A stretch of 48,189 nt of DNA from Nitrospiria bacterium. Lineage in GTDB: Bacteria; Nitrospirota; UBA9217. The notes beneath the pieces are model-generated. The model ran no database searches and was not told where the DNA came from. It saw nothing but the letters and a program-made list of their open reading frames with translations. Within the stretch, counting starts at the first letter, position 1; every line of letters begins with the position of its first letter. The position numbers were made by a program, and so were the translations under genes. Of this stretch, positions 1 through 48,189 are shown piece after piece. The DNA is taken from NCBI GenBank assembly GCA_919901555.1, contig CAKKPG010000140.1, positions 1 to 48,189 of the forward strand, in the 5' to 3' direction.

Positions 1-300
1 GAGAGCAAGGCTCTCTATAAAAAAATACTTGACAAGAACAAACCAGGACGCAAAGAAAACCGGCCCTCGCCCTCCCGGGGAGAGGGTTGGGTGAGGGGTT
101 TGCTTCGCATTCTTTGCGCACTTTGAGTCTCTGCGAAAAAAATATCTTGCTGTTTTCATTCTACCACAGAAGTCGCGGGGGCTGTTGGTATGGAAAATCC
201 TTGCCTGGACTAGACCGGTTTCAAGAAGATTATTTTCAGCCTTGCCCTATTTCGACGTATCGGATATACTACAGCAGATGACTGGCGCAGGAGACCGAAC
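1..300. other. Gene-free left edge with a palindromic repeat
   Basis: No convincing gene is present. Positions 64-98 hold a C-rich then G-rich imperfect palindrome (CCCTCGCCCTCCCGGGG followed by AGAGGG and GTGAGGGG). It resembles short repeats seen again near 3700, 5520 and 6320. The rest is leader and promoter for the two-CW gene. Confidence 0.5.
242..270 (+). promoter_or_regulatory. Putative sigma-70 promoter of the two-CW gene
   Basis: TTGCCC at 242-247 and TATACT at 265-270 are separated by 17 bases and lie about 30 bases upstream of the start codon at 301. An AGGAGA ribosome-binding site sits just before the ATG. Confidence 0.45.
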
Positions 301-885
301 ATGAGTCGCGTGAACTGCTGGGAGTTCAAGAAATGCGGCCGGCAGCCGGGAGGCGAACAGGCGGAGGAGCAAGGCGTCTGTCCGGTTACCGAGCATCGAA
401 AACTGCACGGTATCCACGGCGGCGTGAATGCGGGCAGGGCCTGCTGGATCGTCGCGGGGACCATGTGCGGCGGGAAGGCCGTCGGGACCTTTGCGAAGGC
501 GCTGGGCAACTGCTGGAAGTGCGACTTCTACGCCTCGGTCCGCAGCCGGGAAAACGACGCGACGATTGGGTTCTCAGGCTCGCTCCTCGGCATGCAGCAC
601 GCCGTTGATAAGCTTGTCCATGTCGACCACCTGGCGCAGATCGTCGGCATCGGGCGCGTACGGAACATCGAGGCGCTTCGCAATGAGCTGAAACGCGCGA
701 GCACCCTCATCCTCGGTTCCGGGTTCGACGTGCTCGCGCAGGAGCTGGAGCACCTGTCGCCGATGAAGCCGGCTGCCGTCGAACTCGTGAAAGGCCTTGC
801 CAGGAAAGTCTATCTCATCGTCGACGACCGGAAGGCAAAGGCGCTCGAACAGAGCCTCCTGCAGGTCGTGAACAAATACCTCTAA
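301..885 (+). CDS. Two-CW domain protein
   Basis: A 194-residue soluble protein. The N-terminal 75 residues carry the Cys-Trp pattern of the two-CW family: CWEFKKC at residues 6-12, CWIV at 49-52 with a further Cys at 57, and CWKC at 71-74. The spacing suggests a bound metal or Fe-S cluster. The C-terminal 100 residues are predicted helical and have no motif I recognise. The start is supported by AGGAGA eight bases upstream. The gene stands alone, oriented opposite to the TA genes that follow. Two-CW proteins are often found in delta-proteobacterial and Nitrospirota genomes, sometimes next to signalling proteins; their function is unknown. The family call is by motif only. Confidence 0.75.
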   Translation: MSRVNCWEFKKCGRQPGGEQAEEQGVCPVTEHRKLHGIHGGVNAGRACWIVAGTMCGGKAVGTFAKALGNCWKCDFYASVRSRENDATIGFSGSLLGMQHAVDKLVHVDHLAQIVGIGRVRNIEALRNELKRASTLILGSGFDVLAQELEHLSPMKPAAVELVKGLARKVYLIVDDRKAKALEQSLLQVVNKYL

Positions 886-985
886 AGCCCGCTCCCCGGC
901 TGTTTTTGTCAATCCCTTTTCAAGGCCGAACGACGCCTGCGAACAAACAAGCCGACAACTACTGCGAGAAGCGCGAGCAAGGCAA

Positions 986-1060
986 TCAGAATGCACTCAA
1001 GCTTGTAAGGGAAGCATAAGAAGAACCCTTATAGACGTGATACAGTTCTCCCCGCCTCAT
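986..1060 (-). pseudogene. mazF-like toxin stump
   Basis: Directly after the ribbon-helix-helix antitoxin, with an ATGA overlap, an ORF begins MRRGELYHVYK. This is the typical N-terminus of MazF/PemK mRNA interferases (MRRGELYxVxKP). Similarity ends after about 11 residues and the frame stops after 24 codons. Downstream DNA in another frame encodes only a short hydrophobic stretch. Seen: the start, the overlap and the early stop. Inferred: the gene was truncated by a deletion or replacement and the toxin is inactive. Confidence 0.6.
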
Positions 1061-1287
1061 AGGTCAGCTTGAAATAAAAGAACGTCCGCCGCTTCTTTAT
1101 TGAGCTTATCCGATTTCTTATTGAGGATTTCAAGATCGGCGAGATCACGATTGATATGGATGCGGCGCTCGACATACTCCTTGACGGCCTCCTCGATAAG
1201 CTGCGACCTGTTCTTCCTGCCGCCGAACTCTTTATCGATGGTCTTCATCAAACCCTCGTCGAGTGCTACAGATGTCTTGATTTTCAT
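1057..1287 (-). CDS. Ribbon-helix-helix antitoxin (MazE/CopG-like)
   Basis: A 76-residue protein. It opens with a beta strand (KIKTSVALD), followed by the two helices of a ribbon-helix-helix DNA-binding domain around the GGRKNRSQLIEEAVKEYVE segment (about residues 22-41). The C-terminal part (residues 45-76) is the likely toxin-binding tail, ending NKEAADVLLFQADL as in MazE-type partners of MazF. The stop codon overlaps the start of the truncated mazF-like ORF by ATGA. The antitoxin looks intact and complete although its toxin is not. It may persist as an autoregulator or as protection against a homologous toxin elsewhere. Confidence 0.75.
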   Translation of the reverse strand: MKIKTSVALDEGLMKTIDKEFGGRKNRSQLIEEAVKEYVERRIHINRDLADLEILNKKSDKLNKEAADVLLFQADL

Positions 1288-1305
1288 AGAATAAATAAAC
1301 TGTCT

Positions 1306-1371
1306 TTATCCGATAGTGTCGCGGTCGGCAAGTTTAAGGTAGGCCCGTGCGAGGTCAACCGGTTGCTTCAT
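1306..1371 (-). pseudogene. HEPN-domain partner stump
   Basis: A 21-codon ORF starts inside the end of the MNT gene (17-base overlap) and reads MKQPVDLARAYLKLADRDTIG before a TAA. The N-terminal helix resembles the first helix of HEPN proteins that normally follow an MNT nucleotidyltransferase. The remaining roughly 100 residues are missing: the antitoxin at 1287 follows 18 bases later. Seen: position, overlap and short frame. Inferred: a HEPN toxin lost by deletion. Confidence 0.5.
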
Positions 1372-1675
1372 GCAACACCTTCCCCTGTTTCAAGGCCCCG
1401 TAGAGGGTCGTGCCCGGCAGATGCCCCCATTCCCGGACATCGTCTTCCGAATACACGAGAACATCGACGGGAATCCGGAGGGGCCGCAAAAGACGGCGCA
1501 AACGTACCATCTCCTCAAGCTTGTTGGCCAGATCCCTCTCGATCACCAGCAAATCCACATCTGATTCTTCCGTCGGCCTGCCGTGGGCATATGACCCGAA
1601 CAGGATGATCTTGAGGGGATGCACGGCATCCGCGAGAATCCTTGCTGCTTCGATTATTCGTTCTGTTGCGATCAT
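1355..1675 (-). CDS. MNT-type minimal nucleotidyltransferase
   Basis: A 106-residue protein starting MIATERII. It carries the nucleotidyltransferase signature GSYAHGRPTEESDVDLLV, a GSX10DXD motif for two catalytic Asp residues, with a third acidic strand near PVDVLVYSEDD. In HEPN/MNT modules this protein neutralises the HEPN RNase, in some cases by adding AMP to it. I chose the ATG at 1675 because GGAGGAG lies 11 bases upstream; the longer frame up to 1810 lacks family similarity. Its HEPN partner is reduced to a 21-codon stump just downstream, so the antitoxin stands alone. Confidence 0.8.
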   Translation of the reverse strand: MIATERIIEAARILADAVHPLKIILFGSYAHGRPTEESDVDLLVIERDLANKLEEMVRLRRLLRPLRIPVDVLVYSEDDVREWGHLPGTTLYGALKQGKVLHEATG

Positions 1676-1789
1676 GACTGAGCGAACTCCTCCGGCTTCC
1701 GCCGTGAAAGAATAGTACGGCTTCCCGGGAAATGCAAGATGATTTCTACCAGGGGTCGTTGCGTTTGATGCTTGAATATTGCCATCCCA

Positions 1790-1846
1790 CTCAGCTTGCT
1801 TGTTCAGCAAAACGGAAATTTCCAGCTTGTCTCAAGCCACTCTGCT
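1790..1846. repeat. Direct repeat, copy 1
   Basis: A segment of about 57 bases runs from CTCAGCTTGC to CAAGCCACTCTGCT. It is matched at roughly 80% by 2749-2806. Both copies sit at the 3' end of a minus-strand TA gene. The function is unknown; it may be a dispersed element or a recombination scar. Confidence 0.6.
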
Positions 1847-1851
1847 CGGAC

Positions 1852-2298
1852 TCATTCCTCTCCGATCGCTTCGATATCGGCCATATCTTTCTTCCTGCCC
1901 AGCGCCCTTTTGTTCCGAAGAAACTCTTCCTTCCCGAGGTAGTATACCGCAACATCTCCGAAAGTCCCCTTTACGCGGCCGGCGGCCGCTTCTTCCCAGG
2001 ACACCCCGGTAAGAGACGTCACGATATCAACGCGCACGGGCGCGACGCCGAGCTGTACTACCTTTCCCGGAAAGAAGAAATCCTCTTCCGCCAGATCGAG
2101 CTTACCGAAGCCGAAGTCGTCAAGAGCTTGGAGAATACGTCGCGCGTTTTCCGCCTGTGGGCGGACGAGAATGTCCAGGTCCCCCGTGTATCTTGGAGCT
2201 CCATGATACGCGAGTGCATACGCCCCGACGATGATGTACTCGACTTTATGCGCGTTTAACAACGCGAGCAGTTCTCTGAAGTCTTTCTGAACTTCCAT
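1852..2298 (-). CDS. Nucleotidyltransferase-fold protein (DUF6036-like)
   Basis: A 148-residue protein starting MEVQKDFREL. Motifs are YIIVGAYALAYHGAPRYTGDLDILV (residues about 19-44), a G-x-x-A-x-x-x-H helix followed by T-x-D-x-D, and RVDIVTSLTGVSW for a third Asp. This fits the DUF6036/AbiEii-like nucleotidyltransferase group, whose members commonly form TA-like pairs with a small upstream protein. The start at 2298 is preferred over 2322 because the family begins with a helix ahead of LLALLNAHKVEYIIVG. The gene overlaps its upstream partner by 53 bases. Both genes of this pair look intact, unlike the flanking modules. Confidence 0.75.
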   Translation of the reverse strand: MEVQKDFRELLALLNAHKVEYIIVGAYALAYHGAPRYTGDLDILVRPQAENARRILQALDDFGFGKLDLAEEDFFFPGKVVQLGVAPVRVDIVTSLTGVSWEEAAAGRVKGTFGDVAVYYLGKEEFLRNKRALGRKKDMADIEAIGEE

Positions 2299-2428
2299 GA
2301 TATTCCCTTCGCAAGCGCTCAACGGCGGCTATACGCTCCTCGGGCGGTCTCGACAGCCAATACGCAAGATTCTCTTTTATTTCAGAGAACTCCCCCAGGC
2401 TTCCCTTTCGCACGGTCTTTTGAAGCAT
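2246..2428 (-). CDS. Small antitoxin-like partner of the nucleotidyltransferase
   Basis: A 60-residue protein. Its centre, ENLAYWLSRPPEERIAAVE followed by a LRREYHG helix, and the tail ERLQRTARVVKR are typical of the short proteins encoded just upstream of DUF6036-type nucleotidyltransferases. A strong AAGGAGGG ribosome-binding site lies upstream. The stop lies 53 bases inside the next gene, so translation is probably coupled. Function is inferred from this recurrent pairing only. Confidence 0.7.
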   Translation of the reverse strand: MLQKTVRKGSLGEFSEIKENLAYWLSRPPEERIAAVERLRREYHGSSERLQRTARVVKRA

Positions 2429-2801
2429 TTTCCTTTTTCACCCTCCTTAACTATTAATGAGAGTAATGTCAGGCTTTTTGTGTGCGCTTGCAGTATTGTA
2501 ATAAACTATAGGGCACTTTTGGCCCATTTGTCAAGAAGGTATATCGGCCTATTGAGTATATATTCAGGATCAACGTTCACGTAATAAGGAACAACAATGC
2601 CTGTAAATTTTTCGTGTACGGCCGCAGCGTTCCTGATACACACGTCCGCCATGAGGTCGCAAAATTTCGTTAGAGAATCGCTCGACATAACTAATTCCCT
2701 TTCCTACTACCGCGGCGTGTCGGGCTTGAAGATCGTCGTTCTCTGCCCCTCAGCATGCCTATTCCAGCAGAATGAAAATTTTCAGCCGGTCCCAAGCCAC
2801 T
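2429..2801. other. Intergenic region between two TA modules
   Basis: No gene is supported here. The stretch is A+T-rich and holds the promoter of the small antitoxin gene (2505-2534) and the second copy of a 57-base direct repeat (2749-2806). A 60-codon minus-strand frame at 2506-2688 runs through the promoter and matches nothing I recognise. Confidence 0.45.
2505..2534 (-). promoter_or_regulatory. Promoter with palindromic spacer, antitoxin/nucleotidyltransferase pair
   Basis: On the minus strand TTGACA (2529-2534) and TATAGT (2505-2510) are 18 bases apart. The spacer contains GGGCcaaaagtGCCC, a small palindrome placed like an operator, which would suit autorepression by the TA complex. The transcript would have a leader of about 70 bases before 2428. 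Confidence 0.6.
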
Positions 2802-2806
2802 CTACT
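2749..2806. repeat. Direct repeat, copy 2
   Basis: Matches 1790-1846 from CTCAGCATGCC to CAAGCCACTCTACT at about 80%. It overlaps the stop codon of the higA-like gene at 2802. Copy 1 sits 6 bases beyond the stop of the nucleotidyltransferase gene. Confidence 0.6.
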
Positions 2807-3155
2807 TTTTCCGTCTTTTCACCCGACCGGACTTGTAATCGGCCCTTGCTTCCGCTACGCGGTCCGCATACTCAGCAGAAATGCTGACGGTGAGCTTCTT
2901 CCCCAGTGCAGCGGCAAAGCGCTCCAGGGTGGATAACTTAATGTCCTCGGCGTGGTTTTCAATCCTTGAAATTGCCGTCTTCTTGGTTCTTAATCTCATG
3001 GCCAGTTCATCCTGGGTCAGACCCGCGGCCTCCCGCGCCTCCCTGAGCGTGACACCGATCTTGAACTGCTCGTACCCTTCTTCATAGCCCTTTGCAAAAG
3101 CACTGTCGCGCTTTTTGCGTTCATTGACATATTTTCGAAGGGGGATCATTTCCAT
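2802..3155 (-). CDS. XRE-family antitoxin (HigA-like)
   Basis: A 117-residue protein starting MEMIPLRKYVNERKK. The helix-turn-helix spans about residues 35-90: TLREAREAAGLTQDELAMRLRTKKTAISRIEN, the Cro/C1 pattern, followed by LSTLERFAAALGKKL. The N-terminal segment with FAKGYEEGYEQF is typical of HigA/RelB-type antitoxins paired with Gp49-like HigB toxins. I prefer the internal ATG at 3155 over 3194 because the upstream residues read in the wrong frame through a HigB remnant. It should bind its own promoter DNA and a HigB toxin, but only the middle of a higB remains just upstream. Confidence 0.8.
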   Translation of the reverse strand: MEMIPLRKYVNERKKRDSAFAKGYEEGYEQFKIGVTLREAREAAGLTQDELAMRLRTKKTAISRIENHAEDIKLSTLERFAAALGKKLTVSISAEYADRVAEARADYKSGRVKRRKK

Positions 3156-3238
3156 CGCAATGCCCTCGATCCGAATTGGATTCTGTACTCCCAAATCTCG
3201 CCTGAACTTGCCACCTTTTTAATATGTGCTCCCCGCAA
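3146..3238 (-). pseudogene. higB-like toxin remnant
   Basis: In the frame after the vapC remnant stop, about 30 codons read HIKKVASSGEIWEYRIQF then GSRALRW. This is the conserved middle of Gp49/HigB (RelE-fold) toxins. The part before it and the catalytic C-terminal strand are absent, and the frame stops at a TGA overlapping the start of the higA-like gene. Seen: the conserved block and the stop. Inferred: deletion joined a higB fragment to the end of a vapC. Confidence 0.65.
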
Positions 3239-3357
3239 TCATTCCTGATAAATCTTCAGCGCTATAATTTTTCTGACGTTGTCCAAATCACCGTCATTGT
3301 AGAACAGAATGAGATCAAGCTCAAGTGCGGCTTGATCAATGTATCAACAAGAACCAC
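3239..3357 (-). pseudogene. vapC with large internal deletion and frameshift
   Basis: A GTG at 3357, overlapping the end of vapB, starts VVLVDT, the classic VapC opening with the first PIN-domain Asp. After six or seven codons the frame shifts and the DNA encodes IDQAALELDLILFYNDGD then LDNVRKIIALKIYQE and a stop. That is the C-terminal strand and tail of VapC (FxNDxDFDxIxxxxxLKIYQE). Roughly 80 to 90 codons holding the other catalytic acids are missing. Inferred: an inactive toxin. Confidence 0.7.
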
Positions 3358-3559
3358 TGCGCGCCCCCTTGCGCAGTGGTTTATGATCGTAGTCCTCTCT
3401 GAACGCGATCTTTCCCCTCAGGTCCCGAATGTCCGACCTTTGTCGAACAGCAATAAGCTCTTCCAGGGCTTCGTGAATAAGCTCATTTACGGTTTTTGCC
3501 TTAGAAAACTTGAAGGCGTGTTTCACAAGTTCGTCGTTCAATACAATATTTGTCCGCAT
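3344..3559 (-). CDS. vapB: VapB-family antitoxin
   Basis: A 71-residue protein, MRTNIVLNDELVKHAFKF then SKAKTVNELIHEALEELI, the ribbon-helix-helix start of the VapB family that opens MRTNI(V/E)hDD. The RSDIRDLRGKIAF segment is the toxin-binding tail. The start at 3559 is set by family length; the frame up to 3772 is not supported. It overlaps the start of a vapC remnant, the normal vapBC arrangement. The antitoxin appears complete although its toxin is deleted. Confidence 0.8.
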   Translation of the reverse strand: MRTNIVLNDELVKHAFKFSKAKTVNELIHEALEELIAVRQRSDIRDLRGKIAFREDYDHKPLRKGARSGSC

Positions 3560-3572
3560 ACTATGTACCTCA

Positions 3573-3601
3573 ATATAATCATAATAGTATATATTTTGCA
3601 A
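3573..3601 (-). promoter_or_regulatory. Putative promoter of the orphan vapB
   Basis: Minus-strand TTGCAA (3596-3601) and TTATAT (3573-3578) are 17 bases apart in a very A+T-rich stretch. Expected transcription start is close to 3566, a few bases before the ATG at 3559. Confidence 0.4.
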
Positions 3602-3689
3602 AAAGAAAACCAACAATTTTCTCTCTATCATAGCCTCATAATCGACATAAAAAGGCCGAAGCATTTGACCGCTCCGGCCTCTCTCTTTT

Positions 3690-3780
3690 AAACTTTCCCT
3701 CCCGCTTTGTTGAGAGGGGCCAAAGAGAGGGCGGAACGCCGATTCATGCACTTCACCCCCTCCCCCCATCAAGAGGGAAG
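3690..3780. repeat. CCCTCC/GAGAGG-type short repeats
   Basis: Pyrimidine-rich CCCTCC and purine-rich GAGAGGGG blocks alternate here (TTTCCCTCCCGC, GAGAGGGGCC, CCCCTCCCCCC, AAGAGGGAAG). Similar blocks occur near 64, 5520 and 6320. They may form weak hairpins between the kinase-like gene and vapB. Confidence 0.4.
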
Positions 3781-3788
3781 CTGTTAAT

Positions 3789-5501
3789 TTAAACCTTCCA
3801 GATCACCTCAAAATTGCAAATGATGACATCGGGCTCGCCTGATTTGTCCTTCATGATTGCGCCTTTGGCGTCCACCGCGAGAAGAAGGTCGTTGGGTTTC
3901 AATAATGACCCGTCGTACCCGGCCTCCCTCAGCCGCGCAATGACATTCTCCAGGAGCTTTCTGCTTTGCGATTCATCGATGATCTTTTTGCGGACCGCCT
4001 TGGCCAGATCGACCGGCGTGAGCAGCGCGCCTTCCTGCTTCGACACCCATTCATCGGGGCCGTTGTAGTAGCCGCGGATCGTTATGTAGTTGTGGTCTTC
4101 TCCCAGGATCGGATTGCCGTCGTTGTCCAGGATATCCTTGTGGGTCTCGTACCTGCGGGGGTCGACCGACCGTTCCAGCTTTTCGCTGCCCGTCGCGTAG
4201 ATCGCCCGTACATATACCGCGTGGATCCCCAGCTGGTTCAGCGTCTCGGAGATGGCGAACTCCTCGAAGGGGCTGTTGATCCCGTACTGCCTGATCTTCT
4301 CGATCTCCCCGGCGTTGAATTTTTTGTCGGCCGGGACCTCGCCCACGCGGGATGTTTCCCAGACGAGATGGATGTTGTCCTTCGTGACCGTGTAATACAC
4401 CTCATTGTCATCGGACAGGCTCAGGGAAGGCGTCTTACGCCAGCGCTCGGGCAGGAAATAATCGAACAGCCGCGCGTTCCGACCCACGACCCACATGCGG
4501 CCGCCGGTGCTTTCGGCATGACCGAAGATGTAGGGCACGCCGAGGATATCCGTGCGGGTCAGGTGCGAAGGCAGGGGCGCGGGGTTGAGCCGGTCCCGCA
4601 TATCGTCAAGATAGGAATGCCGCCTCGAAGCCTTGACCCGGTCCTCGTGCTCAGGCGTCCGGAAGAGCAGCTCATAATCGATGACCGAGTATTTCCCGAC
4701 ATTCAGCAGATGGTAGACCATGTCCGCCTGCTTCCGCGCCGCATCGGCATCCCCGCTTCCGCCTGCCTGCTCGATGCGCTCACAGTCATCTTCATCGAGG
4801 ATCACGTGCTCGGGCTTCATGTCCGCCATGTGGTACCCTTTTATGCTCAGGTCTTCGAAGGCCTTCTTCTGCATGGTCTGCAGGTGATGAACGATGTCGG
4901 GGATCTCGAGCTTGATGTGCTCGAAGAGCTCGATGAGGTTCTTGCCCCTGATCCATTCATAAACGAGCTTGTATTGTTTCAGAATATCGAGGTCGATGCC
5001 CGGATGGCGCACGCGGATGCGGTTGATCTTGGCCCGGGAACGTCCGCTCTGCCAGAGCTGCATTCTCTGAGGCGGCACGTAGATCGCCAGGGGCCGCTGC
5101 ACCCTGATCCACCCGATCCGCTGGCCGACCTGCTTGTCGCCCATCTCCATGACCAGGGCGAACTCTTCCCAGGGGCTGTTGAACTCGGCGCTGACGAACT
5201 CCTCGAGCGTGTGGGTGTTGATCGGGACGTCTTCTCCCACGCGGCAGTTCTTGACGACGAGGTCCAGGCTGGCGCCGTTGATGCGCCTCGTCGGCACGCG
5301 GTACACGGAACTGGTCCCCAGCAGCCGGACCCGGTGCCTGGTGAACCAGCTCTCTTCATACCAGTTTTTGATATCGAGATGTTCCTGATGGGGTTCGGCA
5401 AAACGGGTAAAGTACAGGTCTCCGCCGTCGTCGGTCTTGGTGTGCAGGTATACCACGCCCAACACGTTCACGAGGGCTTTATGGGGAGCGGTCTTTTTCA
5501 C
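3789..5501 (-). CDS. Tandem kinase-like / degenerate kinase-like protein
   Basis: A 570-residue soluble protein with two copies of a protein-kinase-like fold (my reading). Copy 1: a beta-3-like LVVKNCRVGE with Lys84, a hinge-like KLVYEWIRGKNL near 178-189, a catalytic-loop-like GYHMADMKPEH (His224, Asp227, Lys229, residues 222-232), and VIDYEL with Asp275 at the DFG position. Copy 2 repeats the order: LVWETSRVGE (Lys replaced by Glu382), NSPFEEFAI at 409-417 mirroring NSPWEEFAL at 108-116, GYDGSLLKPND at 528-538 (catalytic Asp replaced by Leu533), and CNFE (Asp replaced by Asn563). Copy 1 could bind ATP and transfer phosphate; copy 2 looks like a pseudokinase. No neighbour suggests a substrate, and the gene sits between TA modules. 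I do not recognise the family by name. Confidence 0.7.
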   Translation of the reverse strand: MKKTAPHKALVNVLGVVYLHTKTDDGGDLYFTRFAEPHQEHLDIKNWYEESWFTRHRVRLLGTSSVYRVPTRRINGASLDLVVKNCRVGEDVPINTHTLEEFVSAEFNSPWEEFALVMEMGDKQVGQRIGWIRVQRPLAIYVPPQRMQLWQSGRSRAKINRIRVRHPGIDLDILKQYKLVYEWIRGKNLIELFEHIKLEIPDIVHHLQTMQKKAFEDLSIKGYHMADMKPEHVILDEDDCERIEQAGGSGDADAARKQADMVYHLLNVGKYSVIDYELLFRTPEHEDRVKASRRHSYLDDMRDRLNPAPLPSHLTRTDILGVPYIFGHAESTGGRMWVVGRNARLFDYFLPERWRKTPSLSLSDDNEVYYTVTKDNIHLVWETSRVGEVPADKKFNAGEIEKIRQYGINSPFEEFAISETLNQLGIHAVYVRAIYATGSEKLERSVDPRRYETHKDILDNDGNPILGEDHNYITIRGYYNGPDEWVSKQEGALLTPVDLAKAVRKKIIDESQSRKLLENVIARLREAGYDGSLLKPNDLLLAVDAKGAIMKDKSGEPDVIICNFEVIWKV

Positions 5502-5517
5502 GGTCTTCGTTTCCGGT

Positions 5518-5556
5518 CATTCCCCTCCTTGACAAGGGAGGGGTCACAGGGGCGGC
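5518..5556. repeat. CCCTCC/GGAGGG palindromic repeat
   Basis: CCCCTCCTTGACAAGGGAGGGG forms an imperfect hairpin between vapC and the kinase-like gene, followed by CACAGGGGCGG. It belongs to the same type of short repeat as at 64-98 and 6321-6348, and may end transcription from vapBC or act as a REP-like element. Confidence 0.45.
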
Positions 5557-5570
5557 GCTCCTTCCCGTAA

Positions 5571-5963
5571 CTATTTCCCCGGCAACAGCAGCCCATCGAT
5601 CTCCTCGAAGTGCCGGTCGAATGAGTACAGCGCCATCCCATGCTTCAACGCGTTCGCGGCGATCCAGACATCGTTCGAGGGGATCGGCCTTCCCTTTGCC
5701 TTCAACTTCTTCACGATCAACGCGTAATATTCTGCGGTCTCCAGGTCATGCAAGAGCGCCTCCACTCGGGGCGCATTGAGAAATGTTTCCAGTTCCCGTC
5801 GGTTCTTCGCTTCCTTGTTGCCGAGAGAAAATCCGGCGTAAAGTTCTGCGATGACCGCTATGTCCACGCCTATGACATCACATATCCGGAACACTTCAAC
5901 GACATCCGCAGCGTTGTTCTTGAAGGCGACATAGATGTTCGTGTCGATGGCCAGGCGCCTCAT
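5571..5963 (-). CDS. vapC: VapC-family PIN-domain toxin
   Basis: A 130-residue PIN-domain RNase. Acidic residues of the Mg2+ site are visible: Asp7 in AIDTNIYVAF, Glu40 in IAELYAGF, Asp98 in PSNDVWIAANAL and Asp119 in FDRHFEEIDGL. Unlike the deleted vapC at 3239-3357 this copy is full length. VapC enzymes cut specific tRNAs or rRNA when freed from VapB. Its start overlaps the end of the antitoxin gene by ATGA, so the two are translationally coupled. Target RNA cannot be read from the sequence. Confidence 0.88.
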   Translation of the reverse strand: MRRLAIDTNIYVAFKNNAADVVEVFRICDVIGVDIAVIAELYAGFSLGNKEAKNRRELETFLNAPRVEALLHDLETAEYYALIVKKLKAKGRPIPSNDVWIAANALKHGMALYSFDRHFEEIDGLLLPGK

Positions 5964-6217
5964 TTCCAGATGTCCTCATCGATCCGCTCAAAGATCTTCG
6001 TATTCTTCCTGAACGCCGTTGTTTCTTCCCTGCTCCACCCGCCTGCGAGCGCGTCCAGGTCGTGATGCTTCTTGAACACCGGTTCCTTGCCCGTCCCCGT
6101 GACTTTTTTCAATGCCTGGATAACCCACTGGTTCGCGCTCAGATTGTTCTGCTGTGCACGGGATTTGATGGCCCGATCCAGTTCAGGATCGATGCCGCGT
6201 ATGGTCAGCGTTTTCAT
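5960..6217 (-). CDS. vapB: VapB/FitA-like antitoxin
   Basis: An 85-residue antitoxin. The N-terminus, MKTLTIRGIDPELDRAIKSR followed by AQQNNLSANQWVIQAL, is a ribbon-helix-helix domain of the FitA/Arc type. The C-terminal part (WSREETTAFRKNTKIFERID) is the toxin-binding tail. GGAGG lies just upstream of the ATG. It forms a two-gene operon with the PIN toxin and is driven by a consensus promoter at 6260-6288 with A+T-rich half-sites that could be its operator. Confidence 0.85.
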   Translation of the reverse strand: MKTLTIRGIDPELDRAIKSRAQQNNLSANQWVIQALKKVTGTGKEPVFKKHHDLDALAGGWSREETTAFRKNTKIFERIDEDIWK

Positions 6218-6259
6218 GTCGGTCCTCCATAAATGAAGCCATATTGTGATGTCATTATG

Positions 6260-6288
6260 ATTATATAAAATGAATGCATAATTGTCAA
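6260..6288 (-). promoter_or_regulatory. Consensus sigma-70 promoter of vapBC
   Basis: On the minus strand TTGACA (6283-6288) and TATAAT (6260-6265) are exact consensus with a 17-base spacer. ATTATG and CATAAT half-sites flank the core, a plausible operator for VapBC autorepression. A promoter this strong makes sense only if repressed. Confidence 0.75.
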
Positions 6289-6320
6289 CCGGTTTTCCGG
6301 GCGATCCAGAAAGACAACAA

Positions 6321-6348
6321 TGCCCCCTTCAATTGATAGAAGGGGGCA
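6321..6348 (-). terminator. Hairpin terminator after pckG
   Basis: TGCCCCCTTC (6321-6330) pairs perfectly with GAAGGGGGCA (6339-6348) across an 8-base loop. On the minus strand it lies about 60 bases past the pckG stop and is followed by a T-rich stretch (TTGTTGTCTTT). Confidence 0.65.
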
Positions 6349-6409
6349 GCGATCCAGGGGGGCGTTAAAACTGCTCATTATAATGCTGCGTATAGCCGGC
6401 GGCGAAAAC

Positions 6410-8197
6410 TTACCCCAGCCTTTTCCTGAACTCCTCAAGCTGCTTTTTCAAACGCTCCGGCAGTCGGCTCCCGAACAGCGCAAAGTGCTTCTCGATGTCC
6501 GGGACCTCGGCCTTCCACTCCTTCAGGTCCACATTCATAAGGGCCTTCATATTGCCGGACGATATGTCGAGTCCGGAAAGATCGAGATCCCCTTCCTTCG
6601 GCATCAGCCCAATCGGCGTTTCTTTGGCCCCTATCTTGCCGTCCACGCGCTGGCACATCCATTTGAGCATCCGGCTGTTGTCGCTGAACCCGGGCCACAG
6701 GAACCTGCCTTCCGGGCTCTTCCGAAACCAGTTCACGTAGAAGATCTTCGGGGCCTTCGCCCCCAGCGTGTCCCCCATGGTGAACCAGTGCGTGAAGTAG
6801 TCGCCCATATGGTAGCCGCAGAAAGGTTTCATGGCAAACGGGTCCCGCCGCAGGTTGCCGACGGCGCCGATGTTCGCGGAGGTGGTCTCGGATGCGGCGG
6901 TCGCGCCCATGAACACGCCGTGGTCCCAGGAATATGCCTCGGTCACGAGCGGCACAACGCTGCTCCTCCTGCCGCCGAAGATGAAGATGTCGATGGCTAC
7001 GCCCTCGGGATTTTCCCAGTCCGGGCAGATGATCGGGCACTGCGAGGCCGGGGCGGTGAAGCGCGCGTTCGCGTGGGCCGCGTCGTCCTTGCTCGCGGGC
7101 GTCCAGTCGCGGCCTTTCCAGTCTATGGCATGGGCCGGAGAATCATCGGTCATGCCCTCCCACCACACATCGCCGTCGTCGGTGAGGGCGCAGTTCGTGA
7201 AGATGACGTCCTTCTTGAGCGTGTCCATGGCCATGGGGTTCGTGCCGTAGGATGTGCCTGGCGCGACCCCGAAGAACCCGGCCTCGGGGTTGATGGCGTG
7301 CAGCCTGTTGTCCCCGCGGACCTTCATCCAGGCGATATCGTCGCCGATGCACTCGCATTTCCATCCTTTTATGGACGGCTGCATCATGGCGAGGTTCGTC
7401 TTGCCGCAGGCCGACGGGAACGCGGCCGCGATGTGGTAGCGCTTCCCTTCCGGGCTCGTGAGCCGCAGGATCAGCATGTGCTCGGCCATCCAGCCTTCAT
7501 GCCGCGCCATGTTCGATGCGATGCGAAGGGCGAGGCACTTTTTCCCGAGCAGGGCATTGCCGCCGTAGCCCGAGCCGTAGGACCAGATCAGGTTCTCCTC
7601 CGGGAAATGGCTGATATACTTTTTCTCGATCGGGGCGCAGGGCCACAGGGCGTCCTTCTGTCCGGGCGCGAGCGGCGCTCCGATGGAGTGCAGACACGGA
7701 ATAAATTCGCCCTTTTCACCAAGCACGTCCAGCACCTTCGCGCTGACCCGGGTCATGATGTGCATATTGCATACGACATAGGGACTGTCGGTCAGCTCAA
7801 CGCCGATCTTCGCGATGGGAGAACCAATGGGACCCATGGAGAAGGGGATGACGTACATCGTCCGGCCTTTCATACAGCCCTGGTACAGTCCCCGCATGGT
7901 CTTCTTGAGCTCGTCGGGATGGACCCAGTTGTTCGTGGGGCCGGCCTCTTCCTGCGAGCGCGTGCTGATGTAGGTGCGGTCCTCCACGCGGGCTACGTCG
8001 CTGGGGTCGGTGCGGAACAGGAAGCTGTTCGGCCGCTTCTTGAGCGGGACCGCCATGCCGCGCTCCAACATGAGCGCCATCATCCGGCCGTACTCTGCTT
8101 TTGATCCGTCACACCAGGTGATCGAGTCGGGCCGACAGAGGTCAGCGACCTCCTTCACCCAGGTGTTCAGTTTTTCATTCCTTGATCCGCTCTTCAT
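6410..8197 (-). CDS. pckG: Phosphoenolpyruvate carboxykinase (GTP)
   Basis: A 595-residue cytosolic enzyme converting oxaloacetate and GTP to PEP, GDP and CO2 (EC 4.1.1.32). Motifs of the GTP class are clear: the P-loop [10 protein letters not shown] at about 261-270 with the mobile-loop Cys264, kinase-2 GDDIAWM at 285-291, [15 protein letters not shown] near 207-221, and the metal and substrate segment around MHIMTRVS at 145-152. Length matches the family (about 600). The ATG at 8197 is chosen because GAGGAG lies eight bases upstream; a TTG two codons earlier is too close to it. It is monocistronic, bounded by hairpins at 8351-8374 and 6321-6348. The GTP type is usual in many anaerobic delta-proteobacteria and Nitrospirota. 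Confidence 0.97.
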
Positions 8198-8350
8198 AAC
8201 CAAATCTCCTCAGCCCCCCTCTCCGCGTCCCCTGAGGCATCCCCTGGGGCGTCCCCATGATGCCATGGGGGAAAACCTCATTTTAATCCATGAGTAAACA
8301 ATACGAGGCGGGGGAATAGGGCGTATTATGCGCGATTGGAGGGGAAAAGT

Positions 8351-8374
8351 AAAGGGGGCTTTGCTGCCCCCTTT
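8351..8374 (-). terminator. Hairpin terminator after the barrel gene
   Basis: AAAGGGGGC (8351-8359) pairs perfectly with GCCCCCTTT (8366-8374). On the minus strand it follows the stop of the outer-membrane gene by about 20 bases and is succeeded by ACTTTTCC. It probably ends the four-gene envelope operon before pckG. Confidence 0.7.
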
Positions 8375-8396
8375 GCTGGAGTTATGACATGGCCGG

Positions 8397-9602
8397 TTAC
8401 ATCTCCCACTTCACGCCGGCCATGACCTGGTAGCGGTCATAGTCGTAGCGCAGGTCCGTGGAGTTCTGGTTCCAGTACTTGTACTCGGCCCAGAGACCCC
8501 ACTGTTTGTCGAGTGCGAAGTCGCCCTTGACCCGCGCTTCTATGCCGTCATAGGTCTTCTGAGGCTGACCGGAAACATCGAAGGCGAATGCGTTCGGATA
8601 GTCACGATCCCAGTACGTGAACCACGCCTGAAGCTTCATCCCTTTTCCCTCTCTCGTGATGATACGGATACGGTATTCATTCTTGGTGTAATCATTGTAG
8701 CCCACATAGTCATCGTTCCTGATGATATAGTTATAGTCAAGGTAGACCACGAGCCAATCGGCGAGCTTGTTTCGAAGCGTTACGCCGAAATCGTGGTACT
8801 GGTACACCAATGTCGTCGTACTAAAAGTCGTATTTAATTCCCTCGCGTGACGGTCGGTGTAGTCCTTCACGTAATAGGCATAGCTGAGGTTCGCCTTTGA
8901 GCGCTTGCCGAGCGGTACGTCGACGTCGGCTCCCAACTCGTAGTAGGTGTGGTCCTGCTGGACCGTGCCCACGGGGTCAGGGTAATTGCGGTCCTCGATC
9001 TCGGCGTGAATACGGTAGGGTAACGACGCGATGCGTTTCTCGTACTCGGCCTCCAGCCCGATGCTGTTATAGCTATAGCGGTCTCCTCCTACGCCTTCCA
9101 CGCCGTCATCGCGGTTCACATAGGTGTCTCGATGGAAACCGAGGAACGGGCCGACGTAGAAGGTGTCCTCGCGCCGCTCCTTCTTGCCGAGCACGAACTC
9201 CAGCCCCGCCTTCAGCGTACTGTCGTATTCGTCGGCTTTGTCCGTGTCCGACTCCGGGTAGATGTCGGCATTCAGCTTGAATGAGGTGAGGAACCGGCTT
9301 TTCGCATTGAGATCGGCGGAATGTTTTGCCTTCAAGGAAAGCGGGATGAAAAATCCTGTCTGGATAACCGTTGGTTGAAAAACGCCCTGGGCGAAATCAA
9401 AATAACCGGCGCTCGGCGCCAGGTAGGCGTTACTGTCGTAGCCGATGCCGATTTCAGCCTCGACAACATATGGCTCTTCCGCTGCGGCTTTGGGCGCCGC
9501 CCGTTTCACGTCATCCTTCTCTTCTGCCGGCGCTGCGAGCGGCGTGGCCACTGCGGCAGCCAGCAATGCCGCGGTCAAAACCGCTTTTATTTTCGTATGC
9601 AT
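8397..9602 (-). CDS. Outer-membrane beta-barrel protein
   Basis: A 401-residue exported protein. The start at 9602 has GGGAGG upstream and gives a clean signal peptide (HTKIKAVLTAALLAAAVATPLA, cleavage near APA-EE). The mature part is rich in alternating aromatic and polar strands (YDSNAYLAPS, NLSYAYYVKDY, VVYLDYNYIIRND, LWAEYKYWNQN) and ends DRYQVMAGVKWEM, typical of a barrel closing strand although the last residue is Met. I see no known porin motif. It is the last gene of an operon with a TPR protein, an ATP-grasp ligase and a transglutaminase-like membrane protein, only 16 bases after the TPR gene. It may be the outer-membrane component of that system, perhaps modified by it or exporting its product. 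Confidence 0.75.
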   Translation of the reverse strand: MHTKIKAVLTAALLAAAVATPLAAPAEEKDDVKRAAPKAAAEEPYVVEAEIGIGYDSNAYLAPSAGYFDFAQGVFQPTVIQTGFFIPLSLKAKHSADLNAKSRFLTSFKLNADIYPESDTDKADEYDSTLKAGLEFVLGKKERREDTFYVGPFLGFHRDTYVNRDDGVEGVGGDRYSYNSIGLEAEYEKRIASLPYRIHAEIEDRNYPDPVGTVQQDHTYYELGADVDVPLGKRSKANLSYAYYVKDYTDRHARELNTTFSTTTLVYQYHDFGVTLRNKLADWLVVYLDYNYIIRNDDYVGYNDYTKNEYRIRIITREGKGMKLQAWFTYWDRDYPNAFAFDVSGQPQKTYDGIEARVKGDFALDKQWGLWAEYKYWNQNSTDLRYDYDRYQVMAGVKWEM

Positions 9603-9618
9603 GTGTTCCCTCCCTGAG

Positions 9619-11547
9619 CTATGGTTTCTGCTGAATCGCATTCAGCTCTTGTTTGATCTTGTCATTCTTCGGCTCCAGACGGAGCGCCTTTTCAAGCTCC
9701 GTCCGCGCCTCGCCGGTCCGGCCTGCTTTTTTCAATACTCCCGCAAGCTGGACGCGCAGCTTGGCATTGGTGGCGTCGGCGGTCACCGCCTGTTCCAAAA
9801 TTTTTATCGCTTCAGCATGATCCCCCCTCTCTTCGAGAACCTGCGCGAGATGCTGCATGGCCTTGACGTTGTCGGGCTCGAGCTTGAGCGCCCTGCGCAG
9901 CGACTCCTCCGCCTTGCTCAGTTCCCCGGTCTCTTCATAGGCGAGCCCGAGGTTGGTCCACGCCAGGGCGTAGGTGTCGTCTTTGGCAAGGAGTGTGCGG
10001 TATTCCCGAATCGCTTCGGCGTACTGCTTCTTCTTCGCGTAGCGCACGGCAAGGTTGAGCCTCGCCTGTGGATACTCCGGACGTATCACGAGCGCTTTTT
10101 GATAGGCGGCGATTGCCTCGTCTTCCTTCTTCCACCGCGTATAGAGGATGCCGAGATTGAACCAGGCCTGCTCGTAGTTCGGTTCGTGCTTGAGTGCCGT
10201 TTTGAATGCCGGTGCCGCATTGTCCCACTGTTTCTGGCGCATGTACGCCAAGCCGAGGTTGTACCAGGCCTCGGGATAGGCTTCGCGCAGCTTGATCGCC
10301 TTTCGATAGCCTGCCACGGCCTCGGCATATTCCTTCCGCGCGACACGGACGAGGCCGATGTTGAGGTGCGCCTCGGGGTAGTCTCCCCTGCGCAGATCCA
10401 GGGCCTTGCGGTATTCACGGAGCGCGCCGTCATGATCCTTTTCGCCGTACGCGGCCCTGCCGAGGTTGAAGCGGCTCTCGGCGTGGAGCGGATCGCGTTT
10501 GAGGATCCACTGGAATTCAGCGCGCGCCTCCGCCCAGCGCTTGTCCGCGAGCAGCAGCAGCCCCAGGTTGTAGCGCGCCTTGGCGTATTCGGGATTATAC
10601 TGGATCGCCTTGCGGTAGGCATCCTCCGCTGCCTTCCGGTCGCCGAAGCTCGTCTGCATGAGGCCGAGGTTGAAGTAGGCGGGAGGATAGTTCGGCTTGA
10701 GCTCAAGGGCCTTGTCGATCTGGGCCTGCGCGCGCTTGCGGCCCGCGGGAGTGTTCGGCTCCAGCGATGCAAGGCCGAAGCGGGGCTCGATAGAGTCGGG
10801 CTTGAGCCGGATCGCGGCTTCGAAGCTTTTTCGCGCCTGTTCCTTCTTGTCAGGGCCGAGGCTGCGATATGCAATGCCAAGATTGTAGAGCGCCCGCGCC
10901 TTGCGCTCGCCCGCGGCCTTTTCCGACGCCTTTTCGAGCACAGCGGCGGCCTTCCGATAGTCCTTAAGCCTCGTCAGGGCGACGCCCAGGTTGTAGTGCG
11001 CCTCGAAGTGGTGCGGCATCCGGGCGATGAGCGCTTCATAATCCTTCACCGCCTCGGCGTAGCGGCCGGTCTGGGAATAGACGAGACCGCGGTTGAAATA
11101 GGCCCGGGGATACGCGGGTTTCGTGCGGAGAGCGCGGTTGAACTCTTCGAGCGCCTTCTGACGGTCGCCCTTGTGGTAATACAGGACCCCGAGGTCGTTG
11201 TGCGTCTGCGACGTGGCGCCGCGGGCCAGGATGGCTCGGTAGCGTTTCTCCGCCTCGTCCCACTTTTTCTCGGTCATGAGCCGGGCTGCTTCTCGGTACA
11301 GCGGGTCTGATGCGCTCTCCGTCGAAAGCTCGGGCATGTCCTCCCGGGCCTCGCCGGCTGCCTCTGCGTCGGTACGCACAGCGGCGGTGTCCGGAATGTC
11401 GATCACCGTGACTCGCTGCGCGTCGAAGGTCGCCTTGAACTGCACGTACAGCAGGACGAGAAAGAGGACCGCGATGATGATGACTACGGGGACGAAGCTT
11501 TCGCGGAGGATGCGGTATTTCGAATCAGACATGCCTGCTTTCCTCAT
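9619..11547 (-). CDS. Membrane-anchored TPR protein
   Basis: A 642-residue protein with one N-terminal membrane helix (VPVVIIIAVLFLVLLYVQF, residues about 19-37) and a periplasmic part made almost entirely of about fifteen tetratricopeptide repeats from residue 85 to the end. Each has the A-x-x-x-x-x-A and Y/F-N-L-G pattern (for example YPRAYFNRGLVYSQTGRYAEA). TPR solenoids assemble protein complexes. The ATG at 11547 overlaps the stop of the ATP-grasp gene (ATGA). A second ATG at 11532 (MSDSKYR) also has an AGGA site, so the first five residues are uncertain. It probably scaffolds the ligase/transglutaminase system encoded just upstream and the barrel downstream. Confidence 0.85.
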   Translation of the reverse strand: MRKAGMSDSKYRILRESFVPVVIIIAVLFLVLLYVQFKATFDAQRVTVIDIPDTAAVRTDAEAAGEAREDMPELSTESASDPLYREAARLMTEKKWDEAEKRYRAILARGATSQTHNDLGVLYYHKGDRQKALEEFNRALRTKPAYPRAYFNRGLVYSQTGRYAEAVKDYEALIARMPHHFEAHYNLGVALTRLKDYRKAAAVLEKASEKAAGERKARALYNLGIAYRSLGPDKKEQARKSFEAAIRLKPDSIEPRFGLASLEPNTPAGRKRAQAQIDKALELKPNYPPAYFNLGLMQTSFGDRKAAEDAYRKAIQYNPEYAKARYNLGLLLLADKRWAEARAEFQWILKRDPLHAESRFNLGRAAYGEKDHDGALREYRKALDLRRGDYPEAHLNIGLVRVARKEYAEAVAGYRKAIKLREAYPEAWYNLGLAYMRQKQWDNAAPAFKTALKHEPNYEQAWFNLGILYTRWKKEDEAIAAYQKALVIRPEYPQARLNLAVRYAKKKQYAEAIREYRTLLAKDDTYALAWTNLGLAYEETGELSKAEESLRRALKLEPDNVKAMQHLAQVLEERGDHAEAIKILEQAVTADATNAKLRVQLAGVLKKAGRTGEARTELEKALRLEPKNDKIKQELNAIQQKP

Positions 11548-12443
11548 GTTCGCGCCCCTTCCAGAATGGAACGCAGTCCCCGGACGTTTGCGTTCTGGAT
11601 CTCGAGCCCCGGCCGGACGTTGATCTCGAGCAGGACCGGGCCGCCTTGAGAAATGGAGATGTCCACGCCGAGGTACTTGAGCGGCACGGCCCGGGCCGCG
11701 CGAAGGCTTATTTCGACCACCCGGTCCCAGTACGGAACGGCGCGGCCGATGAGGTCCACCCCGGTGTCCGGGTGCTTGTCCACGGGATCTCCTTTCAGGA
11801 CTGCATGGACCGTGCGGCCGCTCGCGAGGTCGATACCCGCGCCCACGGCGCCCTGGTGGAGATTCGCCCTTCCTTCGGACGCCTTCGTCGGGATGCGGGT
11901 CATGGACAGGACCGGCTCGTCGCGGTGCAGGATCACTCGCACGTCGGCGAGGCCGAAGGGGCTCAAAACATTCATCTCCTCGTGCTGCACGATGCGGGCT
12001 TCAATGAGGGCGCGGTCGTGGAGGTCAAAGGAGTAAACGCCGAACATAATGTCCGAGATGTGCTTCTTGATGTCATGGATGGAATAGACCTTTCCGCTCA
12101 CGCCGACCCAGTCCTCTCCCTGCCTGTCCGCGATCACGATGATGCCCCCGCCGCCCCTGCCCTGCGAAGGCTTGATCACAAAATCATGGTATGAGCCGAG
12201 GTCGCTCTCGAGGCCCCGGAGTTCGTAGAAGTGGCTGTAAACACGGTAGGTCTCCGGCACGGGCACGCCGACCCGCTTCATGATCTCTTTCGTTACGATC
12301 TTATCGTCGGCGACGGGAAAGTCCTTGCGCGCGTTGTTCGGGTAGATGTAGTCGAGGTTGCGCTGGTTCATGCCGAGCACCCGGAGGGCATGATTTCGCG
12401 CTGTCTTCCAGCTGAAGGACATTTTACGCTTTTCCTGTTTCAT
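11544..12443 (-). CDS. RimK-like ATP-grasp ligase (alpha-L-glutamate ligase-like)
   Basis: A 299-residue cytosolic ATP-grasp enzyme. Visible motifs: FVIKPSQGRGGGGI (the Lys and glycine-rich loop that binds ATP, about residues 88-101), and near the C-terminus GGPVLLEINVRPGLEIQNAN, giving the Glu and Asn metal ligands. This matches the alpha-L-glutamate ligase-related group (the TIGR02291 type) that is regularly encoded beside the transglutaminase/7TM protein. Known ATP-grasp ligases of this kind form amide bonds between amino acids or peptides; the substrate here is unknown. It overlaps both neighbours by four bases, so all three are translated together. Confidence 0.85.
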   Translation of the reverse strand: MKQEKRKMSFSWKTARNHALRVLGMNQRNLDYIYPNNARKDFPVADDKIVTKEIMKRVGVPVPETYRVYSHFYELRGLESDLGSYHDFVIKPSQGRGGGGIIVIADRQGEDWVGVSGKVYSIHDIKKHISDIMFGVYSFDLHDRALIEARIVQHEEMNVLSPFGLADVRVILHRDEPVLSMTRIPTKASEGRANLHQGAVGAGIDLASGRTVHAVLKGDPVDKHPDTGVDLIGRAVPYWDRVVEISLRAARAVPLKYLGVDISISQGGPVLLEINVRPGLEIQNANVRGLRSILEGART

Positions 12444-14041
12444 TTCGGCGCCTCAAAAATGAGCCGCCGGAAGCGGACGAACTCGAGCATCCGCATGCCC
12501 ATCCACTTCCCGAGCCAGAGGTTAAGCGCAATCACGACGAGCAGGATCTCCGGGAAGGCGAGAACCATGCTCTGGAGGAAAAGGGAGTCCATGACCGCGT
12601 AGCATGCAGAAACGACCATGATCGTCACGAGCAGGATCTTTACGGCCGCGCGGAAACCCTGCTCCGTCTCGATGAGGGCGAACCGTTCCGCGGTGATGGC
12701 CAGGATGGCGATGGGGAACAGAGTGACATGCGCCAGCTCGAAGAGCCCGAATTGGACGCTCAGGATGGTCATGGTGAGCATGGTGATCACCACGCTGGTG
12801 AGCATCACGGCCATTTTGGGGGAGTGGAGGAGCTGCATCCAGTCCAGGGCCTTGCGGACGCCGGAGGAGAGGAGGATGATGAAGGTGAAGGCGGCCACGC
12901 CCCAGAGGAGCCCGGTCTCTCGCGCCGCTGCGGCGATGAGCGCCGGCAGGAACGTGCCGAAGGTCTCCACACCGATCACGTTTCTGAAGATGACCGTGAC
13001 CAGCGCGCCCAGCGGCAGCATGAGGATGATCTTGAGCAGGTTCTGGGAGATGCCGACCCGTTCAAAGATCTTGTACACGTTGAATATGTTCAGGTGCGAA
13101 GAGCTGAGCGCTTCCATGGCCTCGCGCCGGGGAACAAGGCGGCGAAGCATCTTGTAAAAGTACTGGAAGTTCACGTTCGCCGTGTGCTTGAAGAGCACGA
13201 GGTCGCCGTAGTAGAGGGTAAGGAAATTGGACGGGATCTCGGCGAAACGGTCGTTGATTGTGTCGAAGGGCACCCAGTGTCCGTTCACATACACCTCGAC
13301 CCACTGATGCGTCACCCGCTTGGTCCCCTGCTTCAGGATCAGCCCGCCCACGAGCCGCGCCGGAATGTTCAGCTTGCGCACGAGGGCTGCAAAGAGCCGG
13401 CTCTTGCCGTTACAACTCGCCTCGCCAAGCTTGAGCGCCGTCACGGCGTCGGTGTAGCCGGAAAAGTCCTTGTTCCTGAAATTGTCCTGAAGGCGGCGGT
13501 GGATGCGGGTGAGGGCCGAAAGGAGCGTCGGGTTCCGCTCGGGGATGATCCTGCGAAGCTCCTGCTCGATGAGCGGGTCGTTTACCTGGATGCCTTCGGT
13601 CGCTGCGAGGTGTTCGGCGAATTCCGCCGGATAGGACCTCGGAATTTCCAGGCGCTCGGGGATGCGGTAGCGGACGTGGCCGGCCTGGACCTGGAAGGAG
13701 TAGATGATGCTGTGCTGGCCGCGAACGTTTTCGGCCTTCCACGCCGCGATCCGGTTCTCCCCCTCGGACTGGATGGCCATGGCAAAGAGGCCTGACGAGT
13801 TCTGTTCGTCTGAGATGATCTGCCGCGCGTCGCTCCTGGGGAGATAGGTGGTGGTGGAGATGTCTTCTCCGTGTCCGTCCATCTGCATGCTCAGGTCTAC
13901 ATGGTAGCTGACGGCCGGGACGAGTCCTGCAAGGGGATAGTTCAGGACATACAGCTTATATCCCGCCATGCCGAGGGGAACAAGGGTGAGAAAGAGGAAA
14001 ACCGACAGGTATGCAATTCGCCGCGTTGCGTCCTTTTTCAA
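12440..14041 (-). CDS. Transglutaminase-like protein with 7TM C-terminus
   Basis: A 533-residue inner-membrane protein. TM helix 1 is at about 9-32. A periplasmic region follows and includes a transglutaminase-like domain with EASCNGKSRLFAAL (Cys210), VTHQWVEVY (His245) and WVPFDTIND (Asp260). Then come about seven TM helices from 335 to 515. This is the layout of the family named inactive transglutaminase fused to 7TM helices, yet a Cys-His-Asp set is present here. Translation starts at a TTG with GGGGAGG six to ten bases upstream. The stop overlaps the ATP-grasp gene. The family pairs with ATP-grasp ligases and peptidases in proposed peptide-modification systems; no peptidase is visible here. 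Confidence 0.85.
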   Translation of the reverse strand: MKKDATRRIAYLSVFLFLTLVPLGMAGYKLYVLNYPLAGLVPAVSYHVDLSMQMDGHGEDISTTTYLPRSDARQIISDEQNSSGLFAMAIQSEGENRIAAWKAENVRGQHSIIYSFQVQAGHVRYRIPERLEIPRSYPAEFAEHLAATEGIQVNDPLIEQELRRIIPERNPTLLSALTRIHRRLQDNFRNKDFSGYTDAVTALKLGEASCNGKSRLFAALVRKLNIPARLVGGLILKQGTKRVTHQWVEVYVNGHWVPFDTINDRFAEIPSNFLTLYYGDLVLFKHTANVNFQYFYKMLRRLVPRREAMEALSSSHLNIFNVYKIFERVGISQNLLKIILMLPLGALVTVIFRNVIGVETFGTFLPALIAAAARETGLLWGVAAFTFIILLSSGVRKALDWMQLLHSPKMAVMLTSVVITMLTMTILSVQFGLFELAHVTLFPIAILAITAERFALIETEQGFRAAVKILLVTIMVVSACYAVMDSLFLQSMVLAFPEILLVVIALNLWLGKWMGMRMLEFVRFRRLIFEAPK

Positions 14042-14247
14042 ACCGGTTCCTCCCCTGTCCGTAAGAAGCGCGCTGCCGCCTTCTCAGGAAAAATCGCCAA
14101 CTGACGAAGGTCGTATACTATACCTCTTTTTAGCGATTTTCCACTATTTTTTTGGTTAAAAATTTGGGATAGTCCAGTGGGAAAGGAGCAAGACTACCGT
14201 TGCCTGCCCAAACGCGGATGCGAAGCAACGGGAGGCATGGCTCCCTC

Positions 14248-15009
14248 TCAGCGCTGGATGCCTGCCTCCTCCATGATCACGCTGTATTTATAGCCTGACC
14301 CGAAATCCTTGTCCTTATACACGGTGCCTTTCATCGTCACCACGTCACCGACGGCCGGAAGGTCCTGGGACGTGGCCACGAGGTTGTGGGTTCCCTTGCC
14401 GGGGTCGCCGGTGCCGTCCTGGAGATGGATCCAGTTTTTGCCCATGATCCCTGCGGAAACCTTGACGACCTGCGCCCGCACAACGGCCGTTTTCTTGTTC
14501 AGCGCTGCGCCTTTCTCAGAGATCTCGCCCACGGTGTACGCGTCGGGGCCTTTGGCCTTGTCTACTTTGACGTTCTTGCCCGGAGAAGAAGCAGCGGCCT
14601 TGCTCACCGGCGCTTTGGCCGTCCCTGCCGAACCGTGCGCCCCGCTCTGCGCCGACAAGGGCCCGCCGGAAAATGTGATGACGGCGAATGTCCTGCCCAG
14701 GGTCTTGCTCGTAAAGTTTTCCATGGCCGGGCCGGGCTGCAAAGCCACCTTCTGCCCTACGGAGACCTTCATTTCCGGAACAGCAACCCACGTCTTTTTC
14801 CCGCCCTTCTCAAGGCGGACGTAGGTGTACCCGCCGGCGTTCATCGTCTCTACCACCTTGCCGGAAAGGCCGGACTCTTCCGTCGGAGCATTCGCTCCGG
14901 GTTTGAGCGGCGCCGGCACGCCGGGCGCCTTCGGCGGGGCCGCAAGGGCGCTCTCACTTCCCGGCAGCGCCAGGAGCGCAAGGATCAGAAAAAAAAGAGA
15001 CCGTTTCAT
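14248..15009 (-). CDS. Periplasmic protein with two OB-fold-like domains
   Basis: A 253-residue exported protein. The signal peptide is KRSLFFLILALLALPGSESALA. The first domain (about 47-115) has GKVVETMNAGGYTYVRLEKG followed by KKTWVAVPEMKVSVGQKV, an OB-like barrel. A low-complexity Ala/Ser/Pro linker follows. The second domain (about 160-250) has VVRAQVVKVSAGIMGKNWIH then LQDGTGD, and TMKGTVYKDKDFGSGYKYSV, the pattern of periplasmic nucleic-acid-binding-like OB folds often annotated only as DNA-binding. It lies 43 bases downstream of the nine-heme cytochrome and is probably cotranscribed. A role in electron transfer or cytochrome handling is inference from context. Confidence 0.7.
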   Translation of the reverse strand: MKRSLFFLILALLALPGSESALAAPPKAPGVPAPLKPGANAPTEESGLSGKVVETMNAGGYTYVRLEKGGKKTWVAVPEMKVSVGQKVALQPGPAMENFTSKTLGRTFAVITFSGGPLSAQSGAHGSAGTAKAPVSKAAASSPGKNVKVDKAKGPDAYTVGEISEKGAALNKKTAVVRAQVVKVSAGIMGKNWIHLQDGTGDPGKGTHNLVATSQDLPAVGDVVTMKGTVYKDKDFGSGYKYSVIMEEAGIQR

Positions 15010-15052
15010 AGGGACATTTCCTTTCTTGAACCGTAGTTATTTGGGTCGTCAA

Positions 15053-15844
15053 TCAGATGTTATGACAGTGCACGCAGAGCCCCATCGTTGATTTCGCGTC
15101 ATAACGGAAGAGCCTCACGGAGTCCGAGCTGTGCGGGTTGTGGCAGCTTCCGCAATAAAAGGGCTTCCCCGGCCTCTTCGTGTCTTTTATCTCCTTTTTG
15201 CCCTTTTTGCCGATGGGGTGGCCCGCTGAGGAAAATCCTACAATGGCATGGGGGCTCTTTTCCACGGCGGGATGGCAGCCCAAGCAGAGCTCAACGGGTT
15301 CTTTTACGAGCAGGTCCATGAAGTCCGTGGAGTGAGGATTATGACAGTCCGGGCACATGCCGGCCGCCACGGGCGCATGGACATTCTTCCGGGAAAACCC
15401 TGCCTTGTCGTGACAGGTGAAACAGAGCGCCGGGGGCGCTGAGACGAGGAGCCTGGCATTCTTTGACGAGTGCGGGTTGTGGCACCCGGTGCAACCCATT
15501 GCCACGGCGGCATGGACGTTCTTTTTGGTGAACAGGGCCTTGTCGTGGCAGCCGTAGCAGAGGTCGGGCTGGTCAACAGAGAGCCCCCGGGCGATGGTGT
15601 TCGTTTTCTTGTGCGGCGCCTTGCTCGCATCGATACCCGTGTGGCACGTGGGGCACCCCATCGGGACCGCAGGGTGCACATTCTTCTCCTGGACGAGCTT
15701 TTTGTGGCACTGGAGGCAATCAACTTCGGCGGAGAATGCTGCGGATGGAATGATGACGGCGAACAGCAGCGCACAGCCGATGCAAAGAAACTTGAGGACA
15801 CCGTGGACCGGCCGGCACTGCCGAGACAGCGTTCCCGGAGCCAT
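15053..15844 (-). CDS. Nine-heme c-type cytochrome, doubled CXXCH type
   Basis: A 263-residue exported cytochrome. The signal segment is FLCIGCALLFAVIIPSAAFSA. Nine heme-binding sites follow in order: CLQCH, CPTCH, CYGCH, CTGCH, CFTCH, CPDCH, CLGCH, CGSCH and CVHCH. Several are followed by NPHSS or NPHST and are spaced as pairs, the doubled CXXCH motif. Such proteins carry electrons in the periplasm or at the surface of metal- or sulfur-compound-respiring bacteria. A GAGGTGA site precedes the ATG. The downstream OB-fold protein is 43 bases away. The electron partner cannot be told from the sequence. Confidence 0.92.
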   Translation of the reverse strand: MAPGTLSRQCRPVHGVLKFLCIGCALLFAVIIPSAAFSAEVDCLQCHKKLVQEKNVHPAVPMGCPTCHTGIDASKAPHKKTNTIARGLSVDQPDLCYGCHDKALFTKKNVHAAVAMGCTGCHNPHSSKNARLLVSAPPALCFTCHDKAGFSRKNVHAPVAAGMCPDCHNPHSTDFMDLLVKEPVELCLGCHPAVEKSPHAIVGFSSAGHPIGKKGKKEIKDTKRPGKPFYCGSCHNPHSSDSVRLFRYDAKSTMGLCVHCHNI

Positions 15845-16004
15845 AGAACGTCACCTCCTCGCGATAGTAGCGTGATTGTACCCTAATCCCTGCCGCGTTG
15901 CAACAACTGTCTTGCCCCTGAAAAACGGCATTGACCGGGGATGCCACGGCGAAGAGGCGGCCTCTGAGCGTCCGGCTGCGGAAAAAAAGGCATGAGTGGC
16001 CTGA

Positions 16005-16487
16005 CTATAATTTGTACCCGATCGTGCGGAGAAACTCCTTCCGCTTCGCCCTGTCCGAAGGCGTCTCTACTCCCCTGGGCGGAAAGCCGTCGATCACGCC
16101 GAGGATCCCCTTTCCCTGTGCAGACGAGCCCACGATGACCTCGAGGGGGTTGGCCGTAGCGCAGAAAATGCGGCATACTTCGGGGCAGTTCTTTATCGGC
16201 GTCAGGACGTTTATGGGATAGGCGTCCCGCAGGTAGATACAGAACACGTGGCCGGCGCCGATGGATTCCAACGTTCTTATGCACGCCTTGACCAGGTCGT
16301 CGTCGTTTCCTTCCGTCCGGATAAGACAGGAGCCCGAGGCCTCGGTAAAGGCAACGCCGAACTTCGCCTGCGGCACGGTCGTGGCGATGATTTCATAGAG
16401 ATCTTCCGCGGTCTTGATAAAGTGGGTCTGGCCGAGGATGACATTGCACCCTTCGGGAATGTCAACCTTCACCGTGAAGAGTTCCAT
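16005..16487 (-). CDS. Adenosine-specific kinase (PF04008 family)
   Basis: A 160-residue protein of the adenosine-specific kinase family known from Pyrobaculum and widespread in anaerobes. Conserved stretches are NVILGQTHFIKTAEDLYE (about residues 15-32), KFGVAFTEASGSCLIR, GAGHVFCIYLRDAYPINVL, and PEVCRIFCATANPLEVIV near 121-138, ending RTIGYKL as in relatives. Length matches. GGAGG is seven bases upstream of the ATG. It is proposed to phosphorylate adenosine to AMP. No purine gene is adjacent; it probably has its own promoter near 16531. Confidence 0.88.
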   Translation of the reverse strand: MELFTVKVDIPEGCNVILGQTHFIKTAEDLYEIIATTVPQAKFGVAFTEASGSCLIRTEGNDDDLVKACIRTLESIGAGHVFCIYLRDAYPINVLTPIKNCPEVCRIFCATANPLEVIVGSSAQGKGILGVIDGFPPRGVETPSDRAKRKEFLRTIGYKL

Positions 16488-16530
16488 AGGCGCCTCCGGA
16501 GATGAGATGATGCGTGAGTGCTCTCATAAA

Positions 16531-16536
16531 ATTATA
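16531..16536 (-). promoter_or_regulatory. Putative -10 box of the adenosine-specific kinase gene
   Basis: TATAAT on the minus strand, about 45 bases upstream of the start codon at 16487. A weak TTCACC lies about 16 bases further upstream. Confidence 0.4.
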
Positions 16537-16591
16537 CCCTGGATTTGGGGACGGTGAAGGGGGAAGGGGAGAAAAAACCTGTCCGATGCGC

Positions 16592-17275
16592 TTAGAGCGG
16601 GCTTTTATTGAGGACCGTGGCGTCGGTCCCGTTTTCGAGAAGATCAATGATGCGCGAGATGGACTCAAAATGGAGCCGGCGGAGGAACTCCTTATCCATG
16701 CCGCCCGCGCGCTTCTTGTTCAAGAAAGAGAGAAAGACCATTCCCTTATAGATGCGTTTGTTCGTCTTGAAGGAAAACATGAACCGGTCGAGGATACTTT
16801 CGAGGAACGAGTCATTGCGCCTCTGCACGGCCCTGCTGAAGGTGATCGACTGGAGCCAATAGGTTTTCTTGATCAGGCTGTCCGCCTTCATCTCGATCCA
16901 GGTATGCTCCACGTTCCGCATGTCTTCCGTCAGGATCTCGTGGGCAACGGTGTCCGCGGCCAGATGGCACAGGTACCCGTAGACAAAGGCCTTTTCCGCC
17001 TCCCGGTTCGCATGGCGCAGGAGCTTCAGGCCCACATCCCAGCAGTGGGAGCTTTTGTCCTCCGGCAAGTATTTTTTCCCGATGATACTGTCGGCCATGA
17101 GGTTGCCGTAGAGGAAGTCTTGGCGGTACTTTTTCATGAGGGCGAAAATGCCGGCAGGAATGAGCGGACCGTAGGAGAAGAGTTCGCTGCCGAGGTAGAC
17201 ATGCGTGAGCGGTCCCCAGGCAAAAGCGGCAGAGGGAACGAAGATGAAGCCGATAAGCAGTAATACAAGAAACAT
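16592..17275 (-). CDS. Zinc-dependent phospholipase C-like protein
   Basis: A 227-residue exported protein. The chosen ATG at 17275 gives a short signal peptide (FLVLLLIGFIFVPSAAFA) so that the mature chain begins WGPLTHVYLG. An N-terminal Trp followed by His is a hallmark of zinc phospholipase C (PF00882), where the amino end itself binds zinc. Further ligands are likely in SSHCWDVG and in GYLCHLAADTVAHE. GAGAGAAG lies upstream of the start. The C-terminal half has no motif I recognise. Activity on phospholipids is inferred from the family; many members are uncharacterised. Confidence 0.75.
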   Translation of the reverse strand: MFLVLLLIGFIFVPSAAFAWGPLTHVYLGSELFSYGPLIPAGIFALMKKYRQDFLYGNLMADSIIGKKYLPEDKSSHCWDVGLKLLRHANREAEKAFVYGYLCHLAADTVAHEILTEDMRNVEHTWIEMKADSLIKKTYWLQSITFSRAVQRRNDSFLESILDRFMFSFKTNKRIYKGMVFLSFLNKKRAGGMDKEFLRRLHFESISRIIDLLENGTDATVLNKSPL

Positions 17276-17743
17276 GTTTATAAACTTCTCTCTAACGATG
17301 AAAACTGTCTGCCGCTCATAAGCGGCTGACACGGCCTGCATGCTACAACTTCCGCTCCTTTGCGTCAAGAGTAAAACCGCTCGGGCCCCACCCCTCGCCG
17401 CCGGGGACGTGAAGACTATTATAGCATACTTTGTCCGGATTTGAGGGAGTCCCGGTTTTGCCTGCAGAGTATACAGAATAGCACTAAAAAAACAAAGTGT
17501 TAGACGCTGAAGATCCTGGAGGAGAGAAAAGCAGGCCGTCTGCTGCGGGTACGGGTACCGACAGCATGAAGGGCAATAGAACGCTGGCGCGCCTTGCGCC
17601 GACCTGCTTGCGCGTACACGCAGGCAAGAGCGAAGTGGCTGACCGGAGTAGTTACAATTGGAGAAAGATGGGCCAGGCGTCAGCCGGCGCTTCAGGATGT
17701 TTCACAGCCATGGGGCCCTTCGCCGGCGTTCATCCTTCGGGGG
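17276..17743. other. Gene-free stretch with a promoter
   Basis: No gene is supported. An extended -10 promoter for the phospholipase-like gene lies at 17418-17426. An imperfect palindrome (CCTGCTTGCGCGTACACGCAGG) lies around 17608-17629. Plus-strand frames here overlap the antisense of the binding-protein gene and look non-coding. Confidence 0.5.
17418..17426 (-). promoter_or_regulatory. Extended -10 promoter
   Basis: TGCTATAAT on the minus strand is a perfect extended -10. It would give a leader of about 135 bases before the start at 17275. The same TGCTATA core precedes the genes at 23233 and 24061. Confidence 0.5.
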
Positions 17744-18946
17744 TCATTTTATCTTATTCCAGTCGTCAATCATACGGAACGCGCCGTTTTTGATGACCGT
17801 GGGGTACACGGTCTGGGAGCCCTGGTGGTTTTCGTTCGAGAAGCTGATGGTATTCCCGGCCTGAATATCGAGGTTCCGGACGCTCACGGCGCTGCGGATG
17901 AAGGATTCCCTCGTAAGGTCCTTGCCGGCCCTCTTCAGGACCTCTACAAACACCCTGGTCGCCAGAAACCCTTCCAGGCTCCCGAAGCTCGGCTTGCTGC
18001 GGGGGTAATATTTGCCGAGTGCGGCCAGATAATCATTCACCGCGGGATAGTTGTTTCCGCCCGGGCTGAAGGGAGGGACCACCTGGGTGATCACGACGCC
18101 GTCGGCGTACTTGTCGAGGAGCTCCGCCAACCTCACGGGCCCCACAAAGGAGACGTTCATGAACACGGGGTCCATGTCCTTTTTTCTTCCGCCGAGGATG
18201 TACTGCCGCTTCCAGCTCTTGATGAATTTCGCGCAGGCGCTGTAGGTGCCCGCCATGACCACGGCATCGGGTTTCGCGGCCGTAATTTTTTCCAGAGCCT
18301 GGTAGACGTCCTCAAGGTTCCTCGTGTACATTCCCGTAGCCGTCGGCAAGAGGCCCCGCTTCCACAGGGACGCTTTGGCGGCCTCGAGCACCGCCTTGCC
18401 GTAGGCATCGTCCTGGTAGAACACCGCGACCTTGCGGTAGCCGAGCGTATCGACGGCCCCCTGGATGAACACTTCCACTTCCTGGTTGTAGCTCGCCCGG
18501 TAGTGGAAAATGTACCTGTCCACAGGATTTCTGAGCGATTCAGCGCCCGTAAACGGCGCGAAGAGCGGGACCTTCTCCGCGGAAAGCAACGATTTTATGG
18601 CCATGGTCGGCGGCGTCCCTGCGTTTCCCAGGAGACAGAAGACCTTGTCTTCCTTGATCAGCTTGGTCACGTTGGCCACGGCATTGTTCGGTTCGTATCC
18701 GTCATCGTACACGATGAGCTTTATTTTCCTGCCGTTCACGCCCCCCGATTCATTCGCCTTGTTCAGATAAGATTCAACGCCTTCCCTGAAATTGTGCCCC
18801 AGGAAGGACGCGGGGCCCGTCAGGACCGTGGACATCCCGACTGTGATCTGATTGGCTGCCACGCCGGGCTCTGCGTTCGCGGTCACTGAAAAGAAACTTG
18901 CCGCGATTGCCAGGCAGAGCAGTCCCATCACGATACGCATCTTCAT
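17744..18946 (-). CDS. ABC transporter substrate-binding protein, LivK type
   Basis: A 400-residue periplasmic binding protein of the branched-chain amino acid type. The ATG at 18946 follows GAGGAG and gives a signal peptide (IVMGLLCLAIAASFFSVTANA). Mature residues include QITVGMSTVLTGPASFLGHN, GVNGRKIKLIVYDDGYEPNN and CLLGNAGTPPTMAI, the usual first-lobe landmarks. No permease or ATPase genes accompany it here, so it is an orphan: it may work with a distant transporter or act as a sensor. In this family the ligand may also be an amide, urea or an aromatic compound. Confidence 0.9.
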   Translation of the reverse strand: MKMRIVMGLLCLAIAASFFSVTANAEPGVAANQITVGMSTVLTGPASFLGHNFREGVESYLNKANESGGVNGRKIKLIVYDDGYEPNNAVANVTKLIKEDKVFCLLGNAGTPPTMAIKSLLSAEKVPLFAPFTGAESLRNPVDRYIFHYRASYNQEVEVFIQGAVDTLGYRKVAVFYQDDAYGKAVLEAAKASLWKRGLLPTATGMYTRNLEDVYQALEKITAAKPDAVVMAGTYSACAKFIKSWKRQYILGGRKKDMDPVFMNVSFVGPVRLAELLDKYADGVVITQVVPPFSPGGNNYPAVNDYLAALGKYYPRSKPSFGSLEGFLATRVFVEVLKRAGKDLTRESFIRSAVSVRNLDIQAGNTISFSNENHQGSQTVYPTVIKNGAFRMIDDWNKIK

Positions 18947-19002
18947 TGCCGTCTCCTCAGGGGAAGAATCCGGCGGGTTTCCCGCCGCGCCCACATGGTA
19001 CT

Positions 19003-19030
19003 ATTATATATAAAAAATAATAATCTTCAA
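19003..19030 (-). promoter_or_regulatory. Putative promoter of the substrate-binding protein gene
   Basis: Minus-strand TTGAAG (19025-19030) and TATAAT (19003-19008) are 16 bases apart within an A+T-rich block. The start codon at 18946 lies about 57 bases downstream of the -10. Confidence 0.5.
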
Positions 19031-19223
19031 GCAGTTCCCGCGTTTTTTTCGAGAGCATCAGAAGCCCGATGATCAGAACTCCGCCGCGATCGGCGGGACA
19101 AAAAATCTTCACGCTCGATCCCGCCCGGGCTTCCTTGTTCGAATTGCCGGGGTTTTGGCCCCGGTGATCGAAGGGGGCATTGGTCAAGGAATATCGCATA
19201 CCCGGGGGGAAGTCAAGCGGGGT

Positions 19224-20705
19224 TTACCCTTTTGCCACGCGCACGAGGGTATTGTTCTCGTTCAGCCCGTCGATAATGGCGCCCAGACCTGCCATGTTCG
19301 CAATGTATTCGATGGCGTCTCCGGATATTTCCTCTCCCGGAACGAGGAGGGGGATGCCGGGGGGATAGACGGTCACGATCTCCGACGAGACCCGGCCGGC
19401 GGCCTTGTCAAGGCTCACGAGTTCCGTGTCGGAGTAAAAGGCCTCGCGCGGGGTCATGGCGAAGCGGTTGTCCAGGGACGGCGGGTGCACCCTGTCCAGG
19501 GGCAGGAGCGCGCCCTGCAACCCCGTTTCCGCGGCAATCTGGCGGAGGGCCTCAACGAGCCGGTTCAGGTCGTCCTGCCGGTCGCCGATGGAGACGATGA
19601 CAAGGACGTGGAAGGGGTCGGCCATCTCCACCTGGATGTCGAACCGGGTGTTCAGCATCTGCGATACGTGGTAGCCCGAGAGCCCGAGGTCCGATACGGT
19701 GACGGTGAGCTTCGTCACATCCATATCGCTCATGCCCGCCTGCTTCGCCCGGTCTTTGCCGAAGCACGTGATGCCGCTGATCTTGTTGATCTCCGTGCGC
19801 GCGTCCTCGGCCAGCTTGATGGCGCGGTTCAGGAGCTTCTTGCCTTCCGTGGCCATCTGCATCCGCGCCAGGTCGAGGGACGCCATGAGAATGTACGACG
19901 GGCTCGTGGTCTGGAGGAGCTTCAAGGCGTTCGTCACGTCATCGAGGTTCACCCGGCCGGCCTTTGCGTGGAGCATGGACGCCTGGGTCATGCCTCCCAC
20001 GATCTTGTGGGTGGACTGGACACAGAGGTCCGCGCCGGCCTCAAGGGCGCACGGGGGGAGCTTGGGGTTGAACTTGAGGTGCGGGCCGTGCGCCTCGTCG
20101 ACAAGGACGATGAGCCCCTTCTCGTGGGCGTAGGGGATGATCTTCTCGATATCGGCGCAGAGGCCGTAGTAGTTCGGGCTGGTGATGAGGAGCGCCCGTG
20201 CGCCCGGGTTGGCGTCGATGGCCTGCTTCACCGTTTCGAAGGTGACGTTCAGGGTGAGCTTGAGGTCGCGGTCGAAGGCCGGCTGGAAGAACACGGGGTG
20301 GGCGCCGCTCATGATGAGGCCCGTGAGCACCGACCGGTGGCAGTTCCGGGCGATGAGCACCTTGTCGCCGGGCCCGGTCGTTGATGCCACCATGGCATGG
20401 TTCCCCACGGTGGTCCCGTTCACTAAAAAATAGGAGCGGTCTGCGCCTGCGGCCCTGGCGGCCAGTTCCTGGGCCTCTTTGATGACCCCCGTAGGGTTCT
20501 GGAGGGAATCAACCTCGTCGAGGGTCGTGAGGTCGATGGTGAATATCCGCGGGCCCACAAACTTGCGGAACCGGGTGGATATGCCTTTGCCGCTCTTATG
20601 TCCGGGGGTATGGAAGGAGACCTTGCGGCTTTCCGCAAGGCTGACCATGGCGTCGAACAGCGGGGTGCGGAGCTGTTCTTCGTCGAATAGGGGAGGGGCG
20701 TTCAT
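19224..20705 (-). CDS. PLP-dependent Orn/Lys/Arg decarboxylase
   Basis: A 493-residue aminotransferase-fold decarboxylase like Bacillus SpeA. Landmarks are SFHTPGHKSGKG at the N-terminus (about 30-41), LVNGTTVGNHAM, VLIARNCHRSVL, the DEAHGPHL Asp and His that contact PLP, and STHKIVGGMTQ with the Schiff-base Lys. The C-terminal domain ends EYIANMAGLGAIIDGLNEN. It starts six bases after speE and belongs to the speD-speE operon. The substrate could be arginine, ornithine or lysine; no agmatinase or N-carbamoylputrescine gene is in view. A diamine feeding SpeE is the likely product. Confidence 0.9.
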   Translation of the reverse strand: MNAPPLFDEEQLRTPLFDAMVSLAESRKVSFHTPGHKSGKGISTRFRKFVGPRIFTIDLTTLDEVDSLQNPTGVIKEAQELAARAAGADRSYFLVNGTTVGNHAMVASTTGPGDKVLIARNCHRSVLTGLIMSGAHPVFFQPAFDRDLKLTLNVTFETVKQAIDANPGARALLITSPNYYGLCADIEKIIPYAHEKGLIVLVDEAHGPHLKFNPKLPPCALEAGADLCVQSTHKIVGGMTQASMLHAKAGRVNLDDVTNALKLLQTTSPSYILMASLDLARMQMATEGKKLLNRAIKLAEDARTEINKISGITCFGKDRAKQAGMSDMDVTKLTVTVSDLGLSGYHVSQMLNTRFDIQVEMADPFHVLVIVSIGDRQDDLNRLVEALRQIAAETGLQGALLPLDRVHPPSLDNRFAMTPREAFYSDTELVSLDKAAGRVSSEIVTVYPPGIPLLVPGEEISGDAIEYIANMAGLGAIIDGLNENNTLVRVAKG

Positions 20706-20711
20706 GACGTT

Positions 20712-21632
20712 CTAGTGGTACGAGAAGAGCGGCGCATTGTCCTCAATGACCCTCGTCTCTTCCGCCAAGGCCTTGCGGATATGCTTGGGCAAATTGAACA
20801 GCCCCAGATTGGTAATGCCGTCATAGAACCGGTTGGCGCCCTTGATCCGCGCGGCGATCATGTCGTCCACTTCCTGGGGCGTGAACTTCCGCGGGTCGCG
20901 GTTCTTCGAGGCCAGCGTGAACCCCCAGGGCAGCGCGAAGGAGGGGATGGGCACGTCGTAGGGCGCCACCACCGGAAACACCGTGGAGAGCGTCTTGTTG
21001 ACGGCGGTAAAGTTCAGGAGCTGGTGGAGCGCCGTGGTGCCCGCCTGGAGAGAGATGACCCCGTCGGGACTCAGGCGCTCCTTGACGATCTCGTAGAACT
21101 CCCGGGTAAACAGGAGGTAAGCCGGCCCCTCCTCCACGGGTTCGGATATATCGATGATGATGGCATCGTAGGTGTCGGTCGTCTCCTCGAGATATTTGCG
21201 GGCGTCCATGAAGCGAAGGTCGGTGCGGGGGTCGTCGAAGGCCCCCTGGTGCCACTCGGGCAGGAGCTCCTTGGATTTCTGCACCACTTCCTGGTCTATG
21301 TCCACCATCATACAGTACTCGACGCTCTTGTGCCGGAGCACCTCGCGGAGCGTGGCGCCCTCGCCGCCGCCCACGATGAAGACGCGCTTCGGGTCCGGGT
21401 GGGCGAGCAGCGCGGGGTGCACCAGCGCCTCGTGATAGATGAACTCGTCGGTGATGGACGACTGCATCTTGCCGTCCAGCACGAGGCACCGGCCGTAGCT
21501 TCCGCTGTCCATGATCTCCATCCGCTGGTACTTGGTATGGCTGGCGTAATGGATCATGCGGATGCCGTGGATATGCCCCTCCTCGGGGCTCGTGTACTCA
21601 ATGAACCACTTGTAGCTCTTCGGCTCTATCAT
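20712..21632 (-). CDS. speE: Polyamine aminopropyltransferase (spermidine synthase)
   Basis: A 306-residue spermidine-synthase-fold enzyme that moves an aminopropyl group from decarboxylated AdoMet to a diamine. Motifs are YHEALVHPALLAHPDPKRVF then IVGGGEGATLREVL (the GGGEG nucleotide-binding loop), VDIDQEVV for ribose contacts, and DAIIIDISEPVEEGPAYLLF with the catalytic Asp region. The ATG at 21632 overlaps the end of speD by 35 bases, so translation is coupled. It belongs with speD and the decarboxylase. Confidence 0.93.
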   Translation of the reverse strand: MIEPKSYKWFIEYTSPEEGHIHGIRMIHYASHTKYQRMEIMDSGSYGRCLVLDGKMQSSITDEFIYHEALVHPALLAHPDPKRVFIVGGGEGATLREVLRHKSVEYCMMVDIDQEVVQKSKELLPEWHQGAFDDPRTDLRFMDARKYLEETTDTYDAIIIDISEPVEEGPAYLLFTREFYEIVKERLSPDGVISLQAGTTALHQLLNFTAVNKTLSTVFPVVAPYDVPIPSFALPWGFTLASKNRDPRKFTPQEVDDMIAARIKGANRFYDGITNLGLFNLPKHIRKALAEETRVIEDNAPLFSYH

Positions 21633-22029
21633 GCTGGAGCGAATCTCCCTGTACGGTAACTTTGTGCGGCAACTTCTCGTTACCGAGGATTCCCCGCTTC
21701 ATCTCGATGATAGACGGGTTCTTGGACTGGAACTTCTCGATGAGGTATTTTGCGGCGACCCGGGGGTCGATCAGGTCTCCGCAGGTGAAGACATCTACTG
21801 CGGCGTAGCCGTATTCCGGCCAGGTATGAATGGCAAGGTGGGATTCGGCGATGACCACCATCCCGCTGATGCCAAAGGGGCTGAATTCGTGGAAAGCGAC
21901 CTCGACAATCGTCGCCTTTGCCTCTAATGCGGCATTTTTGAGCGTATCTTGGACAAACTCCAAATTTCTCAGGGTTTCGGGGTTGCAGTCCCTCAACTCC
22001 AACAGCAAGTGGGTTCCCAACGCGTGCAA
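21598..22029 (-). CDS. speD: S-adenosylmethionine decarboxylase proenzyme
   Basis: A 143-residue SpeD2-type proenzyme. Self-cleavage is expected at Glu62-Ser63 in VIAESHLAIHTWPEYGYAAV, generating the pyruvoyl group from Ser63. His68 of that motif and Cys83 of FTCGD are the usual processing and catalytic residues. Translation begins at TTG (22029), with GGAGG eight bases upstream; the family start MHALGTHLL supports it. It is first in the polyamine operon with a promoter at 22181-22209. Confidence 0.93.
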   Translation of the reverse strand: MHALGTHLLLELRDCNPETLRNLEFVQDTLKNAALEAKATIVEVAFHEFSPFGISGMVVIAESHLAIHTWPEYGYAAVDVFTCGDLIDPRVAAKYLIEKFQSKNPSIIEMKRGILGNEKLPHKVTVQGDSLQHDRAEELQVVH

Positions 22030-22180
22030 CCTGTTTACCTCCTTCTCCGCCCGCCGAACCTGCTTCCCGACAGAATCGGGACTCTGCGAGCACCGCCCCC
22101 CGTTCCCGCGGGAGGGATGATTGTCCGAAATAGTCCGCCTCGATCTTCAAGACGGGGCCGACACACCTAAATTTGATTGT

Positions 22181-22209
22181 CATTTATCAAAAATAGAGCG
22201 GTTTGTCAA
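22181..22209 (-). promoter_or_regulatory. Promoter of the polyamine operon
   Basis: On the minus strand a consensus TTGACA (22204-22209) and TAAATG (22181-22186) are 17 bases apart. It gives a leader of about 145 bases before the TTG start of speD. Confidence 0.6.
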
Positions 22210-22335
22210 GGATAAAATCCTCGGCGCCTCATTTTTTTTTGCGGGCGCTTTTCGACGGGCCGGCGAGCGTCTGCCGACCGGCGAAGGGAACGCTTTTTCG
22301 TCGCAACGGAGGCGTCATTTTCTCTCAAAAAAGCC

Positions 22336-22364
22336 TTTACAACCGTCCTCGATAGTTTTAATAT
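22336..22364 (+). promoter_or_regulatory. Promoter of the Cys-rich protein gene
   Basis: TTTACA (22336-22341) and TAATAT (22359-22364) are 17 bases apart. The leader runs about 120 bases to a GGAGG site before 22493. Confidence 0.5.
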
Positions 22365-22492
22365 TGTGGCCGGGTTCATGGTTGAGGGGTTATGGAGTCC
22401 TGGGTCAGGGAGTCGCGCCGAACGCTCAGCTTGCACGCTCAACACTCTCTCCAACTCCCTAAACTCCATGAGCTCATTTCGGAGGTTTTTGC

Positions 22493-23158
22493 ATGTCTCA
22501 GGAAAAAGGCTTCGTTGAAATCGCGTCCGTCCTCGTCAATCCCGAGATATTCACCCGTCCCTACGCCTGCGACGTGGAGAAGTACGGCTGTAAATCCATG
22601 TGCTGCTACCGCTCCTGCATCGTCCCGCCCAAGGAGGCCGATCGGATCGAGGCGCACGCCGAGGGGATCCTCGCCTACCTCTCCCCGGAGAACCGGGAAG
22701 CCGTCAAAAAGAACGTCGCCATCCTCGGTGTCTGCGAAAAACAGTGCCCCACGGGCTGCGTGATCCACGAAGACGAGGCCCGGGCCATCAAGAGGAACTT
22801 CGGCGGAGCGGACTTCCGCTGCGTGCTCCTGTTCAACAACGACTGCTCCCTCCTGTACACGAACAGGGAAGGGCTCCGGTACTGCGCCGTCCATACCTAC
22901 GCCATTGAGAAGGGCCTGGTCTGGGAAGAGTTCAAGTTCGCCGACTGCGTCCAGTACCCGCTCTCGTTCTACACCACGGAAAAAGGGAAAGAGGTCCTGT
23001 CCATCCAGGACACACCTTATCTCAACCATATCCCGTGCATGAAGGACCCCGCAGGTGAGCCCATGTACAAGAGCCTCCAGAAGACCATCGAGACGTTCCT
23101 GGGCAGGGATTTTTATAAGGAACTGGCGGCCCACGCCGGGAAAAAGGGGAAAAAATAG
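22493..23158 (+). CDS. Cys-rich protein, DUF3109/YkgJ-like
   Basis: A 221-residue cytosolic protein with about 14 cysteines. The N-terminal set YACDVEKYGCKSMCCYRSC (Cys26, 33, 37, 38, 42), then CEKQCPTGC (81, 85, 89), RC at 110, NNDC at 118, YCAVH at 131 and DCVQYPLSFY at 152 follow the order seen in DUF3109 and YkgJ-like proteins, presumed to bind Fe-S or zinc. GGAGG lies seven bases before the ATG. It is the first gene of the plus-strand run, followed by a membrane protein and a ferredoxin-ASKHA protein, each with its own promoter. Function is unknown. Confidence 0.7.
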   Translation: MSQEKGFVEIASVLVNPEIFTRPYACDVEKYGCKSMCCYRSCIVPPKEADRIEAHAEGILAYLSPENREAVKKNVAILGVCEKQCPTGCVIHEDEARAIKRNFGGADFRCVLLFNNDCSLLYTNREGLRYCAVHTYAIEKGLVWEEFKFADCVQYPLSFYTTEKGKEVLSIQDTPYLNHIPCMKDPAGEPMYKSLQKTIETFLGRDFYKELAAHAGKKGKK

Positions 23159-23214
23159 CGCCATCGCCGGACTGCGCCGCGTGCAATCCGGCATGGCAAC
23201 GAATTTACAATTTA

Positions 23215-23223
23215 TGCTATAAT
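23215..23223 (+). promoter_or_regulatory. Extended -10 promoter, leaderless arrangement
   Basis: TGCTATAAT ends nine bases before the ATG at 23233. The expected transcription start (about 23230) is within three bases of the start codon, and no Shine-Dalgarno sequence fits. Confidence 0.55.
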
Positions 23224-23232
23224 AAACAGCGT

Positions 23233-24003
23233 ATGGGTAATCTATTTCTCAGTTTCAGCATAGCCATCTGCGGGGCCATCGGCCTCGTGGCCCTCAGCAA
23301 AACATTTAATCTGGAATTCTATACCACTCGCATCTTCCCCCTTATCCCGATCCTGTACGCCATCGTGTACCAGGTCCTGGAAAAGACGAAAACGGGGAAG
23401 GCCAAACCTATTCCTCCGTCCAAGGTCCGGGAAGAGATGAAGGCCGGCGTCGCGGTGATCTTTCAGAACATCACGCCGGGCAGGATCATTACCGACGTGG
23501 GCGTCAGCTTCGCCATCAAGTTCCTCTTCGAATTCATCTTCATCCTGCTGTTCTTGAACGCCGCCGGAAAATCCTTCGAGCAGCTCTACGGCGACTTCGG
23601 CATCGAGACGATCGGAAAGTTTCTGCGGGGCGACCACCCCTGGCTCGTGGGCAACGAGGGCCTCTACCTGCTTGCGCTCCTCGCGGTCGTCACCGGCTTC
23701 GGCACGGGCCTCTGGATCGGCTATACCACCAAGGCCCAGGCGATCCTTGAGGGAGTGTTCGTCGGCGCCGCCGTCACCGTCATCACCGCCGTGACCAACA
23801 TGCTCATCCTGTACCGCAAGATCGAGGAAATGGCGAACCAGATGGCGGCCTCCATGGGCTACGCAACGCGTATCGGGTTCGTGGCCGTCATCGCCGCCCA
23901 GGTGCTGCTCTATGGTTTCTGGGCCGGCATCGCCCAGAAGGCGAAGCTGGCGCGTGTCGCCCGCGCCGAGACCAGGAAACCCGTGCGGAGGCCGCGGAAA
24001 TAG
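23233..24003 (+). CDS. Uncharacterised membrane protein
   Basis: A 256-residue protein with about five to six hydrophobic segments: FLSFSIAICGAIGLVAL (4-20), FPLIPILYAIVYQVL (35-49), FAIKFLFEFIFILLFLNAA (about 93-111), LYLLALLAVVTGFGTGLWIGY (about 144-164), a long VFVGAAVTVITAVTNMLILY stretch (about 175-194), and VAVIAAQVLLYGFWAGI near 217-233. It ends with a basic tail (RKPVRRPRK), which predicts a cytosolic C-terminus. I recognise no family. It lies between a Cys-rich protein and the ferredoxin-ASKHA protein on the same strand. Confidence 0.65.
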   Translation: MGNLFLSFSIAICGAIGLVALSKTFNLEFYTTRIFPLIPILYAIVYQVLEKTKTGKAKPIPPSKVREEMKAGVAVIFQNITPGRIITDVGVSFAIKFLFEFIFILLFLNAAGKSFEQLYGDFGIETIGKFLRGDHPWLVGNEGLYLLALLAVVTGFGTGLWIGYTTKAQAILEGVFVGAAVTVITAVTNMLILYRKIEEMANQMAASMGYATRIGFVAVIAAQVLLYGFWAGIAQKAKLARVARAETRKPVRRPRK

Positions 24004-24023
24004 CTCCGCAAACGAGAAAATTC

Positions 24024-24053
24024 TTGACGCCCTTCCCCCCTCCCTGCTATAGT
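24024..24053 (+). promoter_or_regulatory. Promoter of the ferredoxin-ASKHA gene, leaderless arrangement
   Basis: TTGACG (24024-24029) and TATAGT (24048-24053) are 18 bases apart, with TGC before the -10 (extended -10). The expected start of transcription coincides with the ATG at 24061; no ribosome-binding site is present. Confidence 0.65.
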
Positions 24054-24060
24054 TCCTTCC

Positions 24061-25986
24061 ATGAAATACAAGGTCACCTTTCTCCCTGACAACGCGTCGG
24101 TCGACGTGGACGCAAAGACCAACCTCTTCAAGGCTGCGAAGGCCGCGGGCGTGTACGTGCTCTCGTCCTGCGGCGGCAAGGGGAACTGCGGCAAGTGCAA
24201 GGTCATCGTCAAAGAAGGCGCCGTGGAGAGCGGCAAGTCCCGTTCGTTTCTGACCGCCGAGGAAGCCGGGCGGGGATACGCCCTTGCCTGCCTGAGCTCC
24301 GTCACAGGCGGCCTCACCGTGGAGGTCCCGCCCGAGTCCCGCATGCAGGCAAAGCACAAGATCGCCACGGGCGCAAAGACCGACGAACTCCTCAAGCTCA
24401 TGGAGACCGCGGGCGGATGCCTTGAGTCGCGCATCAACCGGGTGTACCTCGAACTGAAACAGCCCACGATCGACGATAATATCGCCGACTACGAGAGGCT
24501 GAGGCGCTGCCTCGACCAGAAGGGCTTTGACGCGTCCCACCTGCACATGAACCACCTGGTGCTCAAGAAGCTTTCTCATGTGCTGAGAGAAGGGAATTGG
24601 AAGGTCACCGTATCGGTCTTCAAGGTAAGCGCCGTACTGGAGGTCCTGGATATTTATCCCGGCGACGCCACCCGCACGCGCTACGGGGCCGCCATTGACA
24701 TCGGCACCACGACGGTCGTCGTCTACCTCGTGGACATGACAAACGGGCACATCGTCGGCACGGCGTCAACGTACAACAGCCAGGTGAAGTGCGGAGACGA
24801 TGTGATCACCCGCATCGTCTATGCCACGGAGCGGAACGGCCTCAAAGAACTCCAGGACCTCGCCGTGGGCAACGTCAATTCTATGCTTGCGGAGCTGGCC
24901 GATAAAAACACTATTGCGCCCGGCATGATCGACTATGTCGTGGTGGCGGGCAATACCACCATGATGCATCTGTTCTACGGGATCGATCCCCAGCACATCC
25001 GGGAGGAGCCGTACATCCCCACCGCCACATTCTTTCCGCTCATCCGCGGCAAGAATGTCGGCTTCCAGATAGACCCTCACGCCATTCTCTACTCCATGCC
25101 GAACGTGGCAAGCTACGTGGGCGGCGACATCGCCGCCGGCGTGCTCGTCTCGCAGATCCACAAGCAGGAGAAGGTGTCGCTCTTTATCGACATCGGCACC
25201 AACGGCGAGATCGTGCTCGGGAACAAGGACTGGCTGGTGACGGCAGCCTGCTCAGCCGGGCCGGCGTTCGAAGGAAGCGGCATCAAGTTCGGCATGCGCG
25301 CCATGGAGGGCGCCATCGAAGAGGTGGAGATCGATCCGAAGACTTATGACGTGAACTTCCGGGTCATCGGCGACGTGAAGCCCATCGGCATCTGCGGCTC
25401 GGGCATGATCGACACCCTGGCGGAAATGTACCTGACGGGCGTCATCGACCAGAAGGGAAAGATCAGGGAAGAGATCGGTTCGAAGCGGATCCGGCGGGGA
25501 GAGAGCGGCCTCGAGTACGTGCTTGCCTGGAGAGTGGAGAGCGCCATCAACAAGGAGATCGTGCTCACCGAAGTGGACCTGGACAACCTCATCCGCGCCA
25601 AGGCCGCCATCTATGCCGGCTTTGCAACGCTCCTCAGCCAGATGGGCATGACCTTTGCCGGCATCGACAAGCTCTACATCGCCGGCGGCTTCGGCCGCTA
25701 CATCGACGTGGAGCGTGCCATCACCATCGGCATGCTGCCCGACCTGCCGGTGGAGAAGTTCCAGTTCCTCGGCAACACCTCCATCATGGGCGCTTACTAT
25801 ACGCTGCTCTGCGACCGGCTCCGGCACGAGGCCGAAGAGATCGCGCGGAAGATGACCTATATCGAATTATCGGTCTCCCGCAGCTTCATGGACGAGTACC
25901 TCTCCGCCCTGTTCCTGCCGCACACGAACCTCGAGGCGTTTCCGACGGTGAAGAAGGAGCTGGAGGAGAGAAAAAGGAATAAATAG
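24061..25986 (+). CDS. 2Fe-2S ferredoxin/ASKHA protein (RACo-like, DUF4445)
   Basis: A 641-residue cytosolic protein. An N-terminal 2Fe-2S ferredoxin domain carries CGGKGNCGKC (Cys37, 43, 46) and Cys77. After a linker comes an ASKHA ATPase domain: GAAIDIGTTTVVVYLVDM, VVVAGNTTMMHLFYGI, FIDIGTNGEIVLGN, TAACSAGPAFEGSGI, and IAGGFGRYIDVE near the C-terminus. This is the architecture of reductive activators of corrinoid proteins (RACo, RamA relatives), which use ATP to drive electron transfer to cobalt. No corrinoid protein or methyltransferase is adjacent, so the target is unknown. Length fits the family. Confidence 0.9.
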   Translation: MKYKVTFLPDNASVDVDAKTNLFKAAKAAGVYVLSSCGGKGNCGKCKVIVKEGAVESGKSRSFLTAEEAGRGYALACLSSVTGGLTVEVPPESRMQAKHKIATGAKTDELLKLMETAGGCLESRINRVYLELKQPTIDDNIADYERLRRCLDQKGFDASHLHMNHLVLKKLSHVLREGNWKVTVSVFKVSAVLEVLDIYPGDATRTRYGAAIDIGTTTVVVYLVDMTNGHIVGTASTYNSQVKCGDDVITRIVYATERNGLKELQDLAVGNVNSMLAELADKNTIAPGMIDYVVVAGNTTMMHLFYGIDPQHIREEPYIPTATFFPLIRGKNVGFQIDPHAILYSMPNVASYVGGDIAAGVLVSQIHKQEKVSLFIDIGTNGEIVLGNKDWLVTAACSAGPAFEGSGIKFGMRAMEGAIEEVEIDPKTYDVNFRVIGDVKPIGICGSGMIDTLAEMYLTGVIDQKGKIREEIGSKRIRRGESGLEYVLAWRVESAINKEIVLTEVDLDNLIRAKAAIYAGFATLLSQMGMTFAGIDKLYIAGGFGRYIDVERAITIGMLPDLPVEKFQFLGNTSIMGAYYTLLCDRLRHEAEEIARKMTYIELSVSRSFMDEYLSALFLPHTNLEAFPTVKKELEERKRNK

Positions 25987-26137
25987 GCCGGGGGTCTGGC
26001 AGGCCGGATTACTGACTTCACAACCGTGCAATTGCAGAAAATGGGTGATCACTCAATCGACCAAAAGCTGTTCAAAATTCGCGTCGCTTAGAAGCGCCTA
26101 CTTTTGGCAATTCGCGGCTCAATGCTCTCTTCAGCAT

Positions 26138-26168
26138 AAAAAACCCCGGCCAGGAAGCTGGTCGGGGT
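26138..26168 (-). terminator. Intrinsic terminator of cspA
   Basis: On the minus strand ACCCCGACCAG and CTGGCCGGGGT form an 11-base stem (one G-T pair) with a four-base loop, followed by six T. It begins about 37 bases past the cspA stop. Textbook form. Confidence 0.85.
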
Positions 26169-26205
26169 CAGAGCAGGTTAAATTCGCAGGAGCGTTGCGC
26201 GGCCC

Positions 26206-26406
26206 TTACAACACAACAACATTGGTCGCCTGCGGGCCCTTGGGTCCGCTGGTAACCTCGAATTCAACTTCCTGATTGACCTTCAGGGACTTGAATCCTT
26301 CGCCTTGGATGGCCGAAAAATGCACAAAGACATCTTCGCCATTGTCCTGGGTAATGAAGCCATAGCCTTTGGCATCATTGAACCACTTCACTTTACCCTT
26401 CGCCAA
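26206..26406 (-). CDS. Cold-shock protein (CspA family)
   Basis: A 66-residue single cold-shock domain that binds single-stranded RNA and DNA. RNP1 is KGYGFI and RNP2 is VFVHFSAI. The opening is [17 protein letters not shown]. Translation starts at TTG (26406) with AAAGGAGGG upstream. A leader of about 90 bases separates it from the promoter, common for csp genes whose mRNA folding controls translation. It is monocistronic with a strong terminator. Confidence 0.96.
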
Positions 26407-26500
26407 ACTGTTACCCTCCTTTGGTGCAAAATATCAGGCCAGCTCAACTGCCCTGTGGAATCATGCGGTCATTCGCATCTTGCCCATGGCCGCTGAAACA

Positions 26501-26534
26501 ATTATACACTACCAAAAAGCCGTTTTTGTGTCAA
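26501..26534 (-). promoter_or_regulatory. Putative cspA promoter
   Basis: TATAAT (26501-26506) on the minus strand is perfect. A TTGACA lies at 26529-26534, but the 22-base spacing is too long for a normal pair, so another -35 or an activator may be used. Confidence 0.45.
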
Positions 26535-26693
26535 GCACTTTTCAGCACAAAAAGTATCAAATAACCGTATATTCCCGCAAAAATGCGTTCCTTTCCTCAC
26601 GCGCGCCTCATGAATATGCAAAACGGTAAACGCCCTTCACACCTGCCCCTGCGCGCCGCCCGCTGAGAAGGACCTGTGCCTGCTCATCGGCGG

Positions 26694-27398
26694 TCAGATC
26701 TTTCCGTTCAGATACTTCTTTCTTTTTGATTCGGGAAACCGCTCGATAGCGTATCGCAGCATTGTCCTGGGCATGGACTGGTAATGGGCCCGGAGAAACC
26801 GTTCCGCGACGCCCCTATCACGCTTCCCCACTTCGCGGAGCATCCATCCCACGGCTTTGCGGATCAGGTCCTCTTCATCTTCCAGGAGCAATCCGGCAAC
26901 AGCGAGCGTATCCATGAAGTCGTGATTTTTAATATAGTGGAAGGTGGAGAGGATGGCGATCCGCCGCTCCCAGAGGTTCTTCGATTTCGCAAGACGGTAG
27001 AGCGGCCGCCTGGCCCTGTCCCTCAGGTAAGGACCGACGATCTTTCCGGCCGAAAGGTCGACGAGGTCCCAGTTGTTGATGTATTCCGTGCTTTCCAGGT
27101 AAAGATCATAGATTACCTTTTTCGAACCATCGTCGCCCTTTTCGTACCGCTGGACGAGCATCAAAAGCGCCAGAAGCCGTTCTTCATGAATGGCGGACGT
27201 GAGCAGTTTCTTGACCTCGCCGATCGGAGTGTCCTGATGCTGCCTCGCCAGCTTCCGGATCACCGGCACGACGATCCCAAGAAACCGGTCCCCTTCCCCA
27301 TACTCCCCGGGCCCGGTCTTGAAGAACCCCCGGAGGATCCTGGCTTTGTCCGGATTGGCGAGTTTCTGGAGATGATTGTGGATTTGCGGTGCGGTCAT
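26694..27398 (-). CDS. DNA alkylation repair protein (AlkD-like)
   Basis: A 234-residue all-helical HEAT-like protein of the AlkD family of DNA glycosylases, which remove N3- and N7-alkylpurines. Recognisable parts are YGEGDRFLGIVVPVIRKLAR (about 33-52), EERLLALLMLVQRYEKGD, and EYINNWDLVDLSAGKIVGPY (about 104-123, with the Trp and Asp of the catalytic cleft), then NLWERRIAILSTFHYIK and LIRKAVGWMLREVGKRD. The ATG at 27398 is preferred to the TTG four codons earlier. No other repair gene is adjacent. Confidence 0.88.
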   Translation of the reverse strand: MTAPQIHNHLQKLANPDKARILRGFFKTGPGEYGEGDRFLGIVVPVIRKLARQHQDTPIGEVKKLLTSAIHEERLLALLMLVQRYEKGDDGSKKVIYDLYLESTEYINNWDLVDLSAGKIVGPYLRDRARRPLYRLAKSKNLWERRIAILSTFHYIKNHDFMDTLAVAGLLLEDEEDLIRKAVGWMLREVGKRDRGVAERFLRAHYQSMPRTMLRYAIERFPESKRKKYLNGKI

Positions 27399-27419
27399 CG
27401 TTACTTTCAAGATAACAAA

Positions 27420-27455
27420 TGTGGGCTCAAAGCTTCTCGATAGCCTGAGCCCACA
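27420..27455 (-). terminator. Hairpin after the dienelactone hydrolase gene
   Basis: TGTGGGCTCA (27420-27429) and TGAGCCCACA (27446-27455) are perfectly complementary with a 16-base loop. On the minus strand the stem is followed by TTTGTTATC. It separates the hydrolase gene from alkD. Confidence 0.6.
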
Positions 27456-27468
27456 TTATATAAAAGAC

Positions 27469-28275
27469 TTATTTCTTAAAAATCGTGTCCAGAAACGTCT
27501 CCAGCTCCTCCCACGACCTCTTGTCCGCGTCGGCGTTGTACGCCAGCGGGAGGTTGAACTTCCTGCCGAGTTCCGTTGCGTCGGGGTTCGTGAAGCTGTG
27601 CATGGCCCCGGTGTAATTGCTGAACTGGAAGTCCGCCTTGGCGGCCATCATTTCGTCCATGAACGCGTCGATCGCCTGCTGGGTTGTGAACGTATCGGCG
27701 GCGCCGTTGTACACCCGGATCTTGGCCTTCACCTTCCCCCGGACAGCGGGCTTCACCGCGGCCAGGCTGCCGTGGAAGCTGGCAACGCCCTTGAGGTCCA
27801 CACCCTGCCGGGCCATGTTGAGAACGATCCCGCCGCCGAAGCAGTAGCCGATGGCCGCAATCTGTTTCGGATCAACGCTCGGCTGCTTCTTCAGGAATTT
27901 GACCGCCGCCTCGAACCTGGCTTTCGACACGTCGAAGTTCTTCATGACCTCCGACGAGAACTTCATCGCGTCATCAGGGTGCATGGCCTGCTTGCCCTCG
28001 CCGTACATGTCCACGGCAAGCGCCGTGTACCCGAGTTCCGCCAGCATCCGCGCACGCGCCCGCGCGTACTCGTTATGGCCCCACCATTCGTGGACCACGA
28101 GCACACCGGGCCGCCTGCCCTTCACATTCTCATCATAGGCAAGGTACCCCTTCATGGTCACTTTGCCCGCTTTGTAATCAACGGGCTTGCCCTCGATCTT
28201 GGGGGCCGCGGAAGCCGGCCCTGTCATCAGTAATGCTACGGCAATACTCACCAGACTTGTCAGCACCTGTTTCAT
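27469..28275 (-). CDS. Dienelactone hydrolase family protein, exported
   Basis: A 268-residue alpha/beta hydrolase with a signal peptide (KQVLTSLVSIAVALLMTGPASA). The dienelactone hydrolase triad is visible: Cys145 in GYCFGGGIVL, Asp194 in GAADTFTT and His226 in GAMHSFTN. VVHEWWGHNEYARARARMLA is the conserved oxyanion and Glu segment. Periplasmic members of this family act on unknown esters or lactones; cytosolic ones serve chloroaromatic degradation. It is monocistronic. Confidence 0.92.
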   Translation of the reverse strand: MKQVLTSLVSIAVALLMTGPASAAPKIEGKPVDYKAGKVTMKGYLAYDENVKGRRPGVLVVHEWWGHNEYARARARMLAELGYTALAVDMYGEGKQAMHPDDAMKFSSEVMKNFDVSKARFEAAVKFLKKQPSVDPKQIAAIGYCFGGGIVLNMARQGVDLKGVASFHGSLAAVKPAVRGKVKAKIRVYNGAADTFTTQQAIDAFMDEMMAAKADFQFSNYTGAMHSFTNPDATELGRKFNLPLAYNADADKRSWEELETFLDTIFKK

Positions 28276-28469
28276 AACATCCTCCTTGAGAAACGATTTC
28301 CGCCGCTATGACAGAGAAAAAATATTGTATCTGTTTGCACACTGTTTGCGGCAGAGCTGTTTTAACTCCCGTGCAATTTCATAATCGCGCTTGTCCATGG
28401 TTTTTGACCTTGAAATATAAGGGATACATGTCATAAACAACAATCCATTTCCCATCAACAGTTACGCAA

Positions 28470-28766
28470 TTATTTTGTGTGAGCAGAGGTTCGCTTCTTC
28501 AAAGGGATAATAGCGATCAAAGATCGGAGTGCCTTGTTGACTGATTCTGAGTTTGAAAAATACTTTCTTACGTCCGGCTCCAGCATAACCGCTCCTTCTT
28601 CAAGCTTAAAATATTGGACTGAGACGGTGCCGTCCTCTTTATGAATCACCGCTTTATGGCCGGCACGGTATGCTTTATAGTATTTGCCCCGTACCGCTCC
28701 CTTCATGCTTGAAAAATCATATTCCGATCTCATATCGTCCTCTTCTTTATAAACTGCCCTCTTCAT
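28470..28766 (-). CDS. Small antitoxin-like protein
   Basis: A 98-residue protein. The start MKRAVYKEEDDMRSEYDFSS followed by MKGAVRGKYYKAYRAG is common to proteins found beside BrnT/RelE-like toxins. A strand (VMLEPDVRKYF) and the helix SESVNKALRSLIAIIP resemble a ribbon-helix-helix tail. No toxin gene is adjacent. The ATG at 28766 is preferred to 28808. Its assignment as an antitoxin is inference. Confidence 0.55.
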   Translation of the reverse strand: MKRAVYKEEDDMRSEYDFSSMKGAVRGKYYKAYRAGHKAVIHKEDGTVSVQYFKLEEGAVMLEPDVRKYFSNSESVNKALRSLIAIIPLKKRTSAHTK

Positions 28767-28946
28767 AGAAGCTCCTTTCGCGCGGTGTTGCTTTCCTGCA
28801 ACTGACAATACGTATTTTACCCTGTCGTTCGGTATGAGTCAAAACCAAAATGCGGGTGACAGGTATTGATCAAATGCCTGGCTTAATTTTAGCAGATAAA
28901 TGGAGCAAGCACAAAAAACAGAATGCACCGATATCCACCAAAGTCC

Positions 28947-29603
28947 TCACGATAAGTCCGGCCCCTGGCGATTCCTCCCGTCCTCTTTCTCCGCTTTGAG
29001 CAGCGCCTCTTCGATGCGGGATGCAAGCGCTTCAGGATCACGGGAATCGTCGCCGGAAAGCGCAATGCCGGAGATCACCCTTTCGGTATGGCGGATGGCA
29101 TGTCCAAGGGCAACGCGTTTTTCGGCCAAAATCCGGCGGTCCCGGCTTTCCCAATAAGCGCCCTCGTCGTCCACAATGAGATTGGAGATATACTTCTTTT
29201 TGAGGAGATCAAAAAGTTCGATGACGCGGATGTGCGCGTCTATATTCCCAAACTGCGTCTTGCACGCGGTGAAGCGCTCGCCCTGGCCTTTGTTGTGAAT
29301 CCAGGACACCTGATGCATCATGTCCGTCAGTGTTCCGGACCGGGCGAAAAGGATCGCGAACGACTCCACACCATGTCCGACGCTCAGAATGAGGCCCTTG
29401 ACGCCCAGGGACCCCTCAATAATACATCCCGGCTCGTCCGAATTCCGATGAGTCAATACGGCGTCCGCAGGAGCATCGAAGTCCTCGTCAATGACATGAT
29501 GAGTCCATTTGCTTTCGCCGGCGAATTGCCTTACATCCTCGATCAAAAGCGGAATGTCTTTGATGCGATCTATTTTCCCTCGCGCGAATATAGTGATGCC
29601 CAT
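28947..29603 (-). CDS. Conserved hypothetical protein
   Basis: A 218-residue soluble protein starting MGITIFARGK, with GGGGGAG just upstream. The segments WTHHVIDEDFDAPADAVLTH, VKGLILSVGHGVESFAILF and KTQFGNIDAHIRVIELFDLL, then KKKYISNLIVDDEGAYWESRD, read like a conserved family, with a KTQF...H motif and a DEGxYWE motif. I do not recognise a function. It lies upstream of an antitoxin-like gene and downstream of a HEPN/MNT pair. Confidence 0.65.
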   Translation of the reverse strand: MGITIFARGKIDRIKDIPLLIEDVRQFAGESKWTHHVIDEDFDAPADAVLTHRNSDEPGCIIEGSLGVKGLILSVGHGVESFAILFARSGTLTDMMHQVSWIHNKGQGERFTACKTQFGNIDAHIRVIELFDLLKKKYISNLIVDDEGAYWESRDRRILAEKRVALGHAIRHTERVISGIALSGDDSRDPEALASRIEEALLKAEKEDGRNRQGPDLS

Positions 29604-29780
29604 TTGATTCTCCCCCACGATACGACAGGTGCATGTAGCGTTAACGATGAGGTGAACCACCAAGGGAAACGAGGATGGCTCGACTGACTCGTTAATAAAA
29701 TCAATCTCTGCTTTTGAGCAATATTATATATGCTCCAAAAATAACTGCTAAAATAATTACTACGCTTCCCTAAATCCAAA

Positions 29781-30242
29781 TTATTTCATGCTTCGCAGGT
29801 ACTCATTAACCGTTGATTTGAATTTCATAAAAATATTCTCTATGCTCGCCATGCCTTCCTGCATGCGACTCCAGTCCAACTGAAATCCATATCCATGATG
29901 CACAACATGCCTGAACTTGCGAAAGGCCGCCATGCCGGTAGCAAGAGAATTGTCAAAAAGAACAGGCAATGGCTGCTGGGATGGGGTGGAGAACCGCTTG
30001 AACAGATCAATATGCCAAGTGTCTCCTGTCGGAATCTGAACTCCATGAAAACGGCTGATGCGCTTCAGAATGTTTTCCACGCCGCCGTAAAACTGGGCCA
30101 TAAATCCGGCAGCCGCGGTCTTTTCCCGGACAGTCGGTTCCCGTGCGCCGGCATCTCTCTGTAAAGCAGACAGCTCCCGGACGGTTTCCTCCATCAGCTC
30201 CAGCTCTATACTGATCTCTTCGCGAAGTTCGGCCACGGTCAT
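29781..30242 (-). CDS. HEPN-domain toxin (HepT-like)
   Basis: A 153-residue helical protein. RHVVHHGY near residue 113-120 is an exact RX4HXY motif, the active site of HepT-type RNases. Flanking helices (GFMAQFYGGVENILKRISRF, MAAFRKF) fit the HEPN fold. The ATG overlaps the end of the MNT gene by four bases, the usual MNT-HEPN order. Here both partners are full length, unlike the pair near 1355. Confidence 0.85.
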   Translation of the reverse strand: MTVAELREEISIELELMEETVRELSALQRDAGAREPTVREKTAAAGFMAQFYGGVENILKRISRFHGVQIPTGDTWHIDLFKRFSTPSQQPLPVLFDNSLATGMAAFRKFRHVVHHGYGFQLDWSRMQEGMASIENIFMKFKSTVNEYLRSMK

Positions 30243-30508
30243 AACAACACCCTGCCTCGCTGTTCAATAAGCCTGGTAAACCGGGAGGGAGGGCTCAGCG
30301 GAACTATGTCCAGCGGTGAATGCAATTCCTCCTCCAGTCGCGCAGCCAGTTCATACAATTTCCATCCCGAGACCCCGTCGCAGGCCAGGTCTATATCCCT
30401 CGCTTGATCAGGCGTGTCCACGCTGCTGCCGAAAAGGATCAGCCGCACGGCGCCATATGATTTTGCCATGCTTATGATCTTTTGCAATTGCGTTTGACTA
30501 ATTGCCAT
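30239..30508 (-). CDS. MNT-domain antitoxin (MntA-like)
   Basis: An 89-residue minimal nucleotidyltransferase. GSSVDTPDQARDIDLA gives the GSX(9-10)DXD signature, and HSPLDIVPL supplies the third acid. MntA proteins inactivate HepT by adding AMP to its Tyr. It starts at the ATG at 30508 and is cotranslated with the HEPN gene. Confidence 0.85.
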   Translation of the reverse strand: MAISQTQLQKIISMAKSYGAVRLILFGSSVDTPDQARDIDLACDGVSGWKLYELAARLEEELHSPLDIVPLSPPSRFTRLIEQRGRVLL

Positions 30509-30567
30509 GCGCATCCCCTTCCTGAACCTGCCCCAAGGTTCTTAACTGCTCCACTATTTGAAAAGAT

Positions 30568-30596
30568 ATTATAGTTTAGTCGAGTAGGTTGGGCAA
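30568..30596 (-). promoter_or_regulatory. Promoter of the MNT/HEPN operon, -35 within a repeat
   Basis: Minus-strand TATAAT (30568-30573) is 17 bases from TTGCCC (30591-30596). The -35 hexamer falls inside the terminal arm of the inverted repeat at 30584-30668. Confidence 0.5.
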
Positions 30597-30668
30597 AGCG
30601 ACTCACCTTGCCCAACAGATTCTCGGTTAACACGTTGGGCTTTACAAAGAACGTCCAGCCCAACCTAC
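30584..30668. repeat. Inverted-repeat element with GTAGGTTGGGC ends
   Basis: GTAGGTTGGGC at 30584-30594 is exactly inverted as GCCCAACCTAC at 30658-30668. Inside are further TTGCCCAAC and GTTGGGC blocks, so the whole could fold as nested hairpins. It looks like a short MITE-like or REP-like dispersed element about 85 bases long. No gene is inside. Confidence 0.65.
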
Positions 30669-30784
30669 GAAATGCTTTCTTGGACGGTCTGGTCAGGCGA
30701 GTTCTTTTTGCGACGCTTTTCGAATACAGGAACTCCGGGTCAATATCCATTTTTATTACAACCACTGCCCCTTCAAACCGTCCA

Positions 30785-31145
30785 CTACGAGAAAGGCAGA
30801 ATACGCACACGGTCTTTCACTTCATCAATCGTAATCAACGCGCCCTTGTCCAACATAGCTTCATATCGGCGTAAACTGTTCAGCAATCTGCCGCCCAAAC
30901 TATGCGGCATAATGTCCTGTGTCCTCACTTGAATCACGCTTGGCCCCTGGGCGCGCGTTGTCGCTAATAACGCACCGAAGTCGAGATCGTGTGTAAACAC
31001 AACCCTTTTCCCGCGCCCAGTTCATAATGACGTTGTCGCTCGCTCGCGGATCGCCGATACTCGACCAGTGCTTCGCCTCAATACCCTCTCCCGATAACAG
31101 ATCAGCCCAATCTGGAGAAAGGTTCATGTCAATCAGAATTTTCAT
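30785..31145 (-). pseudogene. DUF5615 PIN-like toxin, frameshifted
   Basis: Two frames together read a full DUF5615 protein. The first (from 31145) gives MKILIDMNLSPDWADLLSGE then EAKHWSSIGDPRASDNVIM then NWAREKG; the second (to 30785) continues VVFTHDLDFGALLATTRAQG then PSVIQVRTQDIMP, ending VKDRVRILPF. The shift lies near 31015, just before the catalytic THDLDFG motif. Either the gene is inactivated or the assembly lost bases here. The ATGA overlap with the DUF433 gene identifies the TA pair. Confidence 0.8.
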
Positions 31146-31372
31146 GCGGATACCAGCGGCAGATCAATTTCCTCTGAACGCCATGCCGCATAGGCAAGCG
31201 CTTCCCGAATATCCTCTTCCTCTAAATAAGGATACGCTTTCAGGATGTCGGCCGTGGAATATCCTGAGGCAACAAGGCCTACAACAGCGCCGACCGTGAC
31301 ACGGAGGCCGCGCAGGCAAGGTTTGCCTCCCATAACTGCGGGATCGAAGGTTATACGCATTAATTTTTTCAT
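31142..31372 (-). CDS. DUF433 antitoxin
   Basis: A 76-residue protein with the DUF433 signature RITFDPAVMGGKPCLRGLRVTV, then VVGLVASGYSTADILKAYPYL and EEEDIREALAYAAW. It resembles a winged helix that pairs with DUF5615 PIN-like toxins. AGGAG lies nine bases upstream of the ATG. The stop overlaps the toxin start. The toxin is frameshifted. Confidence 0.88.
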   Translation of the reverse strand: MKKLMRITFDPAVMGGKPCLRGLRVTVGAVVGLVASGYSTADILKAYPYLEEEDIREALAYAAWRSEEIDLPLVSA

Positions 31373-31393
31373 GATCGTATTCTCCTTTTTAAT

Positions 31394-31422
31394 ACTGTAG
31401 CATATTTACATCGTCCTATCAA
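31394..31422 (-). promoter_or_regulatory. Promoter of the DUF433/DUF5615 pair
   Basis: Minus-strand TTGATA (31417-31422) and TACAGT (31394-31399) are 17 bases apart, 22 bases upstream of the ATG at 31372. Confidence 0.5.
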
Positions 31423-31477
31423 TACCGCGACGTGGAATCCCCCCGGCTCTGCCGGATTCACGCTCTATGACTTCACA

Positions 31478-34400
31478 TTACTCCAGCCCCAGTTCCTTCC
31501 GTAGAACGGCCACGTCGAGATACAACCTGCCCTCTTTCCTCGAACGTTCCTCCGCGTTCTCGATATCCTTCAAAAGGTCAAGCACCCGCTGCCGTCCTTC
31601 CGGCGTCCTGACCGCCTCGCGCGGACTGATGCCGTTCAACGCGGGCAGTGTCGAGTCGGTCCAGTCCTGATACTGCCGCGCAAGCTGGGCCTGGGCGAGA
31701 AGGTTCGCATGCCGGGAAACCTTCGGCTCCTTTTTCGGCACGGAGCGTTCGCGCTTTTTCATCGCCTCATCCACGTTCTGGAACGAATCTTCCGCATGCT
31801 CGATCAGGCCGCCCAGGATTTCCTTCAGCCGCTTCTTCCCCCGCTCCAGCCGTTCCCGGGAAAAGCACTCGAGCGTAAGACGGTCGGACGTGATCGAAAT
31901 CGTCCCGAGCACAGGCCATTCAAGCTTCCCGCTCTCATGCAGCATCTTCGACTGGATCAGGAGCCCTTTCTCCGGCAGCTTCACAGCCTCGGGCCACTCC
32001 TTTGACGGTCCGCGTTTGATCCAGCTCAGCTTCGCTTCTTTCCCGGACTTCACCTCATCAATCATGAAATCATACTCTTTTTCGAATCGAGTGATCACGT
32101 CGCGGAGCGCCCCGGTCCGGTGCTCGGCCCTTGCGATCACGACCTGATGACCCTCATCGGTATGGAAAACCCTTTTCTGTTCCGGCAGATCCGCGAAAAA
32201 GTGCCGGATACGGTATGACCGGGCCTTCATGAACGCAGGCCAGCCGGCCCTCCCTGTCTCCCGCGTGAACACTTCCTGCTCTTGTCGCAGAAATCCCATG
32301 AACGAATCCAGCAGGTCCCGCGGGACCATCTGCGTTGTCGGCCCCGCTATTTTGCTGATTCCGTTCACCGTATAGACGCGCACGGTGATGATGTCCCATT
32401 TGACGAACTGCCGGGAGCCGCTTACCTCCCTGATTTCCAGTTCCCCGCCCGTGAGCAGGTCTTTGGCCCTGAACCCCTTGCCTTCGAAGACCTCCTGAAT
32501 CTCATAGATGCTCGTGTAACCCACCATGTGCGCTTCCAGGATCGCCCGCTCTTCCGGCGTCAGCCTCGAAAACTGCGCGGAATAGAACTCTTCCATAATG
32601 GTCTTGCCGGAGGGAAGGAGGAAGTCGTTTAAAAACCACTCCGTGAACGCGCCATGGTCCTCTTCCACCACATCCTCGGGCAGGACCAGAGGCTCCTTCG
32701 GCTCCGTCCGCCAGTAGCGGCCCGAGGCCTGCAGAAAAGACCCGCGAAATTTCTTGTCATAGGAATACGTAAAAAGCCGTTCCATCAGCGCATTTTCAAC
32801 ATCGCTTACGGCGGATGTCGCGGATGATTTGGGTTCCCCCTGTTTCAAAAGACAGCACTTCTTGTATTTTTTCCCGCTCCCGCACGGGCAGGGCTCGTTC
32901 CTCCCTGCCTTCCCCTGCTTGATAAGCGACGGCCCGGCCTGCTCTATCGCGGGTTTCTTCCCAAGCAGCCGCTCGAAGTAGGCAAGGTTGTTCAGGACCG
33001 CTTCCCTGGCCCGATCCATGTCTTCGTTATACCGGTAAAAACGGCCGGTATGAACGATGTCGGCCGCCTTGCGGAAATGTCCGTAGGCTGTCTCTAAATC
33101 TTCGGCGGCGGCGGCGATCTCTCCCAGCGAAAGATATGCCTCTATCGCCAGGGGGTCCGCTGTCAGGGCCTTGCGGTACTGCTCGACCGCTTCCCTCGTC
33201 CTTTTGGTGTTCCGAAGGATATTGGCGTATCCGATGCGCAGCCCGGGGTCCCCGGGCGCCTTGCGCAGCTTCTCTTCGTAATGCTCAACGGCCTCGCGCA
33301 GGGTCATGCGCTTCCCGTCTATCGGAGCGGTCTGGCCGAAGTTAAACACCCCGTCCATCATGCCCTCGCCGCTCTTTTCCGTTTTCAGAAAAAGCATGGT
33401 CAAAAGCGAGGTCACGGCCAGATGCCCGTTCCGGGTAATTTCGCAGTCATCAACGGCACCGCAGTTCTTGCACGCGATAACGTCCTGAATGGCGATGTCC
33501 TGCGTTTCGTGGTCGACGAATATATGCTCAATCTTGTAATGGTACGGCTTGCCGCAAGACCTGCACCGCAGCTCGACCCGGACCGGCTCCCGCAGAAGCT
33601 GTTTGACATCGGAAGCTTTGAGGGCGCTCATCCACTTCGCGGTCCTTGCCTCCCGCTCCCGAATGGCGCGTTCCGCGGTCTTGAGCCTCTTGTCCTTCAC
33701 ACCGTGTAGCGAGCAGAGGAACGCGAAAATCTCCGCCTCCAAATATTCTCCGTCGCGCAGGTCAGTTCCGATGAGGTCAATGAACTGCTCGTGGCCCAGC
33801 CCCCGCGCCGCCTCGATCGCCATTTCTTTGTCTCTTTGTATCAGCCGGTCCCAGTGCGAGATGACGAGGTCAGACGCTTCCTGCGTGGGGATGTCTTCCA
33901 GCGCTTCCAGCGCATAGCTTATCCGGTCGTCGTCATGTTTTTCGATCAATCGCCGAATGACATCCACCGCCCCGGGTCCCAGCCTTCTGAGCGCCGGGAT
34001 CATGTCCTCCCAGACCATACCATGGTCTGTTGAGAGCTCCATGAGCTGCGCAAGAGCCGCCCCGTCTCGTAATTCACCAAGCAGCCTGACGATCCGTGGA
34101 GCGGCCCAGGTATCAGGATGTTGTCGCACGTGAGCCACGCAGGCGGCGACGATATCCGCTCTTTCTTCGGCTTTCACGAGGACAGCGATGACCTCATCGT
34201 CCTGCTTCACGCCCCCACGCTCAAATAAAAAAGCCCGCAGCAGATCGTCTATCGTCATCTCCTCAAGGTTCAACCCGACCATCACACGGTATTCAGCGAA
34301 CCGCGCGAAGACCGAGATCGCGCACCTTGCGATCAGCTCGCGGGCCCATGTCGGCGCGGTCCCCATCGCGGTATGGAACGCGGTGATCGCGGCGATATTC

Positions 34401-35266
34401 TGTCGCGGGTCGTTGCGTTTCGCAAGCCATCGGTCATAGGCCGGAAATCCGATTACTCCTCTCACCTTATCAACGGCGGACGTGGTCTCCAAAAAGAGCG
34501 CCTCAACCGTCTCAGCGTATTTTTCCTTTTTATAAAGCCGCTCGACTTCTTTTCGAATGCCCGGATAGCCTCGATCTCCGATAAAGTCCAATGACTCCAT
34601 CACCATCTCTGGCAGGGGTTGTTCTGCGTCGCCCTGTTCCTCTATGTCTTCCTGTTCGTACCACGACCCGCAGGAGCGCTCGTTCACCGCAAGCAGCGTG
34701 ACAAGAAGGGACCGGGAATCCTGATGCCTCCAGCAAAGATCAAGCATGACGCGCATGTCCGTTCCCACGCTCAAGTTCGCCTGGAATATCGCCGGCGCGA
34801 GGGCGGCTTGAACGTTTCCAACGTCCGCGAAGGCCGTCAGCGCATTTTTTATGATGTCTCTCGCCTCGTGCGCATCAAGAGCCGACAAATGCAGAAGCGA
34901 GGTCGAGTAGCCGATCAGGTCCGCCTCGATTTTCCTGAGCGATCCATATTTATCATGAAAAACATCGGTGACCCGCGTATCACCGAGCTTCGACAGAACG
35001 CCCACGGTCCTCCCGGCAATCGCGCCTGAGCCATTTTTATATGAACGCAGGAGAATATCCTTGTGCGACTCCGAAGGGTGATCGAGCAAATAATCCATCG
35101 CTATTCCGGAGACAGACCGGTTTTTATCATCCAGGAGTGTGACTGCCGCATCAGGGGCCGCCTGCGGATAGAGAGCGGCAAGCTTATCCATGGCCCACTC
35201 TCTCACCTCCGGGTCTTTATGACGAACAAGGCCCGAGATCCGCTCAGCGCTCCACAAATAATTCAT
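31478..35266 (-). CDS. Giant HEAT/zinc-ribbon/TPR/SEC-C protein
   Basis: A 1262-residue soluble protein. Residues 1-540 are HEAT-like helical pairs ([15 protein letters not shown]; later blocks at 385-500). A zinc ribbon uses CRSC (568-571) and CKNC (599-602). TPR-like helices run from about 657 to 770. A SEC-C zinc motif [18 protein letters not shown] covers 788-805. A mixed domain of unknown type spans 850-1170. A C-terminal segment with [20 protein letters not shown] and [12 protein letters not shown] (1201-1232) resembles the Xre/MbcA/ParS toxin-binding fold. The ATG overlaps the smpB stop by four bases, so it is cotranslated with the trans-translation factor. SEC-C motifs occur at SecA C-termini and bind SecB or ribosomes. 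Function is unknown. Confidence 0.8.
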
Positions 35267-35730
35267 CGGTTCCTCTCTTTCACCGCCCGTTCCACTTCCC
35301 GTTTCGATTCTTTTTCCTTGATCGTCTCCCGCTTGTCATAGGACTTCTTGCCCTTGGCGAGGCCCAGGAGCACCTTGGCCTTGCCGCGGACGAAATAGAT
35401 CTTGAGGGGGATAAGGGTGTAGCCCTTTTGCGTGATCTTGTTGATGAGCTTGCGGATCTCTTCCCGGTGGAGCAGGAGCTTGCGCGTGCGGAGCGGCTCG
35501 TGGTTCATGATGTTGCCCTGGGGGTAGGGGCTGATGTTCGCGTTCAGGAGGAATATCTCGTCGTTCCTCACGAGGCCATAGCTGTCCGTCAGGTTCCCGA
35601 GGCCCAGGCGCAGGGACTTCACCTCCGTGCCCTGGAGGGCCATGCCGGCCTCGATGGTCTCCTCGACGAAGTAGTCGTGATATGCCTTGCGGTTCGTGGT
35701 GACTGCGGTTTCGGTTTTGCTTTCAGCCAT
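35263..35730 (-). CDS. smpB: SsrA-binding protein
   Basis: A 155-residue OB-fold protein that binds tmRNA and brings it to stalled ribosomes. Motifs are [50 protein letters not shown] and [10 protein letters not shown]-like [21 protein letters not shown], with the basic C-terminal tail [16 protein letters not shown]. The ATG at 35730 is preferred to 35766. A promoter at 35737-35766 would make the mRNA leaderless. The stop overlaps the giant HEAT/SEC-C gene. Confidence 0.95.
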
Positions 35731-35736
35731 AGTGTA

Positions 35737-35766
35737 ATGATACACGAACGGGGTTGCGCGTTGCAA
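35737..35766 (-). promoter_or_regulatory. Putative leaderless promoter of smpB
   Basis: Minus-strand TTGCAA (35761-35766) and TATCAT (35737-35742) are 18 bases apart. The -10 lies six bases before the ATG at 35730, so the transcript would begin at or next to the start codon. No Shine-Dalgarno sequence is visible. Confidence 0.45.
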
Positions 35767-35797
35767 GGTTTACCTTGACCCTTGACTCAGGCCCTCG

Positions 35798-37969
35798 CTA
35801 CATAAGATTCACCGGGTCCACGTCCACGATCACCCGGCACTTCCTGCCGAATTTCTCTTCTACAATCTTCCGGGCCTCCGCGGCGAGCATGCGGATCACC
35901 TCGCGCCGGGGAGACAGCAGCAGCAGTTGAAAACGGTACCTGCCGCGCACCCGTGCAAGGGGCGAAGGCGCAGGCCCGAGAAGCGTCGTTTCCTTACCCT
36001 TCAGCAAACTCCGGATGCGGTTCCGGGCCGCTACGGCCGCTTCGCCGGCTATCTTCTCGTCCGCGCTCCGGAGCTCCACTTTGATCATTCTCCGGACCGG
36101 CGGATACCCCAGCTCGGTGCGGTAGACGATCTCCTCCCGGTAAAAGCCGTCGTAATCGTGGGTCATGCTGTGGCGGAGCGAATAGTGGCCGGGGTTCAAG
36201 GTCTGGATGACCACTTCTCCCGCGGCATCGCCCCGTCCCGCCCGGCCCGCGGCCTGGGTGATAAGCTGAAAGGTTTTCTCGGCGGACCGGAAGTCCGGCA
36301 GGTTCAGCCCCACGTCGGCGTCCACAACGCCTACGAGCGTTACCGCGGGGAAGTCGTGGCCTTTGGCGACCATCTGCGTGCCGAGAAGGATGTCGACCTC
36401 CCCCCGGTCCACTCTGCCGAGAAGGGTATCATAGGCCTGCCGGCCCTTGACGCTGTCGCTGTCCATGCGTGCGCTCTTCGCGTCGGGGAAGAGGGCGGCA
36501 ATGTCTTCCTCGATCTTCTGGGTACCTGTGCCGAGCGGCTTGAGGTTCACGCCGCCGCAGGTCGGGCACGTGTCCGGCGGCGGCTGGTGAAAGTCGCAGT
36601 AATGGCACTTGAGCTTTCTCTCGCTCTTGTGATAGGTGAGGGACACGCTGCAGCTCGGGCATTTCATGGCCGCCCCGCAGTCGCCGCAGATGAGGACGGA
36701 TGAAAACCCGCGCCGGTTCAGGAGCAGGAGCGTTTGCTCTTTTTTCTCCAGACGCCGCCCGATACCGGCAACGAGCGCAGGAGAATAGACGGATGGCTTC
36801 GGCAATATCTTGAGGTCGATGATCTCCACCTCGGGCATGGGGCGGTGGTCCACGCGGTTCGAGATGGGGAGATACCGGTATCTGTTGTTCTTCGCGTTGT
36901 AATAGCTCTCCAGCGACGGCGTGGCGGAGCCGAGCACAGCCACGGCGTTCTGCAGCTTCGCCCGCATCACGGCCACGTCCCGGGCGTGGTAGCGGAGCCC
37001 TTCCTCCTGTTTGTAGGAAGTCTCGTGCTCCTCGTCCACGATCACGAGCGCCAGCCTCTCGAAAGGGGCGAATACCGCCGACCGCGCGCCGATGGCCACG
37101 TCCACCTCGCGCGACTGGATGCGGCGGTACTCGTCGGCCCGTTCCCGGTCCGTGAGCCCGCTGTGCAGGACGGCCACGCGAATGCCGAAGCGCTTTCGGA
37201 ACCGGGAGAGGAGCTGGGGCGTGAGGGCGATCTCGGGCACAAGGACGATGGCGCCCTGGCCGGTGCCGGCAATGCGGCTGATGGCGTGGAGGTAGACCTC
37301 GGTCTTGCCGCTGCCCGTCACGCCGTGGAGGAGGAACACCTCGAAGGCCCGCGACGACACCGCCTCGCCTATCTGCCGAACGGCCTCGGCCTGCTCGGGC
37401 ATGAGCGCGGGAGGGGCGTCGGGAACGAATTCATCGCGCTCCGGTTGTTTCTCCTCGTCCTTTTCGACGACCTCCGCCACGCCGGCGGCCTGAAGTGATT
37501 TTATCGTGGCCGCGGAGAATCCGTCCAGGCTCTCGATGCTCACCTCGCCGCGCCCGGACAGGACGCGGAGGAGTTCAACCTGCCTGGCGCCGCGCAGGGT
37601 GCGGGCCTCGTGGCCGGGGATGAGGCTGACGAACTTTTTCTTTTTCGGTTTTGCGCGGGACAGTGCCCTGGGCACCAGGGCCTCGATGGTCCGGCCGAGG
37701 GGGTGCATATAGTAGTCCGACATCCAGTGGGCGAGCTTCATGAGCCCGGGCGGGAGCGTGGTGTCCAGGACCGCGATGATCGATTTCAGGCCTGCGGTCG
37801 CGGTCGCGGCGGGGAAGCCGATGATCGTGCCGGTGACCCGCCTGCTCCCGAAGGGCACCAGCACGCGCGCTCCCGCGACAAGGGTGTCCTTGATATCTTC
37901 AGGGGCAAGATAGTGGAAGGTTTTGTTGACGGAAATGCCGACTGCTATGTCGAGGATGATGTCGGGCAT
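35798..37969 (-). CDS. priA: Primosomal protein N' (replication restart helicase)
   Basis: A 723-residue PriA. The N-terminal DNA-binding domain begins ILDIAVGISVNKTFHYLAPE. The helicase core has Walker A GVTGSGKTEVYL (about 217-228), LVPEIALTPQL, VIVDEEHETSYKQ for motif II, and GTQMVAKGHDFPAV in the second lobe. Eight cysteines in CGDCGAAMKCPSC and CHYCDFHQ...CPTCG bind the two zincs. It restarts collapsed forks. Length is normal (about 730). It lies downstream of nrdR, separated by a 12-base inverted repeat. Confidence 0.97.
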   Translation of the reverse strand: MPDIILDIAVGISVNKTFHYLAPEDIKDTLVAGARVLVPFGSRRVTGTIIGFPAATATAGLKSIIAVLDTTLPPGLMKLAHWMSDYYMHPLGRTIEALVPRALSRAKPKKKKFVSLIPGHEARTLRGARQVELLRVLSGRGEVSIESLDGFSAATIKSLQAAGVAEVVEKDEEKQPERDEFVPDAPPALMPEQAEAVRQIGEAVSSRAFEVFLLHGVTGSGKTEVYLHAISRIAGTGQGAIVLVPEIALTPQLLSRFRKRFGIRVAVLHSGLTDRERADEYRRIQSREVDVAIGARSAVFAPFERLALVIVDEEHETSYKQEEGLRYHARDVAVMRAKLQNAVAVLGSATPSLESYYNAKNNRYRYLPISNRVDHRPMPEVEIIDLKILPKPSVYSPALVAGIGRRLEKKEQTLLLLNRRGFSSVLICGDCGAAMKCPSCSVSLTYHKSERKLKCHYCDFHQPPPDTCPTCGGVNLKPLGTGTQKIEEDIAALFPDAKSARMDSDSVKGRQAYDTLLGRVDRGEVDILLGTQMVAKGHDFPAVTLVGVVDADVGLNLPDFRSAEKTFQLITQAAGRAGRGDAAGEVVIQTLNPGHYSLRHSMTHDYDGFYREEIVYRTELGYPPVRRMIKVELRSADEKIAGEAAVAARNRIRSLLKGKETTLLGPAPSPLARVRGRYRFQLLLLSPRREVIRMLAAEARKIVEEKFGRKCRVIVDVDPVNLM

Positions 37970-37981
37970 GGAAAGAATTTC

Positions 37982-38032
37982 GGATTGCGGAATGCGGATT
38001 TCGGATTAAGGCCTGGCATCATTCCGCAATCC
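37982..38032. repeat. Inverted repeat between nrdR and priA
   Basis: GGATTGCGGAAT (37982-37993) and ATTCCGCAATCC (38021-38032) are perfectly complementary. Further GCGGATT and CGGATT copies lie inside, so the region is also a short tandem-like repeat of the ATTCCGCAATCCGCA type. It fills nearly the whole 70-base gap between the genes. Confidence 0.7.
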
Positions 38033-38039
38033 GCAATAG

Positions 38040-38525
38040 TTAGGAGGCTGGCTTCTGCTGCCCTTTCGCTTCCTTTTCGCTCAGGATGTCCTTGAGCTCG
38101 GTCATGAACTCGTTGATGTCCTTGAACGACCGGTATACCGAGGCGAAGCGGACGTAGGCTACCTCGTCGAGCAGGTGGAGCCGGTCCATGAGCTCCTCGC
38201 CGATGACGGAGCTGGGGATCTCTTTGAGGCCCTTTTCCTGGAGGGATTTTTCGATCTCCTCCACCGTCCTCTCAAGGACGTCCACGCTGACGGGCCGCTT
38301 TTCACAGGCCTTCTTGAGCCCGCTCAGGATCTTCAGGCGGTCGAAGGGCTCCCGTCGCCCGTCCTTCTTGATGACCGACGGGAGGATCTCTTCCACGCGT
38401 TCATAGGTGGTGAACCGGCCCTCGCACTTGAGACACTCGCGCCGGCGCCGGATGGAGTCGCCTTCCTTGCCCATCCGCGAGTCGACCACCTTGTTGTCGA
38501 TGCTGGAACAATAGGGACAGCGCAT
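38040..38525 (-). CDS. nrdR: Transcriptional repressor NrdR
   Basis: A 161-residue NrdR that represses ribonucleotide reductase genes. The zinc ribbon is [17 protein letters not shown] and then [19 protein letters not shown] (Cys3, Cys6 and the second CxxC). The ATP-cone follows ([19 protein letters not shown], then [14 protein letters not shown]). Length matches (about 155). No NrdR boxes or nrd genes are in the window. Confidence 0.97.
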
Positions 38526-38534
38526 GGGAACCTG

Positions 38535-38642
38535 ACCTCATTGCAAATTGCAAATATCAAATTGTAAATCGCAGATGGCAAGGCTTCATTTCGTCCTTAG
38601 CATTTTACAATTTCCAATTTACAACTTGCACTTTACAATTTC
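38535..38642. repeat. Degenerate A+T-rich intergenic repeats
   Basis: Repeated short words of the type TTGCAAATTGCAAAT, CAAATTGTAAAT, TTTACAATTTCCAATTTACAA fill the gap between nrdR and the dCMP deaminase gene. The same vocabulary recurs at 39108-39200. The block looks like an intergenic repeat and not like a promoter. Confidence 0.65.
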
Positions 38643-38644
38643 TT

Positions 38645-39094
38645 TCAGCTTTTCTTATACTGCACCACAGCGATCCCCGATTCCTTGATCATATCGGCGG
38701 CAAGCTGGTCCGGGTAGCCGTCCTCGAAGATGATGCGATCGATGCCGGCATTGATGATCATCTTGGCGCAGATGCCGCAGGGCTGGTTCGTGCAGTAGAG
38801 CGTGGCGCCCTGGATGCTCGTGCCGTGCTTGGCCGCCTGGATGATGGCGTTCTGCTCGGCGTGGAGCCCCCGGCAGATCTCGTGCCGCTCGCCCGAGGGG
38901 ATGCCGAGCTGCTCGCGCAGGCAGCCGCGCTCAAGACAGTGCTCCACCCCCGAGGGCGCGCCGTTGTATCCCGTGGCGAGGATGTTCTTGTCCTTCACGA
39001 TCACGGCCCCTACCTGGCGGCGAAGGCACGTGGCGCGCTTCTTCACCAGGTGCGCGATCTCTATGAAATATTCATCCCAGGAAGGTCTATTCAT
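38645..39094 (-). CDS. dCMP deaminase (ComEB-type)
   Basis: A 149-residue cytidine/deoxycytidylate deaminase. Zinc ligands are His and Glu in [10 protein letters not shown] and the two Cys in [30 protein letters not shown] is the standard opening, and [11 protein letters not shown] contacts substrate. It makes dUMP for thymidylate synthesis. The ATG at 39094 is preferred to 39136, which would translate A+T-rich repeat sequence. It sits between glyA and nrdR, as in many delta-proteobacterial genomes. Confidence 0.93.
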
Positions 39095-39107
39095 AAGGCC
39101 TATTGTA

Positions 39108-39200
39108 AATCTCAAATTGTAAATTGCAAAATGCAAATTTAAAAACAGTCATATGGGCTCCAACTTTTAAAATTTGATATTTACAATTTGCAATTTACAA
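39108..39200. repeat. Degenerate A+T-rich intergenic repeats, second block
   Basis: Words such as CTCAAATTGTAAATTGCAAAATGCAAAT and, in opposite sense, TTTACAATTTGCAATTTACAA occupy the gap between glyA and the dCMP deaminase gene. The two halves are partly inverted and could base-pair. The repeat reaches the last codons of glyA. Confidence 0.65.
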
Positions 39201-40454
39201 TGTCGTCAGGTTTTTTTCCATTGCGAACATCGGGAACTTCGCGCAGAACTCTTTGACGCGTCCCTTGATTCCGTTGAGCTTCTCCGGCGTTGCATGGTTC
39301 GCCAACACCTCGCAGATCAGGTCTCCGATGATCTTCATCTCCGGCTCCTTCATGCCGCGCGTGGTCACAATCGGCGTACCAAGCCGGATGCCGCTCGTGG
39401 TCACAGGCGGCTTCTGGTCGTAGGGAATGCTGTTCTTATTGCACGTGATGCCCGCCGCGTCGAGCGCGGTCTCCGCATCCCGGCCGGTGATCCCCTTCGG
39501 CGTGAGATCAACGAGCATCAGGTGGTTGTCGGTGCCTCCCGAGACGATGCGGAAGCCGTCCTCAACAAGCCTCTTCGCGAGGGCGCGCGCATTTTTCACC
39601 ACCTGGCGCTGGTAGTCCCGGAACTCGGGCATGAGCGCCTCTTTGAAGGCCACTGCCTTGGCGGCGATCACGTGCACCAGGGGCCCGCCCTGGATGCCGG
39701 GAAATATCTGCTTGTCCACGGCCCTGCCGAACTGCTCCCTGCACATGATCATGCCGCCCCGCGGGCCGCGCAGGGTCTTGTGCGTGGTGGTGGTGACGAA
39801 GTCCGCGTGGGGCACGGGGCTCGGGTGCTCGCCCGCGGCGATGAGCCCCGCGATATGGGCAACGTCCGCCATGAGGTACGCGCCCACCTTGTCCGCGATC
39901 CTCCGGAAGCGCGCAAAATCGAGCACCCTTGAATAGGCGCTGTAGCCGCACACGATCATCCTGGGCCTCTGTTCCGCGGCCAAGCGCTCCACCTCGTCGT
40001 AGTCGAGCATCTCGGTCTTTTTGTCCACGCCGTAGGAGAACGACTTATAGAGCGTACCGGAAAAGCTCACGCCGGCGCCGTGGGTCAGGTGGCCGCCGTG
40101 CGGAAGGGACATGCCGAGGATGGCGTCGCCGGGCTTGAGCACGCTGAAATAGACGGCCATGTTCGCCTGGGACCCCGAGTGCGGCTGGACGTTCACATGT
40201 TCCGCCCCAAAGAGCTGCTTCGCCCGCCCGACGGCGAGCGTCTCCACCTCGTCGGCGAATTCGCACCCGCCGTAATACCGCCTGCCGGGATATCCTTCGG
40301 CATATTTATTCGTGAACACCGAGCCCTGGGCTTCAAGAATCGCATGGCTCACGTAATTTTCCGAGGCAATGAGAACGATCTTGGACTGTTCCCGCTCTTC
40401 TTCGCCCTTGATGGCATTGTAGACCTCGAGGTCCGTTTCTTTGAGTTCCGACAT
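39195..40454 (-). CDS. glyA: Serine hydroxymethyltransferase
   Basis: A 419-residue PLP enzyme interconverting serine and glycine with tetrahydrofolate. Motifs are [43 protein letters not shown], and [14 protein letters not shown] with the PLP-binding Lys. Near the C-terminus [18 protein letters not shown] is invariant. The ATG at 40454 (MSELKETD) lies five bases after the rpiB stop and is preferred over 40526. It supplies one-carbon units for the dTMP pathway that uses the dCMP deaminase product. Confidence 0.97.
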
Positions 40455-40458
40455 GGTG

Positions 40459-40911
40459 TTATCCTTTGAGAGATTGTTCAATTGCCTGTATCTTGTCGAG
40501 CCGCTGCTGGTGACGGCCCCCTTCAAACCCGGTTTCGAGCCAGGTCCTGGTGAGCTCGCATGCCACGCCTTTGCCGATGACCCGCTCGCCCATGACCAGA
40601 ATGTTGGCGTCGTTGTGGAGGCGGCTCATCTGTGCCGTGAAATGGTCATGGCAGAGCGCGGCGCGGACGTTCGGATAGCGATTGGCCACGATGGACATCC
40701 CGATGCCCGTACCGCAGATGAGAATGCCGCGGTCAACGGTCCCGTTCGACACCGCCTCGGACACCTTCCGTCCGTAGTCCGGGTAGTCCACGGAGTCTTT
40801 GCCCGGGGGTCCGTAATCAAGAATCTCGATATTGGCGATTTTTTTCAGGAATTTGAGGATTTCTTCCTTCAGTTCCCAGCCGCCGTGGTCACAGCCGATA
40901 GCCAGCTTCAT
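40459..40911 (-). CDS. rpiB: Ribose-5-phosphate isomerase B
   Basis: A 150-residue sugar-phosphate isomerase of the RpiB/LacAB family. [18 protein letters not shown] is the typical start with Asp and His of the phosphate site. [16 protein letters not shown] holds the catalytic Cys. Length fits. It begins the rpiB-glyA operon that leads to the dCMP deaminase and nrdR. Confidence 0.96.
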
Positions 40912-40998
40912 GAAAAAAGCCCTTTCCTGCCGTCGTAAAACTTGATATTAACATCTCCCCTGTTTTGGTGTCAAGGAAAATACCGGGAGGTGGGACAA

Positions 40999-41035
40999 AC
41001 TCCAAATCTCAAACGCCAAAATCCAAATACTGAAA
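40999..41035. repeat. CAAATNCCAAA-type intergenic repeat
   Basis: CTCCAAATCTCAAACGCCAAAATCCAAATACTG shows four degenerate copies of a CAAA-N(3-5) unit between rpiB and the TOTE gene. It is a third kind of short intergenic repeat in this cluster. Confidence 0.4.
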
Positions 41036-41080
41036 TAACGACTCATGGCGACAACTTTCAGGAGTTTAGGACCGCTACCG

Positions 41081-43483
41081 CTATGGCTCCGGAGCATACC
41101 CGATATCCCGAAAACCCCGTAACCGCTTTTTATGCATACGCAGAAGCTTCGGCACGTTTGCGTCCACATAATCGTATACGCGCACTTCTTCCTTGCCGGG
41201 ATGCGTCCGGTGCAGCCTGCCGGCGTACTGCACAATCGTGCCCTTCCAGGAAAACGGCATTGCAAGAATGAGCGTGTCAAGCCGGGGGTCGTCAAACCCC
41301 TCGCCGAGATAGCGGCCGGTCGCGGCAATAAGCCGCTCTTCGCCGTCGGGTATGGCCGCGAGTTTTTCCAGCGCTTGTCGCCGCTCTTTGGGTGACAGCC
41401 TCCCGCTCAGGATGACGAGATTTTTCACTTCGTGACGCAACTTCTCCGCAAGAATATCCAGGTGTTCCTTCCTCTCCGTCAGCAGCACGGGAGTGCGTCC
41501 CTCTCTGAGGACCTCCCGCACGTCTGCCAGGATAAGGTCGTTTCGACGTTGATCGGCGACCACTGCCGCAAAAATGTCTTGAATGCCCGTTTCGGGGTTT
41601 TGCATGGTGAAATCCGTTGTCCGGCAGATCAAATGATGCCGGAATTGCGCGCTCGTCTCGTGACTTTTCGGATGGACGGAATGGCATACTGGTCCGCACT
41701 GCATATGAATGATCGGCTGATGCCCGTCCCGGCGATATGGCGTTGCGGTCAAACCGACAACGTATCGCGCTTTCACCTCGTTCAAGACCCGCTCAAAGGA
41801 AACCGCGGGGAGATGATGGCATTCATCCACAATCACCTGACCATAGTTGGCCACCAGATCGCTGACCTCGTCTTTTCGGACAAGGCTCTGGATCATTGCA
41901 ACATCCAACCTCCCGTTCGGTTTGTTCTTGCCTGACCCGATCTTGCCGATTTCTTTCGGATCGATTCCGAGAAAGAGGGAAAGCCTTGCGATCCACTGGT
42001 CCAGAAGCTCTTTCCTGTGTACAAGCACGAGCGTACTGCATCCCCGCGCGGCAGTTAGATACGCGCCGATTACGGTTTTGCCGAATCCCGGCGGCGCTGA
42101 CAGGACGCCGTTGTCGTGCTTAAGAATTTCGTTGATAGCCTCCTGCTGCGGTTCTCTCAGTGTGCCCTGAAAAGCAAACGAGATATGGGCGGATGCAACG
42201 TGTTTATCATCCAGCGAAAGCTTGACACCGTGTTCCACAAATAGCTCACGGACATTGTCAATGCAGCCTCTTGGGACGGCAATATGTTCGGGGTGTTCTT
42301 CATAGCAGGAAATCACACGAGGTATCCGCGCCGTCGAGAGACGCAAGCTCTGCTTCTCGTAAAACATCGGATTTTGAAACGAAGCCAACCGCTTGATACG
42401 GGTCAAAAAAGGCGAAGGCAAATCCTTTTTCTCAATAAAGAGACGCTGAGCAAAAACACCGTGCGTTTCAGGTGGAAATTTCCCGCTGATTTTCTTCTTC
42501 GGTATTTTTCTCGACGCCGGCCGGTTCCAGGGAGCATGATCGTCCCCGTCTTCTGCGGAATCCCGCGGCATACCGAGCACATCGCCCTGCCGTATCGCCT
42601 CATCGGCGATCCGCTGGATGACATCCGGCGACAGTCGTCCGACCGATGCAAGATACGCCCATTGATCTTCATAGGGCGTGAAGTTTTCATCGAGAAATAC
42701 CGTATTGCCTTTTTGTCTCGGCTCCTGCTGAAACGGCAATGCGATCAGGTTTCCGAAGCCGCCCTTAGTCAGTGTGTCCTGGCTGGGGAACAACCGGTCG
42801 TAGGATTCCATGCTGAGCTGGTGACGCCGGCTCATGGTTTCCGTGATCAGATAACATCCCATCGTTCGCGCTGTAGCTGCCCGCACCGGTTCAGTAAAGA
42901 AAAACCACGCATGCGCTCCGTTTCCCGAACGCGAACGCTCGATAGCCACGTGCAGGTCCATTTTCTTGCAGGTTTCCCGGAATGCGTCTACATCATCCAT
43001 CCACGTATCTTTATCGAAGTCGGCGGCAAGGAAACAACAGGTATCGTCCGGAAACATGGGGTAGGCGCCGATGACGTGACCTCCTTGGAGATGGTCGATA
43101 ATGACCTGGTCGGTCACTTGAAGGAACTTGCGATTTGAGCACTCGCCGCATTTGACCGGAGGTTTGCGGGTCTTTCCGCACACGCCGGACATCCAGTCAT
43201 TTGAGCAGGCCGGCGCATAGCCTTTCTTCCCTGCGCGGCTTGTCCACAGTCTTGGGAATACGTCTTCACGGCCGCGAAACAAGCTTCGGAACAGCGCAAC
43301 TTTTTCCTGAGACGACCTAGCCGCATAAAGCGCTTGCGGCTCAGCACAGGCGGATTCAAACGCAGCGAGTTCGCGCTTGAGCCCCTCGAGTCTAACAATG
43401 ACCCGCTCCCGTTCCGTATTCAGTTTGGAGAGAAGGGCTTCTTCCCGTGAGATGGCCTTATGGAGTGATTCCTTGTCGGACAT
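41081..43483 (-). CDS. TOTE-type primase-helicase (SF2)
   Basis: An 800-residue protein. A coiled coil occupies residues 1-50. An archaeo-eukaryotic primase-like domain (about 60-260) has Asp155 and Asp157 in AADFDKDTW and His191 in RSRSGNGAHAWFF, plus cysteines CGKT...CGEC near 102-115 that may bind zinc. An SF2 helicase follows: Walker A APPGFGKTVIGAYL (463-476), DECHH (553-557), GLTATPYRRDG, and motif VI QYAGRLHRTH (752-761). This primase-plus-helicase design belongs to the TOTE conflict systems proposed to act against mobile elements. The type III restriction gene lies 206 bases upstream, which supports a defence role. Confidence 0.82.
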   Translation of the reverse strand: MSDKESLHKAISREEALLSKLNTERERVIVRLEGLKRELAAFESACAEPQALYAARSSQEKVALFRSLFRGREDVFPRLWTSRAGKKGYAPACSNDWMSGVCGKTRKPPVKCGECSNRKFLQVTDQVIIDHLQGGHVIGAYPMFPDDTCCFLAADFDKDTWMDDVDAFRETCKKMDLHVAIERSRSGNGAHAWFFFTEPVRAATARTMGCYLITETMSRRHQLSMESYDRLFPSQDTLTKGGFGNLIALPFQQEPRQKGNTVFLDENFTPYEDQWAYLASVGRLSPDVIQRIADEAIRQGDVLGMPRDSAEDGDDHAPWNRPASRKIPKKKISGKFPPETHGVFAQRLFIEKKDLPSPFLTRIKRLASFQNPMFYEKQSLRLSTARIPRVISCYEEHPEHIAVPRGCIDNVRELFVEHGVKLSLDDKHVASAHISFAFQGTLREPQQEAINEILKHDNGVLSAPPGFGKTVIGAYLTAARGCSTLVLVHRKELLDQWIARLSLFLGIDPKEIGKIGSGKNKPNGRLDVAMIQSLVRKDEVSDLVANYGQVIVDECHHLPAVSFERVLNEVKARYVVGLTATPYRRDGHQPIIHMQCGPVCHSVHPKSHETSAQFRHHLICRTTDFTMQNPETGIQDIFAAVVADQRRNDLILADVREVLREGRTPVLLTERKEHLDILAEKLRHEVKNLVILSGRLSPKERRQALEKLAAIPDGEERLIAATGRYLGEGFDDPRLDTLILAMPFSWKGTIVQYAGRLHRTHPGKEEVRVYDYVDANVPKLLRMHKKRLRGFRDIGYAPEP

Positions 43484-43689
43484 TTATCCTGAGGTATAGC
43501 CCCTCATAGCAGGCAAACTACCGTGCCCCTTCGATCCATGCAGCGGGGGCTGCGGAAGCGTTTGATAATCAGTATTGAGATTGTGATGGGCATAGCAAGG
43601 CATCTCCTGACTTAACAGTACAATATTACAAAATTACTACTTCTCTGTCTATTCATAGTTATAAGCAGTGCGGAATGTTTTTGGGTATG

Positions 43690-46665
43690 CTATACCTCAT
43701 CCGCACTCACGACAACCGCGAAAGGCACTTCCAACGCTTCAAAATGTCGCCGACCGCAGTGAACCTTATCATCTTCAGTCGTTCTCAGCTTTAAGCGATT
43801 GTGCGTGCTTTTTGTTTCGCGCACCAGATAGAAAGCCTGGCCATCGAACTTCATAATTGCCCAATCAGGATTGTATTTGCCAACTGGGGTATCTACCTCG
43901 AACCAACTCGGCAGCTTGACAAACAGTTTGATATCTTCCCGCTCGTCGAGACGACGGGCGAAGGAACGCTCAACGTCCGATTCGTAAACAACGTACTCAT
44001 ACACGGACTTGTTGACCTGTAGCGCGTTAAGATAATTGATAAGCTCCTCATTCTTGAAGAGAAGTTGTTCCCACTCCGCTTCCGGGCCGGTTCCGGTCAA
44101 ACGCTCATACTTGATCCCATCAACAAGCAGGCGATGAAGTTCATATTTGAGGATCGACGCGACAGCATCCATAAAGCGCTGTGGGTCAACGAAGAATTCA
44201 CTCAGCCTTCCTGACTCTTTCAGGATACGAACCAGTGTCGATCGGGTCAGCTCTGTCTCGTTCTGTAGATATGCAAGCAGGTCCGGCACTAAGCCTTTAT
44301 AGGAAACAGTCTCTTCTGCGGCGCTAACTGCCGTAGTGGCCACACCACCCTTGGTCACGTCAATTTTCCCCGCGCTCACGCGTATATGCGCTGCCTCGAT
44401 CTTTTCCGTCCGGCGCAGGGCGTCTACCGCGCGTTTTACCAGGTCTTCTGTCTTGAATTCCACACGATAGGTTGTCTTTGGTTTAATGCGGTCCCAAAGG
44501 GCCTGAAACTCAGGACTCAGTTGTACTTCCTTACGCAGATGATTAGAACCTTCATCTCGCTCTTTGCGGATATGGCGTTCAATCTGGTATCCTGCCAAAA
44601 GGTCGATGACAGCGGGTACAAGATCGCGATGCGCTTCCGGAAGATTGAGCGCAAATCCAGGACGTTTTGGGTCAAAGGCCGGTTGGATGCGACCTTCAGA
44701 ATCAAGCATACTCTGACCGATTAAAGCTTCTCGTATGGCCGTCGCGGTCTCTTTCCCTACCGGCCTCTCTTCACCATCCACCAGGCGTGTGAGTTTGGCA
44801 AACGCGGTAATCGGCACCTTGCCGAAAGTCACACCGCACTCTTCCTCATATTCGTTCTGGAGCGCGCGGGCAAAGTCTTCATAGCTTTCATTGGCCACCA
44901 CGAAAAGCTTGTTGACTGACTCGTCAAAGACGCGCAGGCCGTCTTGATTGACCGGTAAGCGCAGCCCCCGGCCGATCTCCTGCCGCTTTTTCATGGAGCT
45001 CCGCGTCTCATTCAGCGTGCAGATTTGAAATACGTTCGGATTGTCCCATCCCTCACGCAAGGCCGAATGGCTGAAGATGAAGCGCAGTGGTTCGTCACTC
45101 GACAACAACCGTTCCTTGTCTTTCATGATCAGGTTGTACACTTCGTCATCGGCCTGCGTGTCGCCTCTCGTATCCTTGAACACACCTTTCTTGTCCTGCG
45201 CAAAGTAACCGTTATGAAGCCGCTCAACAGGCAGTTTCAACCATTCCAGTTCCCTGAATCGTTCCTCCCTCGCCAATTCGGCAAGGACCTCTTCAAAAAA
45301 CTCTGCGAACTTGCCCATTACGGGCTTGCCGGATTCATCATAATCGCGGTAATTCGCCACCCGGTCGACAAAGAACAGGCTCAAAACCTTGATGCCCCGA
45401 GCTCGAACCTGAAGCTCCTTTTCCAAGTGCTTCTTTACCGTATGCTTTATCTGGACGCGCCACACATCGTCCCGCAGGCCGCCTATTTCCTCGCCCTGTC
45501 TGAGCACGCGGCCATTATTGAAACGCACAAACTCATTACCGGGCTCAGCGTTGATCTCAGCAACCACAAAACCATCCTGATAAATGGCGCGCTCATTGGA
45601 AAGCTCGAACAAATCCGAGCCGCTTTTCACAGGCACTGACTTCTCCTTCGGCCCTTCCGGCGTCTGTACGTGAATTCGAACTTTGGCCTTGATGCCCTTG
45701 GTGTAATCGATCTTTTCTACCCGCACAAAGGCATCGTTCCTGCCGCCATCCGCAATAGCGCTGGCCACGACGATTTGCTTGACCAATCTCAGCTCGAAGG
45801 CCCGGACAGGATCGAGCCGATAGACCAGGTTATAGGGATTGCGGTGAGTGGCCGAGTAGCGCAGCGTACATAAAGGATTGAGCGCCTTGATAGCTTCCTG
45901 CGCTTTATCGGTCGAGTCCACGCTCTGGGGCTCGTCGATGATGACGACAGGCCGCGTTGCCTGGACGAATTCGATAGGTTGGCGACCGGAGAGCTTGTCG
46001 CTTTCTTTATAGATGACATTGCTCTTTTGCTCTTCCTCTGTGCCGGTGAAGTTTTTGCGGAAGGCGTCTATATTGATCACCAGAATCTGAAGCGTATTGC
46101 TCACCGCAAACTGCCGCAAGCGATTGACTTTCCTCGAGTCATACACGAAATGCTCAAATGGCGGGTTGTTGTAGAGCGCGCGGAAATGTTCGCCGGTAAT
46201 CTCTATATTCTTCAGCACACCCTCACGGATGGCCACGCTCGGCACAACGATGATGAACTTCTGAAAGCCGTATCGCCGGGAAAGCTCAAAAATGGTGCGC
46301 AGATAAACGTAGGTTTTGCCGGTGCCGGTTTCCATTTCCACGGAAAAGTGCGGACACTGACGGGCCTCGTTTGACGCAGGATCAAAGATATCCCATGCCT
46401 CGATCAGCGCTACGGTGCCCGTTGTTTCAATATCATTACGAACCTGCACCGCGCGTGTGTTGGCAAGCAATTTCTCGGGAGAGATCAAAAGTCCGTTGCT
46501 CACACCCAGTTCTGTCCGGTGCTGCCCGGCAAAAAGTCCGCCGTAATCACCGACATGGATGACAGAGTATTCGGGCGCGCCCTGGGGTTGACCGTCAAAG
46601 AGGTCCGTCACCGCCGCCACGGCGTCGAGCTGGTACTGCTGATTGGGGTCAAACTGAAGTTTCAT
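43690..46665 (-). CDS. res: Type III restriction enzyme, Res subunit
   Basis: A 991-residue SF2 ATPase with a C-terminal nuclease. METGTGKTYVYLRT gives Walker A at 113-118, VVIIDEPQSVD the DExx box at 244-247, and SALREGWDNPNVFQIC motif V. The C-terminal PD-(D/E)XK-like domain has YNPDWAIM and YLVRETKS. With a Mod methyltransferase it would cut unmodified DNA by translocation. The ATG at 46665 (MKLQFDPNQQ) is chosen because GGAAAA lies upstream and the TTG at 46896 would add 77 codons of decayed repeat. No mod gene is visible inside the window; it may lie beyond the right edge. A second copy of its 5' end is at 46916-47083. Confidence 0.93.
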   Translation of the reverse strand: MKLQFDPNQQYQLDAVAAVTDLFDGQPQGAPEYSVIHVGDYGGLFAGQHRTELGVSNGLLISPEKLLANTRAVQVRNDIETTGTVALIEAWDIFDPASNEARQCPHFSVEMETGTGKTYVYLRTIFELSRRYGFQKFIIVVPSVAIREGVLKNIEITGEHFRALYNNPPFEHFVYDSRKVNRLRQFAVSNTLQILVINIDAFRKNFTGTEEEQKSNVIYKESDKLSGRQPIEFVQATRPVVIIDEPQSVDSTDKAQEAIKALNPLCTLRYSATHRNPYNLVYRLDPVRAFELRLVKQIVVASAIADGGRNDAFVRVEKIDYTKGIKAKVRIHVQTPEGPKEKSVPVKSGSDLFELSNERAIYQDGFVVAEINAEPGNEFVRFNNGRVLRQGEEIGGLRDDVWRVQIKHTVKKHLEKELQVRARGIKVLSLFFVDRVANYRDYDESGKPVMGKFAEFFEEVLAELAREERFRELEWLKLPVERLHNGYFAQDKKGVFKDTRGDTQADDEVYNLIMKDKERLLSSDEPLRFIFSHSALREGWDNPNVFQICTLNETRSSMKKRQEIGRGLRLPVNQDGLRVFDESVNKLFVVANESYEDFARALQNEYEEECGVTFGKVPITAFAKLTRLVDGEERPVGKETATAIREALIGQSMLDSEGRIQPAFDPKRPGFALNLPEAHRDLVPAVIDLLAGYQIERHIRKERDEGSNHLRKEVQLSPEFQALWDRIKPKTTYRVEFKTEDLVKRAVDALRRTEKIEAAHIRVSAGKIDVTKGGVATTAVSAAEETVSYKGLVPDLLAYLQNETELTRSTLVRILKESGRLSEFFVDPQRFMDAVASILKYELHRLLVDGIKYERLTGTGPEAEWEQLLFKNEELINYLNALQVNKSVYEYVVYESDVERSFARRLDEREDIKLFVKLPSWFEVDTPVGKYNPDWAIMKFDGQAFYLVRETKSTHNRLKLRTTEDDKVHCGRRHFEALEVPFAVVVSADEV

Positions 46666-46684
46666 GCTTTTCCTTAAACATCCA

Positions 46685-46812
46685 GCAAACATATGGAGTC
46701 CGCCAGAAAACGTATGGAGTCCCTGCCCGAATATGAGGAGTCCCCCTCCAAATGTAAGGAGTCCTGCGCAAATGTGAGGAGTCTTCCCGTTCAATGTGAG
46801 GAGTCCTTCCTC
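46685..46812. repeat. Decayed 21-base tandem repeat upstream of res
   Basis: Six or so units of about 21 bases with core GACTCC(T)CACAT on the minus strand (the plus strand shows ATGTGAGGAGTC, ATATGAGGAGTC, ATATGGAGTC). The same unit encodes the heptad DSSHxxx in the neighbouring ATP-binding protein (47350-47493). Here one unit has 20 bases and stops interrupt the coding frame, so it is no longer translated as DSSH. Confidence 0.75.
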
Positions 46813-46915
46813 CCACACCAGGCCGCATAAACGCTTTTCAGCCAAAAGCCGATAGAGTCTCCCTTGAAAATTTTCAGGTTTTTCAGGAAACTCCAAATAT
46901 ACGCGCGCTTATATT

Positions 46916-47083
46916 TTAGCGTTTGTGCGTAAAAGTGCGCATATTTTGCGCATAACCACCATCTTCATAGCTATGGATGACGGAGTATTCAGGCGCGCCC
47001 TGGGGCTGGCCGTCAAAGAGGTCTGTCACAGCCGCCACGGCGTCGAGCTGGTATTGCTGATTGGGGTCGAACTGAAGTTTCAT
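46916..47083 (-). pseudogene. Duplicated, truncated 5' end of res
   Basis: A 55-codon frame begins MKLQFDPNQQYQLDAVAAV and continues TDLFDGQPQGAPEYSVIH exactly like the real res (first 37 residues), then diverges to SYEDGGYAQNMRTFTHKR and a stop. At DNA level 46972-47083 matches 46555-46666 with about eight differences in 112 bases. It overlaps the end of the ATP-binding protein gene by four bases, as a genuine res start would. Confidence 0.85.
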
Positions 47084-48189
47084 GTTTCCCCTTCAACAGT
47101 TGTATAGGCCTGGTCGGGCCGATTGGGCGATTCAGGATAGCGCAGTTTTAACAGGCCGTCTTTTACCATCGGTGTTAGATACCGATTGCGCAAATTGGGA
47201 GCTGTTCGGCTTACAAGCCTCGACAGCTCGTCGGTTGTCAAATACCGCCCCTTGCATAGTTGAGAGATAATCTCCCGTACTTTCTGGACCGACGCTTTAG
47301 ATGTGCCGGCGATCTGAGATGCCACTTCTTGAAGGGTTTTGTATTCCGCTTCCATATGAGAGGAGTCCTCCCTCGTATGAGAGGAGTCCCCCTCTGTATG
47401 AGAGGAGCCCCCCCTCGTATGAGAGGAGTCCTTGCCCAAAGATGAGGAGTCCCCTTCCAAATGTAAGGACTCCTGGGGCAAATGTGAGGAGTCGCCGGCC
47501 TGAGCCAAACGGTATTTTGTCCATCGGCGGCGGTTGTCGGATAACAAATAACCTTGTTCGCACAGTCCTTGCAGAAGCCGCGTAATTTCAACCGGATGGT
47601 CGGTCAACAGTTCCTGAAGGCGAACATTGGAGACTTCGCCTTCAAGATAGGCCGTAGCCAACGCCTGGACCTCTTGCTTTGAAAGGCTGTTGAACCGGTC
47701 ACCGAACTGTTTCTGGAGGGCGGTCAAAGCATCTTCAGGAATCAGGCTGATCATCGGCATGACCAGCCGCACCCGCTCGGGCTGAAATTGCGTAGTCAGC
47801 GCGGGAGCCCGCCAGTGTTGGCTGCGCCAGCCGCTCTGGATGCGATCATATCCTGAGCCGGCCCGCTCGCCGCCGCCGATCATGATAAACATCTGTTGCA
47901 GGGACTTGTTCCGGCACTCACTGACGCCGCCGCGACGCATTTGTTCAAGCGATACCAGCAGCGTTCCCGGGTTTTCCATCATAAAGCGGTCGCGGGCTTT
48001 TTCAATAACGATGCCCCCCGGTGCAGTGTAGTCCGCATGAACAAGGGCATTCACAAACGCCTCGCGCAGGGCCTCATGAACCGGCGTTTCGTCTTTTCGC
48101 TGCACGCCTTCCAGCCTGAAAGGTACGCGCAGATCCATCGTGATCTTGGGCCACACCCGCTGATAGAACTGGAACAGATTAGCCTCCCA
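47080..48189 (-). CDS. ATP-binding AlbA/Schlafen-type protein, partial
   Basis: The gene runs off the right edge; 369 codons are visible. The visible start (frame EANLFQFYQRV) continues into PVHEALREAFVNALVHADYT and RDRFMMENPG, the HATPase-like region of AlbA_2/RecG-like regulators, then GGERAGSGYDRI. Two winged-helix segments follow (about 165-210 and 280-345). Between them lies a heptad repeat (DSSHLPQ, DSSSLGK, DSSHTRG, GSSHTEG, DSSHTRE, DSSHMEA). The stop overlaps the duplicated res fragment by four bases. Such proteins often accompany type III restriction genes, and may regulate them; that is inference. Confidence 0.75.
   Translation of the reverse strand, partial: WEANLFQFYQRVWPKITMDLRVPFRLEGVQRKDETPVHEALREAFVNALVHADYTAPGGIVIEKARDRFMMENPGTLLVSLEQMRRGGVSECRNKSLQQMFIMIGGGERAGSGYDRIQSGWRSQHWRAPALTTQFQPERVRLVMPMISLIPEDALTALQKQFGDRFNSLSKQEVQALATAYLEGEVSNVRLQELLTDHPVEITRLLQGLCEQGYLLSDNRRRWTKYRLAQAGDSSHLPQESLHLEGDSSSLGKDSSHTRGGSSHTEGDSSHTREDSSHMEAEYKTLQEVASQIAGTSKASVQKVREIISQLCKGRYLTTDELSRLVSRTAPNLRNRYLTPMVKDGLLKLRYPESPNRPDQAYTTVEGET
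47350..47493. repeat. 21-base tandem repeat encoding DSSH heptads
   Basis: About seven units of 21 bases, in-frame, each encoding a seven-residue D-S-S-H-x-x-x motif within the ATP-binding protein. Adjacent units such as GTATGAGAGGAGTCCCCCTC differ by few bases, suggesting recent slippage or recombination. The same unit is present in decayed form at 46685-46812. Confidence 0.85.

Follow-up and report, generated by a model that had tools for sequence, protein, structure and literature searches.

PEP carboxykinase (PEPCK) governs how carbon passes from oxaloacetate towards the synthesis of sugars. A kinase domain and a degenerate kinase domain share one chain in JAK kinases, where the pseudokinase comes first, and in plant tandem kinase-pseudokinases such as WTK1. 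Central-carbon enzymes with a regulator of their own are known from AceK and PpsR/PDRP (PMC9138534, PMC8100219), and GTP-dependent PEPCKs have been reviewed as not being under allosteric control (PMC8100219). Degenerate kinase domains of unknown function are also found in bacteria, in the reviewed pseudokinase families ActPs1-3, GLW, CP1, DYD and DLHK (PMC12599244).

Here we analysed a 570-residue protein encoded on a 48,189-nucleotide stretch of Nitrospirota DNA (the whole stretch is referred to as the window), together with the genes that precede it:

3789-5501, minus strand: gene of the putative tandem kinase-like/degenerate kinase-like protein, an open reading frame with full-length homologues in 59 Nitrospirota genomes
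5571-6217, minus strand: toxin-antitoxin pair, consisting of a PIN-domain toxin (5571-5963, Pfam PIN 2e-13) and a FitA-like RHH antitoxin (5960-6217, 1e-7)
6410-8203, minus strand: GTP-dependent PEPCK (PF00821 E 6e-168, PF17297 E 8e-102), the conserved upstream partner

The protein resembles AceK, the isocitrate dehydrogenase kinase/phosphatase, which is a two-part atypical kinase of about 570-580 residues and is encoded beside central-carbon enzymes, one such enzyme being its target. It differs from AceK in that the latter acts on isocitrate dehydrogenase, aceK follows aceBA rather than the gene of its own target, and no duplicated kinase copy has been described for it. With PpsR/PDRP (DUF299) the likeness would lie in a dedicated regulator of a PEP-forming enzyme (PEP synthase or pyruvate phosphate dikinase) that is often encoded beside that enzyme (ppsA-ppsR), whereas PpsR/PDRP has a single domain, another fold and a different target enzyme. 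Neither shows a sequence relation to the 570-residue family: hhalign gave E 0.04-0.55 for AceK and 0.045-0.53 for PpsR/PDRP, at the level of unrelated controls, and there was no Pfam match to DUF299. The preliminary description of this DNA had likened the protein to the JAKs, which is apt for the presence of both domain types in one chain, as in the plant tandem proteins, but not for their order, since here the catalytic-like copy stands first and the degenerate copy second; moreover, there is no close sequence relation to either group, and the two copies come from one internal duplication. The bacterial families of PMC12599244 are set apart by the text of that review rather than by sequences, as it mentions no Nitrospirota, tandem pairs or PEP carboxykinase. 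The arrangement had been put forward as undescribed for this bacterial family, and our literature searches likewise gave no published description of the protein.

Two halves of one protein

The open reading frame starts with GTG and is single-copy in its own genome. Same-length homologues with 58-81% identity in other Nitrospirota, and one further, divergent homologue with 41% identity, indicate that it is a genuine gene. More than 100 columns are invariant in an alignment of 49 family members, and the protein is therefore under strong purifying selection. No Pfam, NCBIfam, PADLOC or PHROG model matched the family above cut-off, and a genome-wide scan with exact peptides, which reaches close relatives only, returned a single close relative.

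The same order of motifs had been read twice in the 570 residues, and profile comparison firmly indicates that the two halves are homologous and arose by internal duplication. When aligned using hhalign, residues 1-308 and 309-570 matched with E 4.8e-10 over 212 columns and a score of 73.4, whereas 100 column shuffles scored 24.2 at most and the comparison with one half reversed 19.5; an earlier half-versus-half profile comparison had scored 48, which rose to the present value once more divergent members were added. The landmarks first seen by eye (RVGE, NSP[WF]EEFA and GYxxxxxKP) are superposed in this alignment, RVGE on RVGE, NSPWEEFA on NSPFEEFA and GYHMADMKPEH on GYDGSLLKPND. The alignment stops short of the DFG position, where Asp275 and Asn563 were paired by aligning the two halves globally. 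As initially noted, the protein ends just past the second DFG-like strand, with 7 residues from Asn563 to the end of the chain. The copies and their key positions are as follows:

4578-5501, minus strand: copy 1, residues 1-308, kinase-like with a complete catalytic set; profile matches to protein kinases lie at residues about 177-257
3792-4577, minus strand: copy 2, residues 309-570, putative degenerate copy, by homology to copy 1 and its own structural model
5250-5252, minus strand: Lys84 codon, VAIK-like lysine position, invariant in the 54 of 54 members with this column
4806-4823, minus strand: catalytic-loop-like D227-M-K229-P-E-H232, of which D227, K229 and H232 do not vary among 55 members
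4671-4679, minus strand: DFG-like D275-Y-E277, with D275 and E277 the same in all 55 members
4356-4358, minus strand: Glu382, copy-2 counterpart of Lys84 (hhalign of the halves)
3903-3905, minus strand: Leu533, copy-2 counterpart of Asp227 (hhalign of the halves)
3813-3815, minus strand: Asn563, copy-2 counterpart of Asp275 (global alignment of the halves)

All six of these copy-1 residues (Lys84, Asp227, Lys229, His232, Asp275 and Glu277) are retained in the 41%-identical member, so that the conserved lysine, catalytic aspartate and metal-binding aspartate of the kinase superfamily are present in order, as the preliminary description had proposed. Its HxDxKP and DFG labels need amending. In the loop H224-M225-A226-D227-M228-K229-P230, His224 is not conserved and lies one residue too early for the HRD histidine, the Asn of HRDxxxxN is His232, and the DFG position reads D-[YF]-E across homologues. 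In copy 2, position 382 is not uniformly the Glu first described (Glu in 36, Lys in 16, Arg in 2 and Val in 1 of the 55 homologues), position 533 is Leu in 41 and Ser in 12, and position 563 is Asn in 53 of 55; other residues of this copy are Lys/Arg535, Asp538 and, beside Asn563, Glu565. Copy 2 is thus homologous to copy 1 and is without both aspartates, and it would count as a pseudokinase only on condition that copy 1 is itself a kinase.

Evidence for a kinase fold

Against all PDB sequences, the family profile matched protein kinases only, aligned at the catalytic loop with weak E values of 0.065-1.1, and of 0.7-1.1 in a second search; copy 2 had no match among PDB sequences. The best match to the family profile outside the family in 396 genomes was a Hanks-type Ser/Thr kinase, with E 4.4e-5 for one genome, in which DMKPEH aligns with DLKPEN. 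This kinase (L113, positions 1430-2353) belongs to another Nitrospirota genome and is the only clear cross-match beyond the family. Hanks-type kinases (e.g., PknB and S6 kinases) therefore share the catalytic-loop alignment and provide the best PDB, Foldseek and cross-genome matches, but the 570-residue protein differs from them in having no HRD histidine, His in place of the loop Asn, D[YF]E in place of DFG, little C-lobe past the DFG position and no Pfam match above cut-off.

Structural modelling pointed the same way. Modelled in full with AlphaFold2 on a shallow alignment, the protein reached a pLDDT of 70 and a pTM of 0.53, and its 13 Foldseek matches at E ≤ 0.001 were all protein kinases, with low TM-scores of 0.15-0.34 for a model of moderate confidence. 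Copy 2 modelled alone, also from a shallow alignment, gave a pLDDT of 76 and a pTM of 0.78; 46 of the 50 Foldseek matches listed have the kinase fold, the best at E 0.05 and none at E ≤ 0.001.

WaaP/WaaY and UbiB-type proteins are atypical kinases, and the copy-1 loop recalls the D-x4-H loop and I-D-[LY] motif of WaaP. Among the E. coli proteins tried by hhalign, WaaY and UbiB alone scored clearly above unrelated controls (E 0.001-0.007), whereas WaaP, InaA, SrkA, AceK, SelO, HipA and PpsR remained at the level of those controls. HipA, SelO, AceK, PpsR and SrkA were accordingly ruled out as relatives on their profile-to-sequence scores; WaaP and InaA, which share motif letters with copy 1, were rejected for want of a profile match. 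The Kdo, WaaP and ABC1 Pfam models gave no match above cut-off; below it, ABC1 reached E 0.033 at best and WaaY 0.094. Neither ABC1 nor HipA (hhalign E 0.16-0.61), both named for comparison in the preliminary description, could be matched.

Altogether, the evidence for a kinase fold is consistent, yet weak in each single test. Protein kinases appear to be the closest detectable relatives of copy 1, by a weak signal, and we call this copy kinase-like with fair confidence, whereas the description of copy 2 as a degenerate copy of such a domain would rest mainly on its homology to copy 1. The kinase/pseudokinase pair proposed at the outset is therefore retained, as a kinase-like and degenerate kinase-like tandem, as the best and partly supported reading: the duplication is strong, the catalytic set of copy 1 is invariant and the PDB profile matches and the Foldseek matches at E ≤ 0.001 are all protein kinases, although with weak scores.

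Linkage to PEPCK and inheritance

In the window, 908 bp separate the gene from that for GTP-PEPCK ahead of it, a stretch that contains the toxin-antitoxin pair. Among 396 Nitrospirota genomes, 59 carry the gene and 58 of these also encode GTP-PEPCK, the sole exception being G343, in which the gene is cut at a contig end. Both genes were looked for in 374 genomes, of which 58 contain the two, 14 only PEPCK, one only the 570-residue protein and 301 neither, these absence counts being weakened by incomplete genomes; Fisher tests of the co-occurrence gave 2e-40 and 1e-12 in two genome sets, uncorrected for shared ancestry. Every one of the 53 linked loci has PEPCK upstream and in the same orientation. 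The gap is at most 212 bp in 35 of the 49 loci measured (median 100), some of the genes overlapping; in the four remaining linked genomes (G003, G212, G214 and G301), the genes were judged to be adjacent by the coordinates of their matches. Five genomes (G313, G249, G395, G347 and G187) have the two genes at separate places or on separate contigs. In G187 the gene gives two separate matches (profile positions 1-386 and 524-571), and its contig has no PEPCK; the split is due either to decay or to an assembly fault. The operon often adjoins genes for an M50-family peptidase and trpS, which are the only constant neighbours besides PEPCK, with no sugar or lipid pathway genes among them, and which persist in genomes that have lost the 570-residue protein. 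PEPCK occurs on 59 plasmid records of other bacteria, the 570-residue protein on none. The gene is thus a near-obligate operon partner of GTP-PEPCK, in constant genetic association with it.

In the PEPCK tree, the gene is missing at isolated tips within the main clade (G233, G273, G333, G341 and G351), which look like losses, and throughout a divergent clade except for G395, where a divergent PEPCK (52%) accompanies the divergent, 41%-identical homologue. Pairwise distances of the two proteins correlate with r 0.83, or 0.70 without G395. The gene is inherited vertically with occasional loss, unlike a mobile defence gene. We also considered a target site in PEPCK and rejected it, as no residue tracks the presence of the gene: no column separates gene-bearing sequences from the five close relatives that lack it, and the four columns that separate them from the divergent gene-lacking clade (103, 446, 495 and 510; controls 0-2) are a weak signal confounded by ancestry.

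The surroundings in the window had suggested a defence or stress kinase. The zone is indeed rich in toxin-antitoxin genes: apart from the PIN/RHH pair, Pfam confirms an HTH gene (2802-3194) and a VapB antitoxin (3344-3772) adjoining the 570-residue protein. Further along this row (1057-3772), an RHH-like open reading frame (1057-1287) and two that are nucleotidyltransferase-like (1355-1810 and 1852-2322) were recognized by eye. At the right end of the window, a possible defence island (41081-46896) holds, as judged by eye, an 800-residue helicase with a seemingly primase-like N-terminal part (41081-43483) and, adjoining it, a 1068-residue protein resembling a type III restriction subunit (43690-46896). 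The PIN/RHH pair, however, is absent from the tight PEPCK-partner arrangement of the relatives and is not part of that system; the toxin-antitoxin genes are local to this genome, where they part the gene from its usual neighbour. The protein matched no PADLOC defence model, searches of phages, plasmids and viral contigs returned no homologue, HipA did not match, and what is constant in the relatives is linkage to, and inheritance with, PEPCK rather than toxin-antitoxin genes. A defence role is refuted as far as the genome data reach, and we consider it highly improbable; the protein is probably a controller of PEPCK instead.

Candidate roles of the 570-residue protein

We give about an even chance to a role as dedicated regulator of the GTP-PEPCK encoded just upstream, the activity and target of the protein being what we infer. 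In such a mechanism, copy 1 would be a divergent protein-kinase-like domain in which Lys84, Asp227, Lys229, His232 and Asp275 bind nucleotide and metal, and it would transfer phosphate (AMP being less likely) to PEPCK, altering its activity or direction. The degenerate copy 2 would keep copy 1 off or on, and would probably bind a nucleotide or metabolite that reports the energy or carbon state. More tentative, at somewhat under even, is the full picture of a lineage-specific kinase-pseudokinase switch in which copy 1 covalently modifies GTP-PEPCK while the degenerate copy senses nucleotide or carbon status. Regulation of PEPCK is suggested because the two genes co-occur in 58 of 59 genomes, keep the same order in every linked locus and diverge in step; because the copy-1 residues are invariant down to 41% identity, the duplication is strong and the searches point to protein kinases; and because regulators beside their own enzymes are known, with aceK behind aceA and ppsR beside ppsA. 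Against this stand the weakness of the kinase similarity in every single test (PDB profile E, TM-scores and pTM), the genomes in which the genes lie apart, the lack of any PEPCK residue that tracks the partner, and the five close relatives that have a near-identical PEPCK without the gene, where PEPCK is therefore independent of its partner. Part of the link could also stem from common descent and co-transcription, with no direct protein target involved.

Two rival readings stand foremost, a small-molecule kinase acting close to gluconeogenesis and a protein that binds PEPCK without catalysis. In the former case, which we consider unlikely, the protein would act with PEPCK in metabolism rather than as its regulator, copy 1 being a small-molecule kinase with a product or substrate tied to gluconeogenesis. 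Its D-x-K-x-x-H loop, in which His replaces Asn, and the IDYE that follows are similar to WaaP (HRDCYICH...VIDL) and InaA (GFLDLEK) of E. coli K-12, WaaY and UbiB are the sole tested E. coli proteins above controls, and any gluconeogenic role would be compatible with the PEPCK link, but WaaP and InaA themselves are not above controls, the PDB and fold matches are protein kinases, and the constant neighbours include no sugar or lipid pathway genes. The other rival, to which we assign a similarly small chance, holds that both copies are pseudo-enzymes which, by binding nucleotide and PEPCK, would regulate, stabilise or assemble the latter without phosphotransfer. The non-standard loop, the D[YF]E motif, the short C-lobe after the DFG position and the constant operon are all in line with such a partner, whereas the invariance of Lys84, Asp227, Lys229 and Asp275 favours catalysis, or at least metal-nucleotide binding.

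The 570-residue family occurs in a group of mostly uncultured Nitrospirota. As a near-obligate operon partner with a kinase-like residue set and a degenerate copy, it makes control of GTP-PEPCK directly testable. If the regulatory reading is true, the protein would be a module for enzyme control that belongs to no described kinase family, and a bacterial kinase/pseudokinase pair formed by duplication within one chain, separately from the eukaryotic cases.

Follow-up and report, generated by a model that had tools for sequence, protein, structure and literature searches.

RloABC and Other Described Relatives

RloB of Pseudomonas is known as an "inactive transglutaminase," its transglutaminase domain having lost the Cys and His, and it works together with RloA. 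In the osmotic stress tolerance operon RloABC of Pseudomonas aeruginosa, this 7TM_transglut protein is preceded by the secreted retropepsin RloA and followed by the ATP-grasp protein RloC (TIGR02291/PF14397), and RloB and RloC were the subject of a genetic study in 2025 (PMC12239564). RloA cuts poly-glutamate, and the loss of rloB or rloC suppresses the loss of RloA (PMC12239564). RloABC mutants have phenotypes relating to osmotic conditions, cell shape, biofilms, and antibiotics (PMC12239564), and a RloB homolog affects vesicle production in Shewanella (PMC12096838). RimK-RimB likewise pairs an ATP-grasp glutamate ligase with a retropepsin that cuts poly-glutamate, but it is cytosolic, has a ribosomal protein as its target, and includes no membrane parts. 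Synthase-dependent secretion systems have a layout consisting of a synthase, a periplasmic modifying enzyme, a TPR protein, and a barrel (PMC9384988).

Here we describe a four-gene operon from the window, the whole 48,189-nucleotide stretch of Nitrospiria DNA that was analyzed. Its first two genes are homologous to rloB-rloC and stand in the same order. The TPR protein and barrel that follow them have no counterpart in RloABC, and gene 1 of the window belongs to a sister clade of RloB (hereafter the window clade) in which the enzyme is apparently still alive, judging from its active-site residues. Studies so far cover no more than a reduced relative of genes 1 and 2. The window clade, together with two extra envelope partners that offer a possible destination, makes it directly testable what RloB and RloC make and where the product goes.

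Organization of the Operon

The TG-7TM, ATP-grasp, TPR, and barrel genes run in that order from 14041 to 8397, all on the minus strand:

14042..14247, minus strand: presumed promoter region, a 206-base intergenic stretch ahead of gene 1 that is rich in AT around 14120
12440..14041, minus strand: gene 1, TG-7TM protein, 533 aa, TTG start with a GGGGAGG-like ribosome site ahead
11544..12443, minus strand: gene 2, ATP-grasp protein, 299 aa
9619..11547, minus strand: gene 3, TPR protein, 642 aa
8397..9602, minus strand: gene 4, barrel protein, 401 aa
8345..8374, minus strand: intrinsic-terminator-like hairpin at the operon end, with a 9-bp stem, a 6-base loop, and a short U tract

The coordinates bear out the tight packing described in a first-pass annotation of this DNA: genes 1 and 2 overlap by 4 bases (ATGA), as do genes 2 and 3 (ATGA), and 16 bases separate gene 3 from gene 4. 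The closing terminator that it had also claimed was found as a perfect 9-bp stem, AAAGGGGGC-AGCAAA-GCCCCCTTT, followed by ACTTTT, with a folding z of -1.8 (7 of 200 shuffles fold equally well). A consensus scanner neither listed this hairpin nor reported a sigma-70-like site on the minus strand within the operon, both of which weigh little as evidence, and it gave no consensus promoter in 14042..14247.

Conservation of the Four Genes

While a genome scan with a single window protein as the query gave no matches, an alignment-based scan with gene 1 alone recovered 44 loci from public genomes. The TPR gene is third in all 40 loci with room for it, and the barrel gene is fourth in 31 of 36, so that the last two genes co-occur with the first two in relatives, as the earlier grouping of the four had implied. 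The genes lie on a single strand with spacings mostly from -4 to +50 bp, and their joint occurrence spans at least five phyla of bacteria. The arrangement is not due to chance, since dozens of genomes repeat the same order on the same strand. Protein distances among the operon genes also correlate (Mantel r 0.86–0.89; 0.61–0.77 without Flavobacteriales), and it is well supported that the four genes are a real, conserved, co-inherited unit.

The barrel is missing from L064 (Helicobacteraceae) and L070 (Spirochaete), which keep the other three genes, and a different protein is encoded downstream in its place in L073–L075. No other gene family is widely shared in the neighborhoods of the four-gene loci; an upstream TPR/YfiO-like lipoprotein occurs at only ~10 loci and forms no single tight family. 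A plasmid collection contained only distant RloB-like matches and no member of the window clade. The first-pass annotation knew of no described function. This stands for the four-gene set in the literature searched, which did not include the survey of amidoligases by Iyer et al. (2009), but not for the relatives of genes 1 and 2, RloB and RloC (PMC12239564).

The TG-7TM Protein and its Active Site

Gene 1 matches 7TM_transglut (PF14402, 170 bits), Transglut_core (PF01841, 67 bits against a cut-off of 23), and Transglut_i_TM (PF14400, 30 bits). The protein has one N-terminal helix, a beta-sandwich plus transglutaminase-fold domain (approximately residues 43–304), which is predicted from the model to be periplasmic, and a seven-helix 7TM_transglut domain. 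The catalytic residues are encoded as follows:

13412..13414, minus strand: codon of catalytic Cys210 (EASCNGKS), at which a helix of the model begins
13307..13309, minus strand: codon of catalytic His245 (HQWVEV), at which a strand of the model begins
13262..13264, minus strand: codon of catalytic Asp260 (PFDTIND), at which a strand of the model ends

This is the usual helix-strand-strand placement of the triad, and the two strands are adjacent. Among solved structures, the putative cysteine protease 3isr gives the best fold match to the domain (Z 24.0, rmsd 2.9 over 253 residues), with LapG (Z 9.0) and TgpA (Z 8.8) among the other fold neighbors. These transglutaminase-like cysteine proteases share the fold and triad of gene 1; to our knowledge, none of them is linked to an ATP-grasp protein, a 7TM_transglut domain, a TPR protein, or this barrel.

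The Cys is present in 46/46 members of the window clade versus 0/41 canonical RloB proteins, although its conservation in the clade is partly by construction, because the peptide patterns of the scan behind the 44 loci included the Cys motif. The His (46/46 versus 1/41), the Asp (43/46 in the window clade, with Cys instead in three distant members), and the downstream genes are unaffected by this. An intact active site is well supported, and judging from sequence and model the transglutaminase domain is apparently active. The intact triad, which is absent from known RloB-type relatives, had been missed in the first-pass annotation.

In the tree, the window clade is a supported branch of its own, apart from canonical RloB (SH-aLRT 99 against 97), and gene 1 scores 163 bits with the RloB model NF052267, below its cut-off of 900. 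Identity between the window and canonical loci of Nitrospirota is 25–30% for gene 1 and 39–45% for gene 2. One member, L108, lies deep in the window clade on an end branch of 1.61, and its place in the tree is unsure.

RloA adjoins 38 of 39 canonical RloB genes versus none of the 44 intact-triad loci, and a gene of its family (PF05618) is absent from 30 of 45 genomes with the system, including that of the window. The idea that the transglutaminase is a simple stand-in for RloA is weakened by the genome G357, which carries both the four-gene system and RloABC. A relative from Nitrospirota, L024, has a retropepsin in place of the transglutaminase but keeps the 7TM platform, to which the retropepsin is fused; the same barrel and an ATP-grasp adjoin it, and there is no TPR gene.

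The ATP-Grasp Protein

Gene 2 is a RloC homolog that matches ATPgrasp_ST (PF14397, 232 bits) and is TIGR02291-like. Its best solved relatives are the S6-glutamate ligase RimK, the closest, and other alpha-L-glutamate ligases. K48, K91, D261, E273, and N275, together with a RxNLH-like motif, are conserved in the window clade and RloC alike; K91, D261, E273, and N275 occur in at least 97% of the aligned ATP-grasp sequences, and the key residues are common to RimK too. Gene 2 thus has both the ATP/Mg-binding residues and the RimK-like C-terminal motif of ATP-grasp amidoligases. Because TG-7TM is fused to ATP-grasp in one frame in L108, the ligase is probably located at the cytosolic end of the 7TM protein.

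The TPR Protein and the Barrel

Gene 3 matches TPR families in up to 14 separate stretches (~14 TPRs). A start 15 bases further in, MSDSKYRILRES, matches its relatives better. The protein has an N-terminal membrane anchor, RESFVPVVIIIAVLFLVLLYV, and such a hydrophobic anchor is present in 39 of 41 relatives, two of which have a lipobox, so that the TPRs are probably periplasmic.

Gene 4 has no Pfam family match. It encodes a signal peptide and a 16-strand barrel in a confident AlphaFold2 model (pLDDT 88.6, pTM 0.82), according to which it would be an outer-membrane beta-barrel. It is the most diverged of the four proteins (mean identity 29%), and strong matches to its family occur in 6 of 340 genomes of the phylum, namely the five with the system and the one with the retropepsin variant. 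A PDB profile search gave no sequence match to PgaA, BcsC, or AlgE. Foldseek lists 4y25 (polysaccharide secretin), AlgE, and BcsC among many porins, and since general porins score as well as or better than the polysaccharide exporters, this comparison cannot separate a polymer exporter from a general porin and is not evidence for export. The isoelectric points of the TPR protein and barrel were rejected as a clue to substrate charge, being too variable among relatives.

A Possible Route Across the Envelope

We consider a trans-envelope peptide-processing and export machine to be the best explanation of these data, with a probability of roughly 40%. The cytosolic ATP-grasp protein, docked on the 7TM protein at its cytosolic end, would make a short, probably acidic, amide-linked chain, as its relationship to RimK and RloC suggests. 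The 7TM domain would move this chain, or a carrier-linked form, across the inner membrane, where the periplasmic papain-like transglutaminase domain may cut it or transfer it to an acceptor amine, a reaction suggested by the intact site, and would thereby fill in cis the role that RloA, a separate retropepsin, has for RloB/RloC. The inner-membrane-anchored TPR superhelix would then lead the product to the 16-strand barrel, through which it might leave or on which it might be displayed. We infer both substrate and export, the latter from anatomy alone. The layout of cytosolic ligase, periplasmic transglutaminase, membrane-anchored TPR protein, and outer-membrane barrel had been proposed in the first-pass annotation, and it agrees with the models, with the anchor sequences of the TPR proteins, and with the L108 fusion.

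This proposed arrangement shares with synthase-dependent exopolysaccharide secretion (Alg, Pel, Pga, Bcs) synthesis at the inner membrane, a modifying enzyme in the periplasm, a long TPR-type protein (a separate protein here, as is AlgK), and a large outer-membrane barrel. The locus combines a 16-strand barrel, within the 16/18-strand range of those systems, with a TPR scaffold predicted from anchors and lipoboxes to be periplasmic. It differs in lacking a glycosyltransferase/synthase and any c-di-GMP part and in having an amide-bond ligase as the maker; the barrel, moreover, has no detectable sequence homology to PgaA, BcsC, or AlgE. More tentatively, the operon might encode a Gram-negative machine dedicated to secreting an amino-acid polymer that the ATP-grasp protein makes (e.g., poly-alpha-glutamate), a peptide-bond counterpart of the alginate, Pel, PNAG, and cellulose systems, with processing by an active periplasmic transglutaminase and with horizontal spread to at least five phyla. 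Should the export model prove right, the operon would represent a new class of system for secreted polymers.

Alternative Explanations

The transglutaminase may instead link what the ATP-grasp protein makes to amines of an envelope protein, the barrel, or a surface protein, with the barrel as acceptor or anchor rather than export pore, which is near the view taken in the first-pass annotation. RimK modifies a protein (PMC12239564), the transglutaminase fold has its intact triad, and strong divergence of the barrel is expected of a surface-exposed target. We nevertheless consider this unlikely, because no conserved acceptor tail stood out when the barrels were aligned, a scaffold of ~14 repeats exceeds the needs of a single acceptor, and the L024 retropepsin, expected to cut rather than ligate, adjoins the same barrel. 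Processing and export of the ligase product is favored over modification of the barrel.

It is similarly improbable that the operon tunes peptidoglycan or osmotic tolerance as RloABC does, with the transglutaminase acting as a peptidase on an envelope peptide or adhesin (as LapG) and the barrel as a companion channel or sensor. The phenotypes of RloABC mutants (PMC12239564), the vesicle effect in Shewanella (PMC12096838), and the presence of LapG and TgpA among the fold neighbors are in line with such a role. However, RloABC works without a TPR protein or barrel and G357 carries both systems, suggesting different jobs, and no widely shared linked neighbor such as an adhesin gene accompanies the loci.

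That TG-7TM plus ATP-grasp and TPR plus barrel are two modules joined by co-transfer and co-regulation only, as the barrel-less L064 and L070 and the barrel without a TPR gene in L024 might suggest, is highly improbable, since the L024 barrel stays with the 7TM/ATP-grasp pair even though TPR and transglutaminase are absent, within the phylum only genomes that carry such a pair give strong barrel matches, and the protein distances are correlated.

Gene order and distribution

The four genes encoding a transglutaminase-7TM protein (TG-7TM; 7TM_transglut and Transglut_core in Pfam), an ATP-grasp protein (ATPgrasp_ST), a TPR protein and a barrel protein on the minus strand of the window (14041-8397) form a set that is a real, widespread extension of the RloB/RloC pair; our literature search found no description of it (the 2009 amidoligase survey lay outside the scope). 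The layout is as described in the first-pass annotation, with overlaps of 4 and 4 bases, then a 16-base gap, and the terminator is a perfect 9-bp hairpin 3' of the barrel gene. A consensus scan of the coding strand, which is weak evidence, found no consensus promoter within the operon. The fourth gene has no Pfam family match, and its confident model predicts a signal peptide followed by a 16-strand barrel. On the same strand, the gene 3' of the terminator (6410-8203) reads as a putative GTP-type phosphoenolpyruvate carboxykinase, while the upstream stretch (14248-15844) encodes a secreted protein (253 residues, unmatched in Pfam) and a multihaem CxxCH protein (263 residues).

The first-pass annotation would count its proposal as refuted if the last two genes did not accompany the first two in relatives; put to the test, this refutation did not hold. 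All the evidence is computational, and nearly all carriers are metagenome assemblies. Among 44 loci retrieved from a species-genome collection with an alignment of the TG-7TM protein alone, the TPR gene is third in 40/40 loci with room and the barrel gene fourth in 31/36, both on the same strand and mostly overlapping or spaced by ≤50 bases. A 7TM_transglut gene occurs in 18 of 345 Nitrospirota genomes, 5 being of the window's kind (the window, G014, G031, G039, and G138) and 13 not; the order is complete in all three of the four phylum-mates whose contigs are long enough. Strong matches to the barrel profile are confined to 6 of 340 phylum genomes, namely these five and G324, which has a retropepsin variant. 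The distances of the four proteins correlate with each other. Because the window's TG-7TM protein clusters in the tree with records of Deltaproteobacteria and is absent from 13 other genomes of its own family, horizontal transfer of the operon as one block appears likely.

By record title, the full set is found in Gammaproteobacteria, Nitrosomonadales, Zetaproteobacteria (Mariprofundaceae, Ghiorsea), Deltaproteobacteria, Desulfobulbaceae, Nitrospirota, and Flavobacteriales, and three-gene versions in Helicobacteraceae and Spirochaetes. In Rhodothermaeota and Hydrogenedentota the TPR gene is followed by a different secreted protein. In three loci (L073:8022-9740, L074:13885-15546, and L075:13465-15165) the barrel is replaced by a secreted protein of ~550 residues, part of which is sortilin/BNR-like and which weakly matches an outer-membrane efflux protein. 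No further gene family is widely common around the loci.

Active site and relation to RloABC

Cys210 is present in 46/46 members of the window's clade and 0/41 canonical RloB proteins, a count biased in the scanned loci by a Cys motif in one search pattern; the sequences found by profile (five phylum members and L108) also carry Cys. His245 (46/46 vs 1/41) and Asp260 (43/46, with Cys in three distant members, vs 22/41) played no part in selecting the scanned loci. This third residue is Cys in the L073, L074, and L075 lineages. In the model, Cys210 lies at a helix start, and His245 and Asp260 on adjacent strands, which is the usual placement. Among solved structures, the model is matched best by 3isr, a putative cysteine protease (Z 24.0, rmsd 2.9 over 253 residues).

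The TG-7TM and ATP-grasp proteins are related to RloB and RloC of P. aeruginosa, where the defects of a mutant without three RloA retropepsins are suppressed by deletion of rloB or rloC, and where poly-glutamate is cleaved by RloA (PMC12239564). RloB has a dead transglutaminase domain, whereas the triad of the window's clade is intact. RloA adjoins 38/39 canonical RloB genes and was found beside none of the intact-triad genes; no RloA/RimB-family gene was found in 30 of the 45 genomes that carry the system, most of them draft MAGs, including the window's. The two kinds form separate supported branches, and the window's protein scores 163 with the RloB model (cut-off, 900). Without RloA and with a live triad, the operon is thus not a member of RloABC as defined. 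The four-gene system and canonical RloABC occur together in one genome, the proteobacterial MAG G357 (L047 and L113).

Six gammaproteobacterial loci (L081, L084, L086, L088, L091, and L096) form a fast-evolving canonical RloB subgroup whose branch is long, at 0.96 changes per site, with RloA still adjacent. Stand-alone 7TM_transglut proteins of Gammaproteobacteria (L109:7130-8761, L110:7399-9072, and L111:7647-9440) make a third family branch, with an incomplete triad and no ATP-grasp neighbour.

ATP-grasp, TPR and barrel proteins

The ATP-grasp key residues are kept in both clades, no residue separates them at 90%, and the nearest relatives of known structure are RimK and other alpha-L-glutamate ligases. 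The N-terminal membrane anchor of the TPR protein (RESFVPV...) is conserved in 39/41 relatives, and L073 and L074 have a lipobox there; judging from these features, the TPRs are probably periplasmic. The barrel ends in Phe or Tyr in 19/33 sequences, as is typical of outer-membrane proteins; its fold match is unspecific.

Fusions and proposed pathway

Two variants join domains differently:

L108:6430-11417, TG-7TM joined to ATP-grasp in a single open frame (~838 residues, triad intact), then the TPR gene
L024:8648-10592, retropepsin-7TM fusion, the retropepsin replacing the transglutaminase, preceded by the window's barrel family (7341-8516) and, upstream, a second, RloA-type gene, and followed by ATP-grasp

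As read from the sequence, the L108 fusion links both enzymes and puts the ATP-grasp domain on the predicted cytosolic end of the 7TM domain. L024 is a hybrid between RloABC and the four-gene system; from its arrangement, the enzyme borne by the 7TM platform is either a retropepsin or one of the transglutaminase fold, and the barrel accompanies the platform. On the simplest reading, these two kinds of domain share one type of peptide product as substrate, and the barrel receives it.

Sequence and models show the gene unit, the predicted domain locations, the intact active site and the 16-strand barrel. An amide-linked chain, perhaps acidic, may be made, cross via the 7TM domain, and be cut or transferred by the transglutaminase domain; the TPR protein and barrel would export or display it. 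The operon has no glycosyltransferase and is not a member of the synthase-dependent exopolysaccharide secretion systems (PMC9384988), but its layout is alike, with an amidoligase in the place of the synthase.
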